NCBI GenBank assembly: GCA_009869945.1
Contig: WIXG01000276.1
Coordinates: forward strand, 43,308 to 107,307
Length of the DNA stretch: 64,000 nucleotides
Direction of reading: 5' to 3'
From: Mesaphorura yosii
Taxonomy: Eukaryota > Arthropoda > Collembola > Poduromorpha > Tullbergiidae
Positions 1-64,000 of the stretch are shown in pieces. The position numbers and the translations under genes were made by a program. The notes under the pieces are model-generated. The model was not told the DNA's origin, did not search any database, and worked only from the letters and a program-made list of their open reading frames with translations. The stretch's first letter is position 1, and each line of letters opens with the position of its first letter.

Positions 1-142
1 TTCTTTATGTTCACGTATTCACGTTCCAGTTTATTGTGGGCCAGCGCTGCCAAGAGCTAAGAGACTGTATCGCACATATATTAAAGTGTGTGTGGCTTCC
101 TCAGCTCAAGTACACGTATTTTGGCTGTACTGTACAAGAAGC

Positions 143-215
143 GCCCGGCTAGCTCAGTCGGTAGAGCACGAGACTCTTAATCTCGGGGTCGTGGGTTCGA
201 GCCCCACGTTGGGCG
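143..215 (+). tRNA. tRNA-Lys (anticodon CTT)
   Basis: A full 73-base cloverleaf can be folded. The acceptor stem GCCCGGC pairs with GTTGGGC through two G-T pairs. The D arm is GCTC/GAGC, the anticodon stem CGAGA/TCTCG with loop CTCTTAA, and the T arm GTGGG/CCCAC. The anticodon CTT at 176-178 reads AAG, lysine. The internal promoter boxes are intact (A box TAGCTCAGTCGG, B box GGTTCGAGC). A run of five T at 221-225 is a normal RNA polymerase III stop. No intron is present. Confidence 0.96.
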
Positions 216-373
216 TCAAACTTTTTGCAGATTCGTTTTTGCATCGGTTCACGAGTTGGCCAGTCCTGCTAACACGCAATACACCTGCATGAGTTTCTGC
301 AATCGGTTGCTGTCTTTTTTACAATTTCTTCGCGTACATTTTGCAAAAAGTCGTCAATTTCGCAAAAAGACAG

Positions 374-446
374 CGCCCAACGTGGGGCTCGAACCCACGA
401 CCCCGAGATTAAGAGTCTCGTGCTCTACCGACTGAGCTAGCCGGGC
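374..446 (-). tRNA. tRNA-Lys (anticodon CTT), inverted second copy
   Basis: The reverse complement of this stretch is identical over all 73 bases to the tRNA at 143-215, with the same stems, loops and CTT anticodon (complement of 411-413). Downstream on its own strand a TTTTT run follows within about ten bases and can stop RNA polymerase III. Both copies look functional. Their flanks share only a short stretch just upstream of the gene, so this is not a long recent segmental duplication. Confidence 0.96.
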
Positions 447-2456
447 GTCTCTTGCGAACGGAACTCAAAAAACGACATCTCGAATCGCTCGCTTGCTGTA
501 AAATAAGAAGTTTATGACCGGGATTAAAATCTAGAGACTGAAACTCATCTGCACTCCAGATCACTCACGCCGCATGCAGCAGCGTGGATAATTTGTGGAT
601 GCAAAGTTTGCAAGGTGAAATTATGCAAAAAACCTAACACACACTTCTAGCCTGAAGCGTGGTCCAATCACTGCCACTTCAGATCTGCCGCAGAATTTGC
701 ACGTTTGCATAAATAATTAATTTTTGGAGATCAACATTGGCAAATTTAAATTAACAAGTTCAATGCGGATGAGGAAGATGCAAAGCGGAAGTATCATATC
801 TTCTGTTGTTCTGTTCTCTTCTGCTCTGTTGTGATCTCAACATGGAACTTCATAATCCCACACTGGAACGATGAGAAAGCGTATGCAAGAAGAGTTGGAA
901 GGAAGAAGGAAGGCTATTTTTAGGATTGGAAACTGGTCCCATCAAAAGAAATGCATCAGAATGAATGAATGCAAGTGCAAGCATTGCGTATTATGGTTGC
1001 GTCTCTATTATGACCCAGGCCAGGCTCGACCGTCCGCCGGCTGCTGCGTCGATTTGTCTTGAATGAATGCACTGGACCACTGGAATCTCTCCTTTTCTAC
1101 ACTGGAGTACTGGAGGATGGCTATTTATAGAATCAAACCTTCACGGCGGCATCGGCATGGCAGAACACAGAAGGTAGAGGGAGAAGAGAAGTCTCGAATC
1201 TCGATGGGCCACGGCCTTTGACTTTGCATGTTATTCATATCAGTAGGCCCGAACTCAGGCTCAAACTAGAGGTCATTAATATTAGGCCAAGGTACGCCAA
1301 CCCACAAGCTAAGGAGCTCAATCTGAATTTGATTTGGAACCAAAACAGTGAGACAAGCCGACCCGAGTCGTGAAGTTCAGTTCCGGAAGGTCCGCCGCAT
1401 TTTGCGTCTCGACATCGCGTCACACGAAGCAGTTTTCGAAGCACTCGACGCAATTCGCAACTGATCCAGATACTTGACGACCCAGGTGAGTTTAATTAAA
1501 GAAGATCCAATTAGGGCGAGGGCGCGTACTTAGAATAGAATGGTTTGGTCTGTGAAGGAAGTAAAGTAAACTACGAAAGTAGGACACGCATGCACGTCAG
1601 CGAGTATCTTCCGTAATTCGCAGTACGTAATTTATCAAGTCGCGTAGTCGCGATTTAAATCAAGCCCAGGCGATGTACTTTCGCTTTTCTTCTCAGCAAG
1701 ATGCAATTTGCACAAGGCACAGTCGTAGCCGCAGTCAAGAAAATTCCTTCTCACAAGTCCGAAGTGAATTTAGTTTAGCGTTCTGGCTCTGATTGGGTTT
1801 TGGATTCTTTTCGGCACTCGCCTTTTCGGGCCTGACATTTAAATATTTGCTGCATATGAAATCAAAGCAATTAATTATGTAATACAAACATAAACAGACA
1901 CACGGCCTCAAGCCTCATATGCAAATAGCAAATAGCAATGCAAACGTACGTACGGATTTAATTCAGGAAGGTTGCTGTTGCTCGCGTGTTTCGTATTCGT
2001 AATCGTATTTTTCGCATTCGCATTGTTGTGAAGTCTTACATAATCGCCTCTTCCTTTATTTTTATTGCTCTTGGTTCGAATTGCATTATTACATGTTTTG
2101 CGTGCATTGTACTCTACTCTGTTAAGCTGATGGCTAATGCTAATGTGCATTTACTTTTACTTTCTTCAGTCAATCAAACCCATCATCTTTCTTGACTTGA
2201 CTTGGCTCTCGGCGGTGACGCTGGCTGACACACATTCGGCATTCCGTCCCGAAGCTTCGTCTCATCTCTTTTCAGCGCCTCGTGCATTTTTCTGCCGCGT
2301 TCGGCTTCTTCTTCGGCGCTTCGGCTCAGCAACGTACGTGCTTTGTGTTGGAAATTGAAGCAAGAATCAGAATCAGATTTCGTCTTGGCAGAGCAGCTGA
2401 TCGCTGATTTCCGGCTTGGAGCCTAAAACTGACGACGCGCCTAAATTATTCTGAAG
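447..2456. other. Intergenic and 5' region, no gene seen
   Basis: No reading frame here has a convincing protein or splice pattern. A good splice donor (CAG|GTGAGT) lies near 1484 on the plus strand. It could end a non-coding first exon, possibly of the peptide gene at 2457, but this is inference. The rest is AT-rich unique DNA. Confidence 0.5.
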
Positions 2457-2849
2457 ATGTCTCATCTCAAGCACGTAAGTTTAGTGCGGAGGGCTCGAAA
2501 TTAATTGCTGACGCTAATTAACCGGTATTTTAATTATTTCGTCCAGATTCTCCCCGCGTCCTGCCTGCACTGCCTCCTCCTCGTTTTCGCCGTGGCGGTG
2601 GTGCTTTCGTTTCCTGTTCCAAGCGCCGATGCCGACGTCACAAACGGGCACTTGAGTCTCCCGAACCGCGCCGTCGGGCTGGAGCGTCTTCTTGGGCTGG
2701 GATTCGTGCTCCCGTACCCGTACTTCCAGAAACCACGGTACAGATACCCTGTCTACGATCGACAAGGGCGTGGCTCCCTCCTGTACGGGTATGGCGGGCC
2801 AGAAACTTACCAGTACAGGGTTTTTACACCTATTGAAGGCCATCACTGA
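2457..2849 (+). CDS. Small secreted Tyr/Pro-rich peptide precursor, unrecognised
   Basis: Two exons (2457-2474 and 2547-2849; donor GTAAGT, acceptor TTTCGTCCAG) encode about 106 residues beginning MSHLKHILPASCLHCLLL. Residues about 5-30 form a strongly hydrophobic signal peptide (CLLLVFAVAVVLSF) followed by an Ala-containing cleavage region. The mature part of about 70 residues is rich in Tyr, Pro, Gly and Leu (for example PYPYFQKPRYRYPVYDRQGR and LLYGYGGPETYQYR). It has no Cys after the signal. This suits an extracellular structural peptide or a cuticle- or neuropeptide-like precursor, but no family is recognised and no clear dibasic amidation cassette is present. An AATAAA at 3047-3052 lies 200 bases downstream. 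CNPPD1 converges from the right, and its own AATAAA is on the other strand at 3112-3117. Confidence 0.6.
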
Positions 2850-3251
2850 TGGGCAGAAGAGAATGTCAATATTTTGCAGTGACAATTTTTTTACGCACGC
2901 CTGTGCCTTTGACCGAATGACACTTCGTCATTCGCATTCGCAACAATTTTTGTACATACTTTTAGTCTGATTTACCGGCTGCTCGGCTGCATTTCCGAAA
3001 ATGTAGAAACGTAGGTAAAAAAATGAGAATGGACGATTTTGACGAAAATAAATCCAAATCACACACACACAAATTTGTGATTGCCGAATAGTAATTTTAA
3101 TTTTATTCTCCAGTTTTCGCCTTTTGGCCAAAATATTTCAAGGAAGGAATTGGGATTTGGCGGCAAATTATTTCTATAATACGACGAGCATTTGGTAACA
3201 TTTCAGTTTTCTGTCAAAAAAAAGCGCGACGAGCTCGCACAATTTCTTAGC

Positions 3252-5102
3252 CTACAACGAAACAAATTGGGCAAATGCATTGAAATGCTGTTGAGGTCTG
3301 TAATTGTTATTCAATTTCCTGTTTCTGGCTGTCGCCGCGCACGAATTGTAATTGTGCCGATTTTTGTAGCCCGTCAACTGATATTTTAGTCGGGTCTCGT
3401 AGGACGAAAGCTCCGTAGGCCCGGGCCCGCTGAATGACCAAACCGCCCCATTTTTGAGAAACTGGCCCAGGCCCGGACCGGAATCAATTTTTGAACACGA
3501 CTCCTGAGATTCTAAATTAAATGCCATCTTAAATGCATTGGTAGAGTTAACATTGCGATTTCCGTTTTTGTAGAAGGTAAAATTCGTCAAGTTGTTTTCG
3601 AGATCAGGAACTTGAAGCAAAGTATCTTCAATTGCATCCTCTTCTTCTTGAGTCAAGCCACCATTGCCATTTCCGTTTCTATTTTTCAAATTTTGTGCCG
3701 GCAGACAATTGCAGTTGTGGTTGTACCCAGATCTTGAAGCCAGAGGAAAGGATGCCGCTGGTGCTTGAACCATCGTTAGAGATCGAGAGAGAAGTAGAAC
3801 CATGCGTGGAGCCACGAAAGAGGAAGTCAGCAGTGTCGTAACCAAAGTCGCGTACGTGATTGACACAGCGACAACGACCTGCGAGAGTAGTGAGAGAACA
3901 TAGTTAATTAATTTAATTCGCCTGGTCCTGCTCGAAGTCAAAGCTCAAACTCAAACGCGATTGTTAACAACTCACCTTAATCGCGTAATCATACACAATT
4001 GGCCAAATTAAGTTCCAAGTTAAAATTGCTTTTGATAGTTTCTCCAGTTCGGTGTAGGTAAAGGATCCACGTTTCTCGCCTTCCTGCTGAGCCAGTCTGC
4101 ACTCCAGATTTTGCAATGCCTTGTCAAATTCGTCTCTGGATACGTTCACATTCCAGTCCTGCAGGCATAATCAACCACGTATGTCACGTAATTTGAATTG
4201 CTTGAAGGCGCTGCGCTACAGCGCGAGCACGAAAAATTAAATATTGTGCTTACGATTGCTGACAAGAAATCTATCTCCAATCTGTTCACGTCTTTCGTTT
4301 CCATTTTGGCCGAAGCAGCCCATTCGTCATTGTAAATTCCACAATCTTCTCCATCATCTTGAATGAATTTGCTTGCCACCAACTAAAGTTAAGTCAAATC
4401 GTTGTACTTTGGTCAATCTTGTAAAAAATTGAACACTTTGTCACCCTTACCAATGAAATGACAAACAACTCCGACGGCTTGATGGATTTCAAGTACGCAG
4501 GATTGTTAGAATGAAGCCTTTCCAGATAAACTAGTGTCATGATCAAAGTTGTTGGCGAAACACAAGCATTGATTCCGATTTCCGAAGCCAATTCCAAATC
4601 CAAAAATTCCAGCGTATCCAGTTTTGTTCCGAGATTGGTGCTTGTAAAAGCGTTAACAGCAAGAACTGGAAAAATGTAAAAATTAATGATTGTCTACACT
4701 CAGTTACTAAAAGAGTGCCATAATCTTACCAGTCAAAGGAAAAGACGGCCTCGAAACTGAAGGCATGTTCTTGGCGTAATACATTGATTTGGTTAATCGT
4801 TGGCTTAGCTGAGTATATTCGTTGAAGTCCAGTCCAGGGCCGCGTTTGTCTTTCTTCGCCATCTTGAAGGGAGATCCAGTTTTCGGAGTGGTAGTTTTAT
4901 CCTTCTGATGATTATTTGGCGAGCAGGAACCCGTAACTACGTCAGCGTCAGCCTTTGGAGACTTTGCTGGTACGCCACGATAATAAGCTTCCCGTTCCTG
5001 CTTAGAACTGCTGGGACTGGGACTTCCAGGCGGCTTGCTTCCGTTACACTTTGGCGACATTTTATCACGCCCAGGACGATCAGACGCTGATTCAGATCCC
5101 AT
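3252..5102 (-). CDS. CNPPD1: CNPPD1-like cyclin-fold protein (cyclin Pas1/PHO80 domain protein 1)
   Basis: Five coding exons on the minus strand (5102-4730, 4665-4451, 4382-4254, 4158-3976, 3878-3252) encode 508 residues. A low-complexity, Ser/Pro/Lys-rich N-terminus of about 100 residues precedes the cyclin-like fold. Motifs resembling vertebrate CNPPD1 are ACVSPTTLIMTLVYLERL, NPAYLKSIKPSELFVISL, LVASKFIQDDGE, IYNDEWAAS and the following DWNVNVSRDEF and YTYTEL-like FTYTELEKLS. A hydrophobic stretch (VVVAVSITYATLVTTLL) follows, as in the vertebrate protein, and may be a membrane segment. The Asn-rich C-terminus is diverged. The start was set at 5102 because a splice acceptor lies 12 bases upstream, with a donor (AAG|GTAAGA) near 5205 ending a leader exon. 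The family is a PHO80-type cyclin with poorly known function. It is divergent from STIL. Confidence 0.88.
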
Positions 5103-5939
5103 GAACCGGTGCCCCTGCGTAAACCAAAGGGCAAGTAACACACATTTAGCTATTACAGCTTTAAAGCCAGATTTCATTAAAATTATGGCTCTAAGACTCT
5201 TACCTTCCAATTTCCAGTGATAAAATGCTCAAAGAAGAAGCAAGCAGAAGCAGGTACGGTTGATCAGTCACAATTCCAAGAAAGACAGTGTGTGTGTGTT
5301 TGGCTTTGCGTAATTTTGCAAGAATGTAATTAGAACTACTGGATTCCGAAAACGTACAGTTAAATCGTTAGTTAGTAAATTAAATCATCGCTTCCGACGT
5401 ACGTGTGGATATACTGAATTCAGCAGCCTAATAAGGAAATACCAGAAAGAATGAAATGGCGAGTGAGCATGACATCATTCGAGCAATCACGAGACCGCAG
5501 CAGCCGAGACACGACAGCCAATCAGAACCCTCGAATTGTCTCCCTCCAATGAAAGCACACGAACTTCAAATGCAGTGAGCCAGGCTTAGTTAAGCGCTAC
5601 GCTGTTGATACTTTTGTCAATGCAGCTGCATATGCCGAAAGCCCAAAATAGTTATCTTTCTTGACATTCTACGCATACTTAATTGGGCAACTTAATTTAG
5701 TTTGGTGAGTATCTGACAATTTGTTGAGTCATTTCACTGCCAATTGCGAGGCGTCGACAAAAGTTTCGGGGTGCCGACTGATTTACTAAAGAGGTAAGAA
5801 AGAATCACAATTCAGCTTTTTGATCTTGGCCAAATAACCCATTTAACTCTAACAGCAATAACAGCAAGACATTTAAACTATTTATTGACTCACTGATTCA
5901 AGGACCAAGTCAAGTCAATTAACTCCTGCTAGATTGGAA
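5103..5939. promoter_or_regulatory. Divergent intergenic region between CNPPD1 and STIL
   Basis: The CNPPD1 leader exon (ending near 5205 on its strand) and the STIL leader must both lie here. No TATA box or other element can be assigned with confidence. The stretch holds no coding frame of its own. Confidence 0.45.
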
Positions 5940-7773
5940 ATGAATACAAGCGCCACCACAAAACCAGCCAACGGCTACGGCCGTGGCCGTGACTGGAGTG
6001 ACATTATGATGCTAATGAATGACCGTGAGCCCCGTCCACCGCTGCGGTTTCCACCGGTCCCCACGCCTTTCAACATGGTAAGCAGTTATCAGTCTATAAT
6101 TCAAGTGCAAGTGCACTGATAAGGTCCGAGTTAAAAAGAAATTGCCAAATTGAGCATGGCCTAAATTGCTATGTTAAGGAAATTCAGGGTTAATTGTTCT
6201 GATCGATTGATTTTCAGGAGAAACCACAACTCACAGTTCCCGATGTATCGCTCATTTTCGATTCGTCATCAGATTCAATTAATACATCGGGACGAACGCT
6301 GGCCGAACAAAATTCCCGCATGTCAGTGAATTCCTCGTCACCATTGCATACTCCACCGGCAAGAACCGCAGCAGCGCCGGCACAGTTTCAGACTAACGGA
6401 CTCAACGGACCATCTCCTCCAGGCCCTGCCCAGGCTTCCGCTCCGTCTTCAGGAAATTCGGAAGCAGCAATTACATTCAAATTGATTAAGCACTTACTCG
6501 ACATGACCAAGGCGCAAGGAAAGCTGATCAAGAAAATGGACGGAGAAATTCAGACTTTGAAGCAAAATGAGGAGAAGCACTTTGCCGAGTTAATGTCAGC
6601 AATTAAAAACGTCAACATCGCTGCTTGTAAAGAAGCCAAGATTGCGAGTAGCACACAAACGGAGACAGTTGCGTTGGCGGCTCATGTTCTGTATCCTGCG
6701 AAAACTGCGAATGCAAACACAAATGTGGAAACGACTTCCGGTGGCTCGGCGGAGGTGAATGAAAATAATGAATCCGGGAACCGCGCTGACTGCCTCGCTG
6801 GAAATAAAGCCAAGGCTGGATCCAGCACTGCAGGTTCGGCAAGAAACAGAATTTTCAGAAAGACAAAGAAGACCAACAGCAACAGCCCACGAAAAGCGAA
6901 CGGGGCGTCTCTGAAAGACACTCAGGTCTCACGTGCGTCTACTAATGGCAATGGCACCAGCGAATGTGCGGAAGATCTGTCAACGTTTCTTCGAGATCTC
7001 GAACTTCCACCGATCGAAGAACAAAGTGCTTTCTCGTCGACGGAAGATTCGTTGCACTCTTTGGGCCCAATTGATTTACAGGATTATAACAACGGAAGGT
7101 AATTCTAATTCATTAATACAAAAATCCACAAGATCTATTTAATTGTTTATAGCATTCGGCATTCATTGAGCGTTGTTTTGCTTTTGTCAATCATTTCAGC
7201 GAGAACATTGGCCCAAGCATCAGCGAATACGAAACTTCCTCATCGTCCGAGGAAGGTGATGGCGATGGTGATGGCGATGCCGATGGAGCTCAGATCGTTC
7301 AACCCACCGTCACCTTTTACAGAAACGTGCTTGGATGTGTAAATCGGATTCTTGATGGCGATTCCTCCAATGCGAATGTCCAGCCTGGACCCACAAACGT
7401 GCAAATGCAAAATCCTCGAGCCACGGGCGACGTGGTTGTGACTTCACAGCAGACAAACATAAACATATCGGCCAACTTCACTCGATCCATCACGGACACA
7501 ACTTTGTACGGATTCCCATCCAACAACTTGTCCTTCGCGACAAAGCAGTACTTGCAGCGCCATGGTTTAGTTCACGGAACCTCACCCAGGCCGAATAAGA
7601 GCGTAGGCGTCGGCTCCCGGGTGGGAGGAGGCAGAGGCCACCAGAACAACAACAATGGCAATGGAAATATGTTTCAGCACAAACCATTTCTCCAGGACGG
7701 AAGCAGCGATTCAAATTATCCGGAACGAATTTTGGATGTCACTGCCTTGAAGAACCAGCCTAAGCTATTTTAA
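5940..7773 (+). CDS. STIL: STIL/Ana2/SAS-5 centriole duplication factor
   Basis: Three exons (5940-6077, 6218-7098, 7200-7773) give 530 residues. The decisive motif is the C-terminal STAN motif: LYGFPSNNLSFATKQYLQRH, near residues 430-450, closely resembles the STAN motif of vertebrate STIL and fly Ana2. That motif binds SAS-6 when phosphorylated by PLK4. A central short coiled coil (ITFKLIKHLLDMTKAQGKLI, continuing as a heptad-like stretch, about residues 105-140) matches the oligomerising coil of Ana2. The protein ends RILDVTALKNQPKLF, like the conserved STIL tail. It is much shorter than vertebrate STIL (about 1290 residues) and close to fly Ana2 (about 420). Low-complexity linkers are typical. 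AATAAA is at 7833-7838. The next gene starts 289 bases after the stop. Confidence 0.9.
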
Positions 7774-8062
7774 TTTATTTCAGATTTTTGCCTTTGCAAA
7801 CTTTCCATGTTCATATTTAATTGTCACTCGTTAATAAACTCATTTTCTTGGATTTTGCGGTTTATTGTCGCCAGGAGATTTTGATTCGAACTGGATAACT
7901 TCCAAACTGCATTCAGATTTGCCTGAATGAAGCAGCTCGACTGTACGCTGGTTTTCATTTCTTTGTGCATTGCTTTTTTCAATTTGACACGGAACTTAGC
8001 AAGTTGCAATTGTAAATCATTTCCCGTTGGCGAATTTGATAGTTCGAGATTTCGAATAAAAA

Positions 8063-11000
8063 ATGAGTGTAAAAATCGTCCCCGACTCTCACACGCAATG
8101 TCCACTCATCCAGGAAATTGGCGGCTACTGCTTCTGCAGGCCGAATCCAACCTCCAAGCAAATTCAGAAGCAGCAGCTCAAAGAAAAACAGCCAATCGTT
8201 TACGATCGGAATAAAATCGTGATTGACTTTGCGAATTATCCACAATTCAAGAATTTGCTTCAGGCTCAGAAGGAATATCATGTGAGAGGAGCTACGAGCC
8301 CCGGAGGAGCTGGCACCAGCACGCGGATTCGCAGGCACTTTATCGAAGTCAACATCGATTTCGGCCTCGTTCCCGTTGAAACAGCTGCCTATCGCGAAAT
8401 TCATGTCGTCGACTCGCAACATCCTGTGAGCAGTCCTGTAATTTAATTGGTTAAACGAAATTAATCGGTAGGGGCTTTATTTCTTTGATTCTGTTTCCAG
8501 AAATTGCACAAACGAATTGACATCCCTTCGCGTAAAGATTTGCCATCAATTTCGACTCTTGGCGCCGGCGTGACCGACAACGAGGCTAAACTGGATTCCG
8601 TATTCCGAATTGTCCTGCCTTCATCTCGAGTTCTTCAAGACGCGGGTGAAGTGACTGAAGTCAAGTCGCCTGGTTTCTTGGTGTTCGGAAACAGCAGTGA
8701 CGGCGGCGCTGGCGACGTGAATGTAACTTACAGTTCCCCGTCGACGTTGACGACACCGCCGAGCCTCAACAAATTCCGAGTCGTCTTCAAGCCGGAGCTG
8801 CCGTCGATGCAATACTCAGAAGTTTACTACGTCTGGGTCGACCAAAATGCTGGAATTGTGCTGAAATGCCAGGGACTTGGCGAAGGTACGTTAATCAGTT
8901 AATTTTATCAGTAGTGAATCTAATCTCATCTCTCCTCCGTGGCTTCGTCTGGTATTTGCAGGACCTCACGTTTGCTTCAGTGTAAATGTGCTAAATTTCG
9001 GAGTCCAATACTACAATGACGTGAAACGGCTGAAACTAAAGATGCACAATCACTCCAACGTGGAAGCGTACTTCCAATTCGATGCTGATAACGAACGGAG
9101 CGTGTTTAAGGTAAGAAGTAAGAATTAATCAGTTCTGCTCGGCTTTTTAATTAAAGCTCAGATGATCTCATTTTATATTGCGCTGCTGTTGTGTCCGTTG
9201 TCCGTTGCGTTTTTCAGATTTGTCCCTTGCAAGGCGCTCTAATGCCTCGTACCCTCCAAACCGTTGAAGTGACCTTCATAGCCCCGAAGCCCCAAACTTT
9301 CTACAAGCGAGTCGTGTGCCTCATTCATCACCAGCACCCGCAATTCGTGGAATTGACCGGCCTCTGCATCCCGAGACCTTTCATTGTGTTGGGTCCCATT
9401 GATTTATGCCTTTCGTCTGCCAGTACCAAGTTTCTGCCTTTGCCGTCAGACAGGTGAATTAGTGAATTTATTCTTAATTATTTTACCGATAGGCCAGATA
9501 AAGTATAATTTGCTGCTATCTTGTAGCAATTCCGAATTTTTTGAGGGCGAGCTACATTACGGAATTCAATTGAGCAAGAGCACCATTGATTTTGGGTTCC
9601 ACACTCCGCAGATGCAATTACAGTCAGACACCGCAAATCCGGCATCTCCGCCACCGCCATCACGGCGTCCGGCGTCCACTGCGGTTCGGATGTCCAGCAT
9701 CTTGCCGTACGACGTCATGGTGGAATGGGTTCAAGGTCTGAATTCGAGTACTTGCGTAAAAATTGCGGCGTTAAACGACTTGATTATTGATTGTCACTGC
9801 GTATTTAGACCCTTCGGGAGTCTTCGAGATCAGTCCCCAATTCACTCTACTGTCTGCCCACCAGTCCATCGCCCTCGAAGTCCATTTCAGTCCGAAGTTC
9901 CCTGAAACGTTCTACAGCGGCCAACTCGAGTGTTACGTGCTTCCGACTGAACGGCTGTGGCCGCATGCTTTTGGCCCGCCATGGGTGTACTACCCGAAGG
10001 ACCAATTCTTGCCTTATCAGCAGGAGGAACATCAAAACGACGAAGACGTCGGTGGTCAAGCTGCCGCTGCCGGTGAAGAAATGAAGCCAGAGCGTCTAAA
10101 GAGCAAGCGAAAGAGTAACATGAAGAAAAAGAAGAGCAGAGTCGACTTGGACGTCGATGTCGAAGGCGATAGAAATCAGATAAGTACGACCAAGCGATCA
10201 GCCATCCAAAGAGGAGCCACGACCGCAAAGGAGCTGGAGCAAGGCCCCGTGAGGGTGACCGTCCTCCAATTCAAGCAGGATCTGGAAGAAAGCATTTCTA
10301 AGCTGGAGGAAGCGGCGTCGGCGTCGCTTCCACGTCCGCTGCCAACCACAAGGACGTCGATCTTCGCTGAGGAGAGACACGCCTTTCCTTTACACTTACA
10401 CATTCGACATTCCGGCTGCGACCCAGGAGAGGATTACAGCCTCGTTCCCCACGAGCTTGGGTCCCCCGACTCCATCGCGTCGCTCGCCGCCGTGTCCGAA
10501 ATAGGAATCAGCCGAACCAGCTTCATTTATCATCACCACCATCATGGCCATCATGTTTCGAGCCTCCCGAAAATTTTCCAAGACAAGGTTGCCAGTGGGT
10601 TGAAGGAATTTGTATCGAAAGCAACAGCAAGTGGACCGTTGGTGTTAGCCAAATCAGGTGTTAGTGTTAAGCTCGAGTTGGAGCCAACAAAGGAGCCGGA
10701 GCCCGAAAATGCAAATGCCATGCAAGATCTGACTCTCAGCTCGCCTTCGCCGTCAGAAATGCCGTCGGAGCTGGCGATTCCTTTATGCATTACGCTGCGA
10801 GTTGCTGGACACACTTTCGAGAGCCTCACTCACATTCCTGTCCCACAATTTCAAATCCCTCGCCAAGTCACAATGCCGCCCACGTGGCCGCTTGCTCCCG
10901 TCTTCCGCTCGTTTATCATCAACAATAGCACCGATTTGCCTCTCTGCTACGAAGTTCAAGTAAGCGAAGACGGTGGCGGTGACAGCGAAGTGTACCACGT

Positions 11001-12414
11001 CAACCCGTGGAAGGGGGCCATTCCAGGAAACTGCCACCAAATCGTCCTCGTTTCGCTCACGCCTCGCCTGTCACACGTCTCCGACTACTCGCAGCACTGC
11101 AACGCGGTTTTCAACCTCAAAGACGAGAACGCCGTCGTTCTGCGAGGCGCTGCGGAGCTGCCCACAATGGAACTCGTCATCCTCCACGTTTCGAAACTCA
11201 ACGAACACGAAATCGTGTGCCCGGAAACGATGCTAGGCTGCGCAAGCGATATGCTGATAGAATTTCGAAACAGTTCCCGATTTCACTACCGATTCTGGTT
11301 CGAACCGACCTCGAAGAAGCACGTCAGCGCCTTCACGCCGATTCCCACTAATGGAATGGTCGCCCCACACGAGACGGTTCGAGTCATCTGGCGCTTTGCT
11401 CCAACGTCCGAGTCTGCATACTTTATCAAATGGTGCATGTGCATGAATGTCTTCCGGGAGGCGAGCGAAATGAGGAAGACGTCGACATCGACGATTTATA
11501 CGAAAGACCTGACGCTCGTCGGAATCGGACGCAGTGTCAAGCTGGAGTGTCGCCCCGCGCTCTTGGACTTTGGCTCGGTGAAGGCGCGCACGAAGAAAGA
11601 AGTTCAGATCGTCGTGAAGAATCCGATGAATGCCATGGCGCATATTCGGCTGCGACTGCGGATTGGCCGCCTTGACGCCGACAGCGAAGGCGACTCGCAT
11701 GGAACGGTAACAAAGTTGACAAAGACAAAGGACCAACTGGCAAAGAAAATCGACCAACTTCGAATTAACCCACTGAATTTTGACCTGGCGGGCGGTCAAT
11801 CTCGGTCTGTCACCGTTACAGTCCTTCCGCATCGAAATTCAGGAGACGCCCAGCTGTATTACATTGAATACGCGCTGGAGCCGACCGCAATCGCAATTAC
11901 AGTTGGAGCTGCAGGCGAGAAAGATTACGAATACAAGAAGCTCTGTGACGTTTCGTTCATTACGCATGCGCAAGATCCGAGCCGTCAAGGCAGCCATGCT
12001 GACGCGGACGACATCGGCAGCAAACCTGCTCAATCGCCTGAGAACCCTGAAGCAAGAACAGCGATGAATCCGCCTCCGCTCGTCCTTCGCATTTGTCGTG
12101 AAGTGATTTCCGATCAGCTTTGGGACACGCTGAACTCCGACACATTCACCTCGGACTTGGGCAGGCTGCTTAAAGGTCCGGCTCCGTTCTACAGCGATTA
12201 CAAGGCGGGCAGAGGCGGCGACGAGGACGCAATCGGCCAAGAACCCAAAAGCTTCAGCGAAAGCAAAGCGAAATATTTTCTTCAGCTTCCTCGTGTAATC
12301 ACCGAATTCATCCTCCAAGATTTGATCCACAATTTGGCACAGGAAGCCACGACGGCGATTTCCACTAGAAACGACCAAGTTTCAGGAAAACACCGGCGCC
12401 ATCGACATCGATAG
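8063..12414 (+). CDS. CFAP65: CFAP65-like axonemal protein with ASH/MSP-type domains
   Basis: Six exons (8063-8425, 8501-8885, 8962-9110, 9218-9453, 9527-9735, 9809-12414) give 1315 residues. Several immunoglobulin-like ASH/MSP repeats can be seen: VLNFGVQYYNDVKRLKLKMH, VCLIHHQHPQFVELTGLC, GVFEISPQFTLLSAHQSIAL and CRPALLDFGSVKARTKKEVQ. They alternate with low-complexity linkers. This design is found in the central-pair and radial-spoke proteins CFAP65, CFAP47 and HYDIN. The order of domains, the LIHHQ...LTGLC segment and the short C-terminal helix (VITEFILQDLIHNLAQEAT) favour CFAP65, but CFAP47 is possible. It is shorter than the vertebrate protein (about 1900 residues). A His run (YHHHHHGHH) lies near 10535. 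AATAAA signals are at 12494 and 12502. The gene implies flagellated sperm or motile cilia. Confidence 0.68.
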
Positions 12415-13252
12415 CAAGCATCCAAGTCGTAATGAATCACCCGATCCACTGACTTGACTGATAAGCGTTGAAGATTTTCTCTTACTCATGGGAAATAAAT
12501 GAATAAAGCAAACTACTATCGATTATAGAGCCAAAAGCGAGTGAATCATCGATCGCAGCTAAAATTTGTCATTTTCTGCACACGAAGCACAAAACACGGA
12601 TAAGGAATGAATAGCACTTTAACTAACGCAGGTCAAAGCTTCTGAAATCTGCAGTGCAGCCTGTTTTGCCGTTTTTGTTGTGTTGCGCTTGTCAAAGTCA
12701 ATATTGTCGATCATGCAATACCAACTGATAGATAAATACGTACAATGACGATGAGACATGAGATGAGTCACGAATCACGCGATTTGAGTTTTGAGTTCTC
12801 ATTATAAAAAATAGAAAAAGCCTCGATTGGAATGCAAACTGCGACTACCTCAGCTTTGTTCGTGGCTGGCACGGCTCGAGTTTGACAAAAGGCAAAGGTA
12901 CCTCACTTCTTCGTATTTCGTATTCACAACGAGCAACTGCGCTGCGAACTGTGCTTCGTTGTAGCTGTATTTTGTTATTTTTGTGAGCTTCGGTGCATGG
13001 AGAAATCGAGAAGAGAAGTTGGACGGACGGACTTCGAGTTTACTACGTTGTTGGCTTGTCTCGTAGTTCGTTGTTTGTGTTGGAAGGAAGCAGTTGCAAT
13101 ACGAGCATTAACGAGAAGACATTTAAGCGAGAACAGTTGGGAGGTGATTAATTCTTAGACTTTGAGTCGTTAACCGTTGAGTTATCGCAATTATTGGAAT
13201 TTTGGACCTCATTTCTTGACTGCAAGCTTGGAAATCACATTAAACAATCAAA
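12415..13252. other. Intergenic region and probable tetraspanin 5' UTR
   Basis: This holds the 3' end of the CFAP65-like transcript (AATAAA at 12494) and the promoter plus leader of the tetraspanin. No coding frame or repeat stands out. Confidence 0.5.
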
Positions 13253-15581
13253 ATGGTTCAAGGAGGAATGAAATGCATCAAATACATCCTCTTCGCCTTC
13301 AATTTCATCTTCGTGGTAAGTTAATTTGTTAAATCATGGACAAATTCATTAATTATTGGCAGTAGCATTTACATGTCTTCGTTAGTTCAGTTTGGCAGGA
13401 TTTAATTTACGTGATAGAGCTTACGACTTAAGAGTTTTATAATCTACGAAGTTAAAGTTAGTGAGTTTAGGGCGTTGAGAGTACAGAGTAGCAAATGGTC
13501 AATCGTTGGCAAGTCAGGCAAGATTAGATAAGGTAAAGTACAGGCAAGCGTAGGATATAAATAAGATATCAGCTATCAGCACTTGAACACTTGAAGTATC
13601 CTGTCCGTGCCCGTGGCAGTGGCAGTGTCGCTGCAACGCATTGGTCGTTGATTCTTGAATCAGTTTCTGGCGCTCGTTAAGCTGAAGCTTCATTGATTGA
13701 CGAACTCCGAGCTCCGAAAGGATAAAGATTTAGAGGTCTAGAATAAAGTATGAAAAGTGGGCCGTCAGGCAAAGAGCTTCGTTGTTAACTGTTAAACCAA
13801 TGTACGCTTGACTTTTCACTCTTAAGCCGATTTTCATCTCTTCAAAGATTAACGTATGGTCTTCTACACCGATTGACCAGTTGCATCAGGACACAGTACA
13901 TCAATATGTGAATGGGAACATGCACTGATTACACAGGTCTGGTATTTTCCCAGTTCCCAGGCAGAGCTTGATAACAGAATTTCTTCATGCTCATTACTCC
14001 ACAACTTCACCTCCATTGTTTAGTTCCAACTAATGAGGCATGTAACTCCCAGAGCGGACTGAACAGTTACAGAGTCGGCTTCAGCCTGTATGGGGCGCCT
14101 GAGTTTGGCCTTGAATGTGACAGCTAACTTGATATTGGGTGATTGGGTATCGATTACTCCAGGATTTCATCATCTAAGCAATAAATTACGATCTAATTTT
14201 ACTCTGGACTATGGAATTTTACTGCATGTGATGTGTGAATCCAAACCTTCTTGCCATTGCAGTTGCTAAATTCTAAATTTGCTTTAATTAACCAATGAAA
14301 AAATCGAGGCCAAGAAAAGGACTGCCTTACCGTTGCGGTTTCGGTTTCGACGGGCTAAATTCATAAACATATTTGACCATTAATTTCATTAGTTCTACTC
14401 CGTGAGGAAATAAAATTACAACTGATGAGTATAATGAGCTCCACACACGAAAACTAAATTCCAATTAACCGCACGCCACGCTTTATGACCACATTTTATG
14501 TCATGCCTTGCTTTTGACTTGCAGGCGCTGGGGATCGTTCTCTTGGCGGTTGGAATATCCACAAAGACCGGATTTGCTAATCATCTCAAGTTCATTGATC
14601 CGGAAGTTCTGAACTACCCGCCGAATCTGTTCATTGCTGCAGGAATCATCATCTTCATCATCGCTTTTCTAGGTAAATTGAAAATGCTGACCGACCGCTG
14701 ATGATCTTTATCATAATTTATCAATGCTCTACTATTTAACAACGTTTAACTGTCATGTTATATCGTATCCGTTTTAGGATGTTGGGGCAGCTGGAGAGAA
14801 AGCCATTGCATGATGATCACGGTAAGAAATTAATTTCACGATAGTTCACATGTTCACTAATTGATTTGGGGACTAATTTCTATTTATCTGATATTGTCCA
14901 GTACTCTGTCCTGTTGGCGTTGCTCTTGGTTCTGGAATTGGTAGCAGCATTCTCGGCATTCGCCCTGAAAGACGACGTGGAACGCATTTTCAAGGAAGGA
15001 TTAGAGCGCAGTCAAAAACATTTCAACCACAATGCCACGGCAGACTACGACAAGGAAATCACTCAAGCCTGGGATGTCATGCAAAATGAGGTGAGGAAAT
15101 AACCCGTAAATAGCTCAAGAGTCAAGAATAAGCACTGCATGAATTCTGAATCTGAATTGCTAAAATACTAATGCACGCGTAAATTGTGCTTTTCAGTGGA
15201 AATGCTGCGGAACCGGCAACTACACTGACTGGGGAATAAACGCCAACTTGACCCTCGTTCCGGACTCATGCTGCTTGATTGAGAGCGAAGGATGTGCAAA
15301 GGATGCCAAGGCCTCTCCAACAATGACCCTTGAGGATGCAAGGAAGGTCATCCACGTTGAGGTAAGGCAAATGGTGAAGGTCAAAACGCCAAATTCCGAG
15401 GGTGTAATCGATTAAATACATCATGTCTTATTTTCAGGGATGCTGGGATCACGCTCTTAAAGAACTGACTCTGGAGACCATCGGCATTGTTGGAATCGCG
15501 TTGGCCATCATCGAGCTGCTTGGCATAATCAGCGCCTGTCTCATGGCCCGCAGTATTCGCTACAGCTACGAAACCGTCTAA
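13253..15581 (+). CDS. Tetraspanin
   Basis: Six exons (13253-13315, 14525-14672, 14778-14821, 14902-15090, 15197-15361, 15438-15581) give 250 residues, the normal tetraspanin length. The layout is cytosolic MVQGGMKCIKYILFAFNFIF (start of TM1), a TM2 with FIAAGIIIFIIAFLGCWGSW, TM3 (YSVLLALLLVLELVAAF), a large extracellular loop with the hallmark KCCG motif plus PDSCC and GC, then TM4 (IGIVGIALAIIELLGIISAC). The loop carries NHNAT and NYTDW glycosylation-type sites. The Cys pattern (CCG, CC, C, C) is that of the common six-Cys class. It is a plasma-membrane or endosomal scaffold; which subfamily (CD63-like, for example) cannot be settled by eye. Intron 1 is 1.2 kb, unusually long for this window. 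AATAAA is at 15941. Confidence 0.93.
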
Positions 15582-16538
15582 AACGCAGCGCAGCAGCAGC
15601 AACAATTGCAAAAATCGGAGATAAGACTTCTGAACAAACAACAGCGCAAGTGCAAGCTAAGGTATCTTTTGCAACTTCTCTAGATTTAAGTCATACGTTA
15701 GACTTAAGCACGTAACTGTTTTGTATAAAAGCATCATTAAGACAAACTTTAGCGAAGGCATTAATTTAAATTAAATATCGACCTTAAACGTTACACTATA
15801 AGATAAGAAGACCTTCAATTACTGTTGATGTTTAGACTTCTTGTACGAAAAGTTTAAATATTGAGCGTAAATACTACTTTGATTCCTTCAAACTGTTCCT
15901 TGTGCCGTGTCATTATATTAAATACTAGTTTCGGTGATTAAATAAATTCGTTGCTATTCATGTGTTAAAAATTGTGTTGAGTGTTGAATCAACTGTGTTC
16001 TTCATTGATCTGTATTTATTTCGCATATTCGTTGAGTTGAGGTGAATCAATAAATTAATTACGTACATCTTCAAATGATAAATGAAGCAAGTAAAAAAGT
16101 ACAAAATACAGGCTTGGCTTGACGTGAGCGAATTAAGAATTAATAAAAGGCGGACTGAAAAGTACAAATTAATAAAAACAGATTTACAAATATCAAAAAG
16201 TTTCAAAACAGGAATTGCAAATTATCATTTAAAATACAAAAGTTAAAAGGAAATTGAAAGCAGAAAATTCATCCAGGAAACTTAACACGATCGGAAAAAT
16301 TGGCGTTGGCAGTGCTCGAAGCACAGAGTTTCGCAGGAACGTTTAAATAAAGTTAAGTTCAGCGAAGGCACATTAACATTTCCTCCGACGATTTTAACAC
16401 AAACTTATTGAAAAGGCACGAATGTGAACGCAATATACGCAAAACGCATGCTTCGATTTGCTGTTACATAAAATTACAACTACGTAATCATAATTATTAA
16501 TACAAATGTCGAGAACAACTTAAGCTTGAGCTTTGGGG
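15582..16538. other. Convergent 3' regions of tetraspanin and Aurora kinase
   Basis: The AT-rich stretch carries the tetraspanin polyadenylation signal (15941-15946) and, on the other strand, the 3' UTR of the Aurora kinase. No gene is visible. Confidence 0.55.
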
Positions 16539-17864
16539 TTATGATCTTGATTGTTTCGCACGATTTGCTACAATCCACGGATGGTTAAAGAAATGTTCCA
16601 CTCGCAGGCGGTCCTTCGGCTCCTGTTTTAATATCTGAGAAGGCGAGAAACGAAGTCGACGGATTAGAAATTGATAACGAATAACTTCGGACTTCAGATA
16701 GAGAGATTTAAGGTAACACCTTGCTAATGAAGTCTTGAGCTCCTGCACTGACATGCGGAGGGAATTTAAAGTCCACCTTCATTATTCTAACGTAAGTCGT
16801 GTCGTAGGACGGCGTTTCGAAAGGAGGATTGCCGACCAGGCACTCGTAGCACAAAATTCCGACGCTCCAGATGTCTGCAGTCTCGTCATGCGTTTTGCCT
16901 GCCACCATTTCTGGGATGGACAAAATAAATAGAACATGCAGGTGAAAGCTACACCGGCACCGCTTCACCATGCAGTCAGAACCATTGGCCTTGGTTTGTG
17001 GGCTAATTTACCTGGGGATAAGTAATCAAGGGTCCCACATACGGTCTCACGCCTGTAAGAACAAATCCACATAAAGGCTTCGGCCCTAAAATCAGAAGCG
17101 TATTTCCTTACTTTGATGAAGGGGCGTGAACTGACCATCCGAAGTCCCCGATCTTTATTTCACCGTTGGCACCAATTAACAAATTCTCTGGCTTAATGTC
17201 TCGATGAAGCACTTTTCTGGAGTGGCAATAAATTAGAGCGTCTGCCAATTGCGCGATGTACCCTGCAGTCCTGCATTCAAGAGATAAGAGATTAGTCCAG
17301 TAAATAAGTACAAATCATCCTGTAATTGCCGAGTCGAGTGGACTTACTTTTCTTCAGAAAACCTCTTCAGCGGCTGTGACTGGAGAGACTTATAAAGCTC
17401 ACCGCCTGGTGCGAATTCTAAGATTAGGTACACCCTTCCTTCATCGTGGAAGTACCCAAACATTCGTAGAATATTCGGATGCCTTAAATGCGTCTGGATT
17501 TCAATCTCTCGTCGTAATTGCAGCTCGACCTTGGCTCTTTTCAGCTCCTTCTTGAAGAGCACCTTCAGCGCGACGATGAACTTTGACTTCTTCTCACGGG
17601 CCAAGTACACGTTTCCGAATTTTCCTTTCCCCAACGGTCGACCGATGTCGAAATCTGAGAGTTTCCATTTCCTATCACCAAAATTTACATAACATTGCTA
17701 CAAGTTGGACCAAGATTTAATCAAGAATTAGAATTGTGTCGTTAAACTTACGGCGTCGTGGGTGCCGACGCTGGCATCGACGCCGGTATCGATATCGACA
17801 TCGGGATCTCCGGTGGCCCCGGTCGTGCTGTGCTTGACGTATTAATTTCCTCCTGAGGCTCCAT
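16539..17864 (-). CDS. Aurora-family mitotic Ser/Thr kinase, Aurora B-like
   Basis: Six minus-strand exons (17864-17752, 17671-17348, 17270-17112, 17052-17012, 16910-16720, 16634-16539) give 307 residues. All kinase landmarks are present: Gly loop GKGKFGNVY, catalytic Lys in [11 protein letters not shown], the [10 protein letters not shown] loop, [11 protein letters not shown], the activation segment [16 protein letters not shown] and [11 protein letters not shown]. The Aurora signature [10 protein letters not shown] with CGTLDYL is unmistakable. The Ser/Thr-Pro-rich N-terminal extension is only about 38 residues and shows no KEN box or RxxL degron. The short N-terminus points to the chromosomal-passenger type (Aurora B) rather than Aurora A, but invertebrate Auroras can be intermediate. 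The start at 17864 is the first ATG in frame with [10 protein letters not shown]. Confidence 0.93.
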
Positions 17865-18473
17865 ACTTGTCACACTTGGCTTGTATTGCGAGGGGCCTTC
17901 CTATCAATCTTTTATCTTGGCTGGAGCTCGAGCTGTGTACTGTGCAGTTTATTTTTCGTGATTACCGTGATTTGTGCGGAGCGAAGGGAATCAGACGAGC
18001 TGATAACAACGGAGCACGGCGGACAAATGATTCTTGGCAGTAATTTAAAGCATGAAACTTAAGCTTAAGGTTTTGACTTGTCAATAGCCAAAATTAACTT
18101 ACATCCACGATTTTAATTGCGAGTGTCTCCGTCTCCAGTATGTCATTCCCTCGTGCCTTCGCGATACTGAAACTCTTTCTGTCTTCTGTCTTTGTTGTTG
18201 TCCGTTGAACCTTTTGGAAAATTTGAGACTCGTGCACACACAAAAGCAGGTTGGAAAAAGTGATGAGTGTGATGAAGTAGGCAGCTTACGAATTCAGATT
18301 CGTATGTTGCTTTGTGTTGTTGATTCCGCGTTCTTTGTTGTTTATCGTGCATTGACTTTGACTCGAGGCGAACCGAACGGTGACTTTAAACAACCAACAT
18401 GTAACGTATTTTATTTCTTAATTCTTCAAAATATTCAATAAAAACTTAAATTATTTTAAATAAACTTCTGCTC
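17865..18473. other. Aurora kinase 5' region and BOP1 3' UTR
   Basis: This stretch between two tandem minus-strand genes holds no supported coding frame. An AATAAA on the minus strand (plus TTTATT at 18410-18415) could serve BOP1. Confidence 0.45.
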
Positions 18474-21400
18474 TTAAGAATAGAGTCGAATAGTCGCATC
18501 CGCGCCTGAAGAAAACACCCACGGCTGCATGTTGTGGAACATGATGCTCAAAATCCCGAAATCGTTAAACTTTTCGTGGCCACGCAACTTCTTGACGGGG
18601 ACGATCAAAGGATTTTGGAGCAAATCGCTGAAAATATGGAGAAAATATCCACATTAATCATAACTCCCAAAATTCTAGCCTCCAGCGCTGGCGATGGCGC
18701 AGGATTGAATAAAACTCGTCAACTTACTTGTACACCATTCCGTGAGAGACGATGAGGCTGCAATCGTCTGATCCGGTCGCGAAAAGTGGATACCGTTTAT
18801 GGAAGGCCACACTCCGAATTGCATTCCCGTGAAATCGGAGAGTTTGATAAGGCTTTGTGGACAAATCCAAATCGAACCACATTACTTTCTTGTCGTATGT
18901 GCCGACAATCACATTATCGCCGCCTTAAAAGTGAAGTACACAATTAATTAACTAAATTGATAATCTCACGCAATAACTCTTGAATTAAATGACTCACCTG
19001 GATGAATAGCAATGCTGGAGATCCATTTTGCCCCTGTCATCAGTTTCTTTACCATTTCCTGTTTGATTAAGTCGTAAATTCTGACATGTCGCTGAGTCTG
19101 GAAGGTTAAAAAGTGTAGGTCTGACGAAATTCTGACATTGCAGACTGAATATCAAGAAAATAATGAAAAAAAGTTACCGCTATGAAGTAAATTGGGCGAA
19201 TAGGATGAAATGTAACACATTGAATAAGCCCTTTCGACCGACTCAATGGAAGTTGTGATTTTCTGGAAGAAAGCTGATGGATCACAATTGAACGATTGGC
19301 ACCTTCCGGCATCACAGTTGAGAAATAATCTCCTCTCGCATGCCACGTAACCTGGAAGAACAAATTTCGTCGAGGAATACTTCAGGGACAAAGGTCAAAT
19401 CGAAATCTTCACAACCCTCGTTCGCTCGCACCTGTCGAACTTGTTTGAAATGACGTATTAGAATACGAATTCCCTTCTCCCATTTTTCGTCGTCCACCGG
19501 CTCCCACTGCACGACTGCCGAAATTCTCTCTGGAACCACGCTTGGGTCCTCGTTTTCAGCTGGAGCTTCCTTGAGCAACAAATCAGTCTTCTCGACAGTC
19601 AGCTTGTCACCGACACCCGGATTTATTATGGCCACGTCCGAATCCACTGCCACGGCGAGAAGGGTCACTGCCTTATTCGGGCACCACTCCACCCAACGCA
19701 CAACTCCTTCGAAAGTGAATGTTTTCAGACATCGGCCGGTTGCAATTTCCCAAACTGTGAAGCAAATCACATGGACATTATCAGTAAAATCCTCACAACA
19801 ATACAATTCACACAACTGGATGGCTTACTCTTGACAGTTCCATCATCTGACCCAGACGCAAAGTACTGTCCAAATGGCTCGAGGGTAATTGACCTGACCA
19901 TCGACGTGTGGCCTTTGTAAATCATTGCGAGCACGGTCGGGAATGGCTGCAAATCCTTTGGACTTGGTAGCTGAGGTACCAAGTCTTCTGCTTTAATTGT
20001 AAGCTGGATACGCAAGAGACAAATACATGTCAATTACAAATCCGAAAATCTCTTGTCTTGTCTTGTCTGACTGTGTAATTTGACCTACTCTCATTTTCTT
20101 GGCCCTTGGGCATAAGTAAAGATCCAGACACCTCTCGAATCTTTCTTTAATAAATCGATCGTACGCCGGAACCTGCCTCAGAGATCCATACTTTTGAGGA
20201 ATAAAATTGTACTTCCTCTTCCAAGGCTCGTCTGCTTTCAATTCCCAATCTCTCATCTGAAACAAAGGCAAATCAAGAAATGGCAATAATATATCAGGAC
20301 CTGACGTTCGAAATGGAAACCTGGCACTATTTGGCGTTTATTACCTCATCTTTATCAAAAAGATACTCCGCAGGCGGATTGTACGATTCTGCCGTTCCGG
20401 GGAGCCTCGGCTTTGGCGCAGGAATGTGATCGTGGATTCTTCTCATCGTCTCTGCTTTGGTATCACTTTTGGCATCCCACAGCATGTAAAACTTCTTTTC
20501 TTGATTCACAGGCTTCGGTGGTTGTGGTTTCATCCACCCCATTTTGATTGCGTGGACCATTTTGGAAATCTTCATCTTGTCAATCTTTGAAGGGAGGAAC
20601 GACGCCTTCGATGGTGGAATGGCACGAACTGGTGTGTCCATAACTTGCGATGAAAACCATTCTATCCATGGCTGAAATTTTCATGTGAAGAAATTGATCA
20701 GGCTTACTTGGTAGCAATACACGCGCTTGTGCTTGTGTGAAAGAACAAATGTTTACCTGGAAATCAGTAAATTCTGCGTCCGGTATTTTGCCCGACTGAA
20801 TTCTGTCAATGAGCTCTGCATCCTTTTCGGAAAGTACAACATTTTGTCCGGTCTGCCTATCTTTTACGGTTCTCCTGCAGAAATTAGCAGACATTAAGAC
20901 AAATTGTGAGTCTGGACTAATCAATCATTTGGGCATGTCTAACACTCACCAGAAATCTGGGTCTTCCATTCTTTTCAGAAAATCGTCCAATTTATCTCCC
21001 TGTGGAGGTTTGATTAACTTCTTCCCGTCCAAATCGTAACCAATGTGCGGATACTCGTCGTACCAGTTGATTGGGATGTTTCCAATTGTATTTCTTAAAT
21101 CCTAACGATCAAAGCACAATCTCATTAAGAAAAGGCAACTTTAATAGCAATAGCGAGTAATGTCCTTAAGTTGTATTTGCATGCGTACTTCTTCATCCGA
21201 GGAATCCTCAACGTACTCATCTTCTTTCTTCAATGCTTTCGTCGTGCTATCTTTCTGATCCTCGACATCTTCATCAGAAGTCCCGCCGTCGTCATCGTCT
21301 TCGCCAGATTTTGCTTCATCATCGTCTTCCTCCTCATCGCTGCCATCGCTGGGGCCAGATTCTTCATCTTCATCACTCTCCTCGTCCTCAGTTTCTTCGT

Positions 21401-21536
21401 CTTCGTCGCTGCTGGCCACTTCCTCGATTTCCGAGTCCGAATCATCGTCGCCTTCCTTATCCGGCGCTTCTTGTTCGACCCTGCGAACGGTTCCGTCGGA
21501 CGGAAATGCAACCAGGCGCTTTCTGGATTTCAACAT
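18474..21536 (-). CDS. BOP1: Ribosome biogenesis protein BOP1
   Basis: Eleven exons (21536-21189, 21101-20950, 20874-20757, 20671-20345, 20256-20089, 20003-19829, 19754-19432, 19351-19178, 19097-18998, 18923-18728, 18627-18474) give 744 residues, against about 746 in human. A long acidic N-terminal tract is followed by the BOP1NT domain ([60 protein letters not shown]). A WD40 propeller follows ([53 protein letters not shown]) and the protein ends [23 protein letters not shown]1 works with PES1 and WDR12 in the nucleolus in 28S and 5.8S rRNA maturation and 60S assembly. A splice acceptor just upstream of the ATG shows a non-coding first exon. It is head to head with SNRPC. Confidence 0.96.
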
Positions 21537-22064
21537 TGTGTGAGTGGAGGATACCTGGAATGAGGGAACGGAAAGGAGGAAGACCAATGAAATTGAGTAC
21601 TGCTGTAAACAGTTCTAAGCCAGATTGTGTTAACTTTAAACTTGACTTAAATCAGGAACGCAGCTTCACTTGCCTTTGCAACTGGATGCACTTCCGGTTC
21701 ACAAATAGAAGGCGTGATGGAGCCTTGTCGATTAAAAAACTAGCAATGTTTGCGTTAATTCAATTAATCAGTTATCACTCTCTAAAGTCTGATCCATTCT
21801 GTTCTGGCACGTGCACCTTTTTGAACGTGAATTCTTATGTGCAAGTTAAAGTACGCGGATAAAAGACTTCGAATCCTTGCAAGCAGCGTAGCGTTGAATT
21901 CGATTTAGCAATTCGACGGAAAGTTCCCGAGGTTGAGTCAAAAGTTAAGTCCAAATAGCAAATTGCATTTGTTAAATATTTCTTGCAGTATCGGTCAAAG
22001 TGGAAAGCAAAGGGTAGACGTACGGGAGTTAAATTAACTGATTGCTCTACAAATTGACCACAAA
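21537..22064. promoter_or_regulatory. Divergent promoter region of BOP1 and SNRPC
   Basis: The two start codons are 528 bases apart on opposite strands. BOP1 has a leader-exon acceptor near 21550 on its strand. No specific element can be named. Confidence 0.45.
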
Positions 22065-22817
22065 ATGCCGAAGTACTATTGTGACTACTGCGACACGTAC
22101 TTGACTCATGATTCGGTAAGTTAATTTAGTTAGTTTTGATTTCTATTATCAATTGTAAGCCGTGAAGCGTTTCCTAATTAATTAATGATTTTTTTCAGCC
22201 GTCGGTGAGGAAAACGCACTGCGCCGGACGTAAGCACAAAGATAACGTGAAGTTTTACTACCAAAAATGGATGGAAGACCAGGCGCAAAGCCTCATTGAT
22301 GCTACGAGTAAGTTTAGCTCACTAATTTACTTAATAACAGCAATTAGCTAACTTGTATTGTATTTTCTTACAGCCGCTGCTTTCAAGGCTGGTAAGATTC
22401 CTGCAAATCCCTTCCTCGGCGGTAAAGGCGTATCAATTCCTCCTCCGAACATGCTTCCACCGCGTAAGTGCACAATTATTTCAACAAATTAAGCGGCGGA
22501 CTCTGTAACTTTAAGTTAATTCATGCCCATGTGTTTCTAATTGATTAGCTCGTCCTGGAATGCCGATTCCTCCACCCGGGATGGGCCCGCCGGGTGGTCC
22601 AATGCTCCCTCCTGGACAAAGACCACCGCCGATGATGGGACAAGGAATGCCACCGATGCTGCCAGGCATGAATCCGGGAATGCTACCGCCTGGAATGAAC
22701 CCAGCAATGTTGGCAGGTCTTCGACCGCCACCCCTTGGAATGCCTCCGCCACTTCTTCCCCATTTAGCTGGATTGATGCAAAGGCCGTTAATGACTCAGC
22801 CTCCTCCGTCGCAGTAA
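22065..22817 (+). CDS. SNRPC: U1 small nuclear ribonucleoprotein C
   Basis: Four exons (22065-22115, 22199-22307, 22374-22463, 22549-22817) give about 172 residues. The N-terminal U1-type zinc finger is complete: [20 protein letters not shown], then [20 protein letters not shown], with the C-x2-C...H-x5-H pattern. The following helix [11 protein letters not shown] and the Pro/Met/Gly-rich tail ([14 protein letters not shown] and similar) are as in other U1C proteins. It stabilises U1 snRNP binding at the 5' splice site in the nucleus. AATAAA at 22932-22937 is just before the convergent end of GFM2. Confidence 0.97.
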
Positions 22818-22987
22818 TTAAGAACAGTTTAACTTTGTATTTAATATTTGGTCAAAGCTTATGTAGACAAGAGACGGACGATGTGCCACCCTTTTTCGTA
22901 TCGTGTCACGTTAATTGTACATTTATTTCATAATAAAAATGATTTATCATTGCGTTTGAAACGACTCTACTATTAATTAGATTAGAA

Positions 22988-25900
22988 TCAGAATCCCCGT
23001 ATTTCGGTAATAATTTTACCCTCCATCATTGCCCCAACTTTCTGATAATGGGTAAAGTGCATTGAAAAGGTCGCCATCCCCGAAGACAAAGTCCGGATCG
23101 CCGTCGAGTAACCACGAAGCTCCGACAGGGGCGCAATGCCCCGAAGGATTTTATCCCCGTGCTTACTGTCAACGGCTTCGAGAGTGAATCTTCTGCGATT
23201 CAAGTCATCCATGACGAATGGCTGGTGTTCTTCGTCCACGATGATTTCTAGCCTTGCGATTGGTTCGAGAATATCCGTCGTCGAATTCTGGAGGCATTGA
23301 CGCATGCAGTATGCGGCCGCGGCTTCGATGATTGTGTCCGAAGTTCCCTTCGACCGCTGAAAGAAGTTGAGGGCGACGTCCAGTTGAATAACCTTCAAAA
23401 ATGGGCAACACAAAATTAATATCAGTGAATTTTTCCAACGGCGGGCAGGTCACCAATTTAGGTGTGTTTACCGGAAATCCCAACTTCGGCCCGTGCAGCA
23501 AGGCGGATTCGACCCCATTTATAATGTGCCTCATTTGTGACTCCGTCAGCGACGCCAAGGCTTCCTGAACCTCTTTTCCTTTTCCTTTGTGCACTTCAAC
23601 CCTTCTCACACCTGCAGCTCCAAGCTGACCAACTCCTGCTCCGCCGCCACTGCTGCTGATTTCTTTTGGCTTAATTTCTAGTTCGATATCAACACAATGG
23701 CGCTGGTCGGCGAATTTTCTCTCAAACCTAACCCGTTGCAGGACGGGGCTGGAAACTGTCTCCTTGTACGCGACCATCATTTTCCCGAGATCGGCATCGA
23801 CCTTGAAGTCTGTTCTGAGTCTTGAGTGAATGATTTCGAGGTGGAGTTCGCCCATCCCTGAAAAGGTAAGGATAAAGCATAGTTAAATAAAAAATTTTGA
23901 ACAAAAAGTCAGGAAAGAAGTCATAAGAAAAAAAAATGAATGCCCAAAGAATTTGACGAAGAGTAAACTTACCTTTTAAGACAGTCTGTAAAGTGTCCGG
24001 GTCAACATGAACTTGCAAACTCGGATCCTCCCGCCGAAGGCACTCCAAGGCGCGCTCCAAGCCCTTCTGATGACTCTGGAAGACAATGCACCAAGCTCAT
24101 TAAGTAATGTAAATTTAAGACAGCCTTTTAGAAGGTTTACCAGAGTCGCTGCTTCAACCGAGCAGAAGAAAACCGGCTCCGGAATGTCCACCCCGCTTAA
24201 ATTGGCAGAAAGGTGCCCAAAACTGGAGTCACTCTGCCGAAGTTTCTCGAGTTTCTTCTCCACGACTCCGCTGATCTGCGCTGAACTCGAGAGCGTGTCG
24301 CCAGTGATTGTGTCCTGTGAAATACGATTTGGGAATTGGCGTTCTTGTAAATTTTTTTGCTACACGGCACGACGAGTTTTAGGCTTCTTACTGACCTTCA
24401 GTCCGGTTACGATGCCCACTTGACCAGCCGACAAACTGGATACTTCCCGGAGGTCATCGGCCATTGGCAAATATACTTTTAGTATTTTCTCGCCCTTCTT
24501 TCTTGTCACGTTGTACAATTTGGCACCGGAAGTCAGCACTCCGCCAAACACCCGCACGAATGTCAACGAACCAAGCTGGGTATCGTGCAAAATTTTGAAT
24601 GCGAACGCGCAGAGTTCTTTTCCATAAGCTGCCAGAATTTTGTCTTCCTTCGACTTGTGCTCAGTCGGGTACGGTAAAAATCTGGAAAATGCATTAGATA
24701 TAATTAAAACCTCAGGAAAATTGGGTTATAGAAGCAGAATTGGCGAAATTTACTTGATGATAGCGTCGAGCAGTGGCTGAACACCAACATGCTTGTAGGA
24801 GCTGCCAACAAGCACAGGAACTCCCGAAGTATTCATCGTCACCCTTTTTATCGCCTGATTCAATTGATCAGCTGTGATGGTGTCCAAATCTTCGGACTCG
24901 ATCACGTGTTCGGCCAGAATGTTGTCCAAGTCAGATACTTGGTTAATAAGTTCGTGACGCTTCTTGATAACTTCGGGATCAGTGCCGCAATCATCTGCAA
25001 GCAAATGATCAATTAAATTATTGAGCGTTGTCTGCATAGCACTTAGCAGCCAAACTGAGTGACTGACAACGGGCTTCACTTACCAACAGCGAACTTCAAC
25101 CCTTTTGTGCTCGGATCGAATATGACCTTCTTCATGTTAATTAAGTCAATGATTCCAGTTAACAGATTGTTGGTGTACACAGGCACTTGTATAAGCAGAG
25201 GATTGCACTTTAGCTTGTCCTTAATCGACTGAAGACATTTGTCAGTCGAGGCTTTTGGCTGAAAACAAAAAATTTTGATTTTTTTCATCGATCCTAGTTT
25301 AATTTCTAAGCGCATTTTGACATTTTCTTACCATATCCATCTTATTCAAGTAAATTATCGTCGGCAAATTGTAATCCTTCGCCTGCCTCCATACAGTCAA
25401 GGTTTGCGGCTCAACACCTGCATTAAGAACGTACTGATAAGTCATTCAAGCCTACAAAAACTACAAATGAAATTTTATGGACATTTGCAGCCGTAGAAAG
25501 TCTTACCTGCAGTGGCATCCAGAATGGCGATGGCGGAATCCACGACTCGAAGAGCTCGCTGTACTTCGAATGTGAAGTCCACATGTCCTGGAGTATCGAT
25601 CAGATTTATTTTCCAGTCGTTGGCCCATTGAAACCCCACAACGGCTGACTGAATGGTAATCCCACGCTCTCGCTCTTGTGGCAAGTAATCTGTGACCGTG
25701 TCGCCTCGATGGACTTCTCCAGGGCTGTCAATTGTTCCGGAGAGGTACAACATTCGCTCCGTCGTCGTGGTCTTGCCGGCGTCAATGTGCGCCATGATTC
25801 CGATGTTTCGAATGTGTTTGACGGTGTCGGAGACCGGTTTTTGAGCTGTGGCCGCCACCGCCGGTGAGGCGCTGCTGGAGGAAGGATCTTCTTTTGCAGC

Positions 25901-26056
25901 TGCTGTGAAACACCGTCGAAGGTGACAGTGGCAGCATATTGCTTGATAGTGATGATGAGGCAGTGCCGGTACCACCACTGATGACCTGTTCTCCAGTGCC
26001 CTCAAACGTAGCGTGTGAAAGTACTTGGCTTTCTCCAGCACATGCTTACGAATCAT
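22988..26056 (-). CDS. GFM2: Mitochondrial elongation factor G2 / ribosome-releasing factor 2
   Basis: Nine exons (26056-25507, 25417-25332, 25258-25084, 24994-24754, 24681-24396, 24314-24141, 24075-23973, 23857-23472, 23392-22988) give 801 residues. The N-terminal 80 residues are basic and low in acid, a mitochondrial presequence. G domain: [15 protein letters not shown] (about 89-103), [24 protein letters not shown]. Domain II and EF-G C-terminal domains follow, with [14 protein letters not shown] and [20 protein letters not shown]. The [21 protein letters not shown] type switch region is that of EF-G. The gapped C-terminal half, with a linker of Gly and Lys ([13 protein letters not shown]), looks like GFM2, which acts with mitochondrial RRF in ribosome recycling, rather than GFM1. 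A leader exon ends near 26164. Start 26056 is the first ATG in frame. Confidence 0.9.
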
Positions 26057-26897
26057 CGGAAGCAACAAAGCAAGATCGGTCTGAAAGCTGAAATATCACA
26101 GTAATGAACTTAATTATATAACTTAAGCCGGATCATTGGATGCTGTAATCTTTACCCACTTACCCTTTAGCTCGACAGTTTTCTAGATAAGCGTGAAATT
26201 ATCGTCTTTACCGGTCTTTTCCAAGATTTCTGGAATGAGGATACAGGTCGAAAAACTAAATACAACATTACCGCATTTCAGAGAAATCTTGAATTTTTTT
26301 AAACGGCAAGGATTACGATTCATGAACAAAGCGTAGCACATGTTGGAAAGAGAAATTATTTAAACCTCTGGGTTAAAGTACACTTGTCCAGGAGTTTGGA
26401 CTGACTCCATCGTCTCGCCTTCCTGGTTCTTTACCGTATAATAAGCCGTCCGTCGTGTGAGTTCACTAGCAATTCATCCACGCCTTTAAAAAGTTCATAA
26501 CACCTTGTTCCTCCGAGGTTAACTTCCACTTGAAAACTTGCCATATTAGTCGAGTACCACCTGAAGAAACTCGAGGAATTGAAGAATTTTTGACAAAAGG
26601 ACAAAAATAGCAATATTGACAGTGAGGTAAGTCGCTGTGGGATGCGCATAATCCCGAAATGTACGAGACCCTACGTCTAAAATAGGACACAAACGCGTCG
26701 GGTGAAATTAACAATGACCAGTTGAGTGAGCCCCTTGACTTCCCACCAGACTCACATTCTCATTCCAGTCCCTGTCTCTTGAACAACTCTGCCACTTTAT
26801 CCATTTCCTCTTCCTTTTTTTTCATTTCAGCCGTGAACAAGCAGAGACCAGACGCGACGAATTCAACCAACACTTTAAGGACTTCAAAGACAGAGTC
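26057..26897. promoter_or_regulatory. Divergent region between GFM2 and the coiled-coil orphan
   Basis: This contains the GFM2 leader exon (minus strand, ending near 26164) and a probable plus-strand leader exon ending at a strong donor (GAG|GTAAGT, about 26636). An acceptor with a long pyrimidine tract near 26830 precedes the orphan's ATG. Confidence 0.5.
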
Positions 26898-27271
26898 ATG
26901 GCTGCATTAAGTAGAGTTGATGTGAGTGAGGAAGACAAGCAAAAAATCTGGGGATACACTGGGTTAATAGAGGTGCTCCAAAAACTGATCCTAGAGATGG
27001 AAACCGAGGCGGATCGGATGAAATTAATGGATGAGTTAAACGCGAATATGGATAAGTTGAAGGAGGTATACTCCTGTATTACTGGACGACAACTTCATTT
27101 TGGTAAGTACACCCACACTGACCCACACGCCTGAAAGTATACAAAACCTGAGACTTCGAAGTCGTCATGCGGTCTGTGTGCTCCTCGTCTTAATCTGAGT
27201 TTTGTTTTCTTGATTTGAAGGTGTATGAAGACCCGATTATGATGAAATCTCGACACGACTGGCACGAATAA
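26898..27271 (+). CDS. Short coiled-coil protein, unrecognised (81 residues)
   Basis: Two exons (26898-27102 and 27231-27271) give 81 residues beginning MAALSRVDVSEEDKQKIWGY. Residues about 20-65 form an amphipathic helix with heptad character (LIEVLQKLILEMETEADRMK and so on) followed by a short conserved-looking tail ending RHDWHE. The ATG is the first one in the spliced leader and has a good context (GTCATGG). Two tandem acceptors ten bases apart (27220 and 27230) are available. Only the second keeps a long reading frame; the first would stop at once after HFGV. No family is recognised. A small complex subunit is a reasonable guess, not a conclusion. Confidence 0.55.
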
Positions 27272-27916
27272 TGGCAACTCTAATTGTATTCTAATTAATT
27301 AAATTAGATTAGACTTTTTCGTACAATGTATTCTTCATTGTAATGTGTAATTTGATTTTGAAGCGTGAAGATTTATGCGCGAAAAATTAAAGTTAAATTG
27401 ATCAAAGCTGCATTTCACCATCTCGTCTCACGTTTCATTAACATTTAATTTTCCAAATACATTACGCAACTTGTATCAGGTCAAGGAGTCCCTTCATCTA
27501 GCTCCTTTGCCTCGATCCCAACAGTCGACTACGGCTCCTTTCGTGCCCACCTTGTTCCCCCTTCTCCTGTACTTCGGTTGCTTCCCCGCATTCTTCCTAT
27601 CCTTATGCCAAGTCCTTGCCTTTTGGATTTGTGTTCCATTTTCCTCATAGGCATTTGTAATGAATAGGTTTTGGTGTGCCGTTGAAAGCGAGAGCTGAAC
27701 TACAAATCAAATTTCACGACATGACAACAAACACATTTATTTAATACTTAATCATCAAAGTACATTGTAATGTTAACTTGTAGTGTAGTGCTAATTAAAA
27801 GGTGTGGGTTGGCTGAATGAGTATATCCATTAGAATATCAATACAAGTACGAATACGGCAATACGGGTAGGTTTAGTTGCAATATACAAGTTAAGCTACC
27901 AATTTAGCCTTAACAT
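27272..27916. other. Intergenic, 3' ends of the coiled-coil orphan and TOP2
   Basis: The stretch lies between convergent genes and holds no supported coding frame. Only AT-rich 3' UTR-like sequence is visible. Confidence 0.5.
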
Positions 27917-30900
27917 TTAGCTACTTCCGAAACTTCTGCCTGAATCATCGCTGAACTTATCATCATCGGAATCATCAACCTTCCATTTCTTCGGGGCGGC
28001 CGCTGCTGCCCGCTGAGTTCGGGGTCGTGCTGGCTCCGCATCCATCTTCATATCCGGTTCACTGTCGATATCAAACAGTTCGTCTTCGTCGCTAGACACG
28101 GCCTTCTTCGGCTTCTTCTTCGGGGCAGCAGCGCCTTCTCTCTTCGATTTGGGGGCGGGCTTCGACTTCGATGACTTTTTGACCTCGACTTTGAAATCGC
28201 TGTCGCTGCCGCTGCCGTCGCTGTCCGAGAAAACCTTTTTCTTTTTGGGTGCTGCTTCCTTCTTCGATTTCGGCGCTGGCGCCGCCTTCTTTGTTGCTGG
28301 CGCTGGAGCGCTCTTCTTCGGCGGAGGCGTAGGATTCAAGTTGTCATCGCTCAACATGTACGGGTCGTCATCGCTGTCAGATGCTGCGTATGGCTTCGAT
28401 TTCTTCTGCTCTACAGGAACCGGCTTGGACTTTGACTCCTTTTTCTCCGAAGCCTCCGGCTGGTTGTTACCTGCCAACTTTGCCTGCAAATCATCGAAGC
28501 TAAAGTCCTTCCTTTCCGCTGCCAGCGGTTCATCCTCGCTGTCAGAAATGCCTATTGTCGCCGTTGGTTTACTCGCAGCCGCTGCTGGTGCTTTCTTGGT
28601 CGCTGCGCCGCCGCCGAAGTCGCTGTCACTGTCATCATCAGAATTGTCCACCCTTGGCTTTCGAGCAGCTGATGCAGGCGCCCTCTTCGCTGGTGCCCGT
28701 ACGACCTCGCCGCCAAAGTCGCTTTCGCTGTCAGAACTGCCTGCCCTTGGCTTTCTTGATACTGGCGCTGCCTTCTTCGCCGGCTTGCCACCATCAAAGT
28801 CGGAATCACTGTCGCTGTCATCGTCCAGCTCCACTTCTTCACTGCTTTCGCTTCCTGATGAAGTGTCCCAGGGATTCTTCTTTTTCTTTTTCTTCTCGCC
28901 GGACTCCTTCTTCTTAAAAATCAGTTTCGTCTGTTTCAACCCGTCACCAGCGCTCTTGCTTTTGGCGGGCTTTGCAGCCTTATCAGCCTTTGCCGCTGCT
29001 GGCTTCGGCTTTGAAGTACCGGCGGTAGGTTTCTTTTCTTTTTCTTCTCCTGCGTCACCGGAACTGTTTAGGACGTCAAGCAGCGAGTCGTTCTTCCCAA
29101 CCATTTTGTCAAACTCATCCTCTTCATCTTCAGGCTCGACCTTCATGTCGAGCTTCTTCCTTCCTCCTTTGCCCTTGCCTTTGTTTTCCTTCGCTTTATC
29201 AGCAGCCTCGAATTTTTTAAGTAATTCGTCGATTCTTGGTTCGACCCGTTGTCCCATCGGCGATGGCCCGGCGGCAATTTCGGCTTTTCTGCTGAATCCC
29301 TTCTTTGTGATGATTTTCTTCTTAACGATGTTGTTGGCTTCTTCTTCCTCGCGTTCGACTTCATTGAGCATTTTTCGTAAAGTCTTCAGATCGTCAGTGT
29401 ACAAATCAGCAGGCGTCTTCTTTTTAAGGGTTTCGAGTTCCTGAAGTTTGTTGTCACGCTCTTTCAGCAACGCTTCCTTCTTTTCGAGAGTAAGATTCAA
29501 GATCTGCAGGTGAAGAAGGTAGTCGTAGTCTTTGCCTTCTTCTGCTGCGCCATTTTCCTCAATCTCACCAACATTCTCTTCGTCCATTTGCAATTGTTGT
29601 GACACACGAGCCTTCCAAGCCTTCACAGGATCTGAATCGTATTTTGCTCTGAACAGTTCCTCGACCATAACCTTCTTCTTTTTGTTTTCGACCGTTATTT
29701 TACCGTCGCACTTTTCCAGGATGAAGCGGGCTTGATTACTCAGCTTCGCCGCTTCAGCAGTCAAGCAGCCGAGCAGGAATTCCTTCCTCTTTGAATACAT
29801 TTTCAACCTTAGCTCGAAGAATTCGTGCAGAATTTCACTAACGCTTTCATACTTCTTCAAACAACCATTCTTGTCAAACAGGACCATTGAAGTCAGATTC
29901 AAGTTGGTTTGAAGCTTGAAAACTTTGTGAAATCCCTGATTCTCAAACTTGCTGAGCGTATCGGGCTTCATTTGGATTACAAACTTGACGGTGACGTCGG
30001 TGTGGTATTCTTTGTAGTCAGTGATTACGGCCGTGACCTTTTCTGTGCCAGTGGCCATTGGTTCGATGAGATTTTCTTTGTATGTTTGTGTCCATGTGCC
30101 GATGGGCAATTCGGTCACTTCTATCTTGTCTTCGGAAAGAACGCTAATTTCACCGTTTGCGACGTACTTCTGGCTTGAAATTTCAAGAATCTCGCCACGG
30201 AAGCCTGAGAAATAAAGTTCACTAATTGGTCAAATCGAATGAACATTTATAAAACCCAAATGCAAAAATGCATTGCAATTTCCATACCTTTGTACCAAGG
30301 ACGCATGTGCTCGGGCTCATCTCCACGAATCATTCTTTCCAAGTTGTCAATGATGTCTCTTGGGTTGAAGTTGGGAACCTTCGTCATCCATCCCGTGCCA
30401 ATGCCGTCAGCGCCGTTGACCAACACCATCGGAATAATCGGGCAATACCATTCTGGTTCGATCTTTTGGTTGTCATCGAACTGTGGTTTCAAGATCGGGT
30501 CATCGTGCACGTTGAAGATCACTCGTGCGAGTGGGCTCAGTTTTGTGAAAATGTAACGAGGAGACGCAGCATCTTTTCCACCCATCAGCCTCGTTCCAAA
30601 CTGTCCAATCGGTTGCAGGAGATTGATGTTGTTGGATCCGACGTAGTTTTGGGCCAAGTTGATGATTGTGGACATGAGCGACGCTTCGCCGTGATGGTAT
30701 GCGGACTGCTCACCGACGGAACCTGCCAGTTGTGCCACCTTCACCTCTCGCTTGTCATTTCTCTTGAAGCAAGTAAACAAAACTTTGCGTTGTCCAGGCT
30801 TGAGCCCGTCGACCAATGAAGGAATTGACCGCTCGTTATCCAAGTTACTGAACAGCACGAGTTCTTTGTTGATGAAGTCGCTGTACGTCAAGGAACGCAC

Positions 30901-33713
30901 ATTTTTGCTATAGATGATGTCTTCCGCGATTCCCATTTCGGCCCTCTGCTTTGTATTCTCCATCCAACTTGTGAGCCAGTCTTTTCGCTGATCGACACAC
31001 TTCTTGCTGAATGCCATCGTAATGTTCTCATCGTCCTTCTGACCTTCGTACCTGAACTTGATTCGATGGCGCCCAATGTCAGTGAAGTACTCCTTCGCTT
31101 CCTTCGACGTGGAAGTACCCAACCCTTTGTAGTACTTGATATGGTATGTTTTCCAGTTTGGGGTTTCTTTCTTCCACTCCTCGAACTCAGGAATGGAAAA
31201 GAAGGAATTACTCGTGTCGCCTTTATTTGCTTTCACGATTGGAGTGATGAATTCTTCCATGAAGTTCATCTTGAGAAGATCCGGCCAATTGTGGTGGATG
31301 AAGTTTATGATGAGACCTTTAATGTGCGAACCGTCGTGATCCTGATCTGTCATTATCATCAGTTTTCCGTAACGGAGTGTCTTCATGTCCTCAATCGTCC
31401 TGTATTTTCGTTTGTACTGAAGTCCCAAGATTTTTACGAGTGCATTGATTTCAGCGTTTTCCATAATCTGCAGGAAAGGAAAAGGCCAAGCCAAGAATTT
31501 ATATAAATGTTAGCCAATGTATAAGTGATTTTGTCTTGTTTGCAGTGAATGTTCGCGTCAAACTCACCTGCTTAGTAGAAGCTTCACGAACATTTAACAG
31601 TTTACCACGCAATGGAAAAACTCCGTATTTGTCTCTTCCTACAACGCCGAGACCAGCAACGACGATTGTTTTTGCTGAGTCTCCTTCTGTGAGAAGGAGA
31701 GTGCACTCCATCGAATTCTTTGTACCGGCATCGTTTGCGTCTTCCAACTTCGGAAGCCCTGAAAAATTAACAATGGAAGCGATTATTTGGTGTCTTCACT
31801 CTTCACTAGTTGAAAAACATAAATTTTCAAGATTTCGCCGCGTAAATCTTACCTTTTACTTTATTCTGCTTCCTGCCAGCGGATGTTTTGTTCAGCAAGC
31901 TTTCCGCCTTGAATTTTGCCCAGCTAAGTACGTTTTCAACAATGCCAGACTTGGCGACCTTTGTGTAGAACGCCTCTGGCAGTTGGCATTTAGACCTGTA
32001 ATTGCAAGCGTATTGTTTAATTTCATACTCAATGTCCTTCAGGGTCGTTCGCCTGTAATGTAGACATGGGCTTGGCTAAAACTTACCCAAACAAACGCGC
32101 TTGAAGTGTCATGTTTTCTTTGGTTTGTGAGTCGAACGTCGGATTTTCAATTAGACAGTTCACAAACAGCCACAAATGATTCCTAACTTGGAAAGGCTTA
32201 ATCTCAATCCCGTTCTTATTCTTCTTTTTAATTGTCTCCGTGAGATTCTTCACCACCATGTCCGAAACGTAGTCAACATGTCTTCCACCCTGAGGACGAG
32301 CAGCAATTATTTAAAAACTGAGCTTAAATATTAACTTTGACTTCTTTGACAGAACTTACCTTTGTAGTGGCGATGCTATTTACGAATGAAATTTGTTGAA
32401 ACCCATTTTCCGAAGCAGCGACAGCAACCTCCCATCGATCACTAACTGCTTCATGTGTGAATTTTATGGGGTTGCCTGCGTCGTCCACTCGATCCTTCAA
32501 GAAGAGGTCCACATAGTCCTTGAAATTTTTCACCTGCAAGAATTTGGAGTAAGTCAAGAGCTCTCAACTTGAGATGACGATAAGATAAAGATAAGGTGAA
32601 GACTTACGGGTACTCGTTTCCCATTCAGCTGCACTTTTACGCCCCGGGTTGATGCGGCTACATCGTACGCTCGCCTGCTGAAGAGGGCAACGATGTCGTT
32701 GTCCAAGGCTTGCATCTTGAACTTGGCCAAGTCGGGTGAGAATGTTATTCTTGTGTAATCTTCTCCAGCCGATTCTTTGATCTTGGGCTCAGTCGTTTTC
32801 AACATGTTTTTCTCCCAAACCTGCAAACAGAAAACAACTCTTACATTTCTCTTCACAGATTTTAGAGCCGAATTTTGCTTTACCTGCTTGAATTTCTTCT
32901 TTGACTTTTTATGTGCAGTTTCCACAATGAATTTAGTGCTGAAAACGTTGCACAGCTTCGCACCGTAGCCGTTTCTCCCACCAGTAACCTTCTTCTCGTC
33001 ATCGTTAAAGTTCGACGATGTGAGCAGGTGACCAAAGATCATTGTGGGAACAAACATCTTCTCACCCTTGTGCTCGACCACAGGAATTCCAGTTCCATTG
33101 TTCCAGATGGAGATTTCATTGTTTTCCCTGTAAAGTGAAATCGTTTATCATAGTTAAACTTAAACACAGTGTCGCCGAACAAAATGAACTCAACAAGTCA
33201 TTTAACATGTCGACTTACTGGTCAATGTCGATTTTGATCAAATCCATGTTCTTATCTCTTTGTTTGTTGTCCGCCGCATTCACGAGAATCTCATCGAATA
33301 TTTTGTACAACCCAGGAACGTATGTGATGTTCTTTTGAACCATCTTCTCGTCTTCAAATACCCACATTTGCTCCGTGACTGGCTCGACAGAACCTGAAAA
33401 CAGAAGATTCAAGTCTTAGCTTTGATGAACCGGCATAATTACTTCAGTAATTTCAATCCTCTTACCGATATAAGTGTCAGGTCGCAAAAGAATGTGCTCC
33501 AACTGAGTCTTCTTCTGATAGATTTGCTCAATAGCCACTTTGGATTTCTTCGGGGCTGGAGGAGAACCCTCCACCACGTTGCCGTTGGTGGCCATGCCTG
33601 AGAACGTCTGAAATATAACCAAAATGAAATGCAACAATTAGAACTCTACCTGCCAAAGAGCAAATGCCTATTAAGTTAAGAATCCTGCGCTGCAATCCTA
33701 CCAAACGAGTCAT
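27917..33713 (-). CDS. TOP2: DNA topoisomerase II
   Basis: Eleven exons (33713-33702, 33607-33466, 33393-33219, 33127-32884, 32820-32608, 32533-32360, 32289-32087, 31995-31853, 31758-31568, 31467-30288, 30204-27917) give 1654 residues. The GHKL ATPase is shown by EILVNAADNK and GGRNGYGAKL. The transducer has QISFVNSIATTKGGRHVDYV. The TOPRIM domain has TEGDSAKTIVVAGL, PLRGKLLNVREA and the metal site MTDQDHDGSHIKG. The catalytic Tyr is in DAASPRYIFTKLSPLARVIF, near residue 803 as in other metazoan TOP2. The C-terminal 400 residues are charged repeats of acidic Ser-Asp blocks and Lys/Pro/Ala blocks. The first coding exon is only MTRL, joined in frame to the next exon via the acceptor TATATTTCAG; a second in-frame Met (MATNGNVV) follows. 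It is divergent from LENG1. There is one TOP2 gene here and no sign of alpha/beta status. Confidence 0.97.
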
Positions 33714-34752
33714 GATGCTGGCAATAAAGCGAACTGGCGCAGGCACTGAATGCAGTTAAAGTTACGCAAGTTACGCTAAATTTTAATTAGTCAAATGACT
33801 GAATAGCAATAATGATGATACAACCTAAACTGAAGACACATCTCAAACTAAACTTAAAGTCTAGGGAATCAGAAACATGCGCCGCAATGATTGACTCGTT
33901 GTTGTTTTGTTTGTTACCTGTTGGAAACAGCCGAGAGTGTTCTTAACAATTGCTAGCCTTGAACATTGTGGCGTTGGTAACAGGATTCTTAGGGCCATTA
34001 TCAGTTACCAATGCGAAGAAAGAGAGGGCCATGGCTCCGGCTTCTCCTTTCATATTTCACCGAACGCTAACATTAGAACTCTTGTACATCTTGAATGAAA
34101 ATGGCATTGACAGACTGCTAATTAATAGATAAATTACCAAATGAGCCCTAATTAATTAGTCGGAAAACACTTCCTAATCACCCCTCAGCACAACCACGCG
34201 CGCTTCTAGCAATGATTTCGTACTTACCTCTCTTATCAAAGCGGTTCTTTGCCCTGAGCCTGAGATTTATGTATCAACCATTAAAACAAGAGCCAAATCA
34301 GCAATCAGCAATTAATTAAAAGAAACGCTCACAGAATGCTTAAAACGAGTAAAACAATTAAATATTAACGAATCGGCTCGCGGCACCAGAACACCGAACG
34401 CCGAGCTCGACAGGTAAATTGATTGACGCTTCTAGGAAAGAGACTGAAACTGACAACGGACACAGAGCGCTTTTACTTTGACGGTGAAACGAAAAGTAAA
34501 GAACAAGCCAAGAAAAGAGCCGTGAATTGGCTTACGCGCCGCACATGAGCACAAAAAATTAACCAGGCGCGAGTTTAAATACATGAAAGTATGGACGAAA
34601 ACGAATTCGTCCAACAAACCACAGAATTTTTACAGTGAATTCTAATTTCTAACTAGAGTTCGGTCATGGTCATTCGGATAACGGGCTAATCTCGTCATTC
34701 TGAACGTTTTGTGGCTTGGTCGACTCACCCACTAGCTGGATTACCTGCAAAA
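33714..34752. promoter_or_regulatory. Divergent intergenic region of TOP2 and LENG1
   Basis: The 1.04 kb between the TOP2 and LENG1 start codons holds both promoters. No coding frame or specific element is supported. Confidence 0.4.
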
Positions 34753-36090
34753 ATGAATATTTTACCACACAAAAGGTACGTAAATCAGTTAATTACGTCT
34801 AACGCCTGAATTCATGCCTACATTTTCTTATCTTATCCTGTAGTTGGCATGTCCGGACGAAGAAGAACATTGCGAGGGTACGCAAAGATGAAGCAAAGGC
34901 AGCAGAGGAAGAAAAGGAAAAGCAACGGCGAATTGCGTTGGCTGTAAGTGAAATCATTGTCATTACACTATCTCTCATAGCACGTCTGACCTCTTTAAGC
35001 CGCATTGACATCGATGTTTCCCAATTTTTAGGTCCAAGAAGATCGGACACGGTTTCTAAGAGAAAGAGCAGTACAGCGTTTGGGAGCTCCCGTGCCTGGC
35101 GGTGGCAGCCAGCTGGAAGAAGATAACGGCGAGGCTGGAGCAGCAGGCCCTGCAGCAGATCAACCTGCCCTGACCCTGACGGACCTGGATTTGACTCAAC
35201 AAAACGGGCATATCAACTTTTTTCAGGAAATCGAGGAGGGTACGAAGCTTGACGGCGCCGCAAACAAGGAGCACGAAGAAGAGAAGAAGAAAGAGCAAGA
35301 AGAGTACGAGAAGAAAATCGGGTATTTGGTGTATTTGGGGCAAAATAGTTTGGAGCATTCGAAAGATAAAATGTGGTATGAAAAAATTGATCGCGGAAAA
35401 CCAAGAGCATCAACATCGACGGCCACGCCCGACACCAGCGCCCAAAAAGATCAGGAGCTCGCGGATATGAAATTGGCGAAGCTGAAAGACTTCCAAGATC
35501 CACTCAAAGACATTAGAAAATATCTGTCGACACCGGGGCTCAAATCGGAAAAGGACGCAAAAAAGACGAGCAGTCAAGTTACTGTAGCCAAACGGAAAAT
35601 TTCAGTTCCAGAAATCGAACCGCCAGTGTCAGTCGCTAAAAAGAAGCCAAGAAAAGATAAGAAGAAGCATAAAGAGAAAAAGCACAAATCCAAATCCAAG
35701 AAGCATTCTAAGCATAAGAAAAAGAAGTCAAAGATGCAAGACAATTCCGATTCGAGGAGTTCGGGTTCAGAAGACTCAGAATCCGAGGACGAAGTTGACG
35801 AACAGGAGCTGAAAAAGAAGCAAAAGCTCGAGCAACTTCGCGCCGAAAGGCTGGAAAGGGAAAGAATCGAAAGGAGAAAGGCCCAGGCGTTGTTGGAGGC
35901 AATTAAAAACCCTGGCGGTAGCGGAGCCGCCGCGGGCGCGGCTGGAAAGTCGGCGTCAGCTTCGGAGAAAGACGCGGACGTGAACGGTGGCGGGGGACGC
36001 GGACGGCACCCGCAACTATTTCCAATCGCTAAGCAAAAGTACAACTCGCAATTTAATCCGCATTTGGCTCGTCAGAACTTCGATAACTAA
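34753..36090 (+). CDS. LENG1: LENG1-like protein (leukocyte receptor cluster member 1 homologue)
   Basis: Three exons (34753-34775, 34844-34943, 35032-36090) give about 393 residues. The N-terminus [20 protein letters not shown] with following [17 protein letters not shown] and RTRFLRERA is the CIR-type motif of LENG1. [11 protein letters not shown] is the conserved middle motif, and [11 protein letters not shown] is the conserved C-terminal motif. Between them lies a Lys/Glu/Ser-rich region ([20 protein letters not shown]) longer than in human LENG1 (about 264 residues). The family is nuclear, of poorly known function, with links to the spliceosome; a nuclear role is inferred. AATAAA is at 36174-36179. 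Confidence 0.93.
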
Positions 36091-36375
36091 TTTATTCGCT
36101 TGATAGCTAATTAATTTGTAAGGTCTCTCGTGTATTTTGTTTACATAACATCACTGCCGTTAATTTCGTTGAAAATAAATCGTTTATTTGGACACGAAGC
36201 CAGAAAAGTTCCACTGAAATTACGACCGAAATTCCGTAACCGCTGGCCGGATTCTTCTAATAATTCCGAATAATTATTGAGGGCGTCAACTAATTTTTGT
36301 AATTAACTGCATGAGAACTTGGCAGCTTTTTTTTCAAAAAGGAATTCTCAAGCATAAGTCTGCAGCATTCGCAGA
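36091..36375. other. Short intergenic gap
   Basis: This 285-base gap between two plus-strand genes contains the LENG1 polyadenylation signal (36174-36179) and, by position, the promoter of the next gene. Nothing else is seen. Confidence 0.5.
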
Positions 36376-39300
36376 ATGCAGCGTCAAAGGAGTCCAGGGC
36401 CGTGGTCGTTTGAAAATGCTTCAAAGCAGGTTCGAAATCCACGTTGGGTTGGCTGCAATTAATTTTAGTTATGAATCGTGTGTTGTTAATTTCGCCTTTC
36501 GCAAGTTAATGCAATGGCAACGACACTTCACTCTCTTTTCTCTGCTTTTCTCAGACTGTCTGCGTCCGCAAAGTCAAGCCAAGATTCCGGAAGAGGAAGG
36601 TCATCTGCAATCTGAACCTGAACTTGACTCCGAAAATATTCACCAACTTCCGAAACCGGGTTTTCTTTCGTGAATTTGTGCCCTCCTACGAACTCTGCGA
36701 TGAGCCCATCCAAATGAGCCGACTGATCGGTAATTTCTTACTTTTCTGCATTGCCAACTCACTTATTTTACCAGGTTTAAGTGTAGTTTGCGTTTACTGT
36801 GTTCCAGGTTACGATTATGGACGTCGATGGTTCTGCGAACGAAATGTGTGGATGCACAACGTTTGCAGCCAGGCGGGGGCGACCAGCTGGGGCAAAGGAA
36901 TGAGGAATGTTAAATTCAAGTGTTTACGGAGGCACAAGATCAGTGACGAGCGGGGTCAGGTCTATACGCAAAGTGGCGGTGCCGGCGACGACAGACACCC
37001 TCGAAAGGAGGCGGAGGCGCAACATCGAAATGCCCCTGACGATGGCGGCATAAGGCACCAACAAAAGGAGCGACAGGGACGAGGAGCGTCTGGATCTGCG
37101 ACGACGAAATCGAAACGGAGCCAAGGCATCAAATTTGACTGGCCGAAAATGAGCCCTGAGCAGGAGCGGTTTTTCATGAAGTCTGGCAGCGATAGTGACA
37201 GCAATCGTCCACACGAAGACGAAGTCGAAGAGGAGCCAGGGGCAGAAAATGCCCCTGCATTTGGAAAACGTGGACGTCAGTGCCAGCCAAGGTCAAGGTC
37301 AACGCCAGCGAAACGGGGCAAAGGAAATGGCAAAGGACTACGAGATTTCAAACGAGACTTGCCGAAGCTGAGCCCTGACCAGGCGCGGTTCTTCGCGCAG
37401 CCAGGCGGTAACGTCAGCGATGAGAGCGAAGCGCCTCCGCCCGAGAGCGAAGAGGAGGACGAGGCAGGACGAGTACATGCTCCCGAATTAGGAGGAAGTG
37501 ATCTGGAGTTCTCAAAGCCAAAGTCAAGACGATCTCGACAAATATCAGGATCCGGACATGGCCCAGGACCATCTGTAGTGGGAACCATCGGCGAGGATAG
37601 CTCCAGCCCTCCGTTGACCAATCAACAACCATTAGCCGCCTCAACTCCAATCAAAGACCAAGGCCAACCAACTGACGAGCAGCCAGCTGGATCAGTCCCA
37701 ACTGCAACTGCCAGTCGGGCCAGAACCAGGCAACCGTCCGAGCCATCGCCAGACAGCCAACCACCAGTCACGGCAACGACGACCCCTACTGACCACGAGC
37801 CAGAGTCAGACAAGTCTGTGCCTGTGCCACCTGAAAGGCAGTCGAAGTCGAAGGCCAAGCCCAGCCAAAGCCAACCACAAGCGCAAGGTGGGAAAGCAAA
37901 AGTCGCACCGGCGCGAGCTCCAGCCAGCCGAACCAGTCTACCGCCAGCTGCTCCATCCAACAACCCATCAGTGACGCCAATGCCAACTCCAGCCAACCAA
38001 GAGTCAGGTCCAGTTAAACCTGTGGCAACTCCCGTCCAGCCAAGCCCCGCCAAATCCAGCGAACCGTCGGCGTCAGTCAGTCCGCGCCAACCACCAACCG
38101 TGCCGCCAAGTTCTGGTTCTGCCAAACAAGAGCCGATAGAGTCTGTGCCAAGCGCGAGCCAGCAGCCAAGAACTAGTGAGATCAGCTCCAGCCAACCACC
38201 GTCGGGACCAATGCCAGTGAGCCAAGAATCAACCAATGAAGAGCCAGCAAACGCTTTGGCTTTGCCTGACCCAAGCCATCCGTCAGCCACACCGCTAACT
38301 TCAGCCGAACCTGAGACAGCCGCAGCAGAGCCGCGAACTTCAGCAGAAAAAGAGTCAACTGAACCCGAGCCAATGCCAATTGTCAGGCAATCAACCGGTG
38401 ACGAGGTCAGCGACAGCCAACTACCACCGCCATCGGGGCAGCCAACCCCTGCGATAGTCATCCAGGAACCATCCACCACCCAACTGATTCACCAGCCGCA
38501 GCCATCTTTGCCAGGCACTGGCACCAGTCAAGAATACTCAAGCCAACCGTCAGAAAGTCAGCCACCGGTACCCGTCACGAACAAACCTGAGCCGACTGAC
38601 AAAGAGCCAGCCGAACCTGTAGCAACCTCAGGCCAACGACCATTGGGACCAACCACAGTCATCGAAGGATTGAGCAGCGAACAGCCAAATGTACCAGCTG
38701 CCAGCGCCAGTCATCCACCAGCCACGCCGACAACTCCAGGCAACAAAGAGTCAGCCGAACCCGTGCCAGCGCCAGCCGACAGGCAGCCAACCATCAGCGA
38801 GGCGAGGGCCAGCCAACCACCAGAAAGTCAACTGCCAATGCCATCGGGGTTAAGCCTAGCCCACCAGAAGCCAGCGGCGCCGTCCTCAAGCCAACCACCA
38901 CCATCAGTCACTCTAACTCTAGCCAAATCTGCGTCCACCGTCAGTCACACGCCAGAGAACCAGCCACCATCGGGTCCAAACCTAGACGCAGACATCCACG
39001 AACCAACGAGCAAACAGCCAGCAGAACCAATGCCAATCGGACCAACAAGTCAGGAATACTCCGGCCAACCGTCAGAAAGTCAGCCACCGCCACCGTCGGA
39101 ATTATCTCCAGTGGACCAACAACCGGCGGTGGAATCTCAGCCAATCAGCGGCCAACTCGAGCCAGAGTCGGCAGGACCAGAGGCAAGGCTCTTGCAAGCA
39201 CCAGCACCAGCCAGTCAGCTAGAAATTCCAGCTAGCCTCCAAACCCAATCGGAAAAAGCGAAATCTCTGTCAAATCCCAGCCAGCAGCCTGGCTCTGGTT

Positions 39301-41235
39301 TGGGTTTGGATTCAGCCGATTTGCACGAACCCCAGACCCAGGCACTGCTCGAACATAAACAAGCAGGCATTCAGCCCTCCGACGCTGACGCTCCACAGTT
39401 TCCTTTGGCACAAACGGCCGTCTCTCAGCTCGTCACTTGTGTCCTGTCTTACGTGGTAAGAACTTATGCGATGCCATTTTGAATTGGGTAACTTAGAATT
39501 CCTGTTTTAGTATCTTGCTTCTATCATTTATGACTCCTTTGAATAGCAAGAAGACATCTGCGAAACCGATTGTAGTAAAATTGTCGTGAAAGACGGCCCG
39601 AGTTCAAAGTTTGAGCTACCGTTGCCGTTGCGTAAGTATTTTAAAGGATTAGATGCTTAGTTTAAGCATGGAGTAAACGGCCGGGTGGGAGTAGGAGTAA
39701 AACCTACGTCGAAAATTAATTCCTGCGTGTTTGACAATTAGTTTGTACCTGGAGTTATTAAGTACGTGAGTTAGAAACCAAAACCAAAACGCTACGCTTA
39801 CGCTACTCCAAAAAATGGAGTGCGTAAGAAAAGCGTTCTTACTCCCAAAAATGTGCGTAAGAGTTAAAAAATTGGAGTTGCGTAGATAATGGAGTAAGAA
39901 TAACTCCTACGTTTATACCTACGTGTACTCTTGCGTTAACGTTAGTTTAAACTAAGAATCTATTCTTGTCATTTTGGAGTTGTGAAATTGGCGTTTGGCG
40001 ATTTGTTCTTTGCAGAGCTGAAAGGAGCCACCGATTTGGAGCAGGCGACAGTTGCTGGAGTCAAAAGGGACGTATCTCTGCTTATCAATTCCGTGCTTTC
40101 CTGTGCAGGAGCGGAACCTCCTTGTCCACTCAAAAGTGACATATCGCAGCTGATTAACTCTGTACTTTCTTACGTGGTAAGCTTCATCAGTGGTCAATAG
40201 GAGAAATTCCCCTCCATCCTTCTGTACTTCAAAACTCAAACTGTCCAACTGCCTCTCCCTGTTTGCTGTTTTGTAGCAAGAAGACATTTGCGAAACCGAC
40301 TGTCGCAAAAACTCAGTGATGGAGGGCCAAATTCAAAAGTTGCCGACGGCGGTGACGACAGGAGCGGGCCAGGAGCTTGGCATGGTGGGTACGTTTTGCG
40401 TTCCGTAAGGCTTTGAAGTAGATTTTTGTTTCGTGCTGCAATTTTCCAATCCGTTGTTTTAGAACTTAAACGAGCCACGCATTTCGAGCAGCCGCCTTCA
40501 AGAAATGAAAGTGGTACGTATTTGAAGGAGCCGTTGATTGGTTGGTTGGTTAGTTAACATTTAACTATTTAACCAATTTCAATACCAACGAAATAAAGGC
40601 TACAAGCTAGCACCAGAAGAATCGAGTGTGCTCGTGATGGTGCAGCCAAGACTGGCCCTGAGTGTGGCCAGCGTGGCGCCTAGCCGCATGGGCGTACGCG
40701 TGGATGTCGCTTCTTCCGCGTCAGCAGTGAACAAAATGACGTATGGTGTAAGTCTCTTAATGCTAATGCTCCTGAGTCCTGACTCCTGAGGTTTATGCTT
40801 TCCTCTGGACTGAAGGTGGTGGATTCGGACGCTTCGTTCCTGGACGTCAACTACCACAAAATGAAGGCAGAACGAGGAGAGTCGAGCATACACAAGAACA
40901 GAACTGACATCAATTTAATTGCCAAACCGGGCGCCGGGTTGGGCGCAGGCGCGAGTCCCAATCAGGCCCCGCCAATTGACATCTCGGGCTCAACGGCGCC
41001 GCCGCCGTTGTCAATCGGCGTAAGACACTTTGCTTTGAGTGTACTGCGGCTCATTTCATTCGTGGAGCTTGCCTTAATTTAATACTCCGTTTTCCGTGTA
41101 CTCTTTTTCCAGGCCCGCATGTCGATGCGAGAAAATCTTCAGCGCATCCGGGAGTCTCTTGATGACATCCGGAAGGAGCTGAAAGAGCACGGGCTTGAAA
41201 CGCCGGATCCCCCGAGCAAAAACGGCCAAAAATGA
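36376..41235 (+). CDS. Unrecognised large Pro/Ser/Gln-rich protein with duplicated exon block
   Basis: Ten exons (36376-36429, 36555-36729, 36808-39455, 39547-39631, 40016-40176, 40277-40388, 40463-40513, 40599-40747, 40816-41019, 41113-41235) close to exactly 1253 residues. The order is: a short leader MQRQRSPGPWSFENASKQ; a basic, aromatic, Cys-containing N-domain (TVCVRKVKPRFRKRK, NFRNRVFFREFVPSYEL, RRWFCERNVWMHNVCSQ); two related acidic segments around SPEQERFF and SPDQARFF; about 600 residues of low-complexity Pro/Ser/Gln/Glu; a duplicated module (QLVTCVLSYV-QEDICETDC, then QLINSVLSYV-QEDICETDC); and a C-terminal helix (RENLQRIRESLDDIRKELKE). No signal peptide or membrane span is seen. 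The first exon is less certain: it uses donor CAG|GTTCGA, but it is in phase and preceded by an in-frame stop. Homology is unknown. Nuclear scaffold or extracellular roles are both open. Confidence 0.7.
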
Positions 41236-44200
41236 AGCAAGACTGGCATTTTGTTCGCTATCACATTACGGGAAATTGGATAAAATTAAGATATAATAAA
41301 GCCTGCCACGCCATATCCTCGTCGAAAAGATAACAGAGTTGTTAATCAGTGAGTTCCGCTTCGCTTATGGCCTGGACTCGGGCTCGGCTTCGATTCTGGA
41401 ATCCAGCCGCAGTTCAGCAGTTCTTTGCAGTCGTGTTTCTTGTGGTTGTGGTTTGCTCACTCTGCCGATGCCGACTTTGCTTTGTACGTATTTGCTCTGA
41501 CTCTGATTCTGTCTGCAATAATTGCAGTTACTGCTGACACTTCCTTTGCTTTACGCTGGTTTGGTATCACATGGCATGGCTGTTTCGGCTGTTTGGCAAT
41601 GAGCCAGCTTTACAGATCGAATTTCAGTATAGTGCTGGAGTGCAACTGGTTTCTGTTTCTGTTTCTGTCCGTGTGATATAAAGTGAATTTGTGGCACGCA
41701 CTCACGAGAATTTGTACTACGAACTACGATTTGTCTTTTATTGATTACTGCTACTGCTGTCGTGCTTGAAGTCTTCCTGGAGTTCCTGTTTTTAATTTAT
41801 TATCAATTAATTTTAGTGTAGCATTAATTAATTGTGTTCGTAATTGTTGGGTGCATTGCTTTGTATTGTTGTATGCAAAGAATGTAGCCAATTCAACTTT
41901 GTTATCATCCTGGTAGATTCATGAAAGATTGAAACAAGTGACGGCGTTGAATGGACGAAGAAATGATTTTAGATTTTAATTAATTCATCTGTCACTCGAC
42001 TCACTCGACATTCTGGTGAAGAGATTCGAGCCATTCGATTCGGTAAGTGCAGTTTAAGTTTTATTAATTAAAGAGCAGTTTCATAATTACAAAATTACAT
42101 CAATCGATTGATAGTCGCCTGAAACCTTAAACCTTCGACGTCATAAAATCGACGACAATTCACGTTAATTGACGCAACATGACGGGGAAATGACGAACGA
42201 ACTTTCATGTCATATTTGCGTGAGTGGCTGTCATCGCGTTGCAAAAGTTGTAATTGATTAACAAATTAAAATTAGTACTTGATACTTGATAAATATGATG
42301 CCGAACTCGAGCCCAATGCTGTCCAATCGATTTTGTAATTGACAGGTGTGAGAAAGTAGCTAGTTCATTTTTAATCCAGCGTCGACATCGATGAATCGAT
42401 GAGGCTCCGAGCACTCCATTCTAGATTTTCAGGCTCGATTCCAATGTTAATCCGCGCCTTTGTGTTAGTTTCAAGAGCCTGGTTTGCCTAATTTTGAATG
42501 CCTGCATGCCATGCCTGTCGTTGGTATTTCCATTCATAATGCGCATCAGCACATTAAAATTTGCAAATTGCATGAAATGGCAATGGCAAAGACATAAAAC
42601 TTAAGCGTAGCGTAGCTTAAAATAGCACAGCATTGCAAAATTGCACTTGCTGTTAGAAGCAACTAACTAAACTAAACAACAACCAAACGAATACTAAAGC
42701 TTAAAGGCAAGTTTAATGTGCGGAGTACACAGTTTACGACTTACGTTACGTGTAATGAAGTACCTTCACGTAAATACGTAAGTAATTAAGCCAGCTGTTT
42801 AAGAGAACGTTACCTGTGCTTGTGCGTGCTAAAAAAGGTTGTAATGAGTCATGAGCCTTGTTTCGGTTTCGGAGTCGGACACAAAATCGCAATTCACAAA
42901 TCAGGGTTGCTCTGTGCACGCGTAAGACCAAACTAGATTTATAATTCAGATTTCCGGTTGAGTTACGTGCAGCATTGCAAAAATCCAGACCAGGCTAGTG
43001 CCCAGGCCCACATTTTCAAGGTTGTTCACTGCTGCATTAGCATAAAAACGTGTCCTGCGCTGTGCTGGGCTTTTGTTTGTCAAAAATCACAATCACAAGG
43101 CACACTGATCTCTAATCTGGTGAATACCAGTTTCTTTCCACGGCTGCGAGTGTGACTAGCGAATAATGACTCTGGGAGGCTGAGGCTGCCTTGGAGCGGT
43201 TTAAACTTTAAACACTTTCAAGAATCCTCGTGGCTGTGTGTTGCTTCGTCATCATTTGTTTACGTTTACATGTACCAAATATTTGTCAGTGTTCGTTGGT
43301 TCGTTCATTAGCGATTGTGTAATAAATACTAAAAGCATCTTGTTCTAGACCGTGCTGTGGTCAGTTTTTTCCGGATTCCGGTCTTTGCTCATTCATTTTC
43401 CATGCCTTCATTGTCCTCGTCTTTCGCCTGCTACTTTGGCTTGGACTGTAAACACAGACAGATCAGTCTAATTCGATCCAGATCCAGTTACTTGTTCCTC
43501 AACCTGCCATTGCTGATAACGATAACAGATAGTTAATTATGAAAACACTAACTAACCCAACTTAGAATAGAAATCAATTGAAGTCGCAGTTGCAGCGCAT
43601 CGCAGTAGATTGACACATCACTGAGACAGTTTAATTTGTCATTTGAACTCGTGCCAGTCCGATCTAGATCAATGCTGATAAATCCGCCGAGCCCCGGTCG
43701 CAAATCGCAAATATGCCATCTTTGGCTTTGGCAACTGAAAACTAAATGAACTTGAGTACTTTTACAACACGATACGAGTGCCAATGGCGTGGCTCGGCTT
43801 TGCTTTTGCTCTGGTCTGCTGAAATATTGAGCAATAATTGCAATTATGGATAGCATCATCGGAATTATTAGTACTTGGCACTTCAGGCCACAGTTTACAA
43901 TGGCAGATAGTATTTATTAACTTGTATGTAATCTTGCCTGTACAGAAAAAAGTTCACATGTGTGGAAATCCAAACCGGCTGCGGCTGCTCAAAACTTAAT
44001 TTATTCAGTGTGAGGATGACGAGGATGGGGAAGGGAAAGGCCGACCGATCGCGTTACCGCGCGCAGAGCAGAGCAGCAGGAAAGGTTAACTGGAGTGATA
44101 ACCCGTCGCTTTGATTCACTGTTCATCTTGTCTCGCGCTGACCGCTGTGGACTTCGTGACGATCATGAGCGTGTTGTGGACGCGGTGACTTGTGACCTGA

Positions 44201-46737
44201 AAACTGATCAAGAAACCCGTTCAGCAGTACTAAGAAACTTCAGACTGTAAAATGCGAAGTTCTGAACAGAATTTATGCAGTTGGTTTTGTGCGTGCGGTG
44301 GTGCTTTAGTACTTAATACCGTTAATTAATTAATTCGTTTGTGTCCGTTTTCGTGTGGGCGTGTGGAAGCAATCTGCAAATTGCAATTGGAACATTTCGC
44401 TAGAAATTGGACGCTACGCTAGGCGTCAGAATCAATTGAAGGTAATGTGAGTTTCGATTTCGATCGATTGGCAAATTGGCATTCATTTGGGTGACCATTT
44501 ACCATTTCCTCGACGGTTAACCAACTTTACCGTATGAAAGCAGTGATTTTTGCCGTTTACTCTAAAAATTTATCTAATTCACCTGTCGTAAGACGTGCCA
44601 GAAGGGGATATTATGCACAAACAGGATTGTGTCTATAAATAACTCAAAACTCAATCAGTCAAGCTCGATTCGATAACCACTTGTTGCATAAACTCTTCGA
44701 ACTTCGATTCAATTTCTACACTGCTGCACTTTACAATACAATTGACAATTTGGAATTTGCACACTTGCCAACTTCAGTCATCATTCAGTCAACACTCAAG
44801 TTTAAAGTTTTCGCATTCGCATTTGTGTGACGGTGCCATCCATCCGCTTCTGCGAACTGCCGTCACAGACAGACAGTTTTATATTGATTGATTGATGATG
44901 GAGTTTCCAGAATCCAATCCAGATTCGAACCTCGAGCTGATTCGACTCCCGTCCCGCTTGGCTTGGCTTGGCGTAAATCAGCCACGCGATGCGATGAAGC
45001 ATTTTGTTTACTATTTACTTGACGAGCAGGATTCAGGAATGCCTTTGCTAATTAATTTCGTGCAGTGCAGGTTGTCAGCTGTTAATTAAGAGTCTGAATT
45101 TTGGGTCTGTCGGCTCGACACGAATACAATGCAGAGAATATGAATAAACAACAAAAGCATGACAAAAGCACGGATACGATGGGATTATTAATATGATAAT
45201 TATGCGTTTCAAAGTAATAAATTATATTTGCATGGGATCCAGTTCAAAGTGGATTCTGACAACATTTTCTGGTTGCGCTTCGCTGAAAGCCTTCGCCTTC
45301 GAAGTGGCACCATTTATCTAATCAATGAACTAATGTTAGAACAGGCTGGCAAGGCAGGCGGTTCACGAAAGTAAATATTGCCAGTGTCGTCTTGTTTCGG
45401 CCTTCTGCTCAGTTGCTCAGCGCTAATTGCAGTTGTAAAGCTGAAAAGCAGGTGGACGTGAATTCCAATTAGTCCTCCGCTTTTACGGCAGCTTATCAGC
45501 CGCTGAGCTGTCACAGGAATTTGGAAGAGCGGAATTTTTGCGAATGGTTAATGAATTTATTTTTAGCGCGAGGGCCGCATACAAATGACAATCGGCAAGA
45601 CACGTAACACAAACACGTAGCACGTAACTTAGAGATTGGAAACCTGTAAACTTCCGTTAATGAATGATTAATCTCATTCTGCATTTAAAATGCAAGTGCT
45701 TTCAGTTACTCCTCTAAGCACTCCTATTCAAACTCGGCCGTAACTGGTAAACAAATTAAGAATTCCCGCAAAGCAAAGCAGCAAAGCGAAGCGCCTCACC
45801 GCACCGCACCGCACCGCCACCGGATTGGATTGAATTCGATCAAATATTAACTTGTTTACGTTTTTGTGCCCTGTGTTTTAGATTTCAGGCCCGCCCTGTC
45901 CGACCCGGTCTAGTTCCAGTTTCTATTTCTACTTCCATGCTACCGAGGCCCTAATCTTCGTGTATCGTGATTAGTAATTCGTGGAATTCTGGATCATTAT
46001 CAAGAAGAATTGTTGAATACAGCGTCCGGGCAGTCCAGCTGTCCAGCGTCTCTCCAGATAAACTGCTCAACGTCAACCGCACGCGCAATCATTCTCGTAT
46101 TTCGTACTTGGCATTTGGCAACCGAACGTGAAAAGTGAAACCGCAATCAGCGTTCTCTCTTCTTGACATCGACATCGACACGACGGGAATGAATGATCAG
46201 CTCCAATTCGGGCTCAGTTTGCGGTTTCTTCTTCGTGGTCCGTGGTCGTGGACTTTGTACTCGGTCGGTGAATTAAATGGCAATGACTGGCAGCAGCAGG
46301 GTGGCCGAAGAATGAGGTGATAAGCACGAGCTAGTAGCGAGCGCTGTTGGAATGGGCACAACTCTTCTTGAAGAAATGGGATAGGCAATTAACTGACTGC
46401 AACTTCTGTGAAGTCACTTCAGACGTGCTTTAACCTCGAATCTGCCTGCGGCTGGAAATGCCAAGCGCTCCGACTCTAAACTTTGTCCAGAAGACGAAAA
46501 TCAAACCATAAGCAGCAAATGAGCAGAAAATCCGCCTGATTAACTGATTAATTAATGTAAACTCTCCCTTCAGAACCCTTTGCTTTCCCATCCCACACTC
46601 CTGTAAATCTCCGTAACCCCTGCCCTGTCTTGTTCACCTTTGGACATGTGACCCATGACCTTTGAATTCCCAATTTCGACGCTGTTGCCGACGACTCGAA
46701 CTTCGACGACCAGACCACCGAAATCAACTGATTCAAG
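41236..46737. other. 5.5 kb non-coding stretch, probably leader and regulatory DNA of the next gene
   Basis: No coding exon is supported on either strand. Two strong plus-strand splice donors occur at 42042/42043 (TTCG|GTAAGTG) and 44441/44442 (GAAG|GTAATG). A good acceptor at 46573 (CTCTCCCTTCAG) is 164 bases before the next start codon. One or more non-coding first exons with a 2-4.5 kb intron would explain this. Short GCACC repeats sit near 45796-45815. This is the longest gene-free stretch of the window. Confidence 0.5.
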
Positions 46738-49700
46738 ATGAGCCTTATTCGAAAGCCCGTCATTTCTTCGTCTTCGTGTGGTCTTCCTTCGCCGCCATCG
46801 TCGTCGAAGGAGACGTGGACGATCACGTGCTACTCGTGTGGAATGCCTTCTTCAAGTGTCTGGGCCAAACTTGTCCGATGTCACCCGGATCAAGAATCGA
46901 CTCCGTACTACCCTCACCTGCTAGAACTGCCCTGCCCCAACGGAGCCGTGCTCTCCGAAGACGGGACGACACACCTCTGCGCCTTCTGCTTCGCTTCGCT
47001 CGAATCTCAGTGGAGCAACTACGAAAAGACGGCGACCAAGACCGAGTCGATGGTTCACCCAAAAGACAGAAAGTACAACCTGCAAAAGTTTGTGTGTGCC
47101 GTCTGTGGAGTGCAAACGTACAGAAAAAGGATCCGAGCGCTCCCGTTTCAGGTAAGACTCGGCAGATTTCTAGTCGGCCAGGCATTTTTGCAAGAATTGC
47201 TTTTGCTTTCCAGGAATTTCCATTCTTAACGAAAGACCGCCAGCCAGGAAGCCTGACTCTTGGTCAGAATCCGCTGGCAATCGTCTGCCTCGACTGCTCA
47301 GAGACTTTGTGGGCTCAAAGCGCCGAGTACGAGCGGTGGGGGCTGCCCATTCAGAAGAGGCACTTCAACTGGATGGCTCGACCTCCTCCGCCTGAGAATA
47401 GCATGGAGGCGACTGTGGCGCGGTTGCCATCGGGGGAGACTCAGCTGCCACGATGTCCGCCCATCGAGCCTTCAGTGACGAAGGGCAGACCACACTTGTA
47501 CTCGGAGCTCATCGCACCCAACGGGCAGGCGCAGTCCGACACCAAACATCGGGTGGATTTAAATCGGCATCGGAATTACAAATCGCTGAATGTCGCTCCA
47601 ACGAGCAGAAAATCGTCGGCGCCCTGCTTGTCGTCTGCGGAACATGCCCACACTCACGCTCAATTTCCGCCTGTCGTCACAGTGGCTCCGATGTCATCGT
47701 ATAAAGACAGCGTATCGGTGCGAAAGGTAAGAATTTTTGAACTCACTAACCCTAAAAGCTAATACACATTGTTGCCGTACAGGGAGCCTCTTCCGTTCCG
47801 CCTTTGGCGTCTGACCTCTTGAAAGCTGATGCCAGCAGCAGCAATCACTCCTCTGACTCACTCCCGCCAGTCCTTCCGCTGGGGCTGCATTACCCCGCCA
47901 GTGCCAGTGCCAGTAGGCCGGTGCCGACGCCAAGTTTCCTGGACTCCCCCGCCTACAAAGCTCTCCAATGGCACGGGCATGTGTCACCGCGTGACTTCGG
48001 TCACTCGTACAACTCGCTTGCTGAATCTAGTCAGTCTCCGAATCCGAACGCGACTTCAACCTGGCCGTGGATCCCCAACGTGGCCATGCATTCCCATACG
48101 CATCCACACGGGCCAACCGCGACGGAATTTGTGAATTATCAGTCGTATTTGGCTTCACTTGCAAGCAGAAGGTAAGCTTTGAAGGCCTTTGATGGCGATT
48201 CTCATTAATTGCCTTGCCATGCCTTTGACGTACCTTTTCGCCTTTGCTTTGAATTTAGTATTGGAGCTGCGGAATCTTACATCCCGCCTCCGTCTGTCTA
48301 CACTGGCCCGCTTCCCATCTCACAGCCGCCTCATTCTCATCTTGGACTCTCTATTTCACCCTACACCGCTTGTGCGTCGTTTCTGTCAGCGTCAGCGTCA
48401 CATTCGTCACTGTCCGCCGCCAGCGAGAACGGGAATTTTTCACCCCAGGCCACGTTCCTTTCACCTTCACCCTTGTCGAACTCTAACGTGATCTCCAACA
48501 AGAGCATGACTCCGACCGAAACTCCGTCTACGCCCGCACCCGCGCCTGCGTCTTCAAACAGACTCTTCCATCCCTTGAAAATAAAAGGCTCTCCAAATGG
48601 AGTCTGTGACATTCCTCCGAAGAATCGCTCACAATTCAACAGCAGCAGCGGCGGGAGAGATGAAGTCCACAACCAGAGTCACTCCAAGAAGTCCGCTTCT
48701 TCTGCTTCGGCTGCACATGTGACTGAAGTCACTGATCTTTCGATGTCGGCGTCGAGAGCGCGGAGTTCCAGCTCCGAGTCGAGCGGAGCGTCCACTTCAA
48801 GTCACTCAAGCGCAAGCGGGTATTCAGCACGCACACACCCTCACGCTCACTTCAAGAAGCGCTGGAATGAAGCTCAGGCCCAGCAAGGTTCAGAAGGCAA
48901 TGGCGATGGTGAAGTCGAAGTAGAAGTTGCTGTCGATCTGAGCAAGAACGGCAAGAAATGCGTCGACGAATTTTCGCCTCTGGCATCGTCACCAACAGCA
49001 GCTCAGTCACAGTCAGCTGTACCGTCTCGAAAGCGATCATACTCATTCTCAATCGCATTCTTATGCAGTGAAACTGGTTCAGGTTCAGAAGCTTTGTTGT
49101 CATTATCGTCCTCCCCTTCGTCCTCGTCTTTTTCTGGGACACAGCCACAACTCAGTCCAAATCAAGAGTCTGTCTCCATTGGCCTTCCACCGGATTCAGA
49201 AGATGCCAAAGAAATATTCACTGTGAAGGAAGGTGCTGCGAAGCCGGGAGGAAACTCGCAGCCGGAAGTCCCTGAAAAGAAGCTGAAGGCTGCCTCAAGA
49301 AGGGAAGATTCTCAATCGCTCGCGCCCGTGTCCTGCCCAGTACGCATGGCACAAGCGCTGAGTGAAGAGGAAGTGATGGAATTCGTGGAAAATGCGAAGG
49401 CCGCCTACAGACTCGAAGAAAGAAGGCGGAAGCAAGCAAAGAGACAGAGCGATGCAGAAAAAGAAGAATTTCTCAAGCCCCTCAATCTCATAAGCATCGA
49501 AGAAGTTTCTGGTAAGTGAAGTCAAAGAATTCTTCGGCATTTTAATGCGTTCAGTTAATTCAACATATGTCAATTGTGATTTCCTGTGGTGCAGAATTGG
49601 AATTGAAGAAGACAATCAGCCGAGCTGAAAAGCGGACACTACCACCGCTTGAAATGTGGGCTGGCTCTCCGGAAGACGAATACGACGAAATGGAGGCTCT

Positions 49701-51261
49701 CTTGCAGAAGGAAATTAGGCGTGCGCTCTCAGAAATTAAATACTCCGATGGCGGCAATGGCAATGGTATTGGTGGCCCTGATCAGGATTTCCTCGGCAAT
49801 TTGGGCTTGAAAGCGAACTCGAAAAACGAGAAATTCGGTACGAACAAAAAGCACGCATTAATTAAGCTTAATGCTGACTTGGTTTGTTCTCCTTCCCGTC
49901 ATTTAGAAATTGAGCAGCAATGGTGCTTGACTCTCCTCGAAAAACTGTTACGACTGTCACGCAACAGCAACGGTAAAGGCAAATTTTCACGAAAGTGGAG
50001 CGCCGAAGAACTGACAAAAGTCGTTGCCGAGCTGGCGAATATCTGTCGCGTGGATTACAGCAGCAACGGCAATGGCGATGGACACGGCGCCAGAATTTCA
50101 CACAATCAGGAAGAGCGGCTTCAGCAATTCTCAAACTTGTCAGTTATTCTCTCGCCCGAGGCGGAGGACTTGCTGACGAAGCAGGGACTCTTCAATTCGG
50201 CGGACTTGCTCTCAATTGTGAACAGCTGCGGAGGCCCAAACGCCAACACAAATTTGGAAGAAGTTCAAGAAATCCGACTTCATTCTGTCGAAGCAGAAAC
50301 TGAAACCGAGAACGAAGTTGAAATTGGCGACTCAAAGTTGGCGATTATCTCACCTGTAATCAGTTATCCACGATACATCCCAAGTTTCGCGAATGCGACT
50401 TCGGCTCCCGGCATTGAAGACGAGTGCGAAGTTGGCGACGGCGATGGTGACGGTGACAAGATTAACGGAAGCATTCTGAACATACCAAACGTTGTCCGTC
50501 ATTCTTTTCCCGATCATGGCCCTGATCCGCCGGTAAAGATAAGGCAGGATCCGGAACCTCGCCCTTCTTTCCCTGTTCCTGCTCCCGTTCCCGCAATCTG
50601 CATTCCTAAAGTTCCTATACGAAAGTCGAGTTGTTCGGAGTCAACGCACGCGCGCTCGCACTGTGAAAATCAGAATCCTGAACTGCACCCGAAGCTTGCT
50701 AAAAGAGTGCAAAGGAAAGACTCCTCCGAGGGAAAGTTGGTCCAAGTCAATACGAATACTGGGACAATCTCGAAAAATACGATTCACAATCACAACCACG
50801 TGAAGCACACGATCGTGGGCCCCGATGCACGTGTGTGTGCGGTCGACGCGGAAGGGATCATCGGGCGTTATGCGGAGGTCATGAAAGGTCAGCTGTTGTT
50901 GTAATTCAAAATTCCCTCCTATGAAATTTAATTTAAAATTTACATGCGAATGTTATTGCTTTGGCTTGGCGCAGGTTTGCGACACGAGATTGACAATCTG
51001 CTGTCTTCCTCCGCGACGGTTGGGGCTCGGGAGACCGACGCCCGAAACGGGCAAACTCAGGCGCAGGCTATCGACCAAATCCAAAAATTAAGAAGTGCAT
51101 TAGCGACCTACCAATCAGATATGAAAGTTGTCGAGAGAAAGCTGCGAAAAAGGGAAAAAGAAATTCTGCGTTCTCGGGCAATGGCGGTGCCGGAGAAAAG
51201 TGCGCCTACACCGACGAATTTAAAGTTGGATTTGCAAGCCAAAGCGAAAGGATTTGCATGA
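46738..51261 (+). CDS. Unrecognised 1382-residue protein with tandem Cys2-Cys2 modules
   Basis: Six exons (46738-47151, 47214-47726, 47783-48171, 48259-49511, 49595-50887, 50975-51261) give 1382 residues. Residues about 25-120 carry CYSCG, RCH, YYPHLLELPC, LCAFC and QWSNYEK. Residues about 120-210 repeat the same order: CAVCG, EFPFL, VCLDC, EYERWGLP and KRHFNWM. The repetition suggests two related zinc-binding domains of pattern CxxCG...(F/Y)P(F/H)L...CxxC...YE. The rest is low complexity (Ser, Pro, His, Gly), with a charged helix (EEVMEFVENAKAAYRLEERR, followed by AEKEEFLKPLNLISIEE) and a C-terminal coiled coil (QIQKLRSALATYQSDMKVVE). FL-x2-LNL-type helices recall GSE1-family chromatin proteins, but the likeness is weak. 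A nuclear regulator is inferred. No gene name is given. Confidence 0.8.
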
Positions 51262-52075
51262 AGCTCAGCGTACTTGCGTACTTAAATAAATTCTAGTTTT
51301 AGTTTCAAGGAAGTCAAGTCAGAGTCACCTGGGACTAGACGCGAAGCCGTCGCGCAACTTTTCTAGTCTCGAATTGTTACTGCTGCGCTGCGCCTAAATT
51401 AATTCTAGCGTCTAAATTCTACTTGGCACAATTTATTAGAAGACTGTTTTAGTGCAATTTCAAATTCTGCTTTTATAAGCATGCATGGAACAAATTTCGA
51501 ATTTCAATTAGTGGCTTTGTGTTCTGCTGCCTTTTAATAGCTTGCATTTGTACTGATTAATCGTACTTTCGTACTGGACTAGAGCAAATCGTGATATGCA
51601 TTTTAATTCCGGCTTAACTTGCAAATTGCAATGCGTTACGCTTTCTTATAAATAATTATTAGGCGAAGTGACTTGAACTTTACGAAATCAAAAGTACTTA
51701 GTACACTAGCGAAATCATGCGAATTGACGAATTTTTAATTTTTTAGTCAAAATTTGTTAATTCACGTCGATAGTCAATTATTTTTTTGTTGACGGTCCTG
51801 TTTAGAATTAGAAACGATAGATGAATAGAGATTTATTTATTTTTCGTACTAGATTTATTAGCGAATGGATGTTCTCTAGTCCAAGTCGAACTTAAGAGCG
51901 TGAATTAGTGAATAAATGCATGACAAATGATCATCTACAAATTACAAATGAATAATGAATGAATGATTTTATTGATCTTCATCCAAAATCAGCTGATCTG
52001 CATCAGAAATTTTGCTTATACAAATAAAAAGTGAGTTTTTAAATTAGTACAATACGCGCCTACAAAATAAAATCT
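51262..52075. other. Convergent 3' region
   Basis: This holds the 3' UTR of the Cys2-Cys2 gene (an AATAAA lies shortly after the stop, near 51284) and of EIF3I on the other strand. The sequence is AT-rich with no gene. Confidence 0.55.
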
Positions 52076-53308
52076 TTAAAGAAAGAAATCAAACTTGTAA
52101 TCAAAGTACGACTGATCAAGATTGTGGATCCTCACGTAACCGTCTTCCGCCCCGCTGCTGTACTGCGTGCCGCCCGGATGGAACGCCAGGCTGTTGATGG
52201 GACCAAAATGACCCTTGACACGTGAAAATTCTTCTTCGAAAACTAAATGGAAGAATCGAGCTTCAAACTTTCCGCGGCTCGTCGCGGTCGTTGTTACTTC
52301 CATCGCCTCCTGACCTCCGCCAATCACAACGTGCTCCAGGTTGGGGGAAATGCAGGCGCTGTTGACGGGCCGCTCCGTTTTGTAGGTCTTCAAGCACTCG
52401 AGGGTCTCGCAGTCAAACAGCTTGGCGGTGTTGTCCTTGGAAGCGGTGATGAACATCGTCCCATCTTTGCTGGCTTGCATGTCGTTTATGTTTGCTTCGT
52501 GGTCTTCCGAAGTCGTTATGATTTTGTTGGTCTGTAATCAAGATTAAAGCATTTTCATGCCTAGCCTGCCTACCGCCTGGGATGCGGGAACCGCAAAGAT
52601 TGTTGTTCAAGATCTTACGAACCTTAAGATCCCACAATGTCAGCTTTCCATTTTCGTGCCCTGTGATGACCGTCTCGTCAATCGGTCCCCAAAGAATTGA
52701 CGTAACTTTCGAGTCCTGCACAGTAGTTTTCGTGACAGACTCGCCAAGCTGTGTTGGATCGCGTACATCGGCAAAGAAGATTTCGCAGGGCTTGTTCATT
52801 GCTTGATCAGTTGAATAGACGATCATGTTTCCACTGTAGCTGAATAGACACGTACGCACTGGAGAGTCTCTTTTGAGGACGCTTAAGGCGGTGCCTGAAA
52901 GAAAAAACCGGCTCAATGGTCTTATTGAGTTACAGATTAATCAATTAATCAGTACTTGTTACTTGTCTTACCAGTTTCTACATCCCAAATGCGAACGGTC
53001 ATGTCACCTCCACCTGACAGGAATCGTTCAGTTTTCCAATCCACGTCGTGACACCAAACTGCTCCGGTGTGACCGTCGAAGGTCCCCAGCCGCTCACCAT
53101 TCGTCGAGTACCAGACACATGGGCTGGCATCCTTCGCAGCCGAAAATATCAAGTCTCCTTCACGATTGTACTTAATCTGCGTGATGGCACGCGAGTGCCC
53201 CTGCAGCATGACCGGTCTCTGTGAATTGATAGAGTATAAGCTAAAAATTGTAAAAATTCGCCACTTTTGGCATGCCACTGCCACAAAATGTGGAAAAGAA
53301 CTTACCAT
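52076..53308 (-). CDS. EIF3I: Eukaryotic translation initiation factor 3 subunit I
   Basis: Four exons (53308-53306, 53218-52972, 52894-52623, 52531-52076) give 325 residues, the same as human eIF3i. The first coding exon is only the ATG, followed directly by GTAAGT. WD40 repeats are clear: [101 protein letters not shown] and [12 protein letters not shown]. eIF3i is a propeller subunit of the eIF3 complex, which recruits mRNA to the 40S ribosome in the cytosol. The gene is head to head with MRPL18, with 346 bases between start codons. Confidence 0.97.
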
Positions 53309-53654
53309 GCTCTTTGCTGAATATTCTTGTCCTGATTGCCGATTCCAAGTAGATTAGAGAGGATTTTCAGTGATTCTAGCAAGCTGATCCTGTTTCTTGC
53401 TACCTGCATATGCGAAATACCAAAATGCGTGGCTCGCCGGACCGGACTGTGAGTTTTGTACTTTCGAACCTTTTGCTCCTTTCTTGACTCGGCTCGGAGT
53501 CTTCATGCCTTCATGCGGCTAGGCTATTAGAATGGAATGAATTACGAATGCGAGCGGGCGCGAGAGTGAGAATTTGTGAATTAAGTGCCGAATCCTGATT
53601 TCATGCTCTGCTCTGCTGGGATTCGCAAGTTCGTTGATAAGAGATAAGGATAAG
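53309..53654. promoter_or_regulatory. Divergent promoter region of EIF3I and MRPL18
   Basis: The start codons of the two genes lie 346 bases apart on opposite strands, and nothing else is encoded between them. A shared bidirectional promoter is inferred from position only. Confidence 0.5.
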
Positions 53655-54700
53655 ATGAATCCCAGCTTCAACTTATTGAAACTGCGGTTGTTTCCTTCGA
53701 GAACGTGCTCTTATTCAGGTAAGGTCTAAATTACGGGCATCCGCGAGTGAAAAGTTCCCGAGATTGTGATCTGAAGTTTTCTGAAGCACTGATTTCGTGT
53801 TTTCCATCCATTCTCGAATTTTCAGTGCGGAAATGGATCAACGATAAGATAACCATCAGTCTGCCCTTGCCTTTGCTTGCACACAACTTATCAACTTCTG
53901 CAATATACGCCTCTGCCGATGGACAGGCGCAGTCGGAGTCGGAGTTTCCTCCAAACAGTTCACTCCAGCCAAAGATTGTGCACAATCGCAACCCCCAAAA
54001 CTTAGAGAAGCTTAGAATTGGGCACAAGCCTGAGGGCTGGCCTCTAGAGAAGGAAGGCCGGTGCTTTTGGAACAAGTAAATCAAAAATCTTGTAGTCCAG
54101 CCCCCAGCGAAATTGCCACCCGCGAACTTAATTACGTTTTTTTGTCTGACGGCAGATTGACCTTCGAAGCCACCGGCAAGCATATCAATGCGAAGGTGGA
54201 GCATCACACGGGTCATGTTCCACTGACTGCATCTAGCAAAGAATGGTGCATCAGGAAATTCCTGTACAGGTAAGTCGAACAAGGTGATAAAAGCTGGCGG
54301 AACAATCAAATCATTGCTGACGGTGATGCCTAATTCCTAATTCTCTATTTCAGTACCAAAGACGTGTGCGCCGCACGAGCCGTTGGTCGAGTGTTGGCCA
54401 GAAGATGCATTGAAATGGGAATTTCCGAACTTTACACGACGTACACAAAGGAAGACCGTGAAAAGGCTAAGGTAATCGTCACATAATGTCAAATAGTTAG
54501 AAGATCAGGAATTGACACTTGTTTTCAAATTATAGATGGATGAGTTCCTGAAGGCGTTCGAAGACGAAGGCATTGCGCTTACTGAACCCGAGCTCTACAA
54601 ACGACCAACCTTCCTCAACGACGACGTGCTGGACGAAAAAGCGTGGGAAGTGTTTGAGGACATTGTAGTCAAAGATTTTCCTACCAATTTAAAGAAATAA
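53655..54700 (+). CDS. MRPL18: Mitochondrial large-subunit ribosomal protein uL18m
   Basis: Five exons (53655-53718, 53826-54075, 54156-54269, 54354-54471, 54536-54700) give 236 residues. The N-terminus MNPSFNLLKLRLFPSRTCSY is a typical mitochondrial presequence. The L18 core follows: NRNPQNLEKL, a Trp-containing GWPLEKEGRCFW, HHTGHVPLTASSKEWCIRKF, TKDVCAARAVGRVLARRC and MGISELYTTY. The family has conserved NRNPxNLE and GRVLAxRC motifs. It binds 5S-equivalent RNA in the mitochondrial ribosome. AATAAA is at 54709-54714. Confidence 0.93.
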
Positions 54701-54743
54701 GAGAAGAAAATAAAGTCGAAGTTTTTTGCTCATCAGTCATGTT

Positions 54744-56172
54744 TTAATTCTTCGGTAAAGTCAGGCTTCTGTGGATAATTTCCTTCGAATCTCCAGATAA
54801 TAAATTCCTCGCGTGCTGCAATCAAAGGCGAATTTCAAACGGAAATTAAGGTGTTAAGGCCATGGCATGACATTCACATGATTAACTTTTTGCGAATTCT
54901 TACTCTTTGGAGCATTTGTCACCGAAGAGAGCGGCTCGATCACATTTTGCTGCGCACCCCGATTTATATTCAGCCCAGGACTCGCAGGCACACGCCGTAA
55001 TATTCATAGGGGAGTTGATGGAGTCGGCGAAATACTCGGCAGCCTTAAAATGACTACATCCCCCTGCAAAAAAGGGCCGATGTATATTTAATGAAATAGC
55101 CCCACCGGCCCCATGTCTTTTTTTTTAGCCCGCGGCTTACCTGCAATCGCTTCAGTCAAGCTCGTAAGCAATTCAAGCAAATCATCGCCAAAATTACTGG
55201 TATCTTCGCACTGAGGCTGCCTCGCTCCTCCGTTCACATAAAAATCGGCGTGGCCCATGGACTGCTTGACGGCAAGCCGGGCGAAGCCGGTGTGCACAAC
55301 GTCGACAAACTCCGCATCGGAGAAATTGAGGTGTTTGTACTTGGACTTGAACTCGCCGTGAAGCAGATTGAGCCGAGACGGGTCGAGCCCCGTGATGCGG
55401 GCCATTCTCTTCCTGGTCGCCTGCTTGAAGTACATTCCCGCGTATCCTGCGACGTGGGCGCCGACGCTGAACCCAATCATGTGAATATCTTCGGGCCGTA
55501 CAAGTTTATGATGAGTCAGGTGAGCCAGGAACTCTGCGACTCGGTGCCCGACGATGGGGATGTTGGCCACCACAATCTTGTACAGCAACACGTCGATGAA
55601 TGGGATCCGTGGAGTGGCGAGCCGGGCCCAGTCTATAAGAATGATCGTGCTCGCATTTCCGTACTTGCTGAGATAAGCTGAATTAGATAATAGATGAATT
55701 AATTATGGTAGGCCAAATTCGAAGACTTGTGAGCCCCCAACCAACCATTTTTGATCTGCTGCACTGTTTTCGTCTTGAAATCGCCCATGAAGCCGTGAAG
55801 AAGTATTTTCAGTGGCTTCCCCGGCTGGAAAACTGACGTCGTGTTGGTGTCCACAAAGTCAAAGTCTAGCGGCATGTATTGCCGGACGCCTTCGGGGTCG
55901 GGGTACAAGAAAAATTTTACGTGGCTCGGACTCTTCGAAATCAGGGCTTTGGATACGGTCGTCTTGAACTCTGCAACGGCATAAGTTGCGATTAGATTAA
56001 CAGCCAATCAAAATACGTCGTGAATGAATCCACGAATGATACATGAATGATACACGAAGAAATGGAAGTCATATTAACTTGATATTGGAGATGGAGATCC
56101 TTTGCTGCTAGTAATTAACGCCAAAATCAGGGCAATTAACAAAACAGTTCTCAGTTGGTCAGTCGCTCCCAT
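54744..56172 (-). CDS. Secreted pancreatic-type (neutral) lipase
   Basis: Five exons (56172-56079, 55970-55746, 55677-55141, 55063-54904, 54816-54744) give 362 residues. The N-terminus (MGATDQLRTVLLIALILALI) is a signal peptide. The alpha/beta-hydrolase core has the oxyanion motif LLHGFMG, the nucleophile in IHMIGFSVGAHVAGY (GxSxG), the acid in RITGLDPSR and the catalytic His in GGCSHFKAAEYF. About 24 residues separate the two lid cysteines (QCED...GGCSH), a full-length lid. C-terminal Cys-rich segments and TRGIYYLEIRRK match the end of the catalytic domain. There is no C-terminal PLAT/C2 domain, so it resembles insect midgut and yolk-type lipases. An active triacylglycerol lipase or phospholipase is inferred. 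Confidence 0.93.
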
Positions 56173-56912
56173 TTTCAATTACAGCCTAAAACGAAACTTC
56201 GAAACTCTGAGCGATTTGAGATAAAATTGAGAAATAGATAACGGCAGGCAGGCGATTTCTGCTATCAAGTTTCCTACTGCAATTTTTCGTACAAGCTCCA
56301 AGCAAACGGGCCGGACCAGGCAATCAGTTTAATTCAATGATTGACTTGATTGAAACGTAAAACGCTTTAAGTTTAATGTTACAGTCGTTAAATGAATGCC
56401 AAAGGCCAAAGGCAGGCGCAGTCGGCGACGGCGGCACAGCTGAAGTTCAGTTCCTCTTTCTTCTAGATTCCTCGAAATTCTCGAAAAGCATATAACAACT
56501 GTACTGGCCTCTGACCTGCTTCTCTCTTCGATTATTTAATAGGTCATTAACCCCGTGCAAAGAATCTCATCAATTTGAATGGGCTAAGATTTCTTCAAAT
56601 GTCAAAACAGGCAGACTTTTATTTTAGCAAAGGCAAACGCCAAGTTCAATAAATTAAAGAAAACGCATTCGGCTCGATTTTCCAGTAAAAATGTGGCAAT
56701 AAACATTAATTACTTAATTAAGAGTTAACATTGCATAGTTGCATTAATGAAAGTCACAAAATGAGAACACGTGATGTCAATTTAAAAAAAAAACAATTTA
56801 TGCATATCAGTGAGAAAATAATACGAAATACGAATACGAATATGACAGATTAAAAAATCCAAACGTCAAAACAAACTTTAGACTTTTAAACTATACTCAA
56901 CTTACGCCTAAG
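56173..56912. other. Intergenic between lipase and DONSON
   Basis: This AT-rich stretch between two minus-strand genes holds the lipase promoter and the DONSON 3' UTR. No coding frame is supported. Confidence 0.55.
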
Positions 56913-59025
56913 TTAAGACCAGTTAAACAGGCAATCCTTCCGGTGCAGTACTTCCTTAATCGTGCAGCAGTTGTTGCATTTGCAGAATACTTCGAGAACT
57001 GTTTTGGTGAGCCCGCAGTCGGTCAGGCTTTCGACTGCAAAAGCATTCGGTTTATTTTGGATGTACGGACTCTGTTCCGGGGTTCTGAAAAGAGGCCAGC
57101 GCAAGCCATTAAAGCTGTTATTACAGAGCAAAGGGGATAAGCCACATAAATTAAACATACACATTGTTGAGCGGTATCGTCGACGACAAAGTGCTGACAT
57201 GAATTTTGTACTCATTCACCGTCTTCGAGAGCAGACCACAGAGCATATGCGGCATGTGAGGGAGGATCGGACCGTTCATTTCGATGAGGTGGAAATGCTT
57301 CCCGCCCTCCTTCCTCACCTTCTTTTGCTTCACCTGCAAGAAGCCGAAATTTTAAGATAATTAAGAATTTTAGGCACTGTAGCGAATTCTAACCTTCAGA
57401 CTTTGTAGTGTAGCTCCATGAAACGCCACGGGGCTCAAAATTGTGGGCGGAATGCCCGCCAGCGGCCCGGACGACGTTATTAGCATATTTCGCGTATTGG
57501 TAAGAAAGTTGAAGAATGGAAGGGCTTCGGATCCCTTTATGATAATCAGTGTTGACTTCATCTTCGTTTCGGAGGTCGTCTCGCTTTGAAAGCTGCGAAT
57601 AGCGAATTGCAAATCGCACAGGTTTTATAGGCAATTACGAAACCTTTTTTGTTTCCGTTTTCTTACTGCCTCGAATTTGAAATCGATACGTCCTGCGAAA
57701 TTCCCATGTCGTCCAGCCACTTGTCGGGGTCTTCATCGCTGTCTTCGCCATCGCCTTTCCCCTTCTCCAAAATCTCCATGTCGTCACCTGCATTCGGCGT
57801 GGATGTACTTTCTTCCGGGAAACGTGGACTCACATTTTGTCCTTGAGATTCAGCCTTTTCTTTGTCTTTGTCCTCGCTGAAGCAAGGCATGTCGAATTGA
57901 ATTCCTAAGTAAACAAAACAGCAAAGACGCAGTGGACAATGAAGATTTATGATTATGTTAAAAGGCGAAAAGATCGAAGATCATTGAATTGCAGTGAGTT
58001 TGCGAACCTTCTTTCGTCAAAGAGTCTCTGAACCCTTTGGTCGATGGAGTTATGTAAATGTGAATGTCTTGACCTCGAGTGCCAGCCGAACAAAATAGAC
58101 AGGTGAATAGACTTGCGCAAACGTAAAAGTAAGGGCTCTGCCGAAGTCGAAGGAGATGAAATGAAGATCGAAGAGCCTCGGTCCTATCATTGTTTCATGT
58201 TTGTGATTAGTTGGATAATAATCATAACAAAGGAGAAAGATATTGTTTAATCATTACCATTCTGTCTGCATGCAATCAATGAATTTCTCGTCAAATCTTG
58301 AAGAATTATAATTTGTCGAAGAAGAGATGGATTCTGAATCTAATTTCCCAGTAAAAGTCGTGGAGTAGCTGCTCGTTTTGTTATCTCGCGGAAAGAGCGT
58401 CAGTGATGGAATGTAAGGATGCTGCCAGTAAAGGCAGCATTGGTGAAACTGTGCGCCGAGCGACGTGTCCAGCTTCGGAGTTGCCTGAAGCGGAGGAGAC
58501 ACGGTGGCTACACTTGCCTCGATGTCCACACACCTCACAAATGCCGACATGCCCGACGATTCTTCGGAGGACTTTAAATTGTTGCTGGACCATGCAAATG
58601 GATTCTTCGTCGAAATTCTTAGAAAGGACTTCAGGGACCAGTCAATGCACAGCTGTTCATGCCATTTCTCATTGTCAGGAGGCTCTTGCTCGTTCTTATC
58701 CTGCGGTGGCTTGACTCGTTGCTGCTTAAAGACGCTCGTCCGGCTGTGAATATCACCTCGTTCTTCAGCAATTTGGGTGTTGCTGCTGCTGAGCGTGAAG
58801 ATGCTGTGCTTTCGACCTTTCTTCGTGTCTGGAAGCCTACCGCATCAAGGAATACTCACATTACTCTTTACTCATGCTCCAAGCAGTTTGCGAATTTTCT
58901 TACCCGTCTTTGGTGCTGGCGCAGGAGTCGGTGTCATCGCGCCCACGCTTCCGCCTGATGTTGCTGATGCCCATGGGTCTAATCCACTTGTGCTCTTCGG
59001 CGGCAGTGGACGGCTGCTGATCCAT
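56913..59025 (-). CDS. DONSON: Replication factor DONSON / Humpty dumpty
   Basis: Seven exons (59025-58904, 58836-58258, 58183-58008, 57904-57667, 57592-57394, 57333-57161, 57084-56913) give 552 residues, against about 566 in human. Conserved stretches in order are CIDWSLKSFLRISTKNPFAW, FHQCCLYWQHPYIPSLTLFP, RLRQSPYFYVCASLFTCLF, GIQFDMPCF, a Glu-rich linker with WLDDMGI, LIIIKGSEALPFFNFLTNTR and LAGIPPTILSPVAFHGATLQ. The protein ends CLFNWS, like the C-terminus YNWRS of the vertebrate protein. DONSON (humpty dumpty in flies) acts in replication origin firing with the CMG helicase and in fork stability. The donor for exon 6 uses GTATGT, which keeps the frame. It lies head to head with MSH2. 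Confidence 0.95.
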
Positions 59026-59673
59026 ATTTGATTGAGTAACGGTGATGCGCATCAAAATTTCGCCATATTCCTCACATGCACAAACTGATCCTGAACATCC
59101 TTATCTGGGATTTCACTGATCGGCCTGACAAACACGTTAGCAAATGCGAATTAATGGGCAATTGGCAGACAAGGCCATGCAAGATTAAAAGCAATACGAA
59201 TCAGACGGAGAAGTTCGCTAACGGTTGTTTCCCACACTTCCAGGCTTTAGCGCAGTGAGATTTTTCGCGTACAAAGTTTACAAAACCAGCCAGGGAACCA
59301 AGCAACTTTTTCGTGATGGTGCATAACATAAAGAATTTGAAAAACTCAAAGCGGAAAGAAAGTCTCTCGAGTCTTGACGGCTTGAAAGCGGCAATCCCGA
59401 TTCGACTTGAGTCAAATGTCAAGTTAAGTTTATTTATTTAACTGCATCTTTAAAGAATCGACCTTCCCCTTTCCAGCCGAGAGCCGACCTTTGCGTTTGC
59501 CACACTCGCGGTGCGAAATCGTTATCAGTTATCACTGATCATATCCGGATGTTTTTGCATTTTGACAAATTTTGGACAAATTATCTTGCTGCGCCGCGTT
59601 AGGCATGAGATTTTGAGTTGGAATCTTAATTAACTTAATAATTGTTGAGCACCTTGGTCAGCAGGATACAGAG
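59026..59673. promoter_or_regulatory. Divergent promoter region of DONSON and MSH2
   Basis: The two start codons are 648 bases apart on opposite strands, with no other coding frame between. Both products act at replication and repair. No core promoter element is assigned. Confidence 0.5.
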
Positions 59674-62600
59674 ATGGCCGCCAATGATAAGGACAGCTTT
59701 TTGGTTGCGTACAGGAAACTGCCCGAGGTTAGGCTAGTTTAGCTTACTTAATTCGCCATGAATTTATGCATGCCATTGATTTGATCGTTGTGACGCGTCT
59801 TTCGCAATTTGCAATTCGCAGAAATCTTCGACAACGATCCGGCTATTCGAACGTGGAGAGAAGTATTCAGTCTACGGCGAAGATTGTCTGTACATAACCC
59901 AGGAATTGTCGCACACAAGCACCGGTATAAGAAAACTACACAATTCTGATCTTGCCCTCACGGTCGATTACTACAACATTCCAAAGTGCAACAGTGACAC
60001 ACTGATTCGAGATTTGTTGCTGGTAAAACAACGGCGAGTGGAGGTTTGGGTAAACACGGGACCACACAAATGGGTGGCTGAGTACAAAGGCTCGCCCGGA
60101 AATCTGATACAGTTTGAAGATCTGATCTTTTCAAATACTGGAGTCCCTGTCAATAATGGAGTGGTCGGTATAAAGCTTGGGTCGTCGGAGCGAAATAAGG
60201 TAATTGATATCTTTGATCAAACCCAAACTTTCCGCTAGTTTCTTGCACCGTCGAAGTTTACACCAGCTTTTTCTTAGGTGGTCGGTTTAGCTTACGTCAA
60301 CACCAACGAATGCATCTTCAATTTGATTGAGTTCATTGATAACGATGCCTTTACAAATCTGGAGTCCGTCCTTGTTCAACTTGCGCCGAAAGAAGCCGTC
60401 GTACCAATTGGCACTGGCACCGGAGACGATTTTAATAATTTGAAGAAGGCATGGACGCGATTCACAAAATAATCGTGCAAAATTGTCACCACGTTGTGCC
60501 CTACTGTTTCAGATATTTACCAGGAATTCAATTATGGTGAATCAGAAGAAGTCATCAGATTTTGACGCGAAGGATTTGAGTCAAGATTTGCAGAGGCTGC
60601 TTCAGCAAAAGCCTGGCCAATTGCAAAATATTGCGGCGCATCCGGACATGGAAAAGCGCAATGCGGTATCGTCGCTGGCTGGAGTGATTAAGTACCTGGA
60701 AGTGAGCTCTCTGGAATTATTGAGAGATCATTAACAAATTTTCACATGACTGAACCTCCTTTTTGTTTTCTTTCACAGCTTTTGTCCAATGAGATATACT
60801 TCAACCAATTCCACATTGAACCCTTTGATTTCTCGCTGTACGTCAAGATGGATTCTTCTGCCGCTCAGGCGCTCCACATAGTTTCAAACCCGTACGAGTC
60901 GGGAGCCAGAAATGTGACACTGACATCAATTCTCGATAAGTGTCGAACTGCACAAGTAGGCAGTACAAATTCAGTTTCTGAATTTTCAAATGTTAACTGT
61001 ATTTCTGGTTTTTCCAATTTAGGGCCACAGACTCCTCGCTCAGTATTTGCGGCAGCCAATCGTTGATAAAGATAAACTGGAAGAAAGACTTGATCTTGTC
61101 GAAATATTTATGGAAAACATATCGCTAAGACACACTTTAACCGAAGAACATCTGCGGAGAGTTCCGGATTGTCAGGGATTAGCGAGACGATTTGCAAAGA
61201 AGAAAGCATCATTGCAAGATTGTTACAGGCAGGTTTTTTTTTATTATTGAACGTTAAGTGAGCCACGCCACATTTCAATTTCAATGTCCAATTCAGGAGC
61301 TACGTTTGCCTGGTAAAACTTCCTCAGCTTGTCCAAGAGCTTGAAGCGGCTGAGTCTCCGAAGAAAAGTTCCCTCGTTAGCAATTTCATCGACCCATTGA
61401 AAAATTTGCTTGCGGAATTCGAGAAATTCGTAGAGATGATCAAGACCACTCTAGACTTGGATTTGGCGGAGCAAGGAGAATTTATGGTGCGGCCAGATTT
61501 TGACGATACTCTTCAAAGTAATTTACAAAATTAATTCAAGCTGGCTTGCCCGGACATGTTTAAGCTTATTGCAAACTTTTAGCTCTTCGAAATGAACTGG
61601 ACGCCATTAAATCGCAAATGGAGCAAGAAGCCAAGAACATTGCACACACCGTGCAATTGGATGACAAATCAATCAAATTGGAATCCAATACGAAAGATGG
61701 ATTTTACTTGCGAGTGACAGTGAAGGTAATTTGCTTAAAGCATATTAAACCGTATCCATTGTATGAGAAGCTGTTGGCAGTTCACATTTGATCCTTATTT
61801 TGCCTTCAGGATGAGAAGCAAATTCGACACAAGAGCGAACTCATAGTTCTGGACACGAACAAATCTGGAGTTCGATTTCGAAATCGAAAGTTGGAGTCTC
61901 TCAATGAAAAGCACCAGAAGAAGACGAGCACGTACTACGAAATTCAGAAGGCATTCATGGAAGAAATCATGGACGTTTCATGTAAGTCGAGAACGTACAA
62001 AGTTGAGAGAGTTCCGTGAGAATTCAGTAGGAATGGGTTATGATTTTCTTTAGCTGGATATCACGATGGATTTGAACAGCTTGGAAACACCCTCGCATTG
62101 CTTGACGTGGTCACCAGTTTTGCAACAGTCGCGGCGAATGCCGCCTCTCCTTTCGTCCGACCTGTCCTGCATCCTCGCGGAACCGGAATCATTTCCTTCC
62201 AGCAACTACGCCACCCGTGTGTGGAGGCGCAGCCTGGAGTCAATTTCATCCCGAACGATATTTCCTTTGAAAAAGGTGAGACAGGTGGTCCCGAATTGCC
62301 AAAAGCGTGATTCATGCCTGCTTGCTCAATTGTTCCAGGCAAACATTCATTTTACATTGTGACCGGTCCCAACATGGGAGGGAAAAGCACATTCCTCAGA
62401 TCGGTCGGTGTCGCGACGCTGCTGGCACAAATTGGCTGCTTCGTCCCTACAGAGAAAGCAGAGATTTCAATTGTCGACGCTATTTTGGCACGAGTCGGCG
62501 CCAGCGATTGTCTGACGAAGGGCGTCTCGACCTTCATGGCCGAAATGATTGAGACTTCATTCATTCTCAACACTGCGACCGCCGATTCGTTGGTTCTAAT

Positions 62601-63382
62601 CGACGAACTTGGAAGAGGGACGTCCACATTTGGTAAGCACGGTCACAGTGGAAAGCATTTAAATAATTCCACGTTTAAATATTTGCTTGCGTGATAATTG
62701 CTTTACTTACTGACTTTGTCTGCATAGATGGCTTCGGGTTATGCTGGGCGATCTCGGAGTAAGTAAAGACTATGAGAAAAGAAACTTGCTTGTTGTGATG
62801 CCTTTCATATGCGTTTTTCTCATTAGTCATCTGGCGTCCAAGGTGGATTGTTTCGCAGTACTGGCCACACACTTTCATGAGCTGACCGCCCTCGCCGACG
62901 ACGTCCCGTCCGTCTGCAACGTACACGTCACCGCTCTGGCGGACGAAAATGGACTGGCAATGCTGTACAAAATCGAGCCGGGATCCTGCGACCGCAGTTT
63001 TGGTCTTCACGTCGCTCAAGTGACTGATTTCCCACCGGACGTGATAAAAGTAAGCATTCGAAGAGTCCTCTGCAGCTCGGAGATTAAAATGACTTCTTCT
63101 CTGCCACAGAAAGCCAAGGAAATGGCCGCAAAATTGGAGGATTACTCCAGCGAATTGGACCAGGACGATTCGGAAGCGGCTGTGAAGCGACGCAGGGAAG
63201 AAAAGCAGGAGGGACACGCTCTCATCGACAAATTCCTGGACGAAATTGAAGAACTACGCAAAAACACCAACTCGAGCAGCGACAGCGACAAAGAATTTCG
63301 GGCGAAGGCGAAAAGTCTCCTGGACGGAGTGAAAGAATCGAAGAATCAGTACATCGAACATTTGCTGAGTTCCTTGGATTAA
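59674..63382 (+). CDS. MSH2: DNA mismatch repair protein MSH2
   Basis: Fourteen exons (59674-59727, 59822-60199, 60278-60448, 60513-60701, 60779-60955, 61023-61228, 61297-61517, 61583-61725, 61810-61981, 62054-62275, 62339-62632, 62728-62758, 62827-63049, 63110-63382) give 917 residues, close to human (934). MutS domains I-V are present. Examples are [39 protein letters not shown], Walker [16 protein letters not shown] (about 652-665), EMIETSFIL, Walker [23 protein letters not shown] and [12 protein letters not shown]. The heterodimer partner is MSH6 or MSH3. Two introns (60449-60512 and 61229-61296) start with GC instead of GT; they are the only choice that keeps frame and alignment. Exon 12 is only 31 bases. 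Confidence 0.97.
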
Positions 63383-64000
63383 TGATAATGCGTATTGACG
63401 AATGTAAACATTTTGATATTACGCTTTACTTTTACGTGTACTTGTACATATCGCTTACATCATTTCGTATTTCATTTGTATTGTCAAAGATTTGGTTCAA
63501 GATCACGAGTCTCGTTTCTCTTTTCTTCGTCAACCTTGAGACGCGATGCCACATGCCAGATTTCTTTTGTTCTCGCATTGTAGATTTTTCCACAATGCAA
63601 TGCTTCTATTTGACCGTGGACGTTTGGTCAATAAAAGTAAACTCCGCATTTAGCCTGCCATAAATCAATGCTGCTTGCTCATTACGGACTCTTTCGCATC
63701 GCATCGCATCGCATCGTCTTCGTTGTTGTGTCCCCGAAATCCATGACGACTGCGACTAGCGACTGACAGCTTCTTACGTGTTACGTACGCGTACGCTAAG
63801 CTGCTGTCCCGTCGCGTCGTCGTCCACGTTGCCTTGCGTTGACAGAAAAGGACATGACTCTCATCAACGAGTTCTCAGTTCACTTTGGAGTTCGGACGTG
63901 GAAGCGTCGAATTTTTGTACGTTCGCCGTTTTAAATTTGAGATGTCCTCCGCCTTCACCTTCGAGTTTTTTGTGATTCTGTCGATTGACCGACTGATAAG
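63383..64000. other. 3' region of MSH2 and upstream DNA
   Basis: The MSH2 3' UTR and an AT-rich stretch end the window. No coding exon is supported. The next gene is not visible. Confidence 0.55.
63696..63715. repeat. Short (GCATC)4 tandem repeat
   Basis: Four exact copies of GCATC sit end to end downstream of MSH2. It is an ordinary microsatellite. Confidence 0.9.

Follow-up and report, generated by a model that had tools for sequence, protein, structure and literature searches.

Gene content of the window and the ten-exon gene

The window, meaning the whole 64,000-nucleotide stretch of Mesaphorura yosii DNA analysed here, carries on its + strand a gene that we model with ten exons (36376-41235). 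A Pfam scan of ten open reading frames (ORFs) from the window indicated a type II-like topoisomerase, EIF3I, a CFAP65-like protein, an EF-G-like protein, a lipase and MutS, and returned no match for four of the ten. The ORF located just upstream of the ten-exon gene (35032-36087) had no Pfam match above the cut-off, and we take it to encode a LENG1-like protein. The CFAP65-like ORF is an open frame of 876 codons (9784-12411) that matches CFAP65 Ig-like domains; CFAP65 is a flagellar protein, and we infer from this frame that flagellated sperm are present in this small-genome animal. Two further long open frames on the + strand, of 367 codons (46659-47759) and 452 codons (49546-50901), were without a Pfam match. 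Elsewhere in the genome, two adjacent fatty-acid-binding-protein-like ORFs were observed (L021 and L022, contig C506 of assembly G000), each in a single frame, one scoring over the Pfam cut-off and the other under it. The genome also gave 66 matches to Chitin_bind_4, a cuticle domain typical of arthropods, and none to Col_cuticle_N, the N-terminal domain of nematode cuticle collagen, in a search whose control genomes likewise returned no match; together with these ORFs, such domain content points to an arthropod or a near relative.

The ten-exon model yields a single open frame of 1253 codons in which all introns are GT-AG, with successive exit phases of 0, 1, 0, 1, 0, 1, 1, 0 and 0. Eight of the nine donors (introns 2-9) match the consensus GTRAGT at 5 or 6 of 6 positions, a level reached by 9.4% of all + strand GT dinucleotides in the window. 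The donor of intron 1 matches at only 3 of 6, and the true start of the gene is therefore uncertain, as is the putative exon 1 (36376-36429), which supplies the start ATG and is the least certain of the exons. Exon 2 (36555-36729; donor 5 of 6) encodes a basic, cysteine-containing N-terminal region, and six cysteines fall within the first 140 residues of the protein. The large exon 3 (36808-39455) encodes a tandem SPxQxRFF repeat followed by a long stretch rich in P, S, T, Q, E, G and A, these seven residues making up 75% of the 600 residues from 331 to 930. Exons 4 to 7, described below, encode cysteine-containing repeats, and 7 of the 14 cysteines in the protein lie within residues 931-1090. 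Exons 8 (40599-40747) and 9 (40816-41019) follow, and exon 10 (41113-41235) encodes a charged C-terminal stretch and the stop codon. The predicted protein thus runs from a basic N-terminus through the PKxSPxQxRFF repeat, a low-complexity middle and the cysteine-containing repeats to a charged C-terminus.

The repeat in exon 3 is a second tandem repeat within the same protein. It spans residues 144-278 (37008-37412), within which residues 144-205 align with residues 217-278; the score is 72, and shuffles reached at most 51. The unit of approximately 73 residues comprises the core PKxSPxQxRFF and acidic tails.

Copies of the module and their similarity

The cysteine-containing region is built from two blocks of the same parts in the same order. 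The first block consists of helix A (VSQLVTCVLSYV; 39420-39455, + strand) at the end of exon 3, an intron, the peptide QEDICETDC (39547-39573) at the start of exon 4 (39547-39631, phase 0 to 1), a second intron, and the peptide LKGATDLEQ at the start of exon 5 (40016-40176, phase 1 to 0). The second consists of helix C (ISQLINSVLSYV; 40141-40176, + strand) at the end of exon 5, an intron, a second QEDICETDC (40277-40303) in exon 6 (40277-40388, phase 0 to 1), another intron, and LKRATHFEQ in exon 7 (40463-40513, phase 1 to 1). An initial sequence-only reading of this DNA had placed helix and QEDICETDC peptides here, and their positions were confirmed. It had also described a shared ELKxAT..EQ start in the exons that follow; LKxATxxEQ is indeed common to both, while the codon before LK is CAG (Gln) in the first block and GAA (Glu) in the second, so that the spliced first copy reads QLKG and the second ELKR. 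The third helix copy that it reported is present as helix B (VSLLINSVLSCA; 40072-40107, + strand), and its precise place is in exon 5 together with helix C, 69 bases upstream of the latter.

Local alignment of the DNA of the two blocks (39380-40062 versus 40063-40513) gave a score of 58, which none of 1000 dinucleotide shuffles reached (mean 20.6, maximum 31). At the protein level, residues 948-980 align with residues 1030-1062 with a score of 107, while 100 shuffles of the 653 residues left after removal of the low-complexity middle gave a maximum of 51. These results demonstrate a tandem duplication within one protein-coding gene. Homology of the sequence upstream of the helices was not supported, as the score for A against C was equalled in 3062 of 5000 shuffles and that for A against B in 4911 of 5000. 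The stretches after EQ in exons 5 and 7 are unlike by eye.

The module appears to be restricted to this gene in the 93-Mb genome (1127 contigs). The exact QEDICETDC pattern occurs at two places in the whole genome, both of them here, and a search with the 168-residue module region matched five stretches, all in this gene. The proposal that the module belongs to a protein without a recognised family was also borne out by the searches performed. No Pfam family scored over its curated cut-off in residues 1-368 and 929-1253, the parts on either side of the P/S/Q-rich residues 369-928; weak matches below the cut-off, the best with an E of 0.033, were attributed to chance. The PDB chains yielded no match either, with a limit of E 10 in the searches with the module and of E 5 in those with residues 1-283 and 1079-1253.

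Breakpoints, introns and codon changes

The sequence-only reading had described the event as duplication of an exon pair together with its introns. A module was duplicated, but "exon pair" describes the unit imprecisely. The start of exon 5 resembles that of exon 7 and its end resembles that of exon 3, indicating that the breakpoints lay inside exons and that two broken exons were fused, leaving exon 5 as a chimera with an LKGATDLEQ start and a helix-type end that carries helices B and C. Reading the scenario from the order of the parts, the copied segment would have run from the helix-bearing end of an exon 3-type exon into an LKxATxxEQ-bearing, exon 7-type exon, and its junction would have become exon 5. 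A separate duplication of 69 bases, either before or after this event, would have produced the extra helix.

The introns of both blocks occupy matching positions with phases of 0 and 1 in each, and to this extent the introns were duplicated with the module as proposed. In contrast, their sequences are unalike: in comparisons of the corresponding introns, 124 of 500 and 389 of 500 shuffles reached the observed score, and when an inserted element was removed from one of them the figure for that pair was 544 of 1000, with 984 of 1000 for the other pair. The absence of likeness beyond chance argues that the duplication is old. The element in question is a 313-nucleotide, MITE-like interspersed sequence in intron 4 (39650-39962, including the TA at both ends) with terminal inverted repeats of approximately 16 nucleotides (TAGATGCTTAGTTTAA), its ends having been set by alignment to two of its other copies. 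At least four further genomic copies, with 83-88% identity as a lower bound, are among the matches listed (G000 C8:175204-175499, C91:167788-168081, C81:74926-75219 and C301:26398-26685), and its presence in intron 4 is presumably due to a later insertion. It accounts for the length of this intron, which is 384 bases in total and 73 bases without the element, compared to 74 for intron 6. Since the eight other introns of the gene are all 68-125 bases, this match in length is a weak sign of homology. A duplicated or collapsed assembly, a hazard that the sequence-only reading had itself flagged, is improbable: the two sets of coding copies are not identical, and their introns resemble each other no more than shuffled sequences do.

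Comparison of codons between the copies suggests which parts of the module have been maintained. Helices B and C are identical at 8 of 12 residues, and 7 of those 8 codons differ synonymously; A and C are also identical at 8 of 12 residues with four synonymous changes, and A and B at 6 of 12 with five. The two QEDICETDC peptides are identical at all nine residues with two synonymous changes, and the LKxATxxEQ peptides at six of nine, again with two. By comparison, an ungapped alignment of the 19 residues that follow QEDICETDC finds only four identical between the copies. Residues kept despite synonymous codon changes imply a conserved protein, and these raw codon counts, small in number, point to conservation of the helix and tail at the protein level. 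Judging from these patterns, selection would have preserved the hydrophobic residues of the helix together with the QEDICETDC tail, as introns and linkers diverged.

Candidate roles of the repeated helix

The best reading of these data, to which we would give an even chance, is that an old tandem duplication multiplied an amphipathic docking helix that selection has kept within a largely disordered scaffold. Each copy would consist of a short amphipathic helix and an acidic, cysteine-containing tail, the tail being absent after copy B. Hydrophobic residues occupy helix positions 1, 4, 5, 8, 9 and 12, and also 16 (the Ile of QEDIC) in A and C, and these kept positions fall on one helix face. 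When compared with random 18-mers, the helical moment of helix A is in the top 8% and that of helix C in the top 3%, while that of helix B is unremarkable, being equalled by 62% of random 18-mers; in B, Gly and Pro come next. Acting as a docking motif, the helix in two to three copies would provide more avidity or allow at least two partners to be held.

As to what might dock, our best single guess, though one of low probability, would be a dimeric docking domain like those of PKA-R and Dpy-30, bound in the manner of an A-kinase anchoring protein (AKAP) helix. The spacing of hydrophobic residues in AKAP helices is h..hh..hh..h, and this spacing is present in all three helix copies. The pattern matches four times in the 1253 residues (the three helices and one match overlapping helix A) versus 0.645 times per shuffle; however, 45% of shuffled versions of the protein contain it one or more times, and the matches are not independent, because the three helices arose by duplication. 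On a profile built from six known AKAP helices, 0.35%, 1.1% and 0.7% of random 12-mers score as high as copies A, B and C, compared to 0.007-0.17% for the known helices each left out in turn, the training set being small. Residues 62-73 of the protein, which are unrelated to the helices, score higher than any of the three. Given the weak profile score, the higher score of a stretch outside the helices and the frequency of the pattern in shuffles, identification of the gene as an AKAP is not supported; the helix perhaps works like an AKAP helix, and the gene is not classed as one.

The Pfam family RII_binding_1, which covers some AKAPs only, had no match in the residues scanned or at this gene, and its only match in the genome lies elsewhere and below the cut-off. 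Five AKAP peptides from the PDB and one from PMC3468582 fit the spacing by eye, with the exception of one Ser in smAKAP. When AKAP peptides were used for sequence searches of the PDB, each recovered no AKAP but its own, the other matches being weak or to designed proteins, and since these peptides miss each other by sequence, the empty searches count little against an AKAP-like mode of docking. Other short motifs were also scanned for. No CRM1 export pattern covers helix A or C; two of these patterns begin at residue 1000 and extend into helix B, and others lie elsewhere in the protein; LxxLL has no match in the protein; one of three matches to a SUMO-type pattern is inside helix B (VSLL); and an RVxF-type pattern matches twice towards the N-terminus, at residues 53 and 109.

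The genome encodes proteins that can be read as suitable partners, namely a PKA RI (L008), a PKA RII (L010) and a Dpy-30 protein (L013). The RI docking domain scores 56.5 bits. That of RII straddles the Pfam cut-off, at 23.7 bits (over) in one scan and 19.8 (under) in another, so the name rests also on the other features of L010 (G000 C161), a single open frame of 399 codons with two cyclic-nucleotide stretches and an RRKS site; that L008 is the RI and L010 the RII is our presumption. The pattern [RK][RK]x[ST], noted after the fact, has two matches only in the ten-exon protein (1051 and 1081), both in the second block. A more elaborate version of the docking reading would make the protein a lineage-specific PKA-anchoring scaffold in which a tandem duplication that fused exons gave extra copies of the helix docking the R subunit, and whose second block could both recruit PKA and be its substrate. 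We regard this version as unlikely.

Several explanations compete with a multiplied docking helix. The strongest, still unlikely in our view, is alternative splicing, in which exons 4 and 5 or exons 5 and 6 would be left out, and the majority of transcripts would retain a single module with the side residues particular to that copy. Skipping of exons 4 and 5 (85 + 161 = 246 nucleotides) or 5 and 6 (161 + 112 = 273 nucleotides) keeps the frame, while skipping of exon 4, 5 or 6 singly breaks it, and tandem duplicated exons have been linked to mutually exclusive splicing (PMC9013439). The confinement of both [RK][RK]x[ST] matches to the second block would also fit this reading. Yet the units are not simple exon copies, exon 5 being a chimera, and the strong donors of introns 2-9 also fit constant inclusion. 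Mutually exclusive use of the modules, raised at the outset as a caveat, is thus possible. Self-association, an idea also raised by the sequence-only reading, has a similarly low probability. Here the helices would pair and the C-x3-C motifs of two modules would meet as a metal site or clasp, the duplication having made a dimer contact internal. The identity of CETDC in both copies and the concentration of half of the cysteines in residues 931-1090 are consistent with such a contact, but each helix spans only about two heptads, helix B is not followed by CETDC, and searches of Pfam (residues 1-368 and 929-1253), of PDB sequences and of the species' own genome returned no relative.

Less probable again is that the duplication was neutral and added no function to a disordered protein that changes fast; the strong divergence of the linkers past QEDICETDC and the presence of the further tandem repeat in exon 3 are consistent with this, but helix residues were kept through many synonymous changes. 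An artefact, whether a wrong gene model, a pseudogene or assembly collapse, is very improbable, since beyond the weakly supported exon 1 the open frame spans all ten exons with strong donors at eight of nine introns, the block introns are unalike, and residues are conserved across synonymous changes.

With respect to known systems, the kind of event is common: PMC9013439 cites an earlier study in which the share of animal genes with tandemly duplicated exons was about 10%. As in such genes, neighbouring exons here are homologous, with the same phases and with introns at the same places. In contrast with them, the breaks lie within exons, one exon is chimeric, and a single exon holds two helix copies. 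The gene owes some interest to this chimeric exon and to its unrecognised protein. It is a clear example of how a short motif can be multiplied when a duplication has its breaks in exons; here the chimeric exon is still readable and signs of selection on the motif are visible inside a single gene. With AKAPs (PDB 2drn, 4zp3, 2h9r, 3im4 and 5hvz), the gene shares a short amphipathic helix with the h..hh..hh..h spacing in a disordered-looking protein. It differs from them in its low profile score, the absence of an RII_binding_1 match in the residues scanned and at this gene in the genome, the cysteine-containing tail and the tandem copies. If the helix does dock a known dimeric domain, the gene would show how scaffolds can gain valency without the copying of whole domains.
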